Below are positions 1-64,000 of a stretch of 64,000 bases of DNA, one piece after another. A program made the translations under genes and the position numbers. The DNA is from Apostichopus japonicus. Lineage: Eukaryota > Echinodermata > Holothuroidea > Aspidochirotida > Stichopodidae. Each line of letters begins with the position of its first letter. Position 1 is the stretch's first letter. The DNA lies in NCBI RefSeq assembly GCF_037975245.1, contig NC_092579.1, positions 30,465,666 to 30,529,665 of the forward strand. The letters are read 5' to 3'. The notes under the pieces were generated by a model, which saw only the letters and a program-made list of their open reading frames with translations, did no database searches and was not told the origin of the DNA.

Positions 1-115
1 GGTGCGTAACGAAGAACGAACTATGGACTCCAAGAAACTATATCGGTACAAGCACGGGGTATTCCCAGTTTGAATCGTGACGTATTATTATTATCCGTGG
101 CCGGTATTTTCTTGA
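1..115 (+). repeat. Dispersed repeat A, copy 1
   Basis: This stretch matches 8620-8735 in direct orientation. Both begin GGTGCGTAACGAAG and share the words GAACTCCAAGAAACT or GGACTCCAAGAAACT, GGTACAAGCACGGG and GAATCGTGACGT, with scattered substitutions and small indels. After about 115 bases the two copies diverge. No coding sense is visible. It is probably one end of a dispersed transposable element that is cut by the window edge, but its other end was not identified. Confidence 0.7.
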
Positions 116-144
116 AGAACTACCAGTTTTATTTTTTTTTATAT

Positions 145-530
145 ATTTGTTATCAAAAAGTTATTAAATGATAACTTTAGGCAGAATTTTGGTCTTGTTA
201 CTGTAATTTTTAGTATTATTGTTTATAAATTCTAATAACTCACCTAAAAAACACGATAACTTCATTTAAACAACAGGGGACCATTGGATGATATTCAACA
301 CCACTCGTCTTTGCCATATTTGTATTCCTAGTTTGGTAATCTGTTCATAGATGTTTCGATTTGTTACTATATAAGAGATTCAGCACTAATTGTTCATTAA
401 CCAGAATGCATAATGCATTGAGGTTTTGATGACTTCAATGCACTAGACTTCTGCTTGTTAGTATAACCAGAACTAGCTGTTGCAATAACATTATGGCATG
501 ATAAACACAGGTCAGTCTACTGTACGTGGC
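145..530 (+). repeat. Dispersed repeat blocks B and C
   Basis: Block B (about 145-330, containing GGACCATTGGATGATATTC and CACTCGTCTTTGCCATATTT) recurs in direct orientation at about 13935-14215. A weaker copy lies near 18285. Block C (about 400-530, containing GACTTCTGCTTGTTAGTATA and GGCATGATAAACACAGG) recurs inverted at about 13750-13880. The same blocks in different relative orientations point to an old, rearranged mobile element rather than a simple segmental duplication. Confidence 0.65.
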
Positions 531-539
531 TATACACAC

Positions 540-800
540 CTCCACCAAAAACAATAGGGGTCTTGTATGGGTATGTTATGAATCCACACACCAAGTGTTA
601 GAGGTATCCACGATTTCTATCGTTAGATATCATGTAATAGGTTTTTCAGAGTTTGACCTCTGGTGACCTATAGGAGATTTGACCTCACAAGCAATATGAT
701 TCTTGTACTCAATATGGCAAATCCATATACCATGTATGAAAAGTATCCATAATTTCTACCATGAGAAATCATGTTTTGAAGGTTTTCAGGCCTCGACAAA
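540..800 (+). repeat. Degenerate copies of a ~130 bp dispersed repeat
   Basis: Two degenerate units are recognisable by CAATAGGGGTCTT, GTTTGACCTCTGGTGACC and an ending near AAATCATGTTTTGAAGG. They belong to the same family as the better preserved units at 1890-2300 and the inverted copy at 9030-9175. Confidence 0.55.
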
Positions 801-1889
801 TATTTCTAGAAGTACTCGCTATTTGGCGACCGTGACTAAAAATCTACTCATCAAATTACACTCGCCAGTAGTTCTATGATTGTTGTTCAAGTCTCCAAAC
901 TACAGATTTGCAACATCAATACTTTCTATGAACAAAGGTTAGGCAGTTAGGCAATTACATGGTGCTACGTATTTGCGCATTGGAAAGTCATGTTTCTTTG
1001 CAGTATGAAATTTAACCTTTTTCCACCAAAAGTAAGTGTTGAACAAAGTAAAACATGACCCAGAATCATAAATAAGCAGTCAAGCCTACTGCAATGTCTT
1101 AAACAATTAAAAATAAAACGTCTGTAAAACCACCTACGAAGATAGCTTAGCTTATGTCACATTATTGCTCCTATATTACTAGGTATACAGTAGCTAGGTG
1201 TGCGCGAGTCCTAAGCCTCTACAGTACCTTACTACTACTTTGAACCGCTACTCGATTAGCGCGACTTCGTACATTTGTCCCGTTAATTATCTTGTTTGAT
1301 AGCTGCAGATTGATGCGCTATTACTCCATTAAACTGCCTGAATCAAAGCGATCTTTTACGCAATGAAAATCTGAGGTTGTAAGAGCATCGATCTTCCAAA
1401 AATCCTAGCAGCAACAACAGCAAACTTGTCTCAAAACTCCTTAAATTGTTCTATACTCCGCGAATTCTGACTGATATCCAGCCAGCTGGAATTAAGGAGA
1501 TGTTTTGCCATCTTAAGTGTATTGGTATCCTGACTGGTATTGTTCACGTTGTTGTGTTAACGAACCCTATTCTTCCCAACCGTTGCTGGCCTAGACAACA
1601 TAAAATTGCTCACAGGCCTATAGCCAGGTTAGTTCAAGTTGTCCCATAATCATAAACGTGATGACAGTCGAACGTTACTTTTAAGGCTTAGATATGCTGA
1701 AACTGGTGGAAGAGACTACACAAATTGAGATCAACAGCCGATCCAGACAAAAGCTCATGAACTTACTGCAAACTAAGACCGTTTTACACAATTATTTGGC
1801 ATTAGAGATTGGTCATAGCAAAAACTATAACTAGACGAACTGTTAAGTTTCATAAACGTTGCCTGGTCACAACGAACTACATCCAACCT
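801..1889. other. No gene seen
   Basis: Unique-looking AT-rich DNA. Short open frames exist but carry no recognisable motif, and no splice-consistent exon or RNA gene was found. Confidence 0.5.
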
Positions 1890-2300
1890 TCCATTCTTGA
1901 GTTGTCGTATTTACAAGGTTTTCACAATTTGACCTCTAGTGACCCCAAATGTTCTTGGACCTCCACTAAAATCAAAAGAGATATTGAACTCAATGTGGTA
2001 CTCCTTCACACGAAAGGCGAGATCGATCCAAGCTATTCTTCTTGAGATATCGTGTTTACAAGGTTTACTCAATTTGACCCCTGGTGACCCAAAAGGGCTT
2101 TTATCTCCACAAACAACTATAGGCTTTTGCTCCTAAATGTGGTCCTCCTACTCACGAAATATGAAATTGGTCCAAGTTTACCTCCTGGAGATATCGTGTT
2201 TACAAGGTTTTCACTATTTGGCCCCTGGTGACCCCAAATGACCTTTGACCTCCCCACAAAACAATAGGGTTCTTCTACTCAATGTGGTACTCATATACAC
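1890..2300 (+). repeat. Tandem ~130 bp repeat, about three units
   Basis: Three successive units each contain a version of GATATCGTGTTTACAAGG, then TTGACCCCTGGTGACCC, then a CTCAATGTGGTACTCC-like word. The last unit (about 2190-2300) also has GACCTTTGACCTCCCC and CAATAGGGTTCTTCTACTC. This last unit is the reverse complement of 9035-9170 with few differences. The open frames crossing the array are by-products of the periodicity. Confidence 0.75.
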
Positions 2301-2359
2301 TAAGTATTATATATTAAAAATATCACAGCAATTGACAGGCAATTATGCTTTAAAACCAT

Positions 2360-2665
2360 AGTACAAGAGTACAAGAATGTAAAAATTTAAAATAACGTTG
2401 AATTATTAATGTTCGAGAAAGGTTTACAATTTCAGTAAATAACATCAAAACCACTGGTAAAAGTCAGCATCATGTACATCAAAACAAAAAGAAAAGAGTA
2501 CAAGAATGTAAAAATTTAAAATAACGTTGAATTATTAATGTTCGAGAAATGTTTACAATTTCAGTAAATAACATCAAAACCACTGGTAAAGTCAACATTA
2601 TGTTAAATGTTCATCAAAACTAAAGGAAAAGAGTACAAGAATGTAAAAAATTAAAATAACGTGTT
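2360..2665 (+). repeat. Tandem ~130-135 bp repeat, 2.3 units
   Basis: GAGTACAAGAATGTAAAAA begins at about 2367, 2496 and 2631, giving periods of 129 and 135. The units also share ACGTTGAATTATTAATG and ATCAAAACCACTGGTAAA. Part of a unit recurs at 2835-2870, and a larger part at 3135-3230. Confidence 0.85.
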
Positions 2666-3366
2666 GAAAGAATGTTAAATAATGTCGTAATGTTTCATAT
2701 GTTGAACATTCTTTGTACTCCCATTTACTTTTCTGAGTTTTCATCACAGTTCTTCATTCTCAGCTGAAAGGTTTGTGTACCTCAATAGGGACCTTTGAGG
2801 TATGTTGTCAAAGATTGGAGGGGGGGGGGTGGGCGTTGAATTATTAATGTTCGAGAATTGTTAACAGTGTTCATTCTTTTTCAGAGAGCTTTCTTTTTCG
2901 GATTTATTGAACAGGGTATTTGCTTTGACATAAGATTATAATGAAAATGAAGGGATTGATTAATAAATATATGTATGGCAGGAACATTTAGAGGGCAGTA
3001 AAACTCTAATATGGATGTGTTAATGGAAAAATCAGTCTCTCGTAGATCGTTGCTTATAATGGTTACATGAATCATTTTGTGATGTCATTGGCCTGCACAT
3101 GCGTGGGTGATTATTGTAAATCTAGAAAGAAATACAATTTCATTAAATACATCAAAACCACTGGTAAAAGTCAACATTATGTTAAATGTTCATCAAAACA
3201 AAAAGAAAAGAGTACAAGAATGTAAAAATATCTGGTTACACTAATTCAACTATCATCACCGAATGATAGTTGCTTCACCTTTTTAAGGATTTTTATAAGA
3301 CAGGACTATATGAGAATTATATGAGTATAACGAACAAAGTGGGTCTCAGTTCATAAGTTGAACTTT
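2666..3366. other. Spacer with detached repeat pieces and a G10 run
   Basis: This spacer holds a ten-base G run at 2820-2829 and detached pieces of the adjacent 130 bp tandem repeat at 2835-2870 and 3135-3230. No gene was recognised. It is the 3' flank of the minus-strand gene that ends at 3367. A possible AATAAA-type signal for that gene (TTTATT on the plus strand) lies near 2900, but it is distant and unproven. Confidence 0.5.
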
Positions 3367-4863
3367 TCAAAGACGGTGATATTTCTTTCTTGATCTCAAA
3401 AGTCCGTCTATGCCCTCCTCACAAATTAGTCGAAAAGCTTCTCTGCCTGGTCCTTTAGCTTGGGCGTCGTACCTTTTTAATCCGTCTTCCTTCAACCTAT
3501 TAAACTTTTGCAACTGACCACCTCTCTCTATTTTTCGAATAGGACCATCTGTAGAATGTCGTATTTGTTTTATTATTTCAGTCGTGAGATCTTGGCATTG
3601 TTCAAGTGATTTATGATAATTAGCGTTGGTTAACTGGGCCTCGGGATATTCCGTTAAGGCTTCCATAATCTGTTTGGGCCCCGATATGGCCCGTTCATCA
3701 AAACCTCGTAGTCTGTCGTTGAATAATGTTCGGACCAATGACGCAGCTTGTTTATGCTGTCGAGTAAGATCATTTTCTTCCAAGGGTAGCTGGTCCGCAA
3801 TGTCCTTCATCTTTGTATGATACATCTTTATAGCCATGGTTAGAGTGTCACCACTCATGGCCATCTGAATGCGGAATACTTCGTTTTCCATTTCACGACA
3901 ACAGTGACTTCTCACCTCCAGTTTTGTCGGACCCTTAGCCTTCGCATCAAACTCGCTCAGATGTTTTGATTTTATCTCTTTCAGTTTAGAGATAATGTCA
4001 AGTTGCTCATGCAAGCTCGATACGGAATGGTCTGCGAGATATTGCACACATTCGGTGCTCGCGCGTGCCACAATATTTGAGCGCAGGTTTTCGCAAAAAG
4101 CGTGAGATAGGGTGGAGTTCACGAGTAAGAAGTGTTCTTTCTTGTCTTCCATATTGGATCTTAAAATCGATTCATTTGTTTGTATCTTCTCTGGATTTAT
4201 TCCTTTACAGCGACTTTGATATTCATTTAGTACTTCCTGGTCGACGGCAGCAAATTTCCTCTGGATCTCTTCAGAATCATATCGTGCCTCTACCACGATG
4301 TTGTGCAACATATCTCGATATTTGCCGATAGCATCGGAACAAGCGAAATCGGCCACCGGCATTTCGGTATTTATGTCCAACTGTAGTTCTTCCCTCACTT
4401 CTTTTTTGTCCGGGCCGCTGGCTTCCTCGTCGTATTCTTTCAGAACGGTTTCCTTCGTGCGTTCTAATTCTGCAAAATTGCAATTTGCAATCTCCTCCAA
4501 AACTGGTTTAAGATGGCGCTGTTTAAGTTCTCTCGCTATTTCCGTACAGCTGTTTGATTCGGTTTTGTGGCTCGAATTGGATGTTGTACTGACTGAATTT
4601 GAACGTGATTTGCTATTTTGATGAGATACTGCAACGCCTCCTAGATTGGAATTAGAGTCCGCTCCTGGTTGCTGTGGAGGGAGTGATCGAGGTCTTGGTA
4701 CCGGAGTTCCTGGGGGCCTCGGACGAAGAACTGGCTTTCGTCTTGGGGCTACTGGTTTAGGATGGCCCTTCTCCTTTGCTACGAGAACAGAGGGCGGACG
4801 AGCTGCAACAGGTGGTCCTAGTATAGATAACAAAAAATATACTAAATGTGCTCCATGATGCAT
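3367..4863 (-). CDS. GTPase-less protein with five atlastin/GBP-like helical repeats and a signal-peptide-like start
   Basis: This intact 498-codon frame is the longest in the window. An in-frame TGA lies six codons upstream of the chosen ATG, so the start is well bounded. Residues 1-21 are hydrophobic (LVYFLLSIL core, PPVAA end) like a cleavable signal peptide. Residues 22-68 are rich in Pro and Arg, and 69-105 in Ser and Asn. From 106 on, an ~80-residue unit recurs five times, each ending in an amphipathic helix followed by an aromatic-D-x-x-A-x-G-P signature: YDEEASGP (144), YQSRCKGI (215), FDAKAKGP (305), FDERAISGP (388) and YDAQAKGP (465). Heptad-like Leu/Ile/Glu/Lys helices precede and follow each. 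The pattern resembles the helical middle or C-terminal part of atlastin/guanylate-binding dynamin-like GTPases, but no P-loop, switch or RD motif is present. Family assignment is tentative. It could also be an unrelated coiled-coil protein. Being intronless, it may be a retrocopy or a lineage-specific gene. Confidence 0.7.
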   Translation of the reverse strand: MHHGAHLVYFLLSILGPPVAARPPSVLVAKEKGHPKPVAPRRKPVLRPRPPGTPVPRPRSLPPQQPGADSNSNLGGVAVSHQNSKSRSNSVSTTSNSSHKTESNSCTEIARELKQRHLKPVLEEIANCNFAELERTKETVLKEYDEEASGPDKKEVREELQLDINTEMPVADFACSDAIGKYRDMLHNIVVEARYDSEEIQRKFAAVDQEVLNEYQSRCKGINPEKIQTNESILRSNMEDKKEHFLLVNSTLSHAFCENLRSNIVARASTECVQYLADHSVSSLHEQLDIISKLKEIKSKHLSEFDAKAKGPTKLEVRSHCCREMENEVFRIQMAMSGDTLTMAIKMYHTKMKDIADQLPLEENDLTRQHKQAASLVRTLFNDRLRGFDERAISGPKQIMEALTEYPEAQLTNANYHKSLEQCQDLTTEIIKQIRHSTDGPIRKIERGGQLQKFNRLKEDGLKRYDAQAKGPGREAFRLICEEGIDGLLRSRKKYHRL

Positions 4864-5792
4864 TTTATATGATTGCTTTCAGTCTGCTCTGTGATCAATC
4901 TATCATCGACGGGGTGTTTTTTTCTGACAATATTATCTTGCTAATTATGTAGGTTATTCTAATAAAAGTAAAACACTTCGACTTTTCAGTTCAATTGACA
5001 ATGATAATGTCAAAAACGCTGTTTTGCTAGATACATATAAACTTCAGAAAAAATCATATATCAAACTGCAATTCTTTGCGAAGAAAAATACTATATGCAC
5101 CTTACTTAACAATTAGTGACGTAAAAGTTTAGAGAAGAATTTTTAATTAAGCCATACTTGTCACAGACTTAATCATATAAACGTACTTTTGCATTATTAT
5201 TTGTTTCTTTCTTTTTAAAGGACACGAAACTTCCTCAAATAAGATTTAATTTTGAACGGTGTTCAATATATATGATATACATTATCAGTAATCAAAATTT
5301 CGAGGATCAAATTTAAAATAATAATAATAATACCAAACATGTATAGCGCGATAAGCACCGGCATCAATGCGCTTTTCAAAAATGGAATAAATCTTAAAAA
5401 CTACACAAAAATGAACTTTACAGATGTTAGTAAAGTCTTGGTCTGCGAGCACGGACTATCGATCTGTATCTTACGTGTTTACAATAAATTAAGCATTTTC
5501 GCTATATTGTTCGACGTTACAATAAAAGATATTATTTAAATTTAATAAACGGAATGAGTGTTTCTTCAGTAATCACAAAAGTGAAAGTTTGCAGACCTTA
5601 CAAATTAACATACCCTTCAAATTTCTTGGAACGATTTTAGCTTGCTCCCCGAGTTTCTTTTCTAGCATCTGGTGCTGCGCATGCTCGGATAACGCACGAG
5701 AATCTTCCATCTTTGAACAACGTCTGCTTGAAAATAATGATAAAATAATAATAACAACAACAATAGCAACAACAACAATAACAGCATCAATA
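4864..5792. other. 5' flank of the 498-residue gene; no gene seen
   Basis: Very AT-rich DNA with short (ATA)n and (ACA)n runs at about 5320-5332 and 5745-5775. It must contain any promoter of the minus-strand gene that starts at 4863, but I could not identify a convincing TATA box or initiator. The ATCATATAAA immediately before the ATG is too close to serve as a TATA box for that start. Confidence 0.4.
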
Positions 5793-6727
5793 GGGTCATT
5801 CCATATCAAATAACCAAATTTTGGTGTAGGTTGTAGTCCGAACTTTTTGAAAAAATACCAAATTATTGTATGTTTGGAACATCATGGAATAAGCACATGA
5901 TGTGACTTTCAGTTGCTTTGCTTCAAAATTGGCCGATTTATCGCACTTTAAAAATTCCGTAATTTGTCGCCACTGTGGCATTTTGGCATCTTCTTGATTT
6001 TTGAGGTCTGATTTCTCTGCAGTTAAACATTCTACTAACTTTCTATGACAGAAACCTATAGACTCTATATCATGGGAAAAGGCTATAAAAGCATTGTCTT
6101 GTGGAGTTAGGTTAATTTAAAAGTGCCAAAATATTCTATTTTGGTATTTTTCGCAAAGCAATGTGTTATTTTTAGTGATAAATTGCTCCTTTGCTTTAGG
6201 ATACTTGATTCTTTCAGAGATTATTATGTCCCGTCCAAGCAATACCAAATAATGATCACAATGCATTCTAGTAGTATATTTGCAAGTTGTGCAGTTCTAA
6301 AGTTACTATCTCATGCTGCGTATTTTGCCTTATTTGTAAATGAAAAATGCTCCAAGTTTGGAATTTTATACAAAAACCCCCATAAAGTTTTTGCCTGTTT
6401 TGCTGTTCCATATGTTTTTGAGCCTGGATATTGTATTTCAAGGTCATTCAAGTCAATACTGTGCAGATTTCAATGTCATTTAAACAAATAATATTCTGGA
6501 TTCATTCACTTTATTAAAAGACTACTATAAAATGAATGTCAATCAATACACATGTCCCGAGTGTATTATTAATTCAAATGTGCAGACATTCTGTTTTGCC
6601 AAATGCCACGGTGGCGACAAGTTTACAGAATATGCTTATTTCATGGTGCTCTAATCATGCAATGAGTGTGGTAATATTTTGGAGAGGGTCCAGCAACAGC
6701 CATACGTGAATTGACACAGAATGACCC
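5793..6727. mobile_element. Foldback MITE-like element with GGGTCATTC termini
   Basis: The left end GGGTCATTCCATATCAA (5793-5809) is matched inverted by TTGACACAGAATGACCC (6711-6727), with 14 of 17 bases pairing. A second inner inverted pair lies at 5963-5988 and 6597-6620, built around GTCGCCACTGTGGCATTTTG. The flanking bases on both sides are AATA, a possible 4 bp target-site duplication inside a simple ATA-rich stretch. The interior carries no transposase. A hydrophobic open frame at 6123-6491 has no recognisable motif. I interpret it as a non-autonomous DNA transposon of unassigned superfamily. Confidence 0.7.
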
Positions 6728-7164
6728 AATAATAATAATAACGACGTGTACTGATCATTCTGATCACTGATAAAATCAAAATAATTAGTATCAAAAGTCT
6801 AGAAATTTTCCCGAAATAAAAATGTGAAAAATGAAGAACCCATGTAAATTTTTAAATTGAGGTTGGTGTATAGTTTGGTATGTTGACAACTATTCAGCTC
6901 TCGGTATCTTAGTTCCTCTAAGCTTAACGATAAGAAAAACTGTTTTTCAACCCCCAATAATTCACAGAGATAAATGATACAATTTGTGCAGTCTAGTATG
7001 TATTTTGAGTATATACATATACCGTCAAATCCGTTCCTAAAAAGATTTAGGGCAGTTGAGAGGGTTAATAGCTGGGGTCAAGGGGGAAGGCTTGCCCCTC
7101 CCATATCTCGATGAGTGTGTGTGCACACACGTATATATTGTAAGTCATGTGGGACAAACACCGC
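6728..7164. other. No gene seen
   Basis: AT-rich spacer with a short ATA-rich run just after the foldback element and a GTGTGTGTGCACACACG palindromic stretch near 7116-7132. No coding or RNA feature was recognised. Confidence 0.45.
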
Positions 7165-7385
7165 ATAATACATCCGCGTATCAATTCGAATATATACGCG
7201 TATTAATTCAAATTTATACCCCTATAAATTATTAGCCAATCACAAGGCTTTAATACATCCGCGTATTAATTCGAATATGAACACGTATTAATTCGAATAC
7301 ATATGAGGATTAATTCGAATATATGCACATGTTAATTCGAATATTATATACACGTATTAATTAAAATAAACACGTATTAAACCAT
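7165..7385 (+). repeat. Degenerate tandem repeat of CGTATTAATTCGAATA
   Basis: About nine imperfect copies of a ~22-26 bp unit with consensus near CGCGTATTAATTCGAATATA are spread through this block. One interruption occurs at about 7215-7250. Related words (TTAATACGCGTATATATTC, ATAATCGTATTAATACGAG) reappear at about 7538-7600. The core ATTAATTCGAAT is nearly self-complementary. Confidence 0.8.
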
Positions 7386-7605
7386 GCTGTTGTCTAGATC
7401 AAGTACGTTTGGCCTGGGTGTACGTCAATAGAGATTATAATTTTGCAAACTCTCATATATTGCACTGACGAGGCTACAATGTGATAACTCTCGAAACTCT
7501 TTTGTGAAAGCTATAGGACATGCCAGTTATTGTCTGATTTAATACGCGTATATATTCAACTAAATGCGCATATATAATCGTATTAATACGAGGATATATT
7601 ATGCG

Positions 7606-8619
7606 AAGTTTGGCCCATATGGCTTGCCATACACGTACACCTATTGCACACAGACCCGCAAAACCGTTACGTGGTGAAGTAATAAACATACTCCAAAAAG
7701 TTCGTAGTACACTAAAACTACAAACTGGTAAACCGCTGTCGATTCTGTCTTGCCCAGAATATATCAGTTAACTCGTGGGAATATGGATTGTAGTCTCGAC
7801 TGCTATATCTCGAAACTTTTACCCTTTTATCTCATATATAGGTTAGCCCTAACGTTCCCTTAGTTCCCCTAACGTCATCGCACTACACATTTTGCCGCGT
7901 AGGCTTATTCAATCGTTTCCGTCTGTTAATAGACAATCAATAGTTTGTTTTCCATCTCTTTGAGTCCATCCCGAAAGTGCTCTTTTTCATATCAGCATTT
8001 ATATTAAATTGTGTACATAGGTTCCATTCTTTAAACTAATACTAAATTTCTGTACTTATATGTGGAATGTGGCTGGTTATAATAATTATTGTACTTTGTA
8101 TAGGCCTACCGTGCTACTTCAGTATCGAATTAAATGACAAGAAACGCTATTCCATATGTGCAACATTAACGTCGAGCTTCCGTCGTTCCCATGGAATCGG
8201 TGAATACAGTGGATGTACACTACCACCCACATGAAATTGATCTGTTCTATATCCTTGCATTCGCAAGACACTAACTGTTCACATCGGTGAACCCTATAGA
8301 ACGGTAGAATCAATTAATTAAATGGATAACGTGAAACTGAGAGAAGAATCAAATTTGCATATCACTTACATTTTACCCGATGCTTGTGACCAATAAATGG
8401 ATACACGCCAGTGTTGGTAAGGAACTTAGTAGGTGGTTATTCACAACGTGCAATGCTTGTAAGCCAGTATATAGGTATATAGGTAGTATATGTGTACCAA
8501 CCGGATACAAATGCTTAATGCATATGCAGGACGCTACATAAAAACCTTTTCGAATAAAAGTAAAGTCTATCAAATTATTACATCGTCATTTTGTATAACG
8601 ATCTTTTCACAAAGCAGCT
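7606..8619. other. No gene seen
   Basis: Unique-looking DNA without a recognisable exon, RNA gene or repeat. Open frames here are short and lack motifs. Confidence 0.45.
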
Positions 8620-8735
8620 TGGTGCGTAACGAAGCCTAACGAACTATGAACTCCAAGAAACTGTATTCGGTACAAGCACGGGTTTTTCCAAGTTGAATCG
8701 TGACGTCATATTATTATCCGTCGCCAGTTTTTGGT
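8620..8735 (+). repeat. Dispersed repeat A, copy 2
   Basis: Direct repeat of positions 1-115, beginning GGTGCGTAACGAAGCC and ending near TATTATCCGTCGCC. Differences include a few substitutions and small indels, so the duplication is not recent. Confidence 0.7.
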
Positions 8736-8759
8736 TTCGATTATAATCGTAACCTATGC

Positions 8760-9000
8760 ATTCATGCAGGCGGAGAGTGTGCGTGCGTGCGTTTGTTTTG
8801 CTACTTGAACTACTTGGACTTGAACCAAAGAATTTCAGGTCCTCGGTTGTGATTTCTAAAGAATCACCACGTCCTCGGAAGAATTCTTTTGTATGGGGTA
8901 TTGTTAAGGTTAGGGTACGTGGATTTGAACAATGGAAAATACAATGGGGTCCTCGGTCTGAATGTAATACAAACATGTGTGCGTGTATGTGTGTGACGCC
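8760..9000 (+). repeat. GT-rich and GTCCTCRG-containing dispersed repeat
   Basis: This stretch has GTGCGTGCGTGCG at one end and GTGTGCGTGTATGTGTGTG at the other, with several GTCCTCGG words between. The arrangement GTCCTCGG, then AAAGAATCACCAC, then GTCCTCGGAAGAATTC resembles 56440-56505 (GTCCTCAG, AAAGGAACCACC, GTCCTCAGAATAATTC), which is also next to GTGTGTGTG. The two are probably old copies of one repeat family. Confidence 0.45.
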
Positions 9001-9029
9001 TCGTTTGTAAACTCAACATCTCAAGTAGG

Positions 9030-9175
9030 GAACCAATCTAATATTTGGTGTATATGAGTACCACATTGAGTAGAAGAACCCTATTGTTTTGTGGGGAGGT
9101 CAAAGGTCATTTGGGATCACCAGGGGCCAAATAGTGAAAACCTTGTAAACACGATATCTCAAGGAGATAAGATAT
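9030..9175 (-). repeat. Inverted copy of the ~130 bp dispersed repeat
   Basis: Reverse complement of about 2175-2305. It contains GGTGTATATGAGTACCACA, GAGTAGAAGAACCCTATTG, GGGGAGGTCAAAGGTCATT and CTTGTAAACACGATATCTC. The two copies are closely similar and lie 6.9 kb apart in opposite orientation. Confidence 0.75.
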
Positions 9176-9710
9176 GTTGTACAGTCCCCTGATTTGGGTT
9201 TTCTGTTTGAAATTTCGAAGATACATGCATTTTAACTTAACTGAATGTCACTATCTCAAGAAAATTCCTCTAATATAAAGTTGAAGACTTCAGCAGTGGC
9301 TTCAAGTTATGCTTCCACACTTGGCGGAGAGTAAGTGACCAATCTTCACATAAAATCAATACAAATCAACACTTTAAAAGGAGGAAGTGTGTGGAAGTAA
9401 GACAATATGGTTACTGCAATGGTTCCAGTGACCTAAATTGACCTCTACATGCATAACTTGTACATGGTATCAATAGCCTTGCAACTAATTTTGTGTGGAA
9501 CTGTTAACTTGATGGCATGAGTTGTAGTTTAATATAAGGAAAAATGAAGCATGTCTTTGTTGTACCAAAAACTATTTTTGTTGCTCAACTTGTGTGAAGT
9601 TGTGTGGGTTTTCTCATAACCAGGGCTCATTTTTAAGGAAATTTTAAGGTTGTAGTTCGGACAACCTTGCCGTCATATTTGGTTGTCCGAAAGATTGTCT
9701 GCTTGTACAA

Positions 9711-9756
9711 TGAAAGTACCAAAACATACTACTGGAGTAGTATGTTTTGTGGTACT
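9711..9756. repeat. Near-perfect hairpin (inverted repeat with 2-base loop)
   Basis: CAAAACATACTACT (9720-9733) pairs with AGTAGTATGTTTTG (9736-9749) around a GG loop. The arms extend outward through GTACC/GGTAC with a two-base bulge, giving about 20 paired positions in total. The loop is too small for a typical microRNA precursor. Confidence 0.8.
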
Positions 9757-10902
9757 TCGCACACATTGTGTGAAATAAAGTTACTAAATATATGGAGGGA
9801 ATATTAGTTACTACTAGTTACGTACGCCCTGCGATATTCCAACACTTGGGAGTTTTAAATGGAGCCTTGCGCGAGAGCTCTATGTAAGTAATACTACAGT
9901 GTATCGATTAAGCATTGTAGGTGAGTACTGTAACGTTAGGTAACGCAGGTCAGTTCTATCGGCCTGAGGCTTAAGTCTTGCCCTTAGTGATTATTCTTAC
10001 TTTTAGCCAAGGAAGCAAAACCTTCAAATTGCTTCCGTCTAACATTTTGGGGTGAACAAATCCCAAGTACACACACTCACAGTTAAGCATATGAAAAACA
10101 TAACAATTGTTTGACTGAATATCTTTCTTTCTTTTAAAAAAACCCACAAATTCCTCTCGAAAGAACCAAAATTCCAATCCTTTGCACGGATGATTGAATT
10201 TGTTTGAAAACAAATAAATCATAACAATCAACCGAAAGTACTTTGTTAACAACAACTCCATTTCAGCCTTTCATGATGAAAATAGTCAATGGTGGTTTCC
10301 AAATTTCTTGTGATTTGCTTGCGGCTAATAGCCCTTATCATTGTCTACAAGCATTCTTGCATTTATAGTTTTCAAGGAACTCAAAGGGTGTTGTTTAAAT
10401 ACAATATGGTAATTCGGAAAATCCCTTTTCTTTTAGTTTGACATAAACTGGCAAACTAAAAGAATAGGGATTTGTTCGAAGTGTTGATCATTTGCGGCAA
10501 ACTCTAGCCGTCTGTTGGACAACCTAAGTAGTGTTTTACGGTGCAGTCTGAAGTGAATTTTGGTCGTCTTGGACGATCGAACGGCCGTTAAATTTGTTTC
10601 TCTGATAGCTATGATCACAGTAATCGCTCTACTGTCTGTATCAGTTAGCTTGAATGACGTTAAACCGGGACTCTCTAATTACAATACAGAACCAGCAGCA
10701 GCAGCTAGGTCACTTCTATTTCTTGCAACCATTACATAGTCACAAAAACTGGTCACATTTGACACTGCTCAACTAAAGAGCATGTTCACTTGTTGTCGTT
10801 TTTATATGAAAATAGTATATAAATTTGGATGGCAAATCTTCTGAGTTAAGCATATCAGTATTTTGGTATAGAGATATTTTACTTCTACTTGACAGTATTC
10901 AG
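9757..10902. other. No gene seen
   Basis: Unique-looking DNA. Minus-strand open frames at 9971-10261 and 10433-10618 have biased, motif-free translations and no exon signals, so no gene is called. Confidence 0.45.
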
Positions 10903-12246
10903 CAGGGGCGTATCCAGGATTTTCCAATAGGGGGGCGCCAGGCATGAATGATCGCCGTCCTGGGGGATGGGTCTAAGGGGAGGGGTGTACAATTTTTGCT
11001 TTCAAAGAAGGGCTGAAATGCAAAATGGTGTCATATGCATGGGCGGCGATCCGTACTTCCGAGTGTGAGGGGGGGGGGGATATGACCTTGTTGACTATCT
11101 AAGCGTAGCGCCACCATGGGTTGGCGCGAAGCGTACAAGAAAATTTTGGGATTAACAAACCCTCTAGATGGCCGGAAACGGCACTTCCCGAGGTTTCCAC
11201 GCGGCATATACCTAACTTTAAAATAGGGATGTCATGTCCGAAATATCTCATAATCAGGATCCAAAATACTTTTTTTTTAAATTTCGGGTGTTATTTTGGG
11301 AAAATGGCCCCTGTCAATCTTGTTTCAGGCGCAACGTTAGAATGTTCGAGAGCTCTGTTATATTATTCGATGAAGAAAATGGCCTCATGCAGGCTATTAT
11401 AGGCCTATACACATGCAATACACAATTACACATAGTTACATTCCTAGGTACCGATTGCTAGGGCATCCAGGTGAAACGTGTATTAAGCATTACCCTGGTT
11501 ACATGAGATTCTCAGCTGTTCGAGGGAACATGTACGTGTGTAGGCCTACTATAGGGCCTATATGAATACTATCAGGGTGCATATATGTACTATATCAATA
11601 CCGTGCGCGCAATAATACATTTTGTTGTTATAGGGCCAATGAAGCCTACAGTCAACTATTTTTGCTTTATATAGACGCTTTATTTGAAAAGATCGCACTG
11701 CGTTTATGGTAGGCGAGAAATGAAGCTAAAAAAGAGCCGTACATTAACGAAGATGCATAAATGTAGGCATGAAAATATTCTTATCCCTGGCATTTGGTGG
11801 GGGGGGGGGATATGGTGCATTACATCCCCTCCACCCATTTTCATGGGGGGATATATCCCCCCTCCACCCAGGATCGCCGGCCATGGCCATATGTGATCCA
11901 TTTTTCGACCTTAATAATAAGCAACATTTCCAGTAAATATGGACACAAAAGGCAAAATTTAGTATGGCTGGCATGTCATTTAGTGTTTATAGTGATAATA
12001 CAAATACAATTACCATCTATGTTTCTAAAACTATTATGCCGCCGAACTTCGCCAGAACCTTTTTTTGGCAAACAAAAAATAAAGCATACGGGAGGGGGGG
12101 GGGGGGGGGGTTGAGCGATCACCGACATCTCACATAAAGGTCGTCATCAATTTTTTTTTTTTTTTTGCTAAACTTTTCTTTTTTTTTGGTGACGGCCAAT
12201 AGGGGGGGCGCGCGCCTGTTGCGCCCCCCCCCTGGATACGCCCCTG
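10903..12246. mobile_element. Non-autonomous DNA transposon with CAGGGGCGTA termini (hAT-like)
   Basis: Perfect 16 bp terminal inverted repeats are present: CAGGGGCGTATCCAGG at 10903-10918 and CCTGGATACGCCCCTG at 12231-12246. TTCAG lies immediately outside both ends (10898-10902 and 12247-12251), a possible 5 bp target duplication. The CAGNGGCGTA-type end is characteristic of many hAT elements, but hAT normally duplicates 8 bp, so the assignment is provisional. The G-rich subterminal sequence on the left is mirrored by C-rich sequence on the right. The interior has G runs at 11069-11079, 11799-11809 and 12094-12110 and no transposase. Confidence 0.8.
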
Positions 12247-13744
12247 TTCAGTTGCATTACATTGAACAGTGCTTACTATCCCTGCAGGGCTAAGTTAACT
12301 GCAGCCAGCATTTTTTTGCATGTAGTTTGCAATGGTATTGGAAGGCTCAAGGTTGTGTTTCATGTACTGTACTCTGTCATGGCTGTTAGCTCCTCTTGGG
12401 ACAATCTTCTATTTCTGCCAAAACAAAATGACACATAACAGCAAAAAAGAGTTATTATTTCTGGACCTAACAGAAGCTGGTCACATATGTTAGAAATCAT
12501 TTTAAAAGTTAAACAAAGTCAATTCCAAAGGTCTTTTATTTGAGTTTTGTACCATGTTTAAATACTTACCAGTTTATTTCTATATGAACATTCCTCTGTA
12601 CGATAGGGCAGTGACATCTCCAATGAAAACTGTAAATGTGTCCCTCTTTTAATGTTCAGAAAATCAATGCCATAAGAAGTGCCTGCTTTGAGCAGTTCAG
12701 TTTATTGAGATTTACACCAATTTCATGATCTGCTATATGCCTAAAATGGAAATATAATCTGCATAACTTACAGGGCTCCAAAACCTACTTCTGGGGAGTA
12801 TAATCGTAGTATAAGAACAGCATGAGATGTAATAATCCAACAATTCATATTCATGTCTGTTTTATATTGTAAGGTTTACAACATCAGGAGTGCAAAGCTG
12901 TGACCTAGTTATATGTGGTGTTTCATTTTTACATTTCTTATGTGGTAAAGCTTACATGCCACTAGGCTTAGACTATACCTATATCATTGCATGGATAGGC
13001 TAGCCTAATTAACTGACATTTCAGCCAAAACCTGTTAAAGTTTGACACACAGTAGCTACCCCTCCCCCCCCCCCCTTTAATACCCAAAACCACTGATTGT
13101 TGACCAATTTAGATTGAAGTATAGTCCAGATAAAGATTAAAACTACACGAGTTGCATGGTTTTTATAATTGAATGGTATAAAATTATCATTTTTTCTCAA
13201 TAAATTTCACATTATCAATACATATAACCCAATTTAGCTTAATTGCTATAGCCTAACCTGCATGGATGGGTATACGTTTTTCACTATGTTAGTCTAGGCA
13301 ACTACAATAAGTGCATTGCATGCAAAAGCAATATTTTCTTTTTTCACTGTCGGCAATTACTAGTATTATAGCCATTTTCCCGAACATGTAGACCACTAGT
13401 GGTCTTAACATATCCACTGTTTAGCCTAGGTCTAGTCTTTTTAAAACCAAAGGCAAGCTACGGGGTCTAAATTGTGCTGACCCAAGCGTAATATTGCTGT
13501 GTATTGTATGGCTTTCGTTAGGTGTGTCCTCAGAAGTTACCGTACACCACAACTACGCCAGTTCGAACGTCTTGAGTCGCGACCAACAAACCGATCAGAG
13601 GCGATGATTGCAATATGCTAATAATCTATTTTAGTTAATTCACTGGTTTACCGCACTGGATTAACCAGGATTATGTTAACTAACGTAGACAATATCCAGG
13701 ATTATGTTAGCATGTTGTTAACCAGAAAATTTTCAGCAGGTTGT
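12247..13744. other. No gene seen
   Basis: Unique-looking DNA with a C run at 13064-13075. No exon, RNA gene or repeat was recognised. Confidence 0.45.
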
Positions 13745-14215
13745 TTTAGAGTGTACGTACAGTAGACTGAACTGTGTTTATCATGCCATAGTGTTATTGT
13801 AACAGCTAGTTCTGGTTATACTAAAAAGCAGAAGTCTAGTACACTGAAGTCGTCGAAACCTCTATGCATTTTGCATTCTGGTTTTATTTTTAAGAACTGT
13901 GTTGGGGTTTTCTTTGCAGAATGAAATATTCATCAACAAATTGTTAAATGATGACCTAAGGCATTTCATTATGCATAGTGTAAGTAAACGTGAGTTCTAG
14001 TAAAAGGTTTCCGTGTTTTTTTTCCAGTTTTCAGGATGTTCAGTTTTAAAATCTATATCATTTTAATCTCTGGAATGCTCTTAAATGGTTAAATTAATGA
14101 TTAGTGCAGTCTTAAATGTTACTAATAATACGTAAAACACGTACACTTAACATTAACAACATAGGACCATTGGATGAAATTCAACACCACTCGTCTTTGC
14201 CATATTTGTAACGAA
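13745..14215. repeat. Second copies of dispersed repeat blocks C (inverted) and B (direct)
   Basis: 13750-13880 is the reverse complement of about 400-530, sharing TTTATCATGCCATAGTGTTA and CAGCTAGTTCTGGTTATACT. 13935-14215 matches about 145-330 in direct orientation, including AAATTGTTAAATGATGACC and TTCAACACCACTCGTCTTTG. The relative orientation of the blocks differs from the first copy. Confidence 0.65.
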
Positions 14216-17200
14216 GTGTTATCATGTTATTTGACGATACAAAAAAGCATATATGAGTTCTGTTTACAATATCGCGCGTACTGACTGTATCACAGAAATG
14301 ACAGTCTGAGAAGGTGACTTTATTGCCGGTGTTATAGACTAAGTAGTTCAACCACTTCAATTGATAAGCTTTATGTATCTTAAGGTCATTTTTCCAATAT
14401 TAAAAGTGTTACGAAACAGAAATATAACAAATCAAAATTAATTTTTTGCCGAAAGTCACCCTTTTGTTAATCGGTTTTTTTCTCCGATATAATGTGAAAT
14501 GGCATACCAACATATCCATACTTAGTCCGTTTTGCACCGATATATTTTTCGTAATGCTGCCCTCACAAGATTCCACTTGATTTCAAAGTTCGAAGTTGGT
14601 TGCCCTTTATAGCGACTGACGTGAATTTTAAGCGACATGAGCAACAATACATGGATGATCACCTTCCGAAATCTAAAGCAGACCCCAATTAGGTGAGAAT
14701 CTTACCTAAAATCCCGAGAAAACATACGTATGTTTTGATACATGATAGGTCCTCCAATTATGATTTGTAAAACTACAATTGGTAAAAATTGTAAATCTGG
14801 TCATAACGGGGATGAAAATTAGTGTAAACATTGTACTCAAATTTCAAATTTCATCAATAACACAGCCGAAAACGTTTCCAAGTTTATTGTATTTGATTTT
14901 CTGGATGGTTATGATTGATATTAACAAGACATTTATGTACCGAACGGAATCGATAATTACTCGCCATGATTTATCATTCCATTCGAGGAAAACTCTGAAA
15001 AACGAAGATTAAATAATTGAATAATTATTTAAGTAACACTACATGTTTGGAGAAATAGTGTAATATAAGCGACCAATACCATCTGATATTCTTAAACTAC
15101 AGCTGGAAAGTTTTCTTGGTATGATATTGTCACGCAATTATACACTTCATTGGTGATATAACGTACTTTATTATCTCACAGTACTTCGAGGGATTTCTTA
15201 ACTTTATAGAAAAGAAGAACAAGAAGAAGAAGAAGCAAAAAGAACCAACCATTTAGAATCGCTTCGTGAATCAATACTTAGCCTTGTTGCATGCAAAGAG
15301 AATACAACAATGTTTGAGTTTGTCTATAGTTTACTTTGCATATAAGAATCTGGGCGGAAACTGTTATTGTCCGTTGACGCTGAATACCAACTAATGGCAC
15401 TTTTGGCTTGAAGAGCGGGGAACAACTTATGTTTAAAATCGATATTACAGACACTTGTATCCGAGGTAGGATAAACGATGGTAAGTTCAATAATGAGGTC
15501 ATTTTTGCAAGTCGGATATTCGACTGTTAACGTTCGTCCAAACAATAAATGTTTGCAAACACTCTTCCTTTAACTTAACATAGGCTGATCTCAAAATTAC
15601 ACTTTTAGACCAACAAAGTAAAAAACTATGACTCTCGTCCCCGTCGGAACTCTTTTTTTTAATTTATTTTTTATTTTGGCCCCGCTTCCGTATACATATA
15701 TATATATATTTGAAATAGTAAAAAAAAAATACAAATATATTCTGGCTGTCACCTACAATTGAGTAGACGCGTGCAGCTGTAACGGCATGAAAAAATGAAT
15801 GAGAGAGGCCTCTTTCATCCTTTTAAAAACTAGAAACATATTTTATACTCGATCTTTTATACGGCTGGGAGCATCGTTCTGGGAGTTCTTACACAGTATG
15901 ATAGGCTGAAATGAAGGGACAGCATAGGACGATAGACAGGTCATTATCCCTTCCTCGATACGTGCAAAAATGCACAAACCTATAACAATTATTAAATTGT
16001 AGATCATCTAAAGGAGTTTATTAATATGTCGTGTGACTATGGAGCTAGCGGTCTATAAAAGTTATACCTCGAGCAGAGTATAGCATATAAACGTTACGCA
16101 TAAATGATTTCACATGGAGGTCCCACTGTGCCGAATAAGTGTCTAATAAATGCTTAAGCGTCCAGGCACTGTATCGGAAACGCATCCTTGCAAAAATGCG
16201 AGTTTATATAGCAGTCTTCTCTGGTCAACGTGTGCAGTCAGACGAACGTTTACCATATAGCTGACCCTTCCAATTTACTTTTATTAATTTTCTTAAATAA
16301 AAAAATGTGATTCGTTACTATATACAACCGTTCAATAAATTTAATTATATAAAGCTGTATAAGTCCAACATTTTATTCCGACGAATAACCTTGAAAGTTT
16401 CAGTCTGCACTCAGGAGTTTTAAACGGCATTTGATTAGAATTTGACTATGGTTTAACTGGTAATATATTAGTTTGATATTACACAGAAGGCCTATATGCA
16501 GGGACAGTTATGATCTTGTTTATAGCAGGTATTATTGTCTGTGCTGCCTCCCATTGTCATGGGACATTGTCAGTATAATCACATTTGGGCACAGTCTCAA
16601 CTCAAGATATCTGGCAAACGTCCTTTTTCTGTCCAACAAAATATATTATATTGCAACTAGATGACTTTAGCATTGCGGAGACTGTTTCTGCTGTTTGCAT
16701 GTGTTTCTTCGACAGAGTTGCCCCATCAATGTTACCAAAGCATGCAGTCATGTCATTACGTTTCCCTCATGTATAGTCTCAGACGAAATTACGAAACCAT
16801 TTTTTTTTGTGGAAAACTTGATCGCTGTTATATGTCAAAATGCAAAACGGAATAACATTATACTAGCCTACTTGAAAAAGAGAAAAAAACGTGAAATTTG
16901 GGCGCAACGTGCTCATAGTTTTCCATGAAATTATAGATAAAAAGAACAGGTTGTGTGCGAAAGAAGTGGAAGGGTATACTATACCAAATCTAACCCTCTC
17001 ATTGAGAAACACTTCATGATTTTTTCATATTTGAAACCATGGTTTGATTTGTCGAGAATTTTCGTCTTGTTTGTGTGAAGTTGTATTGTATTCAAAGTAT
17101 TATCACTGGACAGTAAAGCAGCGTGTGAAAAGTATAAAATGGCTACTGAAAGTTGTCTTCACTTACAAAGACACAAATATCAAGTTGCGAACCGTAGACA

Positions 17201-19740
17201 GAGGTCCCTCCATGACCAGCAGAGAACCCTCATGTCATACATGGAAATTCCTTCATTCGAACGGACATCTAACCGTGCGACCCGGTACGATATTAGTTAC
17301 AAAGGTATGCGAAAGATGTAGAACAAGGGAAGAACTTTAGATAGTCCATGCATGTTGGGAAAAACTGGAATTATCGATTGTCATTATAATGATGCGCACA
17401 GGTCTACGTTATGACTATACTTATCTTGCCCCATGATAGTCATCTTCTACCGATTACTCTAAAGAGGAACAACTGATGAATTTATCTCTGTTTGTTTTAC
17501 CTCTTGAGAACTGTGAAGGTTTTATATCCTGTTATAGTCGTTGGAAGTAACCGAAATATACGATTTGTATATGTAACCGACAGTACCGTCGTTCGGGTTT
17601 TATGAGCTTTGGAAAACATATAAAACTACATTTCCTTGGTGGTCGTAGACTCTCTGTAGTTCGCCTCCGCTAGGGTAGTATTGAAAAAGCCAAATCTATA
17701 GTTAAATTCATGAGCGTCTGCCCATTTTATTAACTGGTATCTGCGTAGGGTGGCCGGGTGAATGGAATGGAAGGGGACACATTGGAATCCATTTCAATGT
17801 TGCGTGGGATCTGCTAGTGGATTAACGCAGACATATGTTGGTCACATTTTATTCCGCTCTAATATTCTCGTATCAATAAAATCATCATATATGATTATGT
17901 AAAGGTTTGTTATGTCATGCACTCAAATGTGATAAAAATAACCTAGGCCATGATTTCAGTGTCATGTGATATAAAATGTTTTAACGTCTATATAACTTGC
18001 CTATTAGAGGGAGAGTTTGGTCAGAAATTATAATCTTGATATGTTCTAGTCCAAGAAGAAATTAAACTTTGTGTGATAGTATAACGTTTCCAAATAGCTA
18101 TCGAGGTTTTCAAGGTGTTGACCTTTAAATGATACTTAACCTCTTCAATGTTCCTTTACGACTTGAGAGATGATGCCGTAGGCTCCTCAGTGCAGGCTTA
18201 TATGTTAATCTTTATCCAATACTTTTGTAAATCATAAGAACTAAACCCAAACTGTTAACTTTCTATTAAAAAAAATAAGAGCATCATTGGATGACATACA
18301 ACACCCATTTGTACTCGAAGTCTTGTAAGGTATTTTAAACATGTCATTTGAGGCCATAAAAGTCTTGTTTACCCCTGAGATTTGTGTTGCATCTGAGGAA
18401 GTGACCTAATGTTTTGTTTTATAGACTTAACAGTTCAGTCACTTTAATTAATGAACCGCAGATGTTTAAACGGTCACTTATTTTAATTAAGTTTTTAACA
18501 AAATCTAACCAGCTGGTCTGTAAGCAATGTCTATTAATGATCTACAAAATATCAGAGTTAATTCTGTGCCTAACGTCATCCCTTTAAGGCCAATGTGATC
18601 ACGCCTCCGATAAGAGTTTCTTTTATTTTGATGCAAATAGGAACATAAATACATAGCATCCTGCATGGTTCAACTTCCATGTAATTCCTCTATGTGCTTG
18701 TGAGATATTTATCATTATCACAAATGTCACAGTTCGTACCCTAATTGAATTGGAGGCAAATATACGTGGGTGATGACAAATTTGGTCACTGACAATGTTT
18801 TTTTTTTAAATTTTTTTATTTGTCACTAGTTGAGCCATGGATTAGATAGGGTTTCAACTTCACGTATTAGATGATGTAAAAGTAACAATATTTCAAGGAC
18901 TGTGGTGATGTCATATTGATAGGCAACTCAATTTGAAAACAGAAAATAGGATTTAAACTTTCAAGTAAGACATAAACCAAATTTGTCAGTGTGCTTCTGA
19001 CATAACTTGTTTGTCTCTTCGAGTTCGACTTTGATACAAACAATCTTTTCAGCTTCTGATGCAGTTATTTTGAAAATGGTTTATAGGGCAAATTCAACAG
19101 GACGGTTATTTTGATTTTGTTTTGAACATGTTACTCTTTCATCAGCCAAGAAAAAAAAGAACAACTTGTAATCTCGACTAACCACGTATAATCACGAATT
19201 CTCCCGTTTCCGTATCATAAGTAGAGCTATATGCAACTGTAATTCCATTTATCCGTTAATGGCAGATTTAATCAGCTCACACGTCATCCGTCTCATAAAA
19301 TACGTATTTTAATTTGTTAATGTACTTTCCAAGAATTTGTTTTAGCATAATTTCTCAACCACTTAAATCTTCTTTAAACCGTCTTTATTGGTAATCAAAC
19401 CTGTCATCAACTTTGATTGCTATCACTTTTAAGGCCCTGTTCTTCATCGCCTTTTTAATTTCAACATTCTGAGGAAATTAACACTTGCGTCAACATTTGT
19501 TGAAGTATATACCGTTTGATTTCTAATCACAGGATTTGATCTTTAGCAATCTAATTACCATATCTTCTATCTAGTAAGGATTTGCTAGAATTCTGGTAAC
19601 ATTTCTTCCTTCTATAGTTCTGGTTGTCACTTCTGACTGGTTCATTTTCGCATGAGTAGGTTTTCATTCTGCTGTGTAGGGACGTTTTTGTCTTCTACAG
19701 AGTGTGGATTGTCGAGTTTACTCAACATATAGTAACGTGT
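14216..19740. other. Long gene-free stretch
   Basis: No exon, RNA gene or well-defined repeat was recognised over 5.5 kb. It holds a short (TA)n at about 15693-15709, an AAG-rich run near 15212-15235 and a weak copy of repeat block B near 18285-18345. Two overlapping minus-strand open frames at 15278-15545 are short, motif-free and lack splice context. Confidence 0.45.
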
Positions 19741-20449
19741 AATATTTAGTCCTGCACACAGCCTCTTTAGCAGGGTTACCCTAACTTTATCCCCCCCCCC
19801 CATGAACCCCTGTGGATGTCAGAGTTGTCCACGAACCCCAGGCTTTTCGAGACACGATCTGAGTCATTATTATGTATAACTACTATAATACGCATAACAG
19901 TGCTTTGTAAAGACCAAGTATCACATGCATGTACGGTACGGTACGGTACTATGGCAACATATGCGCATTGAACGCGAAAAGAATTTGTCGATAGGTACGA
20001 CTTTTGTATATTACTAAATTATATGACATATCAGATGTTAGCTCAACAAAAAGTACTCTAGTTTTGACTTTCAGAAATGTCTCACGAACCCCCTGGGATG
20101 GACTCACGCACCTCCTGTGGGTTCATGCACCCCACATGGTGCACCAGCATGGGTTAGGGAACCCCTGCATGCCTTATAGGGTGTATATGAAATATTACCC
20201 TGATTTTCCATGCTTTCCATGCAAACAAAATTTCTGTTTAAACTATCATTACCCCATTCCTCCTTCCAGGCTCCATAGATTTATCTGGCAACGCACTAAG
20301 CACATTTTCAAAAGTGCTACGTTTCTCAAGTTATAACTCGAAAAGGAGAAATGTTTCAACAATTTATAGCAATCCCCCCCCCCCCAAAGACCCAGAAAAT
20401 CCTCCAGTGTTTGTCCCCTTACGATTTAATAGCATCCTTTACGCCACTG
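19741..20449 (-). mobile_element. Fragment of a hAT-like repeat ending in CAGTGGCGTAAA
   Basis: Read on the minus strand, this region begins CAGTGGCGTAAAGG at 20449, a terminus typical of hAT-type repeats, followed by a G12 run (C run 20374-20385). Toward the other side it contains several related words around GAACCCCTG, GTTCATGCACCCC and CACGAACCCC, which suggest an internal repeat. The opposite terminus was not identified with confidence, so the left boundary is approximate. Confidence 0.4.
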
Positions 20450-20560
20450 ATAGCTCATTATTAAATCATTGCGTCAATTTGTTTCCTTGACAATTATACT
20501 GCGAAGTAAATTTATTAAGTTTTGACAACTGATAAGAAATATTCGCTTTCGAATTTTACC

Positions 20561-20720
20561 CAGTGGCGCATCCAAAATCTTATAAATTAGGGGTATATAT
20601 GAACTTGAAGTTGGTCCCAGTGTAGGAGGGTCTTGGAGCATCCTCCCTGACCCCACCTTCTGACCCCCACCCCCTCCCTTCTCCCAGACTTCAAATGGTG
20701 ACTTCTGAGACATATTTAGA
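20561..20720 (+). mobile_element. Terminal fragment of a second CAGTGGCGCA-type repeat
   Basis: CAGTGGCGCATCCAAAATC at 20561 has the form of a hAT-like terminus and is followed by an AGGGGTAT word and C-rich sequence. Only one end was found, so this is either a truncated copy or the partner end of the neighbouring fragment after rearrangement. Confidence 0.4.
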
Positions 20721-23700
20721 CCACAAATGTGGGGAACCAGAAAGCACTGTGAAACCATTTGTTTGTTATCCCAGGTTCGCGCTTCCATCGGTAAATATTT
20801 TGCTCTCTTATTCTTTGTTCTGGATTGCTTAAGGCTGATCCTATCGCATCGCCGAGATATTCAGCAGATATGACGGACTTTCCCTAAGGGATTAACGAAC
20901 CATTTACAGCACTTTAACTGCTTTGACATTATTTGAAAGTTTTAAATAATTATAAATGGAGTATCAAAATTTTTGACATTAAATCAATTCCTTTCACTTC
21001 CTAGATGGATTCGGTTACCAAGTTTTCAAAGAAATCCAACCTAAACTTAACAAAAAGAACACAAAACAAGTGTTTTTAAGCAAATGTGTATATTGACTGA
21101 TATGGTTTATTGCTGCAACAGTTAATCGTGCTCGCTCGAAGAAATCAACCTATTGGCAGTTTTAGCGAACATTCTGTTATACATTCATGAATGCATATTC
21201 TGGTCATTGAACCAGACGCAGCCGTGTGACTGCCGTGGCATTTATATCATTAACAGGTCGTTTACATGAAGAAACAATCATCTTATATTACGCAGCTGTA
21301 AAACCATGTAACAAGCAGCTAGGTGTCATGAGTCGATACATTATCGAACGATATGTGATTTTCTCAAAGTTACGGTTTTTTTGTCAAATTCTGTAGAATG
21401 TGAAACGGGTTACACGTACCATACACTGATATATTTCGTATGCTATAGATTAATTTCATTTCACTGGACGAGCCTGTATTACTCTAATACTGTTATAAAC
21501 AGTTTTATCGTTATTGGTATTGTTGCTTTAATTATTCCAGGCTACAGTGTCACACTTTTTAGTCAAAAAAGAAGAAAAAAAAACAGTGCTAAAAAATCTA
21601 CATGGCTAAAATCGAGTTCTCACTGGCATCTCCGGATATACAGAATACATAACTCACTGTACGGAGCATGCAGGGTCTATAATATTTGCCGATCATAAGC
21701 AGTAATATACAGGGCTTTATGTTATAGGTAGACCTATATGGAAACCGTCTTACCATATGCTTAATTTCTTAATCTCTACTGGCAAAAATAAAAATGCAAC
21801 TGACTTCTTCGCTACCGGCAAATGAGAGAGTTCACTGGCTTTTGTAGCCATTAAAAAAAAGCCCGAAGTTCGAGGTCTGTTATTCGTAAGGCCTATTCCT
21901 CTAAGACTGTTATTGTTATAATATTTAGCTATTGTTATTGTCATCGTTACATTGTGTAAGGTTTATTACTTTAATTCTTAAGCGTCAGCAAAGCAGCATC
22001 AATGCAGTGATCGATTCCTTTACTTTTCAATGATTTTGACAGTTTTCTATCATTATTATTCGTATAAGGTCTGATGTATAACAAACAAAAACTGCGTGGG
22101 GGGGGGGGGGGGGCTATAAGAATAGAAACCCACGTTTTTTATTTTGATGGTAGCCTATTAAAAATACTGTACAGTAACATGCCCTATTTATATTTCACCC
22201 GGTCTTCTTGTCACTGTTCACTGGTGTTGTAATACTTCTGTCATATTATGGTATTGGTGGCATACTGCATGCAGTCGATAATACCCTGTCTGGTTGTTCC
22301 CAGAAAAATGCCAAAAATAACCCAACAACAATAGAAGTGCATTTTGTTTAGCTATAATTGGTTTTTGTAAGAGCGTGAAAGAAATTTTTCTATTTAGACA
22401 CTATAGGCATTCAGAGAACAGCGAATAACTATTTTCTGGTGAGTGACGAATTTTTACAGCTCTCGTTATAGCTCAAACTCTGTATAGGCCGTCATGGTAC
22501 AGGAAATTGTAGGTAATTGCCTTTGTTTTTTTATTATTTACAATATTCAGTCAGGAAGGCAGGTATTGATATACGACGCTAAACAACCACATATTCAGAG
22601 AAGGGAGAAGCCGAATGACTTGAATTATTTTTAAGTCTTCACGTCTGGTGGCTATCCAGTTAACATCACTTTTACCTCATTTTGGCTGCCACGAATGGCG
22701 AATATTTTAGCAATTAAGTGAGAGGGAACGTTTATCTAGTGGAACGGTCTATAAAGTTGACGAATTGGTATAATTAAGTATTGATGGGAGAGTTATAAGG
22801 AGTATATGCTACCTTAAAGGAAATTTTCTTGTTAGAGACTGGCAGCTTTGTCTATAAACCTTGCAGCTCAGGTTTCAAACTATATCAATAATAACATGAT
22901 TTACTGAAACGTGATTTTACTGGCTGAATTACTTAATGACGAGTAATACACTAATGAATATTCATACGATGTAAGAATTGTCAGTGCCGTGGTAGTTTGG
23001 TGAGGTGTGCAAAACATGACGTATTACTTTCTCTACAGGATAAATAATGAGAGGGGTAAATATTTAGATGACCCGGTGCTAATGACAGACCAACACTAAC
23101 TTCATACCTGTATATTGTATCAGTTTAACACTTGCATGATTTATCTATCTTTACTCTCAAAATTTAATAAACAGTGAAAACTAAAAACATCAAATATTCT
23201 CATGCAAACCTTAATAACAGTTACAAGTTCAATATCCTCTTATGAAAAGCTCAAAGTGTGTCAATCTTGGACGGTTCAATTACCATACCCAAGAAAATAG
23301 TTTTCCCTTTAGGGAAATGTACTTTTATATGGTGATATTGCAGCTAATGAATATGCATTTATCACAACATATTATAACAATAATCAATCATTTCTCAAAT
23401 CAACATCCACTCTGGATTTGTTTTTTAATTTTTATATTCTTTAATTGATGTTTGAAAGAGAACGTAAAGTTCTTAAGATTGTGTTTTACTTTTATGTTTG
23501 CAAGTCATCGCGTATATACTTATATTATCATGTTTAACGCGAGTAGCATACTGTGGTATAATATCCCCTTTGACATATTGTAATGACCCTGCCATTCACG
23601 CTATAGGTAGAATTTCTTTCCTGTTAACTTTATTCATAAACTTAATTAAGCCAATACATCATGAGGCTGTAAGTTTGCTTCGGCCAATTAGGTCAAACTT

Positions 23701-24422
23701 TTTTTCCGTGTGGTATTCTTAGTTTCAGAAGCACTATTATACGCGGAGTGTATTTATCATGAGTTGATCCTTCGGTGTAGAACGGCAAATAAATGTTTCT
23801 TGCAATTATCTTTGATGAATTAGTTTTGTCGTTTTTAATGTTTAGATAAAAGCAGTTTTTGAGTTTACTTTTCAAGAAACGTTTCGAGACTTCTAATGCA
23901 CTATGAAATCTCATCTTGACCGTAAAACAACCGTAAACGACAACAACTCAGCTATACTAATAATAATAGGATGCATGAAGAAATCAGTGGAGAAACGTCA
24001 TGTGTATTGTGCACTATACCACTAAAATGTCATACTTGATAACTCCTTAAAGCAAAAAAAAAATTTGGGATTCTGAAAGGTCCGTGTAAAATTGTACTCG
24101 TTTTTTCTTCTGTTTTTAGAGTAGCTCTGAAAATACCATCAACTTATATCCCCCTTTTTGTGGGGGGGGGGGGGTGGTATTTTGTCAGTCAGTTTCAAGT
24201 ACTTCTCTCTCATTTTAGCAGAGTTATGCTCAACTTTATGAGTTTGTTAAGGAGAGAAGTCTGGATAAGATCTCCAAAGAAACTATAAAAAGGGCGATAT
24301 AAAGAAGAGAGAAAAGAAGAAGATACTACTCAACAATAAAAAGGCCTAATGGATAAGCAAATGAGATTGCACAGAGCAAGAAGACAACACATGGTTTGAC
24401 ATCTAGTTCGTTTCATTCATGC

Positions 24423-24424
<2 letters not shown>
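20721..24424. other. Gene-free stretch
   Basis: AT-rich unique-looking DNA with a G16 run at 22098-22113 and a G13 run at 24162-24174. Short open frames are present, but nothing is recognisable as an exon, RNA gene or mobile element. Confidence 0.45.

Positions 24425-24483
<59 letters not shown>
24425..24483. repeat. (AT)n microsatellite, left of the inserted element
   Basis: An uninterrupted run of about 29 AT units ends exactly where the CACTC terminus of the 5.28 kb element begins. It continues as (TA)n beyond the right terminus at 29760-29778, so the element appears to have split one microsatellite. Confidence 0.95.
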
Positions 24484-24486
<3 letters not shown>

Positions 24487-24720
24487 TCTAAAAACCAAAG
24501 TGCTGAAAACAGCACATAGAGTGCTATTTTACAGCACTTTCCAAGAGCCCTGAGAGGGACAGCACCCTAAGTGCTATAAATAACACTCTCAATGGTGCTA
24601 ACTATACTAGCACCTGAAAAGTGCTGCAACAGTCCCGCACTTTAAGTGCTACCACCAGCACTGGAAAGAGCAAAGTAGGCACCTGTAAGTGCAAGTCCTT
24701 AGGTCAGTATTAGGGTGTAC
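24484..24720. promoter_or_regulatory. Left subterminal AGTGCT/AGCACT array
   Basis: About eleven occurrences of AGTGCT, AGCACT or one-mismatch variants (AGCACC, GGTGCT) lie within ~200 bp, in both orientations and at irregular spacing of roughly 10-25 bp. In CACTA-type elements such subterminal motifs are transposase-binding sites. Binding here is inferred only from the arrangement. Confidence 0.6.
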
Positions 24721-25967
24721 AGAGCACCACTAACTGTAGACTCAGAATCTGTATCACTTGCAAAATATGGAATGTAAAGGGTAGGTCAAAACACAGCATC
24801 TCCTGACTGAAATAAAAGGGAACACATTTCTTTTCTTTCTTTCTTTTATTGCTTCCTGTACTTGAGAAATAAAAAATCATGAGTTAGACTTAAACCATAT
24901 AGTGTAGACAGATTAGCTTTAGTATGTCAGCTAAGCCCTTTGTTTACTATAAAAATTTAAGGCTGTTGACCAGAAGTGCTAGAGTATATCCATGCATAGT
25001 GTTCTAGCTTAACTTTATGTTTACATTTAGCCATGGATGTTACTAAGTTAAAACATGATATTAATTTACTGTATTAGTACTGAGTGATATTGACAGTAGA
25101 TGGGACTATGCACCCCTAAAATCCAGTAAAATCCAGATTCCAACTGGATAAGATCTCAGATTGGACAAAAATTAAATAAATAAACAAACCATTTTTTACC
25201 ACCCAATGAGGTTGAGTTTCCATGGTCTCATATTTTGAACAACATCTTCAAACCTATTCACTCCACTCTTTTCATGAAGTCAAATGAAAATAACACCAAC
25301 TTGATCCCCAAATAGGTCAAAAATAAACTGAAACACTGAATATCCTCTAACAGCTTGAATGAATGTTTTAAAACAAGATAAAAGTAACAGTGACAACACC
25401 CAATCAAGACTAAGTTAGATAAGCCTACGCTCCGAAGGGCGAGCAAGTGCCTGACATATTGTGAGTCATTAATTATTAATGAGTAATTCATATGAGTGGC
25501 TGTGGCTGAGATCTGGTGCAAGCAGTATCCCTCCCATGTTTATAAGCAACTTAAATTATCAACTGTACAACCTGAATAACTGGTCAAAACTTGATTTATC
25601 CATCACAACCAGGTTCATCTGGAGATGATTTTAGAGATATATGTGGGTCTAAGTTGTGTAGTGGTCAGTTTTGTATTTGTTTACCCTGTGTTGTAGGCCT
25701 TATAATTCTGTTAATGTCAAAAATCCAACTACACTTTATATAATAGCTACATACTAAGCTCTAAAGGATTACAAGAATTGAAACACTGATCCCAAAGATA
25801 AAACATACGGCATGTTTTTCTACTACAAAATGGCCATTGCAACTTACTTAAGAAACGTTATGAGAAATCATGAAAGAGATTAATGCTTGTAATTAAAACG
25901 AATAAATTTTCAGACATGCTTGCAAAAAACTTTCCTTTATGCTTTTAAACTAAACTGTGAACAGTCT

Positions 25968-26300
25968 CTACTCCACATTTTGCAAAGCAATCCTTATCTC
26001 CTTAACACAATTACTTATCTTTTGACCTGATGGAGGTATGCCATACACCACAGTTTGAATAAAGGTGTAGAAATCTGTGAGCTGCACCGCATATGCTACA
26101 ATAAAAACATAATGAACTTTCATTAGAATATCTGTAGCTGCTACAATTCCACATGCTTGCCTGGAAACAGGTAGGGCAACTCCATCCAGAACTACAAAAA
26201 ACTGCTGCAAGTCAGTCACATTGCTTCCAATGGCCAAGAGGTGTGGCTGTTTTCTGCTGAGTTGGCTTTTCTTTGCATATTCTTCCACATTTGTTCCGAT
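25968..26300 (-). CDS. Last coding exon of the SAMD3-like gene inside the element
   Basis: This exon encodes 110 residues and the TAG stop. It follows a clear acceptor (pyrimidine-rich tract plus TTAG at 26301-26304 on the minus strand) and joins the previous exon in phase 0. The sequence QPHLLAIGSN, then FFVVLDGVALP, then ATDILMKVHYVF and FYTFIQTVVYGI matches the C-terminal layout of a family of uncharacterised, often SAMD3-like proteins that are multicopy in fish and invertebrate genomes. The shared pattern is hPxLLxhG, FFhVhDG, A.D.LhKxhaVF and hFxFhQxxVYxI. Function is unknown. The family match is from memory and should be treated as provisional. Confidence 0.6.
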   Translation of the reverse strand: MGTNVEEYAKKSQLSRKQPHLLAIGSNVTDLQQFFVVLDGVALPVSRQACGIVAATDILMKVHYVFIVAYAVQLTDFYTFIQTVVYGIPPSGQKISNCVKEIRIALQNVE

Positions 26301-26812
26301 CTAAGAAGAATGGAAATTAATTCATGCATTAATTTCCAAAATAGTGCCGATTTCTCTAGTAACCTCTGAAAACTTCAACTAGTCCAGCTGACAATTACTT
26401 CACATCCTGCTTGCATCACTAACCGTACTATTATGTATCTTGCCTGAACTGCTGCCTGGCTTGTGCCATATTTTAACCAAATATAAAATCCATATTAATA
26501 ACTAACCAGCTACAAAAATATGCAAATATAACTTGATATATAATACAGGATTATCTGGCTCAGGTACAGAATAGTCTACATTAACCCACATCTGGATCAG
26601 ATAGTTTTATGTGGTTGACTCTTATCTCCTGAAGGAAAGACACATTTAATAAGAGCACCTACCTGGACCGCCCAGCACAGATTGAGCCAAGGGGCTGAGG
26701 CCTAGAGGACAGAATGTCAGTACCAATATCCCCTAGGCTCAAATGGTTAAAGATTGATCACTCTGCATGAATTTTGGCAGATCTTTCCCACTCAACACAC
26801 AAAACAACTTAC

Positions 26813-26931
26813 TGGTTGCCAGGCGATGAAGTAACGGACATTGTCATCTCGACTGCATTTTCTACTTTTCCTTGTGTTGAAAGACGGCAATAGGTGAACC
26901 AATGCAAAGAGACCGTACCTGGATGCATGTT
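26813..26931 (-). CDS. Penultimate coding exon of the SAMD3-like gene
   Basis: This 119 bp exon has an acceptor TTCTTCTTTAG (just above 26931) and a consensus donor GTAAGT (26807-26812 on the plus strand, reversed). It begins with two bases of a split codon and leaves in phase 0, matching the next exon. It reads HASRYGLFALVHLLPS, then NTRKSRKCSRDDNV and FIAWQP. The LhHLLPx followed by a basic KxxKCS stretch and a short 'ah..P' end corresponds to the segment that precedes the C-terminal domain in the same protein family. Confidence 0.55.
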
Positions 26932-28184
26932 CTAAAGAAGAAAATGAAAAGTTTCTTAATAATGAAAAACATAAAAACAGATTACATATCTCAACAAAAC
27001 AGATGTATATGTCAACAAAATAGTGTGACATGTCAGTTAGTAACTGTTTGTTCCTACTACTTGCTCTAGTAATTGCAATATACAAATTACACATAGGCAC
27101 TGCATGCCAAAAAAAAAGAAACACATTCTGATATACTTTTATGTCCACTGAACCCAATTACATAGGCCTATGTCAATTTCACAGTTATAGGTTTTTTCAA
27201 AGTCACTAAAATAAATATGGTGGAAGACTGAAGGATTTCTGGGATTCTTCTATAATTAATATTGGTTAGGCCAGGAAATTAATACTTTTGCTTATTGAAT
27301 ACACTGTTGGATGGAGGAAACTAAGGCATCAAGTGGTACAGTAACTTGTATCAATGAATGAACCAAGCAAGTGGCTATACAGGTACAACCCTACACCACC
27401 AGACTTACAACATTGGTTCTAGAATGTTTCTAGAATAATAACACACCCCTCCACCCACAGCGCTTTAACAGTACGTGGCTCAAGAAACAAATTTCCTTCA
27501 GTTTACCCTTACTCCACAGCTGGAATTAAAGCAAAAGTGAACAGGATTGCCAGCTTAATCAATTTTAGTGAATGGGCCTAAGAACTGGCTACAAATTTAG
27601 ACCCAATAGTTATAACCTTTGATCTGAAATCTGGATACAAGTTTTAATCCACTGATTTCAACAATTTGCGAGCAATCTGATAATGATCTGGCTATTTTTG
27701 ATTCACAAGCTGCAGCCTGAATTGACACTTAAATGATCTTTGACCTCAATTTTTGGATACATTCGTGATGGGTCCCCTCCCATGGATCAGCTTAGCCAAG
27801 TTAGCTCCAGTACTTGAAAATTCACATAAGACTGCAAGGAGATAATACCACTTAATGAACTATCGTTAGACAGGTAGATGCCCACCAATCACATAAGCTC
27901 CCACCAGCTTCTATGGTGTCAGAACTTAAGTCTTCTTCAAAATCTAGATTGGAATGTAATTTAGTTTTAGTTTAATCACTTTCATTCATTTCTTCCATGT
28001 ATGTTTAAAGAAAGTTGGGTACCAGACAAACTGTTAACAGCATTGCCACTTTTCTGTACATGATTTCACCTATAGCAGTCTTTTAAAGAGCTAACATACC
28101 AAATATTCACTACAGAAAACTTGACTGAACTTGCACAATGCGAGTCACATGACTACAAAATGTTAGCACTTTTTTGAAACATAC

Positions 28185-28349
28185 CCTCAGACTTTTCTGT
28201 TTCTTCAAATTCAAACCGAAGGTCCCGCAGAGCTGAGTTGGTGAGTACATGCTATGTACTTCCAAATGAAGCGGGAATGTACCCTCCCATTTCATCAAAA
28301 AGTTATTGGCGACCTGATCTCCATACATCTGCTCAAAGTCTTGCAAAAT
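28185..28349 (-). CDS. Upstream coding exon of the SAMD3-like gene
   Basis: This 165 bp exon (55 codons, phase 0 at both ends) has acceptor TTTTACTTGTAG and donor GTATGT. It reads ILQDFEQMYGDQVANNFLMK, then WEGTF and a Leu-rich tail. The 'DFxxhaGxxxxxxFLxxWxxxF' pattern is the segment that lies N-terminal to the LLP segment in the family. Its phase-0 exit does not match the phase-1 entry of the exon at 26931, so at least one exon of length 1 mod 3 between them was missed, or one boundary is wrong. The N-terminal (SAM-type) part was not located. Confidence 0.5.
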
Positions 28350-29473
28350 CTACAAGTAAAAGAATAGAACAAGAAAACATGCAATGAATCCCAAAACATG
28401 TCAGGTTTCTTTCATTTTTCTGCAAAAGCTTGCGTCTATAAACAGTATAAAAAAAGCATGTTTAAAGTTTCACCTAAATTTGTTTCAAATTAATTGGAAA
28501 ATTAAGCCTACCTATAGTCTTTCACTTTCCATGACAGAACATCTTAAGTGAAGCATATTTACATTGGGAGTCATCATTTCAAAAGAAAAGATACTTATAG
28601 TAGGCCTTCCTTGATAGGTGCAAACAAGGCAAACATTTGGGTACACAACATTAAGCGATGCATGAAATATGGGAAACACTATGAAGGTCAAATAAGAATA
28701 GGATGTATACAATTACTCTGATCATTATTTTATTTTTACATTTACTTTAATTTTTCTTTAAACCTGAATAATGTATGACTGTGAAGTATGGTTTGTACTT
28801 GTACTTTGTAGGCTACTTCATTTTGTAGTCGGCGATCACACACAGACCTTACACTGCAAAGTAACATTAACAACACAACGTTAGCCCTGTTACCACAATA
28901 ATGTTAGACCTAGGCTAGGCTACCACAAATTCAAAGCGTAATATGGAGTGACAGGCCGTCCAAAACGTTCTCTTGTGGTCGTCTAGCGGCCATCGGCTCA
29001 TATTCTTTAGGCATTGGCATATAAACCAATACCAATACTTATTGCATTGGGCCTGCCTCTCTTATACGTTAAGACTCTGTGATGGCCACTTGTGCAAACG
29101 CAGTAGACTGTAGTACCAGTAGTACACCTCAATCGAATCGCCATTTGCGGCCATAAAGTTAGGCCTTATAAATGTTACAATAAGGAGGTCGGCTAGGCCT
29201 ATATACGCCCAATCATAAACTTGGCATAGCCTAATGTTATATCAGAGCGCATTTGGCATTTACATACGTGAATAGACCTATGAAGTAAGTGGTAGGCTAC
29301 CATCACTAAGACGTCGACAGAGGTATTATTTCAAGGAAATTCCCGACGTCATCAGCAAAGCTAGGTTATTGAAAACATGAATGATCACTCAAATTTCATG
29401 AAAGGTCGCCATATCAGCTTTCAAATATTCCTTACTCTGGAGAATATTCACAGATTTCAATTCAGAAACTTAC

Positions 29474-29640
29474 GTCTGCCGGTGGAACGTTCGTCACGTC
29501 TAGCGATGCGATATGCAACTATTTGGTTATAACCAATAGCGTTGTTGCATGTTACTGACGTCACCGCCTTCAGCCAATCAAAAGTTAATACGAAACTTTC
29601 AGCACTTAACAAGTGCAGTGCGTCACAACTGCGGCGATAG
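29474..29640 (-). promoter_or_regulatory. Promoter-like region and possible first exon donor of the element's gene
   Basis: A locally GC- and CpG-richer patch contains a palindromic CRE, TGACGTCA, at 29556-29563. It also has two CCAAT boxes (29533-29537 and 29574-29578) and, on the minus strand, a perfect donor CGGCAGAC|GTAAGT at 29474. This is what a CRE/CCAAT promoter followed by a short 5' untranslated exon would look like, transcribing inward from the right end of the element. The transcription start is not determined. Confidence 0.5.
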
Positions 29641-29759
29641 CACTTTGGTATGGTGCAAGTTATTTAACACTTGAAGGTTGAGATACTAGCTCTTAAAGTG
29701 CTAATTGATGACTAGCACCGTGTTGGAGCTACTAAATTAGCACTTCAGTTTTTAGAGTG
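29575..29759. promoter_or_regulatory. Right subterminal AGTGCT/AGCACT array
   Basis: At least seven AGCACT/AGTGCT-type words (for example TCAGCACTTAACAAGTGC, ATAGCACTTTGG, TTAAAGTGCTAATTG, TTAGCACTTCAG) lie in the last 180 bp and mirror the left array. The array overlaps the inferred promoter, so element-end binding and gene expression could be coupled. Confidence 0.6.
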
Positions 29760-29778
29760 TATATATATATATATATAT
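29760..29778. repeat. (TA)n microsatellite, right of the inserted element
   Basis: About nine TA units begin immediately after the GAGTG terminus and form the right part of the microsatellite interrupted by the element. Confidence 0.95.
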
Positions 29779-29963
29779 GCCACTTGAAATTTGAAAGTAT
29801 CAACATCAAATACACATGTTAGAGATTGTTATGTGAAGTGACATCGGTCTTAAACCATAATATTTTCGTTGAGATCGGAATTTTCGCAGCAAAAATCACG
29901 TTGCTGTCCTCTATTGTGCGCGTTGTTATTCACGTCTGAGTGGTTACTTATTTCATCTTAATG

Positions 29964-30125
29964 TCTCATCTTCGTTCTGCCTCTCTCCCATCCCTCCAAA
30001 CAGACACAAACAACTCATCTCATCTTCGTTCTGCCTCTCTCCCATCCCTCCAAACAGACACAAACAACTCATCTCATCTTCGTTCTGCCTCTCTCCCATC
30101 CCTCCAAACAGACACATACAACTCA
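29964..30125 (+). repeat. 54 bp tandem repeat, three copies
   Basis: Three almost identical units begin at 29964, 30018 and 30072, each containing TCATCTTCGTTCTGCCTCTC and CCATCCCTCCAAACAGACAC. The unit is 18 codons, so open frames run through on both strands (repeat peptide SHLRSASLPSLQTDTNNS on the plus strand). There is no other evidence of coding. Confidence 0.95.
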
Positions 30126-30364
30126 TTGAGTACTCCTTATAGTCTGAACTTCGAAGACACATTTGAGCCTATTATTATTTTCATTTTCATTTTTCTATGC
30201 GCACATAAAAATGGCTTCCATGTCTACCCTAAGTTTATCTGTTTCGGTGGACACATGTATTGATTTGTCCTATAAGTTGCTCTACTGTAAAACTCAATAT
30301 CATTATCTCATCTCCCTACATTTAATCTATATTATACTTCACCCCACATCAGAAATGTGATTGG

Positions 30365-30790
30365 GTGAGGGTGTATGGGGGGGGGTGCGTGTGTAAACAA
30401 GTGTGTCGCGAACTCCTAAACCGTAAGTCCGATCAAGTTCAAACTTGGTGGGTAGATGCTTGACCATGTAAACTCGTTCCTGTGTGATTGATGACGTTAT
30501 AGATGAAATGGTCAAGAACCTACAATTGATTGATTTTTAGCCATTTTCTGCTTGTCAACATGTGAAAAGGCATTTAACAACACGATATGTATAGAGAATG
30601 ATCACATGAATTTGAAAAATAGGACAGATTTAAGGTCGGGGTCAAAGGTCAATTGAGGTCAAAGGTCAATTTGGCCTATGTGCGAAAAAGTGTGTGTCGC
30701 TAATCCTGCTACACCGTAATTTCGTTCAAGTTCAAACTAACTGTGTCAACAAATGGCATACTGTTTAGCAAATTCAGGATGCTAAGAGTA
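30365..30790 (+). repeat. Dispersed repeat with two related sub-units
   Basis: Two stretches share GTGTGTCGC, a CTAAACCGTAAGTCCG- or CTACACCGTAATTTCG-type word and ATCAAGTTCAAACT or TTCAAGTTCAAACT (about 30400-30450 and 30690-30740). Between them is GGGGTCAAAGGTCAATTG followed by AGGTCAAAGGTCAATTTG. This looks like a degenerate dispersed repeat and not a gene. Confidence 0.5.
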
Positions 30791-30799
30791 TATTCATGA

Positions 30800-31669
30800 A
30801 CGAGATATGATCTGCAACTCCATGGATTGCCGCCCTCTTATTGAACTTCTAAAGAAACGTGTACCAAGGGAGAGAGTCTGGACACAGTCCCTTTACAGTA
30901 CGAACGTGACCGTGCCTATATCTGTTATACGATTGTCTATAGTAGTATTACGAATTCATGAAAAGAAGTTAAACCAGAAACTGCTGATGACTTTAACTCC
31001 AGGTCATTTTGCGTTCATTTCAGGGATGTCACGCAAACTTTTGTTTCCATTAAGGTTATAGAAATACAATAGAATATTGATGTTTGTTGGGAGGCTAAAC
31101 AGTTTTTGGAGGCTACAATAACGGGAAACATCATTTAGCATGTACGTGCAGTCATCGTTGGTTAGCGTTCATTGTCCGTTCTGTAAAATAACAGAACGTT
31201 ACGAACTAAAAAAGTACCGCAATACCTTAAATTAACATTCGCTGTTCCTTGTAGAATAACAGTTGAACGCACTTTTAATAATTAAATAACGATAATTAAG
31301 TATAAACTTATTTAATGGTGGGTATAATGACTTAACACCCATTATTTAACCTTTGTGTGAATGCACAATGACACTTTATTACCGTTTTGTATCATTTACC
31401 ACACATCGGGACACTGTCAATTTGCGTATTCATACATATTCATTATGAAGGTATTACCCAACTTTCTGTGGGTTATATTCTCGTTAGGTGATTTAGGTGC
31501 CTACGTATTCACATCACGCGTCTAATCAATCATATTGGTTGTTAAACGTATTGTATTTGATATGAATGCATGTATATATTGCGTGAAAATTGTTGCTGCT
31601 TGTGCTAAATTTAAAGTAACAGTTTTCACAATTTTTGCAAATATAAAAAGTTGGTATATATACGTTTTA
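30800..31669. other. No gene seen
   Basis: Unique-looking DNA. An 84-codon plus-strand frame at 30807-31061 has no recognised motif and no exon signals. Confidence 0.4.
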
Positions 31670-31812
31670 GACCATCTAACATGGAAAAACCGTAAATTAC
31701 CCCTTGGTGGAAACCCCACCGTGCTTTCGCCCGCCCGGGTTTGAACCCACGGCCTCCCAGATGTTAGATCTTCAGTGGATTTTTAATGTAACCGCCTTTA
31801 TGCACTCGACGT
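31670..31812 (-). mobile_element. tRNA-derived SINE head, partial copy
   Basis: Read on the minus strand it has an A-box-like CGAGTGCATAAAGGCGG, a B box GGTTCAAACCC (31737-31747) within GTGGGTTCAAACCCGGGCGG, then GGTGGGGTTTCCACC and ACGGTTTTTCCATG. The order and words match the fuller SINE at 62838-63144 (GTGGATAAAGGCGG, GGTTCGATTCC, AAGGTGGGTTTTTCATCC, ACGGTTTTCCCATC). The 3' part is missing or decayed. Confidence 0.7.
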
Positions 31813-32439
31813 GAGCGCTGGCTTCTAATGATTGTGTATGGAAACATGCAGTTGTAGAAATTCTTAGTCCAAAATGTTCCCAACGATGTTTGGTCTTGTA
31901 CTGAAAGTCTGTATTTACATATTCCATACATAGCCTATATATGATGTGACGAATCATCTGCCTGGGGGATCGTTATCGTTTAAATTTTGTCATTATGCAT
32001 CAAATTATGGAAGAAACTTGGGTTAATTTACATTCAAAATGATATAGTCTAGGCATGAAGTATGGGGCCATGACATCAACATCTTGAAGTGGCGCCGATC
32101 GTTTATCAAATAAGCTATTTCTCTCCTTTTTCTTAAAATTTGGAAGACACGAGTTATATCATGAGATATTCTTTGCATTGAGTTTGTGAGGGCAAAAGCT
32201 AATCGTTTCTGTTGTAAAATATTTTGTCTACTAAATTTCTGTACATTCACATTCAGTATGAACTATATATATCTGATGCTTTGCCAGCATTATTTTAAGT
32301 ATTATAAACTTTATAATATCCTATCATGGGAAATCATCGAGATTTAAAGTGCCAGCTTTTGTGGCAGTTTGCGTCATATGAGAAAAAGATGAATTAACTT
32401 GAATGTAAACGAAACATTCTTCTTCCCACTATACTTAAT
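31813..32439. other. No gene seen
   Basis: Unique-looking AT-rich spacer without recognisable features. Confidence 0.4.
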
Positions 32440-32741
32440 GGAATATACTCAACCATACTTACCCGTGCTTATATTATAACCTACCCATTTACATATCAGT
32501 ACTACGCACGATATATAGGCTATAGACGTATACTCATGCCTTGAGTTACCAGACTGTATACTTACCCACGTATACCCATGTGTCTTTAAGTATTACTTTG
32601 CTCGAGTATATTCTCAACAATACTCTTCTTTAGACGTCTATTCTATACAATTCATACTCATTTGTAAAAGTATTCTCAATAATACTTACTGAAGTATTTA
32701 CACATTCTCAGCAATACTCAAATTTAGATGTATTCTCAGCT

Positions 32742-32782
<41 letters not shown>

Positions 32783-33270
32783 TTGTTATCTGTTCATGTA
32801 GTAGATTCATTCCCAACTGTATAGCTATATACTTACCGGTACTCGTATTCTCAACACTAATTACCAGACTAAAGACATATCTCAACACCTTGAACATGCT
32901 AGCATATAGACTCAACAGTACGTACCCATCAATATAGTCACGCATACTCAACAATACGTACCCGCACTGGATATATTCTCAAAATGTCAACAATACTGTT
33001 GCGTATGGATGTATAGTGTCAACAGTATAATTGAAAAGAATACGTACCTTTCCCGTCAACAGTGACGTATTCTCAAGAATACACTTACGCGTGTGCAGAC
33101 ATTCTCAACAATACTTACAGAATTACAGACGTATTCTCAACCACACTTATCCGTCACTAGTGACGTATTCTCAAGAATACTCTACACGTATGTAGATATT
33201 CTCAACAATATAGTTTACCCGTCTATAGAGGTGTCCTGAAGAATCCTTACTCATATTCTTGTAATACTTA
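32440..33270 (+). repeat. Degenerate satellite of TATTCTCAACAATACTTAC units
   Basis: Roughly twenty imperfect occurrences of a TATTCTCAACAATACTTAC-like word are separated by 15-35 bp with variable linkers such as CCCGTCTATAGACGT and CACGTATGTAGA. A (CAA)n/(CAT)n run lies inside at about 32740-32782. Sharing of both core and linker words implies an old tandem array. Confidence 0.75.
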
Positions 33271-34168
33271 CCAATAGTGGCTTCATTTCACATTGCTGTA
33301 TAGTACCATCCGTCTAGTTTACTTTCACAATAACTTAACTTGAATAATAAATACGGGAGATTATCCCCTCGAGATGAAACTCTCCACCTAATACCGAGGA
33401 TTTGATATAATCCCAAACAACGCCACATAAATCAACACAATTCATGGAAACTTGTACAAGTACATGTAAAGAATGAAGAAGATATGAAAACAGTCGACGA
33501 TTTGAAAGAAGTCCGAGCAAAATTAAAATAACACTTCAATTTGTCCAGCATAGGGGTTTAGTAGGAATTTAACTGACCTTTATGATTTAAAACTTGGTTC
33601 TTAACTTTTCTGGGGACGGTAGTTCACTGACATATTTGCGTCGTGAAAGCTTAGTTACTAGTTAAATGTTGTTTGTCAAATTTGTAAGGGGATTTACTAC
33701 AAGAGGACTACTTAAGTCACTGTTCGGGATGCTCTCCATTGATTTGACAGCTGTATATATACGCTCTGTGATCTACATCATTCTTGCCTTAGCAACGTTT
33801 TACCTTTCATTGTGCATCCACTTATCAATAATTGTATGATGCTGTAGGCATACATGCCGACCATTCATACCCACTTTTCACAGATTGATAATAATGGGCA
33901 GAATACTGGTTATGTAAATAATGATGAGCAGAAAATCAGTAACAATTTTCAAATAGAAAAATTATAAATTTAAGTAATGACATGGTTTTACGTTGTCCAT
34001 CTCAACAGTCGTAGTCTCTTTAAAAGCTTTTAATTGCATAACGGATTACCTACAACTTCTTAATAATAATTTTGCAGCACTGGATTTTACTTTAACTTGA
34101 TTTCGTAACACTATTTCAGCTCTTTTGGAAATTGATAATTATTCATTAGTAGAAAACCATAAACCATT
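33271..34168. other. No gene seen
   Basis: Spacer between two repeat arrays. No exon or RNA gene was recognised. Confidence 0.4.
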
Positions 34169-36729
34169 GTTAACATGCCTCATGTAAAACATAACGTTGT
34201 ATTGGGGTTGTGTTTATTGTCTTGGTCAACATGCCTCATGTAAAACATAACGTTGTATTGGGGTTGTGTTTATTGTCTCGGTCAACATGCCTCATGTAAA
34301 ACATAACGTTGTATTGGGGTTGTTTATTGTCTTGGTTAACATGCCTCATGTAAAACATAACGTTGTATTGGGGTTGTTTATTGTAACATGCCTCATGTAA
34401 AACATAGGCCTAACGTTGTAATTGGAGTTGTTTATTGTCTTGGTTAACATGCCTCATGTAAAACATAACGTTGTATTGGGGTTGTTTATTGTCGTGGTTA
34501 ACATGCCTCATGTAAAACATAACGTTGTAATTGGGGTTGTTTATTGTCTTGGTTAACATGCCTCATGTAAAACATAACGTTGTAATTGGGGTTGTTTATT
34601 GTCGTGGTTAACATGCCTCATGTAAAACATAACGTTATAATTGGGGTTGTTTGTTGTCTTGGTTAACATGCCTCATGTTAAACATAACGTTGTAATTGGG
34701 GTTGTTATTGTCTTGGTTAACATGCCTCATTTAAAACATAACGTTGTATTGGGGTTGTTTGTTGTCTTGGTGAACATGCCTCATGTTAAACATAACGTTG
34801 TAATTGGGGTTGTTATTGTCTTGGTTAACATGCCTCATGTAAAACATAACATTGTATTTGGGGTTGTTTATTGTCTTGGTTAACATGCCTCATGTTAAAC
34901 ATAACGTTGTAATTGGGGTTGTTATTGTCTTGGTTAACATGCCTCATGTAAAACATAACATTGTATTTGGGGTTGTTTATTGTCTTGGTTAACATGCCTC
35001 ATGTAAAACATAACGTTGTAATTGGGGTTGTTTATTGTCTTGGTCAACATGCCTCTCGTAAAACATAACACTGTAATTGGGGTTGTTCATTGTCTTGGTT
35101 AACATGCCTCATGTAAAACATAACTTTGTATTGGAGTTGTTTATTGTCTTGGTTAACATGCCTCATGTAAAACATAACGTTGTAATTGGAGTTGTTTATT
35201 GTCTTGGTTAACATGCCTCATGTAAAACATAACGTTGTAATTGGGGTTGTTTATTGTCTTGGTTAACATGCCTCATGTAAAACATAACGTTGTAATTGGA
35301 GTTGTTTATTGTCTTGGTTAACATGCCTCATGTAAAACATAACGTTGTAATTGGGGTTGTTTATTGTCTTGGTTAACATGCCTCATGTAAAACATAACGT
35401 TGTAATTGGAGTTGTTTATTGTCTTGGTTAACATGCCTCATGTAAAACATAACATTGTATTTGGGGTTGTTCATTGTCTTGGTTAACATGCCTCATGTAA
35501 AACATAACATTGTATTTGGGGTTGTTTATTGTCTTGGTTAACATGCCTCATGTAAAACATAACGTTGTAATTGGGGTTGTTTATTGTCTTGGTCAACATG
35601 CCTCTCGTAAAACATAACGTTGTAATTGGGGTTGTTCATTGTCTTGGTTAACATGCCTCATGTAAAACAATACGTTGTAATTTTGGTTGTTATTGTCTTG
35701 GTTAACATGCCTCATGTAAAACATAACTTTGTATTGGAGTTGTTTATTGTCTTGGTTAACATGCCTCATGTAAACAATACGTTGTAATTGGGGTTGTTTG
35801 TTGTCTTGGTGAACATGCCTCATGTTAAACATTACGTTGTAATTTGGGTTGTTTATTGTCTTGGTTAACATGCCTCATGTAAAACATAACGTTGTAACTG
35901 GAGTTGTTTATTGTCTTGGTTAACATGCCTCATGTAAAACATAACATTTGTTTGGGGTTGTTCATTGTCTTGGTTAACATGCCTCATGTAAAACATAACA
36001 TTGTATTTGGGGTTGTTTATTGTCTTGGTTAACATGCCTCATGTAAAACATAACGTTGTAATTGGGGTTGTTTATTGTCTTGGTCAACATGCCTCTCGTA
36101 AAACATAACGTTGTAATTGGGGTTGTTCATTGTCTTGGTTAACATGCCTCATGTAAAACAATACGTTGTAATTGGGGTTGTTATTGTCTTGGTTAACATG
36201 CCTCATGTAAAACATAACTTTGTATTGGAGTTGTTTATTGTCTTGGTTAACATGCCTCATGTAAAACAATACGTTGTAATTGGGGTTGTTTGTTGTCTTG
36301 GTGTACATGCCTCATGTTAAACATTACGTTGTAATTGGGGTTGTTTATTGTCTTGGTTAACATACCTCATGTAAAACATAACGTTGTAATTGGAGTTGTT
36401 TATTGTCTTGGTTAACATGCCTCATGTAAAACATAACGTTGTAATTGGGGTTGTTCATTGTCTTGGTTAACATGCCTCATGTAAAACATAACATTGTATT
36501 TGGGGTTGTTTGTTGTCTTGGTGAACATGCCTCATGTTAAACATTACGTTGTAATTGGAGTTGTTTATTGTCTTGGTTAACATGCCTCATGTAAAACATA
36601 ACGTTGTAATTGGGGTTGATTATTGTCTTGGTTAACATGCCTCATGTAAAACATAACTTTGTATTGGAGTTGTTTATTGTCTTGGTTAACATGCCTCATG
36701 TAAAACAATACGTTGTAATTGGGGTTGTG
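34169..36729 (+). repeat. ~55 bp minisatellite, about 47 copies, with higher-order structure
   Basis: The unit consists of AACATGCCTCATGTAAAACA, TAACGTTGTAATTGGGGTTG and TTTATTGTCTTGGTT (54-56 bp). Variant units (CTCTCGTAAAACATAAC; AACTTTGTATTGGAG; AACATTGTATTTGGGG; GTTAAACATTACG) recur in the same order in blocks of nine units. Positions from about 35450 to 35870 repeat at about 35940-36360, a shift of about 491 bp, with very few differences. Because units are close to 18 codons, spurious open frames with repeated MRHVNQDN or VLVNMPHVKHN peptides appear on both strands. Confidence 0.97.
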
Positions 36730-36795
36730 ATACTGTGAGACTGGATAAAACCCAGGAATTACAAACTCGATTAAGCATAAGAATATGCTTCATAG

Positions 36796-36846
36796 AAAGT
36801 TATAGATGTTATAGAAAGTTATAAAAAGTTATAGAAAGTTGTTGAA
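36796..36846 (+). repeat. Short tandem AGTTATAGAA repeat
   Basis: Four imperfect copies of a 10-16 bp unit (AGAAAGTTATAGA and AAAAAGTTATAGA) lie between the minisatellite and the LINE remnant. Confidence 0.7.
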
Positions 36847-36899
36847 GCTTTCAACGGATGCAAATAAGATAACATCTTCGGAATTACCGTAACAAACAA

Positions 36900-37930
36900 A
36901 ACGTAACAAACAATACTCATCGCTAAATGAAATTACTACCATGAAAATATTAAATGACTACAGTAATGACATGAAAAGCACTTGCAAAAAATATTAATAA
37001 ATTATGCGAAAGAAAATGTCAGACGGTAATTTTACCGAAATTTTCAAAGACGGTAATCGTCGTCTCACGGAACCACGCAACATCGCTAATTGCATTCAAT
37101 CAATTTATTTTAAACTATGGACCTTCTCTAGCTGAAAAACATATACATCATACTAACTCAGCTGCTTATCAAAGTCTCCCTGAAAGAAACAAATCTTATT
37201 TATTTTCTTTCTCTTTCCGACTTTTGAAGAGGAAATGACTAAAGTATAGTTGTTGAATGTTTATAAAAGCTTACGACAGTTTACGTCCGTGAGTAATTGA
37301 TACTGTGATCCTATTTATTAACAAACCTTTAGAACACATTTTTAATAATTCTTAAAGCAAGGCAAAAGTCGTTCAACTTTATAAGAGTGGCGATGTGGAT
37401 TGTTTTGTAAACTACCGTTCTGTTTCTGTACTGCCATGTCTTTCTAAAATATAGAGAAAGGTCAATGTTTCATCGAATACAAACTTCCCTTACCAAACAT
37501 AATATATTATTTAAAGGGCAGTATAGTTTCATCCAGGGCACCCGAATGAGTTAGCTCTAATAAATGCTATTGACAGGATTACCGAAGCCTGCAGTGACAA
37601 CTATAAAACTTCCCTGTAAAATTTCATATTGTTCATATTGATTCAAATCTTTCATGGAGCAACCACATTTCACATGTTTGCAATCGAGTTTCTAAGGATG
37701 TATAGGTATACTTGGTATATTGAAGCATATTTTACCGCAATTTATCCTGCGGCAGATTTATCTTACGCTGATTTTACCTCATTTACTTCTGTACTGTTTG
37801 GTCCGATACCACTACTAATCATCTGAATAAATTAATTGTACTTCAAAAAAGAGCCCATCAGTTTAACTTCTATACCTTCTGTGAAATTTTTACGACGTTA
37901 CATGATAAATCTTTACCAAGTATCCTATTC
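36900..37930 (+). mobile_element. Decayed, internally deleted non-LTR retrotransposon (LINE) with RT remnants
   Basis: Translation across frames gives, in order: a pre-RT segment (NDMKSTCKK, then NFTEIFKDGNRRLTEPRNIAN and NYGPSLAEKHI), an RT start (KAKVVQLYKSGDVDCFVNYRSVSVLPC, with YKSGD-x(5)-NYR-x-x-SVLP at about 37356-37445) and HPNELALINAIDRITEACSDNYK (about 37540-37610). The frame then jumps to a post-RT segment, HIDSNLSWSNHISHVCNRVS (about 37630-37690), and ends with GILGILKHILPQFI and LNKLIVLQKRA. The catalytic core between the last two RT blocks is deleted. Several stops and frameshifts show it is dead. The family is the CR1/jockey-type group of LINEs by motif. Confidence 0.85.
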
Positions 37931-40900
37931 GTTGCTTCTTAGGAGGGCCGGGGGGGGCGTGGGGGTTGGCGGTGGTGGGGAAGGGGTGAGGATTGGTATA
38001 GTGATATAGTAAGTTTCATTACTTGTTTTTGTCTATTACATCCGGGGTGTGCTCTCGTCAAACCTACCAGGGTTTTCTTTCAGCACATATTCCTATTCAC
38101 GGCATTTACTGTTAACCTGATCATCTGTAAACTGATTGTTTCTAACTGTTACGTAGTTGTGAAAAGGAAATGAAAGCTACTTCAACCTGTTGAAAAGAAA
38201 TATAAGAATAAAAATTCCAGTTTCATATGTGTCCTGTGTATGTCACTTTGTATGAAATGTATGTTTGAGTAAATAATAGGTATTCTTGTGTGCGCAGAAT
38301 TCAAGCAAGGAGGCTTACTTGTTCATCAACAAACGTTCGGTGTTAGATACAAGCAATCTCTTGATAATTGGTTAATTTAATAAACAATATATGATGATTT
38401 TTTGTTATCAATTGCCAGCATACGTAAACAGTTGTGAACCAATATTGCGAAAGTTTCGAAGGCATCTTTGCTGTTTTAAGATGATACGCCGCACGATTAC
38501 ACCGGAGCCCATACTGCCCGATATGTATCACGTAACCACATAATAGATGGGTCGCATGACAAATATCGTGTATAGTCTTTTACATGGTGTAATGACTTCT
38601 TGACTATTCGACTTCCCGTAGGAGAAGGTATGAAACAAAATAGTTTGTCTATAACATTGACGCTTTAAATGTAGAACGACGCAAACGCGGAATATCATAT
38701 CGTCAAAAAACCGGTACGCATCTGGATCCATCAGATTGAGGTCCCGAAGGCGCCGATTTCCTTTTGGTCGGGAGGACTTTTCTATAGTTACGTCCTATAT
38801 AGGCGCCAAATGAGCCTCTTGCTTCAAGGTTCTAGCACCGTGCGGTAGAATCACTGCCACTGAGCCTCAGTCCGCCACTGCATCTACGCAAAGACTGTCT
38901 CGCCCCTAAAATAGGGGCCTCTTAACGATAATACATGTAGTCTGAATATCCATCAAATCGTTCACACATTGTCCATTAATTCGCCTAATAAATATTTAGG
39001 TGGAGGGATTGTCATCTTCATTGCTATACATCAAACTGAAAAATTTCCTTCCCATTCCCTGCCTGTAGCGATTTTCAATTTTTTAAAACAAAAATGGAAA
39101 GTAATAGTTAAAAGCGGAAACTGCGGAAAAGATTTTATTACGTGCAAAATTATCATATTAAAGCAATGCCAACAATTGCATTAATCTGAATGGATTATTC
39201 AAGAGTAGAGTAAACTTTTTTGTCTCTGTAATGTGATTGCTGAAAAGGGGTGTATCGTGGATCAACCGGATATACAGCAGGTAACAAAGCGAGTGACGTC
39301 ATGATGACATGTGACCTGGAAGTTATATAATTTAAATATTTATACATAAAAAGAAACGCATGCAAGAAAACGTTTTGAACTTTAAAAAAAAAAGTTGATG
39401 ACGGAATCTTGGGTTTGAACATTCATTGAATTATGTAAATTTACAAGGTAAGTCACATGGCCATCCAATAAAAATGTTTAGTAACATTATCGGAAAGGTA
39501 TATACCATGATGACGTTACAAAATGACCTTTTGAGCACTTTGCCCCTTCTAGCTGAGGTCCTACATTTTTTAACACTTATACACTGCTTCCAAGAAGAAG
39601 AGGAAAAAAAACATTGTCGAGTCAAAAGCAATTTAGAGGTGATACATTGTCACTTAAGAGTGTGGAGAAAGGTTTTTCCTCACATATAAATGTCACATTG
39701 TTTGCCACTAGGTATTTTGGGTAACATTATTCTGATACTATTCAGTGGTTCAGTTGATATTGTCAAGAAGATGCTGAAGGTAAACTTTATCCCCCAGTGT
39801 CATTACAATCTCCCTTTCGTATAAGTTCTCGACGCTAACCAATACATTTGGGATGCTGGGTTGACGTGTTCGAGATATGAATAAAACTTTTAAAGCAAAA
39901 TAAAGAGAAACATCCTTTGGCCGATGGCAACCTGTATATATGAACTTAATAATTCTCAACAAAATGTATTGTTAGGGTCTTGCACATGGATATGTCATTC
40001 AGGACTTCAGGTTAAGAGTAGACTATATCATTAGCATTGTTGTATTGTTTATTTATTATAAACAAGTGGATGAATAGGTAATTATTTATATATTTTTTAA
40101 TACGTGAATTGGCAACACCTTCTGAGGTCACGATCACACGTATACTGCCGCCAATTTGCTATGTCATGTAATATAAAAACTATGTGTCAGCCATATTTGC
40201 AGACTACACAAAGACTTCCCTCAACGACTAATGGTTCTTGACATAGGCTATACATACGATGCAATGTATCGAGACAACATGTGATCTGATAAAAAGCGAA
40301 CGATAAGTTTGACTTTAAAATTTAATCCTCGTTCATGTAAATTTTGCAGATCTCCAAAAACAGAAGGTCTTTTTAAGTACCATATGTTTATCTTTGATGA
40401 CGTAAGTACTCCATCATGTCAAGAGTGTGTAATAATCCGTAATTACATTTCCATTAAAGGCCACTGGCTTGCTTCGATGGGTGAGACTATCTATGGATGC
40501 TTATAAGGGTCATTGCTGTTATCAAATACTACGTTTTCAATCACATATTAATTTATACTTCATTTAGTGAGAATCCTTTTTGTCATGAACTTTGACCCAA
40601 ACAAAAACATGCTTTAAATCAAATTGATAGTTTGGTATCGGTAATCTCTGTGAGGTAGGCGTTAATTATGTAATTGTTAGTTGCGATGCATTCAATCGTT
40701 CAGCCCTGGGCCTCGTTGAAAGCGTTTCAATTCGCGTCGAAACCTACCGTAATCGTGCGGTAGCATACTCTGTCTGTAAAGTAAAGTTTAAATATTACTG
40801 ATAGAATATCCTGCAATATAGTCCATGATAATACACCATTACGAACGATGAAATAAGTCATAAAAGTAAATCTTCAGGAGAAGCAAATGAACCAAATCAG

Positions 40901-41415
40901 GTATCACATTAGCATTTCAAGACACAGAATCTTCTGTGTTTGGAGGGAAAACTTGATGCAGCTTTAAAGCAAACTAAATAATGCAAAGCTGTAGTTACCT
41001 ATATTCCCTTGTACATACGCTTACTCTGCATGACGTGAAACTGAGCTAAAGTCGTGTTGGTGAAGTGACCCAACAATTTTCTTAATAAACGATCCATTAT
41101 TCATGTTACGTTGAATTAAGCGTTGTTTTACGCTATGAGGTACTAACATAAACATTCTAGTGGGTGTCAGTCTGCTTAATGATAATTAAGTCCAGTGAAG
41201 TAAATGTGATCTTTTTCTTTATCGCAAAGAAAAGAGTCAAGTGTGTGCATGGACTTGTCCTTTTTCTTTCTTAAGAGTTCATGAATAGGCGTGAACAAGT
41301 CTCTGTTGTGTGGAGGTGGACGCGGACCTCGGATGTGGGTGTATATAGAAGGTTGGCATGTCAATCGAATTTGCAACGTATAGCCTGAAGGTGTGTCGCG
41401 GAGTAAGATCAGGCA
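37931..41415. other. Gene-free stretch after the LINE
   Basis: It starts with a G-rich patch (37943-37990) and contains no recognisable exon or RNA gene. A hypothetical LINE 3' tail could lie at 38000-38290, but I could not match it. Open frames here are short. Confidence 0.4.
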
Positions 41416-41417
41416 GA

Positions 41418-41433
41418 GGGGGGGGGGGGGGGG
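41418..41433 (+). repeat. G16 homopolymer
   Basis: Sixteen consecutive G bases directly after CAGA. One of at least twelve G or C runs of 10 or more in the window. Confidence 0.95.
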
Positions 41434-41629
41434 CTTATTGCTTGGGATACATAACGGACACTGTTAGAAATTTGTTGCTATATGTGAAACAACCGCGACG
41501 CTCAGAGGGCATTTTCGGTTTAGTTTAGTGGATTTGTTCCAGATAATGAATGATTTGTACGGTTTGTATACGGTACTGATTTTGAGAAAATCTGATGGTG
41601 ACCTGTTTAACCTAACACACTTGACCTCA

Positions 41630-42060
41630 CAAGTCCCTATGCCTACCTATAAGTAGATAACCTACCTACCTAAACCTACATAAACATACATTTACCTGTA
41701 GGATACCCATACCTATACTCCTGTCTACCTACACCTAGGTAACCTACCTACCAACCTAAACCTACCTTCCTACCTTTACCTAAATGTTACATACCTACAT
41801 ATATCTAGATTACCTACCTATACCTAAGTTACATACCTTCCTATGCCTATCTATATATACCCACCTTCATACACCTACTGACATATACGTTTATTACCTA
41901 CACATACCTATGGCAAGATATCTATACTTACTTAATAGCCTACCCACCCTCGCTACCTAAAGGTATTCACCTATCACAAATACGGTACCTCCCTACCTTA
42001 CTGTGTTCTTACACACCTATAAATATCTTCTTTCACCTCGTAGCTATCTACTTACCTACT
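41630..42060 (+). repeat. Degenerate CCTA tetranucleotide repeat tract
   Basis: Dense ACCTACCTA, CCTACACCTA and TACCTAT words over about 430 bp, interrupted by substitutions. It is an old, eroded (CCTA)n microsatellite. Confidence 0.85.
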
Positions 42061-42190
42061 GTATTGAAGACCGCTCTTAGGTTAGTTCAATAGCCTGCAG
42101 TTCGTTGACCTTTCCGACGGTTATGAGAACCAAGGATCGAATATCGATCGAACGTATATTTGTTATGAGAACCATTACATTAAATTAAAT

Positions 42191-42212
42191 TATATATATA
42201 TATATATATATA
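42191..42212. repeat. (TA)n microsatellite
   Basis: About ten TA units, followed by CATGCATACATACATG. Confidence 0.9.
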
Positions 42213-45200
42213 CATGCATACATACATGTATATACGATTGTTGTTTCTCATAAACATCGGAAAGATCGTTATATCTGTATGCATACAGAGAGTGAGTCAC
42301 GACATGAAATTAAATCCGATGATGGATTGCTTACTTCGATAGGTGATCCTCCAGGTATCCACTTTGTTCTAGGCTAACAGTAGTTCATTTAAAGATAGTA
42401 CCTTTTTGTCAATGTGGCCAGATTTAGGACATGATGTATTTATACTCGCGAGCGAAGAAACGAAAAGATAATCAATTTTATCAAATTTGACGGTAAAGGA
42501 GAGATCCATCGCACATGTTATTAGATTCCTCTCTGGAAAATGTTGTCGAAAAAGTCTTCCAGTTGAATTTCGCAAATTTGGTTTAACTGGTGCTCCGTTG
42601 TCAACTGTATATTAGTTGACGATAGTTATATTTCAGTTCGGTGCAAAGCTTAAAATGTTCGTCAGAAGCGCAAGTTTTGCGCTTTCAGTGCATTCCCCCC
42701 CCCTTTTCCCCCTCCTTGTTTAATTTTTTAATGGAGAATTTAGCGATAACTTATAAGTTTCTACAATCCGTTCAAGTCTTACTGTTTAATGTGTGTATAA
42801 GTGTGCGTGGGTGTCCTGTAACTGTGTGTGTGTATATGTAGTATAAATATATGATTTTGCATCGAAGTCAGAAAAAACTTTTATAGAAAGTTTCTTTCCA
42901 TGAATAACCGCCCTGCATTAACTTAAAAACATCATGTCCACATGGTCTGTAAAATATGCTGTTGAATCCCTACTTACCTGTCTCCTCACAACAAAGGCAC
43001 TATTATAAAACTTAATGATGTACAGGTTACTGTACAAACGAACACATTTAATATTAAACAAAAGTGGCTGCCCGACCATTTTAATTGCAACTGCCATTTG
43101 TTGTTTTTTACTTTTATGCGGGCATAAACTGAAATTTAAAGTACGTTAAATAAAGTTTGAACTCTTGTATAAGGGCAAATTAAATTACCCACTGATTGGC
43201 GTTTAGTCGAGCTTTCCGTAAATGATAGCAAACTAACATAAGCAATATGCCTATTAGTCTAACTAATAAAGAAACAATAATAGAACAAAGGAAAATAAAT
43301 CGACCAATTTAGAGGAAGGATGGTGCTGGAATATGGTGCTGTAGAAAATTATTCACCTAAAACAATATCAAAACTCACATTAAAAGTTGAATATACTTAT
43401 ACATTACCATTGTGATATATGTTTACGTACCATTTATACGAAGATTGAATAATGTTTATTACTTTGTGTCCTTTTTAAATTTGTTGTTATTTGTTGTTTA
43501 TTTATTTTCGACATTGATGGCGTCCCAACAGCGCAACTCCCAACTTATACACACGACGTTACGCTCACGTTAGGAGTTTGTTGCACATATCATTAGGTTT
43601 GGAATGTTGCTTAGTTACATGGTCTGGTGTTACAAATTTACAAATTATGACAAATGTCATGTTTAACCTCATTTTTGTGATTGATTTTCAGCAGTTTGCT
43701 TGTCTTTAATTTCAGTGCTGCGGAAATATAATAAGTCTTGTGGGAAATAAGCTATCATCTTGACAATATTAGTCATATAGTTATCATAATGACGTAATGA
43801 CCACAATTGACATCAGTAGTAGACCAACCTCAAGTATAGAATGATTTGCTGAAGTGCCCTGAGTTATTGCACATAACACGCCCGGTGCACATAACACGCC
43901 CGGTATATAGTAAAATTGTGTCGATGTTTTATGAGTTATGAGGATACAACGATATATAGACATAATCATGGCTTTGAGTCAATTTCTCAAAATTTCAGAG
44001 ATGGAGTTGTTGTCATATGTAAAATATCCCTTCATTTTCGTGGATTTGTTGCCAATGGCAACCGCATGGGCTGTAGGCTAGGTTAAGTGTAACATTATTG
44101 TCATTGGTAAGTTGCATTCAAACAAATAATATTATCATCGAGCCATATATGGACGGTAACTAAGAGTGACGTCATGTTTCTATGTTGTTGGCATCACATG
44201 CATGATTACGTAAGAAACTGTCCCATTGAATGATCAAGAAGCAGGGGTGTGGGGGGGGGGGGGGTGAACTTTCGACGGGAACCACGTACAGTTTTGCAGG
44301 AATTTGCTTCAGAGGCCAACTTTCAGAAAACTAAGGATTTGTCCGGAGAGTTGGGTGGGTTACGGATACAATTCTTTCAACTAATAAAAAGTTATACTTT
44401 TGTGGATGTAACTTCAGAAATCTAACTCATATTCGTGACCCAACAATGTCCGTACCGTATCATTTGAATGTTTTAGCTATAATCTTGTGTCTTTCGAGCT
44501 CAGCATGAACAACATGTATTCGGTGTTTGTTTTGTGATATGCAGGTGCAGCGATACATGCATTGTAAATCATTTACGTACACGGCTTTGGCTGTATGGAA
44601 GGTTTCCAATACCCAGGCTATAATGTATACCGTATGATATAACATTAAGATCTATAAATATGACGAATGTCTTGTCCAAACGACAGGCCCAATTCAATTC
44701 ATTTAAAAGTTACACGACATTTTATATAAGATTGTACCTCCTCGCATGTAAGGATATTAACATCCGTCATGTATCATTCTAAACATATGCAGTGTCCCCT
44801 CCCCCCCAACCCCAACCCCCTTTTGTAACATAACCACATTTTCCTTATGTAAAGCATAACTTTTCAAATTAAAACATTTACAAGTGAAAAGTTAGTATAA
44901 CAGGTAATACTTAATCTGTAGTTTACAGACAGCCTCATTTTGTATTTTTTTTTTAATGCTAAATAAAAAACCAAACTGATAGTAGAAAACGTGTGCACTG
45001 TGTAACTTCGGATGATTCAATCATAATGAACTATATTCCCGTGTTAAATGGAAAACAAGTTCGATTATAAGTATAGAAATTGCGAGCATAATATGATTTT
45101 AACGGGGAAAAAACTTGTTTCATATATAGTCACTAAGTTTCCAACCTAAGCCTTGATTTTTTCTGGAAGGTCATCACACCATTATAGGATAACCGCAATG

Positions 45201-45732
45201 ACACGCGATTAGTAAGTCTGTTTCCACTTGAACTGATAAAATGTGGAATAAAATTATAAGATCACTGTTACAATAATATAATTACTTTGCAATAATGTTG
45301 GTATCCGTTCAATCTCTCATTGCCAATGAATGATTCATGTTATGGTTTTCTGCAACAGCGAGTTGAATTTCCAGTGAGGTGTATTATTCTCGCCCGGAAA
45401 ATCATTTGGGTGACGGATATCCTCTCGGTGAGACCCACTTTAGGAACTGATGTAGCAGAACCGAGAAAAAATTATCAACAAATGTGTCTTTTTTTCAAAG
45501 CGGAAACTAGGTTGATGCATAAAACAGAGATTCTAAGAATTATGCGTTCACTTTTTATTTTGTGGCAAATTTTGGATATGAAAGAAGAAATGTATGAAAC
45601 CTGGTTTATTGAACATACTGTATGGCTCGCACGTAATCACTGATTTAGGTTCATAGATGATTATTGATATGAATAGCGTAAATTAAAATGACAATAACAG
45701 AAAAAAATTATTGTACCTTCTTGCCAAAATAA
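42213..45732. other. Gene-free stretch
   Basis: No exon or RNA gene was recognised. It holds an 18 bp direct duplication GCACATAACACGCCCGGT (43869-43886 and 43887-43904) and a G14 run at 44251-44264. A 107-codon plus-strand frame at 45320-45643 has no recognised motif. Confidence 0.45.
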
Positions 45733-47030
45733 AAGGTTAAGGTTAAGGTTAAGGTGGAAACACTTGGTAAAGCGCACATTACTGTAAAAACACTCAATGG
45801 CGCTGAACAACAAAACAATTATAAAAACGATTTCTTAAATAAATGAGTCTTTAAAGCAGCTTTAAAAGTTCTGATGGTCTTCGAATTTCTTGTGTCGACG
45901 GGGAGAGCGTTCCAAAGTCTAGGGCCAGTGACGCTGAAAGAGCGGCCTGCGAAACATTTGCGGCGTGTGAAAGGAACCTTGAGAAGAATGCCCTTTGACG
46001 AGCGTGTTGAACGACCAGGTGTCTTAATTTCCAGCAACTCGGACAGATAAGCTGGTGCTGAATTATGTATACACTTATAAACGAGGAGGAGGATCTTGTA
46101 CTCAGCGCGGACATTAACGGGGAGGATGTGCAGCTCCTTCAATGCTGCGGAGGCACTATCATATTTTGATCTGCCGAGAATAATTTTAGCCGTGTAATTT
46201 TGGATCCTTTGTAGGGGATGAAGTGTGGAGGCCGGGAGGTTGATAAAAAGACCATTGCAATAGTCCATATGAGAGAAAATCGTGGCATTTGCAATTTTGA
46301 GACATGTCGACTTGTCCAAATATTTCCGGATCTTCTTCAGATTAAACATGGCGAGGGCTGATGCACGAGCTTTCATGGAAATATGATGTTTGAGATTGAG
46401 GGTTTCATCCAAGTAAACACCTAGTAGCTTCACACTATGGGTACGACGGACAGGAGTGTCCCCAATGGATAAAACGTCTGTATTGCACTTTGGTAGTTGG
46501 TGATTGCTTCCGAAAACGATAAACTCCGATTTTTCATCATTCATCTTAAGACGGTTAAATTGCATCCAGAGTTTCACATTTTCTAGAGTTGATGAAAGAC
46601 CCCTGATTGACTCAAATTCTGAAGAAACATCTCCGGGTTTAAAACTAGAGTAGATACTGTGGTCATCGGCGTAGCCAGTGAGGAATTGGTCATCACTGAT
46701 ACATGTGTTCATTGTGCTAGTATAGCAGGTGAAATATACTGGTCCATTTATACTACCCTGTGGTACAGAGAAATTGACCTTCATCGGCGTAGAAAGTGAT
46801 TTGTTTATACAAACAGCGAATTGTCTCTCAGATAAATACGACGATACCCATTTTCTAGCTACCCCGTGAACTCCGAAGCACTTCTTGAGAATGTCCAATA
46901 ACAGCTGGTGGTTGACTGTGTCAAACGCGGCACTCAAGTCCATTGCGGCAAATGGAGTTAATAACTGGCGCTCCATATTGCACATGATATCATTATATAA
47001 TTTCAGTAAGACAAATAATTTCGGTAAAAC
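45733..47030 (-). mobile_element. 5'-truncated CR1/L2-type LINE with a (TTAAGG)n-type tail
   Basis: The copy contains the C-terminal part of reverse transcriptase (see the coding entry). A short 3' untranslated region (45755-45818) follows, and it ends in three copies of the hexamer CCTTAA (plus strand TTAAGG, 45733-45754). Short tandem repeats at the 3' end are typical of CR1/L2-type LINEs. RT homology can be followed upstream of the first ATG through LLKLYNDIMCN to about 47025 and then stops, which marks 5' truncation during insertion. No clear target duplication was found. Confidence 0.85.
45819..46985 (-). CDS. LINE reverse transcriptase, C-terminal part (palm to thumb and tail)
   Basis: This intact 388-codon frame contains RT motif A (MDLSAAFDTVNH, catalytic Asp at residue 16), the VPQGS motif at 74-78 (SVPQGSINGP) and the catalytic YADD at 105-108. 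The typical LINE tail follows: a VKLLGVYLDETLNLKHHI segment (about 184-201), LPASTLHPLQRIQNYTAKII, then APAYLSELL and finally GPRLWNALPVDTRNSKTIRT with FKAALKTHLF at the end. The fingers, the endonuclease and ORF1 are missing, so the copy cannot be autonomous. The ATG shown is only the first Met in an open frame that continues upstream. The absence of frame breaks over 1.2 kb implies a recent insertion compared with the other LINE remnants in the window. Confidence 0.9.
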   Translation of the reverse strand: MCNMERQLLTPFAAMDLSAAFDTVNHQLLLDILKKCFGVHGVARKWVSSYLSERQFAVCINKSLSTPMKVNFSVPQGSINGPVYFTCYTSTMNTCISDDQFLTGYADDHSIYSSFKPGDVSSEFESIRGLSSTLENVKLWMQFNRLKMNDEKSEFIVFGSNHQLPKCNTDVLSIGDTPVRRTHSVKLLGVYLDETLNLKHHISMKARASALAMFNLKKIRKYLDKSTCLKIANATIFSHMDYCNGLFINLPASTLHPLQRIQNYTAKIILGRSKYDSASAALKELHILPVNVRAEYKILLLVYKCIHNSAPAYLSELLEIKTPGRSTRSSKGILLKVPFTRRKCFAGRSFSVTGPRLWNALPVDTRNSKTIRTFKAALKTHLFKKSFL

Positions 47031-50000
47031 AAACCCTAAGGTTTATCAAACATAATTATGCGGTATAGGAGAGGCGAGTGTTCCATTAAAATTGTCAAAT
47101 ATGTGACGTCATATATACCACCAGAAAGTGAAATATTTTAGGCTTCATTTTAAGTTTCCGCTGTATATTTCCCATTGTGTATAAGTAAGCTCTTGTGTTT
47201 TATTGAAATCCACTTCCGTATGCTGGATTCGACATCATTGTAAAACCCAACTACAGACCAATTTGATACTTAACAAATGGAAGAGATAAGAAGAACAAAT
47301 GTAATAGTTCAAGTATGTTTTTGATTAGTGATGGCATTATTAACATTGTTCAAGTCCTTGATTTTGAATGTTAGAGTATACACACACTTACACACACACA
47401 CAACAAACAAACAAACAAACGAGCAAAAATCTCTGAGCACTCATAAAGGATAATTAACAGTTTCACGAACGTAGTAGTCTGGGTTGAGCTATTCACAGCT
47501 AAAAACATTAGATTTACATTGATTAAGGTTTGGTTCATCTTTCTATTTGTTACATGTGTATCGATTTCTGAGATTAAAATTCAAACATAATAGCTTTGGA
47601 AACGATGTACATTAGTTTGTATCTTTAGACTTCCTTTGTATAGCTTTGACCATAATCACATTAACTACATAAGCTAATATTCATTGGCTAGTAACAGTTT
47701 TGCTATATTCGTATTCACTTCATTCCCATATACGACATAAATGTAGAGTATGGAGTACTACATTTTTACGATGCAGCGCCATCATAATTACAGCCAATCA
47801 GGGCTATACACTTGCAGCATACGTCACACTTTAATCTCTCGAGGTTCAAAATGTTAATTTAGCTTTCTGTTAGCTTCCTGGAAATGTATGTATGTATGTA
47901 TTTGTGCGCAGAGAATGTGAGCAGAGAAGGGGAAGGGGGGAACCTTCTGTAGATGGTTTCTTTTCAAAATTCAAAACTATTTATCAACACAAATTAACGC
48001 TGCGTGAAGTCCTAACTATAGACCTAATTTATAGTCTAAAAATGTTTCAGAATAAACCATTTGATGTCTCAACTTTGAAATTTGTTTCTGAGGGAGGACC
48101 TCTAGATACCCTACAAGTGACCCCGTGCTCAATAAACCCACAGTCAAACACCCTCATTCCATTTTTTGTATCCGTAAAGGTTCATACCCCTGCCAAGATC
48201 AGCCCGGGGGGGGGGTCGAGTTTGCCCTCCATCTTTGAAATCCAGTACACGTCAACTGCTTGTTGGTTTTCTGATAAACTGACAGGCGTCACCAAGTATG
48301 TAAATCAAGTGCCTGTCCTTTTCAAATATTTGATACATTTCATTTCTCTTTTCGTCAGAAATAACCTTTGTTTGTATTTAAATATATTTTGGGTGATAGA
48401 AAGGTATATAATATGCATCAAAGAGAGTGTAATCTTTGTTCAGAATCTTAAAAGATTTTAGTCATTTCCCCCCTACAGTTTTGTATATCCGAATGTTATC
48501 GAAATGGTTCTTACATTAATAGATACATTTATGTAAAGATTTATTAATTTTTATATAGTTTGAGCATGAAGTCTCTTCTAACTCCATGGTTTGAGGCTTA
48601 AATGTGGCCCTTAATTATCGAGGTTAATCTTCTCAACAATATGAAAAGCTATCAGTGCTGTCCAAAAAATATGCAAGAAATTCGAATATTAGTAACTCGT
48701 GTTTAACAATCATTTGACAGTCACTCTCAAATCATTCAGAATTAGCCTCAGCAAAGTACATTTGACGTTTATTTTTTTTTCAACAATATTTGAGCATATT
48801 AAAACTTGGAGGCAAACACCGAACTTTATGTAAATCTAGGATGAAAACGTTATTAAAATGATTTATTAAAAAATATTTAGCTTCATAGAGTTTCCGACGA
48901 CTGACTTATTTCGCACTGCAGTAATTTTTGTATTGTAAACCCTCCTGATGGATTCTTGTACAGTTTATTATGAAATTTAAATAATTCAGCCATTATTTAA
49001 TATATTATGTTTAGAGTTAAAAATCTGGGGAAAAAAGGAATTTGGTTTGGTTTCAAATTGAGCTTTTTCTATTCACTTATAAACATGTGGCCTAACACAT
49101 GACTAGCAGCGTTCCGAACAGCTGGGATTTACTTTGAACGAGTAACTATTTTCGTCCTGCTGGGAACTATTCCTGCAGCTAACCGTCTCGTCACTGTGAA
49201 TTATCAAACCCACGGCGCTATATATGCTCGGTGTGTTTCCATATTACTAAGATCATATGAAAATATAGGTTATTAGCTTGACTTCACGTATCAATAGCGC
49301 AAATAAAACCCAAACAATATTGTAAATTCCCCAAAAGATGCACAAATATATAGAAATCTCTAGTGTTCTAGCGATTTTCAAGTCAAAGACACCTGTCGGA
49401 AAGAAGAATTACTTTACAATTATATGGAATGTGCGGATCTCTTGCTTTCTTCTGGTTTCAAATGCAAATTGTTAGTGGTCGGGGGGGGGGGGGCGGTGGG
49501 GGTAGTCACCTCGTCCCATTGGGTTTCTACGTCTCTGACTTAAGATCTCAGCCTTCAGCAACAGGCCAGCTAGTTGGAACGTATCAAAAGATCAATATAT
49601 AGTATATTTGAAAGGGTTTCCAGGTATGCTACTTTTCATTTCTTAAAATTGGATTAGTCCATGGTCCCATGGAGATCGACTGTCTCCCAATAAATGTTGC
49701 TATAGGCTGGTCTAGTTGTCGAAATATTCACTCTTTTTTGCTGATAAAGATGTTAATAGTCTTGTGTAATTACCCCCTGGCCTATCGAGCACTTAAAGGA
49801 AATAACACCTGACATTTATTTACCTTTGTTTGTGTTCTTTACTTATCTCATTCAAATTAGTTTCTTAATTCTAATCTCTGACTTGCTGAGTTCATTAAAC
49901 AAAGTATTTATTTCTGCATAATAATTGTGAGTATGTGTTTCCTACGTTCTTTGGCCCTTTAGGCGTGTATATTGTTACCTTTAGCATCGAATATATGCTT

Positions 50001-50175
50001 GTTGTCACATTCGGAACCTTCCTGTCATGAAACTGACATTGTCAAGTCCTAGAGATTTCGTCTCACACTAAACAAGTCGCCACTGACGGTGACAAGTGGT
50101 AAATTATATATAATCTGAAAGAGAAATGAACAAATTGGAAGATTAAAGCAGACTTGCGTGTGTGTGTGTTTGGTC
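47031..50175. other. Gene-free stretch
   Basis: It contains (CA)n then (CAAA)n at 47388-47420, (ATGT)n at 47886-47900 and G runs at 48207-48215 and 49481-49493. A 189-codon plus-strand frame (47892-48461) starts in the (ATGT)n repeat, crosses a G run and shows no domain; I do not call it a gene. Confidence 0.45.
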
Positions 50176-50391
50176 AGCACTTTGTAAAGACTTCTCGGCC
50201 TTTTGGCTAAGATCATGTGTAGTATCTGTTCCCTTTCGAGGGGAATGGTGATGCACACGACGATTATCACACAGCCATAGTCCCGATGCAAGGGGACTTG
50301 GGTTGGGAGCGGATCAGTCGTTCGGTACTTTGGTTTTCGTGCCCAGGTTCTTTCCTGGGTGACTTTTCTTAAAAAGTACTTTGTACAGACT
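50176..50391 (+). mobile_element. SINE-like retroposon with a U2 snRNA-derived head
   Basis: Positions 50191-50231 reproduce the 5' part of U2 snRNA from CTTCTCGGCCTTTTGGCTAA through GTGTAGTATCTGTTC, with a single substitution (AAGATCAT in place of AAGATCAA). They include the GUAGUA branch-site-pairing sequence. After 50231 the sequence leaves U2 abruptly; there is no stem IIa, Sm site or 3' stem-loops. The ~140 bp body has two hairpins (GTCCC..GGGAC; CCCAGG..CCTGGG) and ends CTTTTCTTAAAA. A 17 bp direct repeat with two mismatches flanks it (AGCACTTTGTAAAGACT 50176-50192; AGTACTTTGTACAGACT 50375-50391), as expected for a LINE-mobilised insertion. Confidence 0.75.
50191..50231 (+). ncRNA. U2 snRNA 5' segment (pseudogenic/retroposed)
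   Basis: Forty-one bases correspond to roughly nucleotides 5-45 of U2 snRNA, including stem-loop I and the branch-point recognition region. It cannot be a working U2 gene because the rest of the RNA is replaced by unrelated sequence. It is the head of the retroposon described at 50176-50391. Confidence 0.85.
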
Positions 50392-51029
50392 CGTCAACTG
50401 AGTGTTACAAAACTAAGATTGTAATTGAAAAACTAGGGAACTATTAAAAAAAAATTATTATGTATATTTATTGTTTGATTGTTTTGTATGAATACAGGGA
50501 GCACAGTGGGAATAATTCTGCTGGACAGACATTTCTGTGTTATCCCTATACACCATGTGTCTTGTATTTCCTTTGTATTTTGGTTCGAAATAAATTAAAT
50601 GAAGTCAAATCTTATACTTCCTTTCTTATTAAATTGGAACTTGATAAGTAAAAGCCAGTGACTTAATATTGTGATGTGAGTTTAGTACTGCATCAAGCAA
50701 CCTCGCAAATTTATCAACATAATTTCAAGTCGGTGCTTTAACGTCTCATTTCAACGGAGATTTGGGATTCAAAAGTAAAGTGGTAATCTTTACGACTTGA
50801 CTGTTATTTGTTGTTAGAAGCATTTAAAGGGATGACAAAAGTCTTGAGCTTAAAAAGAAAATGTAATAAAGCAGAGCTTGTGAAATGAGGTGTAAGGATT
50901 GCGAACAATATACAAACAAGTAAATGTTTTAACGTAAAGCAGTTTGGCTTGAGTTTTTATCCTTCTGAAAAAAGTAAACGATACATACATATCGATTTAA
51001 CTCCACGCTTTTTGACTTGTTCCGTCCGT
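50392..51029. other. No gene seen
   Basis: AT-rich spacer between the U2-headed retroposon and a long TA microsatellite. Confidence 0.4.
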
Positions 51030-51135
<106 letters not shown>

Positions 51136-51314
51136 TCGTATATAGTATTCTTTGCCACATCCTGTAATTTCTTACATGGTGTTATGAAGCTCACGAGGAT
51201 GCGGTATGGTGTGGGGTGATTAAATGCTTGTCGAGAGGGTACGAAATGTTCTTGATTTTGTCCCACTACATATTTTATTTTTCGCATAACTGCACTTCCA
51301 AGCTCGACCTCTTG

Positions 51315-51330
51315 CCCCCCCCCCCCCCCC
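51315..51330 (+). repeat. C16 homopolymer
   Basis: Sixteen consecutive C bases. Confidence 0.95.
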
Positions 51331-51868
51331 GCTATTTTTCTTAGAGACAATTATAAAGGAAATAGTTTGTCTGTTCGCCTGCTGGATGTTGGGGTGGGGG
51401 ATGGTGCTGTTCGTGGAGGAAACATCTTTTCTTTCTTCATCTTTACAGGACTAAAGTACTTAAATGCTCACCACCGTAATGTGACTTGTTAAAGACTTGC
51501 TATCTACCCCTTTCCACCCATCACCACCGCATGTTTGTATCTCATAATTGGCGATAGCAAATATTCCATAACATATTTTCTAAACACACCAACCTGTATA
51601 TGACTCTTTCTACTATATAAGTCACGTAAATTTAATCACATCAGTTTGTTTACTGGATTGAATTTATTAATTTCATATCTGCCAGGCTGTATGGGTTGTT
51701 CATTTCTCGTTCTATATTCCATGATGTGATACACACAGTAAAACACCGCTGGCTGGTCATATGCTTTCCCAGTAATTGTGACTTTATCAGTTTATCTTGT
51801 AATATAAAACGAGAAAACTGAGTTATCGGCCCCTTATTTTAGAGGAAGCCCGAAGGTGTAACTTCCCA

Positions 51869-51877
51869 TGTATAAAT

Positions 51878-51943
<66 letters not shown>

Positions 51944-51961
51944 TATTATTATTATTATTAT
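51869..51961. repeat. Compound (TA)n / (TTA)n microsatellite
   Basis: TAAATATA-type units grade into pure TA and then TTA repeats. Confidence 0.95.
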
Positions 51962-53749
51962 GATGGACAATAATGCCTTTGAAAGAACTAATTTTAATTC
52001 CGGTAACTTTTACCTAAATCAAGTATTTCTAAAGTTTGAAACAAACACCTTAGCTGAAAAAGAACTTTATCTGATGACATGATGACATGAGTACTGCTTT
52101 AAGAAAAGTATATTTCATACCTTAGGGCTGCAATTTACTTCTGATGGCAGGAAAACACTGCGAGAAAAACAATACACAAGTTTTAAAGTAGTACTTTTAA
52201 AGTAGTAAGGAAAGATGATATTAGTGGATGTTGAAAATCCCCTCTGTTTTAAAGGGAGTAGTGTTCTTGTAATCACTTTAGATCACGTGAGCCGATCTTT
52301 AATTGAGTGGTGCGTAGCATCTTCTTTTTGAGGCCTATTCCCTTCTCTCATCAGACGGACGGAAGTCTAGGTTACAACCACAACTATAATTTTTACAATT
52401 GAACCAAGAAAACATGCAAGTACAAGCCTCTATTGATGGTTTAGAAATTCCTTTGATAAAAAAACCGGCTGTATACTATATTTTGGTGTTTGCAACAACA
52501 TTTGGAAGGGCAATGTTCTCTCAAATCTGTTAATATCACGAGGAAACAAATTCCAAAACTGCCACAGTTATTCACGTGCAGTGTGTTTTATAATGTTGAA
52601 AACATTGTGACTATTTTAGCATATAGTTGTAGGTTTATCACGGTATCAAGTCTTTTTCAACAGTTCAATAGTTTGGATCCCTATAGTCCTGTTTAAGGTT
52701 GAATTGCGCTTATTTTTTTAGAGTTAAGTGTATCTTTCAGCAAATTGATGATTGAAGTCTCCCGAACGATATAAGGCAAACATTCTCTTTTGTCCAAGTA
52801 CTCGTGTCTATGCATGGGAAAGTAAGGAGGATTGTGTGGAGGAAGGGAGATGGGGCACACAGAACAATGGAAGGGTCACGTGGGACGACACGTGACTACT
52901 ACAAGAGGTTGCTTTATGTTACCGTCATTATATTTTTATACATTCAGATTCAGGACAAATCCTCCCCCAAAGATTCATTGGTAGAGTTAAATTTTAATTT
53001 AAAAAAAAACTCTCATAAGCAAACATGGTATATATCAGCTTGACGTATAAAGTCTGTATATCCTAAATATCTTCAGCATATATATTCCAACAGGAATAAA
53101 GTTTCACACATGTTGTTTTCGATATTATGAAGTTGCCTGGAAGCAATCTGATATAGCTGCTGTGACATGTATGTTAAAGCAGAAATAACGTATATATCTC
53201 ATTGTTAAGTTCAGTGACATATAAATAAAAAATTTACATCTTAAAATTATCCTTTTCGAGCACGGAAAGAAGCCATAAATAATAATTATATCCAAAAACA
53301 AGACAGTTATCTATTAAGATGTCATAGTAGACCTCATGGCGTCAGATTAGATGTATGTGTACCGAATTGAATTTCAAACGGGATACACCGTGCTTTCGTG
53401 TAGTCAGAAAAGCAATTATGCTGTTATCCAATCATTTAGACTCATATGCTAATATCCTGGGGATACACGGTTGTGGTTGTAAGAGCAACTTCTTATTGGA
53501 TAATTATGTTTATCAAAGTCATTTATTATTTCTCTTGAAATGAGATACGAAGTCAACATTATCTAGCGGTGGTGATGCATGCTGCATCCGTAGCGGTACG
53601 AGGGCTTTTTTCCTCATTAAAAATGGAAAGTTGACATCGGTCGATACTACTGAGTCTTCAGGTTCAATGTTTAACATATTAACGACCTTTTCTCTTAACA
53701 CGAAGAACAAACGACAAGAACATAGTCATGTGGTTACGAGAGCTGAAAG
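51962..53749. other. No gene seen; contains a paired E-box inverted repeat
   Basis: Nothing coding was recognised. GTCACGTG (52875-52882) and CACGTGAC (52889-52896) form a perfect 8 bp inverted repeat around a 6-base spacer. Each arm contains the canonical E-box CACGTG. No adjacent gene start supports a regulatory role. Confidence 0.45.
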
Positions 53750-54130
53750 CGTCCTTCACTTACGATAAGATAACTGTGAACCAATAATGCTAATTTTGTA
53801 CTGTTTCTGTTGACTGCCTCTTAGTATGACAGATGTCGGTGGATCTAATGGTATAGTATTGTATATTAATCGTGTGACGGAAAATAACTGCAAGGTACTG
53901 TGGAGCAATACCATTATATGACTTATATACACCATTGTCAATATTTTACATATATAAGACGTTTTTCGAGTGAGGACCAGTTCAAAGTTTTAAATAGGTC
54001 TTGTGATCTATCGTCGAATGCTTCATTGAGAATAATTCTTGCTGCAGCTTTCTGTAGACGACTAAACCTGAGAACATTTCTAGCATTACTCATACCCCAT
54101 ACTAAATTACAATACTCAAACATCGGTGAT
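53750..54130 (-). mobile_element. LINE remnant (post-RT C-terminal segment)
   Basis: Minus-strand translation of 53938-54123 reads MFEYCNLVWGMSNARNVLRF, then SRLQKAAARIIL and LNWSSLEKRLIYVK. This is the 'hdYC..VWG..... L..LQ..AARhIL......W..L..R' segment that follows RT in CR1/jockey-type LINEs. After a frame change, 53756-53937 gives YKSYNGIAPQYLAVIFRHT and a short GSQ..QYK stretch, the next segment of the same protein. It is a small, frameshifted fragment. Confidence 0.75.
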
Positions 54131-57100
54131 ATATATCAATTATAATATTGAATACAAGTAATGGTATCAATGAATGGTTTTATACGCCTACGTTAAGCCA
54201 ACCTATACTTCATACGAGCTTGCAAACAGAATCGACTGTTAGACACTTCGATAATAAGTTTAATTCTCTCTCTCTCTCTTCGCTATTGACAACCAGCAAC
54301 CATGGTTGATGGGCTAATGCTATAAACGTTATTATATATACTACTATACTGTATAATATGATATGCTACATGCTAAGTGATGCAATGATTTGCTACTGTG
54401 TCCTATATATGAATACCCAGGGTAGTGGTTGGTGGGACTGCTCCCAATACTTAAAATCAATACGGAGTAACGGATTGGGAATGCATTCTTCATAAGCGTT
54501 TACTTTGCTTTTGGGCTAGGTTCAGAATAAAATGCGTGATTTCTAAATGCAATTAAGTTGTAAAGAATGTTGATCCAGGCATAAGCAGCTCCATTCGTTT
54601 ATGCAAAGTAGCGTATAACCATATACAACGGATAGGGAATATGTTGCATACGTGATATAGTGCAACTGATATTAACATGTAAGTTATGGTAACTCAAAAG
54701 GTTTAGTCATTAGCATTCTTGCACGTTTCATTTGTGAATGTCGACCTTCTGACTAGGCTTATGTAGGCCTAGTCCGAACCAAATTGACCAGCTTTTACCC
54801 AAGTCGTACTCTGTCACGGTCCAACAGAGTCACTGCAAATCTTTTTATAGATTTGTGGGCACATAGTCATGCAGACTTAGTGTCGCTGGCCCGATCGTCG
54901 AGAAGTTGACACAAGTCTTAAGAACAAATGCTGCTAGACTGGACGCACAGTTAAGGCACACAATTCTGAGCTTCAGTGAGAGGCGAAACTGCCGTTTGTT
55001 ATAATCACTGATGCAGGTTATCGACATTAATTATATATCTCTGTGAACCGTCCATGTCTCCAACTCACAAATCTTACACTTAGCCAAGACTCCTATACAA
55101 ATAGACAGCGTCCATAGACAAACACATTATAATTATCTACTATATATATATTATCCCTACAGCAATGACTTGAAGTGATACTACTTGATCATACTACTTG
55201 ATCATAAACAGAAGGAAACAGAGTCACAAGTAATACACAATAATCATGTCGGGATGTGTAGAGTCCTTTATAGAGCCTACAGCAAAACTGTAACTTGAAG
55301 ATCACTGTTAGGCAAATAGGTTCCTCCAACTCGAATAATCGGTTTAGCAGCAGTGACCTTATAAATATTCATATATGTGACGTCATGAAGGTCAAAACCG
55401 CCTTCAAATATCAGCTTTTATTTTCGTCCTGCTATAGACAACTTTATACGTTGGAACTTATCTATGAAAATTCCAACCAGTGAGATGACTGAACAAGCAG
55501 ACCTATACTGTATATTTTGTGCGTATCGAATATACTACTATATATGGTATAGGTCTGTATGTTAATGTAACGTAAATATCTGTACAGTCCTTAATTAATT
55601 GGATCCACACCTGCATGTCATAATTGCTTCACGTAATTGTTACGTCACTATGACAACTGGATGCATGAATGCATATACACTTCAGTCACCTTGGTTATAA
55701 CTGAGGCCGCCAAAATGGCTGCCTGTGTTAATTTCATTTTCAATTGATGTACGAGAAATATACAGTTCCATATACAACAAACATATCCTTCAAATGCAAA
55801 CGTCTTGTTATTGTAAATGATCGTGCTGGTAGGTGCTAAAGTTTAATCTTAACACTCTACAAGGAATACAAACTGGAGCAAATCGCTTCTCCCTCCACCA
55901 CCTCTCTCTCTCTCTCGCTGAGAGGTACACGGAAGCTATTGCTGATTTAAGTATATACCGTACTTGTCATCAAAAGGTCTGGGAGCGCTGAATTTACGAA
56001 CATTTCTCACAACTACGGTTTCTCTTAAATGAGGTTGTTACGAATCACGCAATCGTGACGATTTTTTCCAGTTTCCCAATTCGCAGAGACCGAGCGAAAG
56101 AATAAACAAAAATATGGCGTGTACATTTTTTTGTAAACAAATTAGTCGAACCAAAACATCGGACGCATGCGCGAGCACATGTCTTGACAGCAATCTATAC
56201 GTAACATTTATAAATACTACTGCAGTAACAATTTCGATGAACCTTATATACGGTGGAATCAATTGTATTAATGTCTTTATTAAGTTATTATCATTTCCTC
56301 TTTGTCTTTCTTATCTTGCTTTGTCACGGTAATTGCTTTAATTTTAATATTAGTTTCACTTTAAACTTTCATAACAGCTGTGTGTGTTTGTAGCTGTGTT
56401 TGCTGTGTGTGTGCACTTGTTTTGCATTCATAACGTATACAGGACTTGAAGTCCTCAGACGTCATTTAAAAGGAACCACCAAGTCCTCAGAATAATTCTA
56501 CTAAGAAACAATGGATGTAAACAAATTTGTGTACGCGAAATTCGAGGTTGTTGGATTGGATGGAATTAGCCGTAGTAATAATGAAACATTGTTATGTTTA
56601 TTTTATGACATCAAAAAGAACATTGTTAACGCAATAAAGCTGATATTTACCAAACCAAAAGGTCACCGCTTCCATTACAAGTAGACTCAGTTCATGTCTG
56701 TCAGATTAGCATCGTTTGTGACCTAGTTTTACATAGCCAAGAATAATACGTTCCTGCAGATTTTCCTTCGAGTAAAGTTATGTATGTACCTCTTTCATTT
56801 TATTTTCCATTAAAAAGGGATTTATAATTAATTGGACCAGAAAATCGATTTTTTTTGCAATAAAACGGATTAAATTTGTTTCGAACAATGTCTTTGTTAA
56901 AGTTCAAATTGTTCTCGATAGGAGATTCGTGACACGCGCTTTGATTTATTTATATTTACCGGATGTTATATGCATTAGCCTTGTACGCCTATTGATTGTA
57001 ACGCTAGTTTTTAATTTTAGACCTTATTGGCCAGTCAGGGTTGACTGGCAGTGTTTATTTTCATAACTTATAAATATAACAGAGGATGGCATTGGGAATA

Positions 57101-58619
57101 ATATTGGCTGTATGAAAATTACCAGAATTGCAATGAAATTGGATACAAAAGAAAAACGCAACAAAGTGTGTTTATCGAGCTTCGCATATCAAAGTCTAAG
57201 ATTACTGTGTGAAATATGGGAATGAAGGAATTGGTACTTATATACTTTTTGGTAACTTTTCAAGCAAAGCTTTATGTTAACACAGGAGCATGTTGCGAAT
57301 CAAGTGCTTTGAAGTGCGTATACTAACATCCTAATGTTGGTGTGTGGCCAAATAACTCACGTCTGTATAGTGTTTAACTTATCCATTCAATACATGATCT
57401 TGGGAAGTAATGTGTTCACGTACAATTTATAGTTGTAACTTTAAATTAACTACTCTAGCATTCGTATCGACGAAGATAAGTTAGGTGACAACTGAAAAAG
57501 TATTTTTTTCTTCTCATTTAATCAGAACTGTCGTTATCTGTAGACTGGCTTTTTTCCGTTGTATTATAAATGTAAGAAACAAATGAGAAAGTTTTAACTA
57601 TTTTTAGACTTTGATCTACTAGAGTAAACTTGTCTCAAAGTTAAGTTTCAGCTTTTGAAACGAAGAGTGCACGGACGACTGAATCTCAAGTGAAATTCAC
57701 AGTAACGTTATACGGAATGTTGTAGGATTTTCCAACATCAGAGCCCCCACTTAATGCGTCCAACGGTATATTATCCTTTTGAAAAGGTCAATTTACTAAC
57801 TCAAACGTCGGCCATAAGATAACTTAGACCTTTAAAATGCATTTGCCGTGTATAAATCACACGAAAATATTGATTCTCCCTGCGCCATAATTAAATAACG
57901 AAAATAATATTAGAGATATCTTTAGTACTGTGCGTTCAATAGCGCGCCATCTTCGTATAACGGGCAATAATAAAGGTATATGGTATGTTATGCGTATACA
58001 TTCTATATGTGATTGATTTGCACGGCCCTGTTTACATTCTCTTGTCATCTGCGGTATTTGGTCCTGTGTAGTTTATTGTTATGATTACTGACTTGTCTTA
58101 TTTAGTATATGACTTGATCGAATTAATCACCCCAGATGACCAGCGTATAGTCAAAAATTGTGACGTATCGTGACGTATAACATCAGCTGCAAGGTAAAGT
58201 CAAGCGTGCAAACGAACCTGTCATAGTTGAGATGCTTGGGGGAATGTGTTCAATAGTTAGGTTAGAGTAAACCTTGTGCAAAGGGTGGACCCTCTGTGAC
58301 AGGCTTAAAGCTGTGAGATTATTTAAAAAGAAAGGAACAAAAGGTGAACCAGATGGGATTGACGATTACTGGAATAATCGTATGATTAATATCAGAGCTA
58401 TTTGTCATCCAGTTCCTGGAGGTGTTTGAACGAGGTTATAACTAAGATGACCAAATACCTCGTAATCACACTTGTCACTTTCTTTGTACCTCTGTATATT
58501 TATTTTGGTACATTTAAGTCAGTAGGTCAGTAGTACCACGGGGCGCTTCCAACGTATACTCTACTTAGTATATCCAAAAGAGAGGTACATAGCTCGCACG
58601 AGAATAAACAGGCGTAGCA
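54131..58619. other. Gene-free stretch
   Basis: AT-rich DNA with (CT)n runs near 54258-54277 and 55900-55917, a (TA)n tract near 55139-55149 and the GTCCTCAG-type repeat at 56390-56520 described with its partner at 8760-9000. No exon or RNA gene was recognised. Confidence 0.45.
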
Positions 58620-58837
58620 TTCGGACATAATAAGGTGGGTTTTTTTTATCCAAGAGCATCCTAAGGTTTTCCCATCTGTAATGACTTTCTAAATTGAAAA
58701 GATTCCAATTTGAGTTAAAATATTGAATTGAAAGCCACCCGACGGTTAAGTTGTAATCCATAAGCCCTTGCTGGCTTCTCCCACATTTGTGGTCGCTTAA
58801 GCGTTGTTAAAATAACTGCTGATGATTGTGATTATAG
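58620..58837 (+). mobile_element. SINE body, 5'-truncated copy
   Basis: Plus-strand copy lacking the tRNA head. It matches the reverse complement of the body at 62838-63055: AAGGTGGGTTTTT, GGTTTTCCCATCTG, TTGAAAAGATTCCAA, AAGCCACCCGACG, ATAAGCCCTTGC, CACATTTGTGGTCGCTTAAG and AATAACTGCTGAT. It ends in an ATG/ATT-rich tail, as expected for a 5'-truncated retroposed SINE. Confidence 0.85.
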
Positions 58838-60572
58838 CAGTGCGTGCAAACTATATTAAGGATGAATGATAGTAGTAACTGCCTTGGCAGGCTTTTCTAT
58901 AGTCCGCCAAATCACATCAAATATATAATGCTTGGTACATTAAATATTGCACTGACCGACGGACTTGACCATCAAACTTCGGAAAAGCTTGTCACTAACA
59001 TTAATCATAGAGCGATGAAGTTTCTTCTCACAAATATTATTTAGCAAATAATATAGCAAATATAACACCTTTATTTCGAACTGTATGATTAACTATATAA
59101 TTTATATTGTAGTGGAAGTTTAAAACATCAACAACAAAAAAGTGATCTATATGACCTTAACTATCTTACTTAAACTATTTTAAACTCTGCTATAGTTCTC
59201 GCGATATCTTGAAGACGACAGTATCGGTTAAGTATATCTTATAATTGAGAATATTTCCAACAAGAGTTTTGATCTTAAACTCCAGGGGATGAAATAAAAA
59301 ACATGAGGCATTTTTCCCCTTCTAGTTTGCTGTATTTAAACAACAAACTTTCCCCGCAGGAGGAATACTATGACCCATTTTTGGAACGTAACTAGTAACT
59401 CCTTTAGCGGGCTCCATGCCTCGTAATGCTTTAGCTATTCGTAAATTCGTAACATCCTCTCTCTTTATCTCATCATCCACTGACCAATCTGCCAGGAAGC
59501 AATCAGAAAAATGCAAAGGCAATCGAATCGAAACGGTCTTTTTTCTTGATTTATTCTAAAAGCACGCACCGGAAATGTTCTGCTGAAGAGTAGCAACGTT
59601 TTCTGGTCTTTCGTATTTTTTCCCCGTCGTAGAACGGAAAGACCATCAATACAAGAGTCTTTTCTCTGGAGACGAAGTAGAGAAGGTCAAGGAAGAAAAC
59701 ACTTTTTATCCTCTTAAGTTGATTTACCGAAAACTAAGTGAAGTAATTTTGTTCCTCAGAATTACATTGATTTTGTGTTTTTCGATTACTTGAGTTGGGA
59801 CCAGACCTTATTTTTGCCATCATAAAGTGGTCATAAAGTGGACCTTTTTTCATTTCGTCTTTGGTTTAATGAAGTGTTTTCAAAGCTTCGTTAAACGCCA
59901 TCCAATTTACCATGGTATCCTTTATCACCACGTGATCAAGTGAGGGACGAACTGGAAGCTAATGAGCTTAACTTATTGAACGAAATTTGTATTTGTTCCA
60001 CCATATTATATTACCGTATACATGTTACAATGCAGCCTCTGTTGAGGAAGGTTTCCAGACAAGAGAAAATAATTTGAAGAATTAATTAATTAATACCAAG
60101 AAGATCAGTAGATGGTGACTGGACCAATAAAAATAAAATGAACGACAAAGGATTCATGTAGTCTATATACGGACAACGTATATAATGCAAAAGAGATGAA
60201 TACGAAATATATTTCACTGAAAGCAGCAATCAGATTTTGCCTCCGTTTCAACTTTCAAGAATTACTCAGAACTATAACGAAGATAAACTGCATTATATCC
60301 AAGACATGAAAAAATAAAAGGAAAAATGAGAAACAAAATAAATCAGTTTAGACACTGCAATTTATTAATTTGACCTGGCCTCGAAAGTGAGTGCATTTGC
60401 CTTTCTTTTTTTATAAAGGAAATCTCTGAAGTTGTTTTTTATTGAGTTAGGTGTTACGCAGAATACAGAAAACACGCACGACTCTTTTGTCACTATATTG
60501 TTGTAACATCTCCGGTGTCCCGTGATAACTGATATTGGTGAGTTGATCACGTGGTGTGTGCCAATATATCTA

Positions 60573-60617
<45 letters not shown>

Positions 60618-62837
60618 TTATACTGTATGCAGCAGTCTAGTTTGAAATTTGGGTATTATCAACAGGAAAGCGTAGTTTAGACAAAGCCCGTGTATCAACA
60701 CCCGATGGGGGTTCGGAAGGCTGGTATCTAATGCTGCACTACTCTTTATCAATTCCCTTGCAAATGCGCGAAACTGGTTTCTTTTCACTCTGTACGTTTT
60801 TCTCCTCTCAGCTAACGACTGTGACTACGAAGGTTGCATTCATTTGATATTTTATGTATGGCTGTGTGTGTATTGTGTTTCCTTCGTTTTACTTGTTTTA
60901 TTGTAAACAAGTTAGCTTCATATTCTTTCATTAGATTGCAAATTAAGCGATAAACGTGCTGATTTTATGGTGCTTATGTGTTTTAAGTCTAATTTTTAAT
61001 ACTTTGTTTCCCAAGTAGATTACGCAGTTTGCATAAAAAAAATCGAAAATGATATCCTTTCTCTTTTAACCATTTATTACACACATCTGGGGTTCAGGAA
61101 AATAAAAACCTGGCTGTTTATGACGTCATTTTATGAAGTTAATGCACGAAAGTCGCCCAGGGGGACTAACGCGTGGACGAAGTGTTATTTTTATAAACAC
61201 GTTTTGCTGAGGAAAACGAGAGACAATCTCGAGCAAAAATATTGTCACGAGTATTCTCAAATTGATATCCTGACTGTTTTTAGCGACGCTGTAAGAGCCA
61301 ACTTCGGTAATCTGAGACCGCCTTAGCCAGCATGATGTACGGCCACACTGAATGATAAACCAAGGAAAGCTTTATTCAAGTCAAGATGAATCGAGGGAAC
61401 ATAATTACAAGCTGTCATCAATTGAGATACAATCCAATAAGTTTTTTATGTCACTTTGCGTCTTCTTCAAAGCGATTCATCTAATGAAGATGGCTTAAAA
61501 TAGACGGTATTAAGAGTCAAAGTGAACTGGTGATGTTTGCGATCAAATAAATAAATTTAACAAAATCAATTGAGTAGATTTTTGGAAACCACTTCATTGA
61601 AATATCTTAATTGAAAAACTTTGATCCCAACAAAAATGGTTTCATCGCATATAATTACGTACCATGTGACGTTCAACAGCTACTAAAATGAACGCTGATG
61701 ACAAGAATTATTAACTGCGGGTTTTGTCTGTTTGTCTGTCGATCTGCATGTTTGTTTTGTAGGCTTTTTAATGTAAAGGTTATAGGGTTACAGTAGACAA
61801 AAAACCGGGTGCAATTTCTTATACTGAAAGGAGGTATCGCTTATGAAATCTTTACTTGTCTATAATCACGGTAAGAAACTAAAGTATTTTTTTGTTATCG
61901 TGACGTCATCTATAGATCGAGGGATCAAGGGGACACTCAGTTACAATTATATCATGGGAAAGAAGTGGAAAGAGATGGAGTAAATCCAAAACGATAGCAC
62001 CTTGCACGTGACACCAAAAGTTGATCAGGGAAGAGTTTATATAGGTTAGCCTAATGTTAATACATTATGTAACCAAGTCGTCTAATACATATTGTTGATA
62101 AAATTATTTGATTTCATTTAGGCCTTATTGTTTCTTGTAACATATACAATGATAACAATATTTACAATTAATGTGACATAGTTACAAATTAAATTTTAGT
62201 TACGAAAGGAAGTAATCTAAATAGAAACCCTTTGTAGGCTTGTGAAGCAGATCACTCACATCTGAACAATGTATGAACAAAAGAAGGGGTAAAGGGGTGG
62301 GGGTGGGGACGTGGTGTGTATATACCAATTGACAGATAAGTATTTATGTAATGCTAATTATACTCGTTCTTAAATCATGAAAGTGAGTTATAAATTCGAA
62401 TGTCTTTGAGAAGCATAGGATGAGGATACTCGTACACGTACGCTTTGCTTTAAAAAATTAGAGTAAAAACGAGGTAAGCGGAGATATCTAGACTACCTTG
62501 TATTATGGTCATGTGTGTCACAGCAAAACGAGAACAATTTGTTAAAATATAAGCGGAAGAAGATTTGTGCATAATGCGGTTAGCAAAGACAGCTTCCTGA
62601 ACGTGGATTAGGTCGGTTAAACTTCAGCAGACTGGGGGAGAAAACAAATTGCTATAGGTCACATTATTTTACAGAATAAATGTTCCTTTGAAGTGTAATA
62701 AGTCTCACTTGTTCGGGCCCAGACTGTCAGACAGTGAGAATGGTGAGGTAATATTATGGTATGGTATAGGGAACGAAGGATTTTCCTAGGTCAATAATGC
62801 TTTAATTTCGACAGTATACCTGTACTTTGGACGTTTA
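58838..62837. other. Gene-free stretch
   Basis: It contains a (TA)n microsatellite at about 60567-60614 and no recognisable gene. A 66-codon minus-strand frame at 59322-59522 and a 68-codon plus-strand frame at 61120-61326 have no recognised motifs. Confidence 0.45.
60567..60614. repeat. (TA)n microsatellite
   Basis: About twenty-three units, beginning with ATCTATCTATA. Confidence 0.95.
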
Positions 62838-63144
62838 TACCTAATAATAATCATAATAATCAGCAGTTATTTTTACGACGCTTAAGCGACCACAAATGTG
62901 GGAGAAGCCCGCAAGGGCTTATGGATTACAACTTACACGTCGGGTGGCTTCCAATTCAACATTTTAACTCAAATTTGGAATCTTTTCAATTTAGAAAACC
63001 ATTTCAGATGGGAAAACCGTAGATTGCTCTTGGATGAAAAACCCACCTTACTATGGCCCGGCCGGGAATCGAACCCCGAACCTCCCGATTGCTAAGCCTC
63101 ATTGCTTCAAATGCCACCGCCTTTATCCACTCGGCCACAGCACC
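62838..63144 (-). mobile_element. tRNA-derived SINE, nearly complete copy
   Basis: On the minus strand the head starts GGTGCTGTGGCCGAGTGG, with A box TGGCCGAGTGG (63128-63138), and continues through a class-II-like variable arm to B box GGTTCGATTCC (63065-63075). These are tRNA-Ser/Leu-like internal RNA polymerase III promoter elements. The body (GGTGGGTTTTTCATCC through TTGTGGTCGCTTAAGCG) is shared with 58620-58837, and the tail is ATT/ATG-rich. The copy has a degenerate anticodon region and is not a tRNA gene. It directly abuts the LINE remnant in the same orientation, at the point where LINE similarity stops. Confidence 0.85.
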
Positions 63145-63149
63145 GGTAC

Positions 63150-64000
63150 CGTACGGAGTCAATATCAGGCTTCCACAGTCACAGTCAATAAACACACCTA
63201 GAAACTTAATTCAATCGACCCTCTGTAGTGAATCGCCATTCATGGAGATTTTTATGTCATTTTCACTCGATCTCTCACTTCATTACATACAATTTGTCTT
63301 CTTTATACATTAAGTGCCAGCTTGTTAGCTGAAACCCATTCATAAAAGATGTTTTGTAATAGTCTGATATCATGTCCTGTAAAGAAAATGCTAGTATTGT
63401 CTGCAAAGAGAACATTAGTAAAAATATTTGGAATATTAGCTATAGGCCCTATGTCATGGACATAGATAATAAAAAGGACCTAAGATGGATCCTTGAGGAA
63501 CTCTATATTTTACGCGAAATGATTCAGAGTGGACTCCATAATAAGTTACAAACTGCTTCCTATCGGACAGAAAGCTTTTAATCCAATCTGAAGCCCACAG
63601 ACCTGAAACCGTATCATTGATAAAGTTTCTTTAACAGAGTTATGTGGTCAATCGTATCAAAAAGCTCAGACATGTCTAAAAATATTCCAACGGTTGTATT
63701 GATATGATCTAAGGTGGTATACTTAATTGATTTAACTGCGTGAGCTAGAGCTGGCTCAGAATAGAGTGATTTGGTCGGAATCCGTATTGTCCTTTGTATA
63801 CATCTTGTAATAAAGCTATACAAAAGCGATTATGGACAAGTCTTTCAAATATTTGGAGAAACACGTTAGAATTGAAACTGTGCGATAATAATCACAATTC
63901 ATAGCATCGCCTTTCTTGAAAATAGGTATAACTTTAGCTACTTTAATACGATCAGTAATGATACCAGTCGCAAGCGACCAGTTGAAGATATAAGTAAGTG
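63150..64000 (-). mobile_element. Decayed LINE reverse transcriptase, running off the window end
   Basis: Reading the minus strand from 64000 downward across frames gives IKVAKVIPIFKKGD, YYRTVSIL and a KGQYGFRPNHS block. TVGIFLDMSELFDTIDHITL (motif A) follows, then WIKSFLSDRKQFVTYYG, the VPQGSILGP motif and the catalytic block VLFADNTSIFF. It ends in ANKLALNV and IELSFLGVFIDCD. The order is exactly that of an RT domain. At least three frameshifts and several stops are present, and the catalytic box reads FADN instead of F/YADD, so the copy is inactive. The 5' part lies beyond the window. Confidence 0.85.

Follow-up and report, generated by a model that had tools for sequence, protein, structure and literature searches.

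A U2-headed SINE of the echinoderm Apostichopus japonicus with probable source units inside the host's U2 snRNA genes

Short interspersed elements (SINEs) headed by small nuclear RNAs are reportedly known from crocodilians, where Kojima (2015) is said to have described them as SINEU and to have linked them to LINEs of the Tx1 clade. The promoters of snRNA genes lie outside the transcribed part, which makes the transcription of an snRNA-headed SINE a puzzle. SINEU is cited in several papers (PMC4640811, PMC7245038, PMC5753468), and the first of these gives the APE-type Keno and the RLE-type Utopia as LINEs that reside in U2 genes. Here we describe a U2-headed SINE family from A. japonicus, which places an snRNA-headed SINE in an echinoderm, beginning with a copy in a 64-kb stretch of DNA (hereinafter the window; C19:30465666–30529665) and extending to the whole genome (671,581,487 bases, 35 contigs). 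We consider it probable that this SINE has no promoter of its own, resides in U2 snRNA genes and is sourced from the U2 genes it has hijacked. A U2-headed SINE in an echinoderm was not found among the matches listed from the open-licence literature.

The window copy occupies positions 50191–50378 of the forward strand and is the only one in the 64 kb searched. It accounts for the window's sole Rfam match at the gathering threshold, to U2 (50187–50279; 48.2 bits versus a cut-off of 46), in which the sequence-level alignment is confined to the first ~45 model positions. The head (50191–50231) corresponds to U2 nt 5–45 and shows one substitution relative to a human-type U2 reference. The first-pass annotation had recognized this head, proposed comparing it with the host's true U2 genes, and counted the substitution as a departure from U2; the head stands, and the substitution is the host's own variant, T being also the base at nt 30 of host U2, which is identical to the head at 41/41 positions. 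U2 nt 1–4 are missing from this copy and present in the family consensus. The body (50232–50378, forward strand) runs to the family's sharp 3′ terminus, TTAAAAAGTA, as defined by the alignment of copies; it has no match to any Rfam family (best E-value 4.8), and its predicted fold includes a 3′ hairpin (50341–50360, forward strand) with a 7-bp stem, GCCCAGG/CCUGGGU, and the loop UUCUUU. Direct-repeat comparison gives a target-site duplication (TSD) of 13 bp with one mismatch, namely CTTTGTAAAGACT on the left (50180–50192, forward strand), the last two bases of which overlap U2 nt 5–6, and CTTTGTACAGACT on the right (50379–50391, forward strand). The repeat had been given earlier as 17 bp with two mismatches; it shortens to 13 bp because an alignment of 37 copies assigns the remaining AGTA to the 3′ terminus of the element itself. 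Of 20,000 positions sampled at random in the window, 13 show a 17-mer repeat with at most two mismatches at similar spacing. Elsewhere the window contains a satellite with a 55-bp unit (34169–36731; about 43 copies, 91% matches), a reverse transcriptase open frame (RVT_1; 45822–47042, reverse strand) with a short CCTTAA repeat on its 3′ side, and a 503-codon open frame (3370–4878, reverse strand) with no Pfam or PDB match.

Genome-wide, a 20-mer spanning the head/body junction recurs exactly at 602 places (320 + 282), with none for the control. A search with a 216-base query yielded 2806 first-look candidates, the best 40 of which were scored to give 46 match rows; 45 of these span at least query positions 27–200. 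Since the exact junction is present in just 21 of the 37 aligned copies and is nevertheless found at 602 places, this majority subfamily, which includes the window copy, probably numbers roughly a thousand copies, if not more. The copies in the U2 array described below belong to a second subfamily, which has 149 exact junctions (76 + 73; control 0), of which three lie within the array; in a set of fetched copies chosen by similarity to the window copy, 71 of 73 are nearer the majority consensus. The element is ~191–195 nt long, comprising a head of host U2 nt 1–45 and a body of ~147 nt ending in AAAAAGTA. The consensus of the 37 copies (those matching the query from nt ≤7 to ≥184, with the satellite-bearing locus L056 left out) starts with ATCGCTTCTC, that is, at U2 nt 1, equals host U2 throughout nt 1–45, and ends in AAAAAGTA with no poly(A). 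The AGTA end is kept in 33 of the 37, and 59 of 68 BLAST matches reach the last consensus base. At the 5′ end, the U2 start ATCG is complete in only nine of the 37 and TCG is kept in 13. Among 62 copies with a 3′ end (duplicate loci, L056, U2 loci, and the 6/68 matches that stop before the 3′ end being excluded), the alignment begins at nt 1 in 22; the start lies at nt ≤7 in 50 and later (nt 9–141) in 12. TSD scores of at least 7 were obtained for 27 of these 62, versus 0.26% of shuffled pairings, and the TSDs of dispersed copies have lengths of 7–18, with 12–14 the most frequent.

The element is thus short, non-coding, multicopy and interspersed, with varied TSDs, in the manner of SINEs, and the suggestion of a multicopy U2-headed SINE in a marine invertebrate, which the first-pass annotation had made conditional on copy number, is borne out by these exact junctions and differing duplications. 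Mean divergence from the consensus over nt 5–194 is 3.8% (median 5.1% in the 37-copy set when some flanking bases are included), both values coming from sets biased to similar copies; the head (3.77%) and the body (3.78%) have diverged equally, as dead copies would, and the dispersed copies look neutral. As anticipated for a eukaryotic element, it was not found in the viral contigs, prokaryote contigs, plasmids and phages searched. Two loci hold related sequences of other kinds: L056 (C3, ~3.635 Mb; 613–1626 in reverse-complement coordinates) is a tandem array of ~6 units of mostly 171 bp, each corresponding to SINE query nt 19–185, and hence a small satellite derived from SINE sequence; L046:529–700 is a relative with 74–78% similarity, probably of an older subfamily.

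A U2 query gave 1064 first-look candidates, and the best 40, which were scored, are all U2-like: 36 lie in a tandem array on contig C16, with a spacing of mostly 645 bp, and four on C15. The latter (C15:3624569, 6370786, 6478695 and 6532141) are U2 genes outside the 645-bp array, and their promoter is unlike that of C16. In the host U2 genes inspected, nt 1–45 match the SINE head at every position, including T30. Some gaps between the C16 genes contain insertions, and at one locus (L074) two U2 genes carry the SINE in the order U2 promoter, U2 nt 1–45, body, and U2 from nt 39 onward. The junction of the SINE 3′ end with U2 nt 39 occurs exactly at six places genome-wide, all in the C16 array, in a search whose pattern itself fixes the position at U2 nt 38/39; the array accordingly holds at least six SINE copies inserted at this position. 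Five of the six directly follow an intact U2 promoter (110/110), and the U2 part that precedes the insert in them comprises nt 1–40, 1–42, 1–45, 1–45 and 1–53. In these five, therefore, the U2 promoter, the U2 5′ end and the body constitute a physical unit. A host U2 locus with the same downstream sequence as its normal flank had been named beforehand as a finding that would speak against a SINE; such U2 loci do exist, but they do not refute it, because the element there is an insertion and the neighboring U2 genes are uninterrupted.

L109, a dispersed copy on C2, matches the array copy at 31133742 at 191/191 positions, and L108 and L110–L115, of the same subfamily as the array copies, are 92.4–99.5% identical to the closer array copy, the comparison for L110 and L111 covering <175 nt. 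The array units at 31132299 and 31133742 differ from each other in a loop (CCCTTAGGG/CCCCTCGGG). None of the eight loci L108–L115 contains the last 60 bases of the C16 promoter. The promoter-linked copies that we found are all in the C16 array; a query joining the C15-type U2 promoter to the SINE retrieved no promoter-linked copy among the 40 scored.

The insertion sites retain a memory of U2. The U2 target is GTGTAGTA/TCTG (the slash marks the cut), and the dispersed sites have A before the cut in 23/27 (P = 6.5e-9) and C or T at +1 in 22/27 (P = 7.6e-4). Without the tandem re-insertion L025, the remaining 26 sites average 4.04 matches to the 12-nt U2 site, versus 3.12 at random places (p = 0.0022); the signal falls at positions −3 to +2, and the U2 base at +4 is present in only 1/26. 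Dispersed insertions thus retain a relaxed form of the U2 site. At L109 (C2, ~21.947 Mb), nine consecutive SINE 3′ ends, several of them belonging to 5′-truncated copies, are each followed by TCCTAT; this row apparently arose by repeated insertion into the junction made by the preceding insertion. The SINE's own end recreates AGTA.

The same position in U2 is used by three LINEs. In the stretches read, LINE A is represented in U2 genes by three long copies and one truncated copy (L075, L076, L079), LINE B by one long and one truncated copy (L074, L081), and LINE C by one copy with two open frames (L081), and all three are inserted at U2 nt 38/39. Pfam recognizes zinc knuckles in ORF1, and RVT_1 and Exo_endo_phos in ORF2, of both A and B, whose ORF2 products are 36% identical. 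The 5′ flank of the truncated LINE A ends at U2 nt 45, giving a TSD of about 7 bp, and that of the truncated LINE B at nt 50, giving about 12 bp. A further LINE-like insertion in the C16 array (L080, reverse complement 1236–5890), with open frames of 407 and 961 aa and an A-rich tail, lies behind a U2 promoter that has lost its U2 portion.

As to the origin of the body, comparison with the 3′ ends of host LINEs, which the first-pass annotation had advised, gave no significant similarity to the 3′ UTRs of LINE A (p = 0.47) or LINE B (p = 0.92). Immediately before U2 nt 39, LINEs B and C end in GAAAAGTA and the SINE in AAAAAGTA, so that only the last seven bases, AAAAGTA, are shared with it. Part of this shared end could derive from the target, and the case for a partner LINE is therefore built on target site and TSD, not on the tail, because AGTA is also U2 nt 35–38. 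Against the whole of LINE A on the plus strand, the body scores 29, above all 40 shuffles (maximum 25), which could point to A as the partner. Among the LINEs examined, none has the hairpin of the SINE or a significant share of its body. Free of upstream SINE sequence, the 3′ hairpin was found at just two places, neither of them a LINE: one is a divergent SINE copy (75.9% identity), and the other is what remains of a SINE over ~40 nt, with no long open frame in the vicinity. Comparison of the body with U1, U2, U4, U5, U6, 5S and the tail of the window LINE gave nothing above shuffles, and an apparent visual resemblance to the 5S box C fell short of significance (p = 0.28).

The structure of the element, its site, the identity of one dispersed copy to an array copy, and the presence of LINEs at the same U2 position are shown by the sequences; from them we propose the following life cycle as the probable explanation. 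The U2 promoter would drive transcription of the unit of U2 promoter, U2 5′ end and body from U2 nt 1 onward, and capture of that promoter best accounts for the U2 head, which would be the 5′ end of the transcript. A U2-homing LINE would then reverse transcribe the RNA from its exact 3′ end; the best candidate partner would be of the B/C type, which has AAAAGTA at its 3′ ends as the SINE does and, in the case of B, a 12-bp TSD that fits. Upon insertion into a U2 gene or the head of an old SINE, the 5′ side would be resolved by homology to the U2 head, rebuilding a promoter-driven unit, and the AGTA end would recreate an AGTA/TC target from which nested arrays could grow. Off-target insertions elsewhere would yield U2-headed copies that are dead on arrival, the window copy among them. 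U2 genes with a SINE inside, as source units, would offer a plausible answer to the promoter puzzle within one assembly. We further lean, with less assurance, toward a general version, in which snRNA-headed SINEs would be promoterless elements sustained by homing into U2 genes, the head sealing the next insertion; if true, this homing route would also cover the origin of the crocodilian SINEU. The proposed cycle is testable.

How much of this cycle the head takes part in is the point of a narrower version, the odds of which overlap those of our preferred reading and which we hold to be possible, if rather unlikely: the element would be a body-only, U2-specific non-autonomous element, dispersed copies would be a leak, and headed RNAs would never re-enter U2. 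The contiguity of the U2 5′ end with the promoter in the array copies and the neutral look of the dispersed copies are in keeping with it, and full-length array copies cannot reveal whether the inserting RNA carried a head. Against this stand copies that are not of this simple form. At 31021619 (L083), one U2 gene contains two SINEs in tandem, and at 31006757 (L082) a truncated SINE follows a LINE B-like 3′ end in a U2 gene, no intact promoter being found in the 1.5 kb upstream; both are repeated SINE insertions into occupied U2 genes. The copy at 31134540 (L087) is a 5′-truncated insertion, whose TSD, TCTGTTCTTTTCAGC, is a 15-base duplication of U2. Outside the array, in L115, a young copy interrupts the U2 head of an older SINE at nt 38/39 and only one head remains, which is what the model of 5′ joining through head homology would lead one to expect.

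A more distant alternative, which we regard as improbable, is an ordinary SINE that Pol III transcribes from internal boxes in the body and to which a single event of template switching or RNA ligation added the U2 head; the copies in U2 genes would then be hits and not sources. The best A-box-like and B-box-like words in the element do score 6/7 each. Runs of four T should hinder Pol III, however, and the element has TTTT at 50201 within the head and two further such runs; moreover, ARAGORN detected no tRNA in seven copy-bearing loci. Joining of snRNAs, U2 included, to 3′ parts of L1 by template switching or ligation has precedent (PMC13174262). Also in favor of this alternative, and against our preferred reading, none of the six exact junctions gives the majority subfamily a source embedded in U2, and those array copies in which the loop region is present are all of the other subfamily; turnover of the U2 array could be the reason. 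It leaves aside, on the other hand, that full-length copies begin at or near U2 nt 1, the very start of the U2 gene, that five array copies sit under that gene's promoter, and that six exact SINE/U2 junctions fall at one position, albeit one fixed by the search pattern.

Still less credible is a gene with a host function for a structured non-coding RNA whose 5′ end resembles U2: the whole element does fold more stably than all 200 dinucleotide shuffles (z = −3.84), yet its interspersed copies number in the hundreds, many of them flanked by TSDs, and head and body have diverged equally. Finally, a single-copy template-switch chimera or 3′-truncated U2 retropseudogene, the other possibility raised in the first-pass annotation, has precedents in mammals (PMC5322556 and PMC13174262) and agrees with the lone copy in the window, but is refuted by the hundreds of exact junctions against a control of zero and by a common 3′ end with varied TSDs.

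The family also bears on annotation. The U2 cut-off of Rfam is exceeded by 14 of 20 fetched SINE loci, and Rfam-based annotation can thus count such SINEs as U2 genes; the A. japonicus genome paper (PMC10344927) lists only 159,644 bp of SINEs and 996 splicing snRNAs. In the C16 array, moreover, SINEs and several LINEs occupy the same multicopy set of splicing genes.

Placed among described systems, the family resembles the SINEs with tRNA, 7SL or 5S heads in its size, TSDs, non-coding nature and, by our reasoning, LINE dependence, and differs from them in having no clear internal Pol III promoter and in apparently using a host snRNA promoter through insertion into the gene. With the mammalian L1/snRNA chimeras and tailless U2 retropseudogenes it has in common an snRNA 5′ part and a TSD; these (PMC13174262, PMC5322556) are single events, in contrast to an amplified family with one junction. 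Keno and Utopia (PMC4640811) occupy the same position in U2, nt 39 being the first base of their 3′ flank. That position is also the one used by LINEs A, B and C, and A and B further resemble Keno in combining, by Pfam, an APE-type endonuclease with a reverse transcriptase; their Exo_endo_phos domain, rather than a restriction-like endonuclease, sets A and B apart from Utopia. Unlike Keno and Utopia, the SINE is non-autonomous and itself carries the U2 5′ end. The closest counterpart is SINEU, likewise a short retroposon, whose head comes from U1 or U2, and the head described here is of that kind; the differences, on a comparison that leaves the bodies aside, are the echinoderm host and the source units inside U2 genes. 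snRNA-headed SINEs are thus already known in the form of SINEU, and it is the anatomy of the source genes that we believe to be new.
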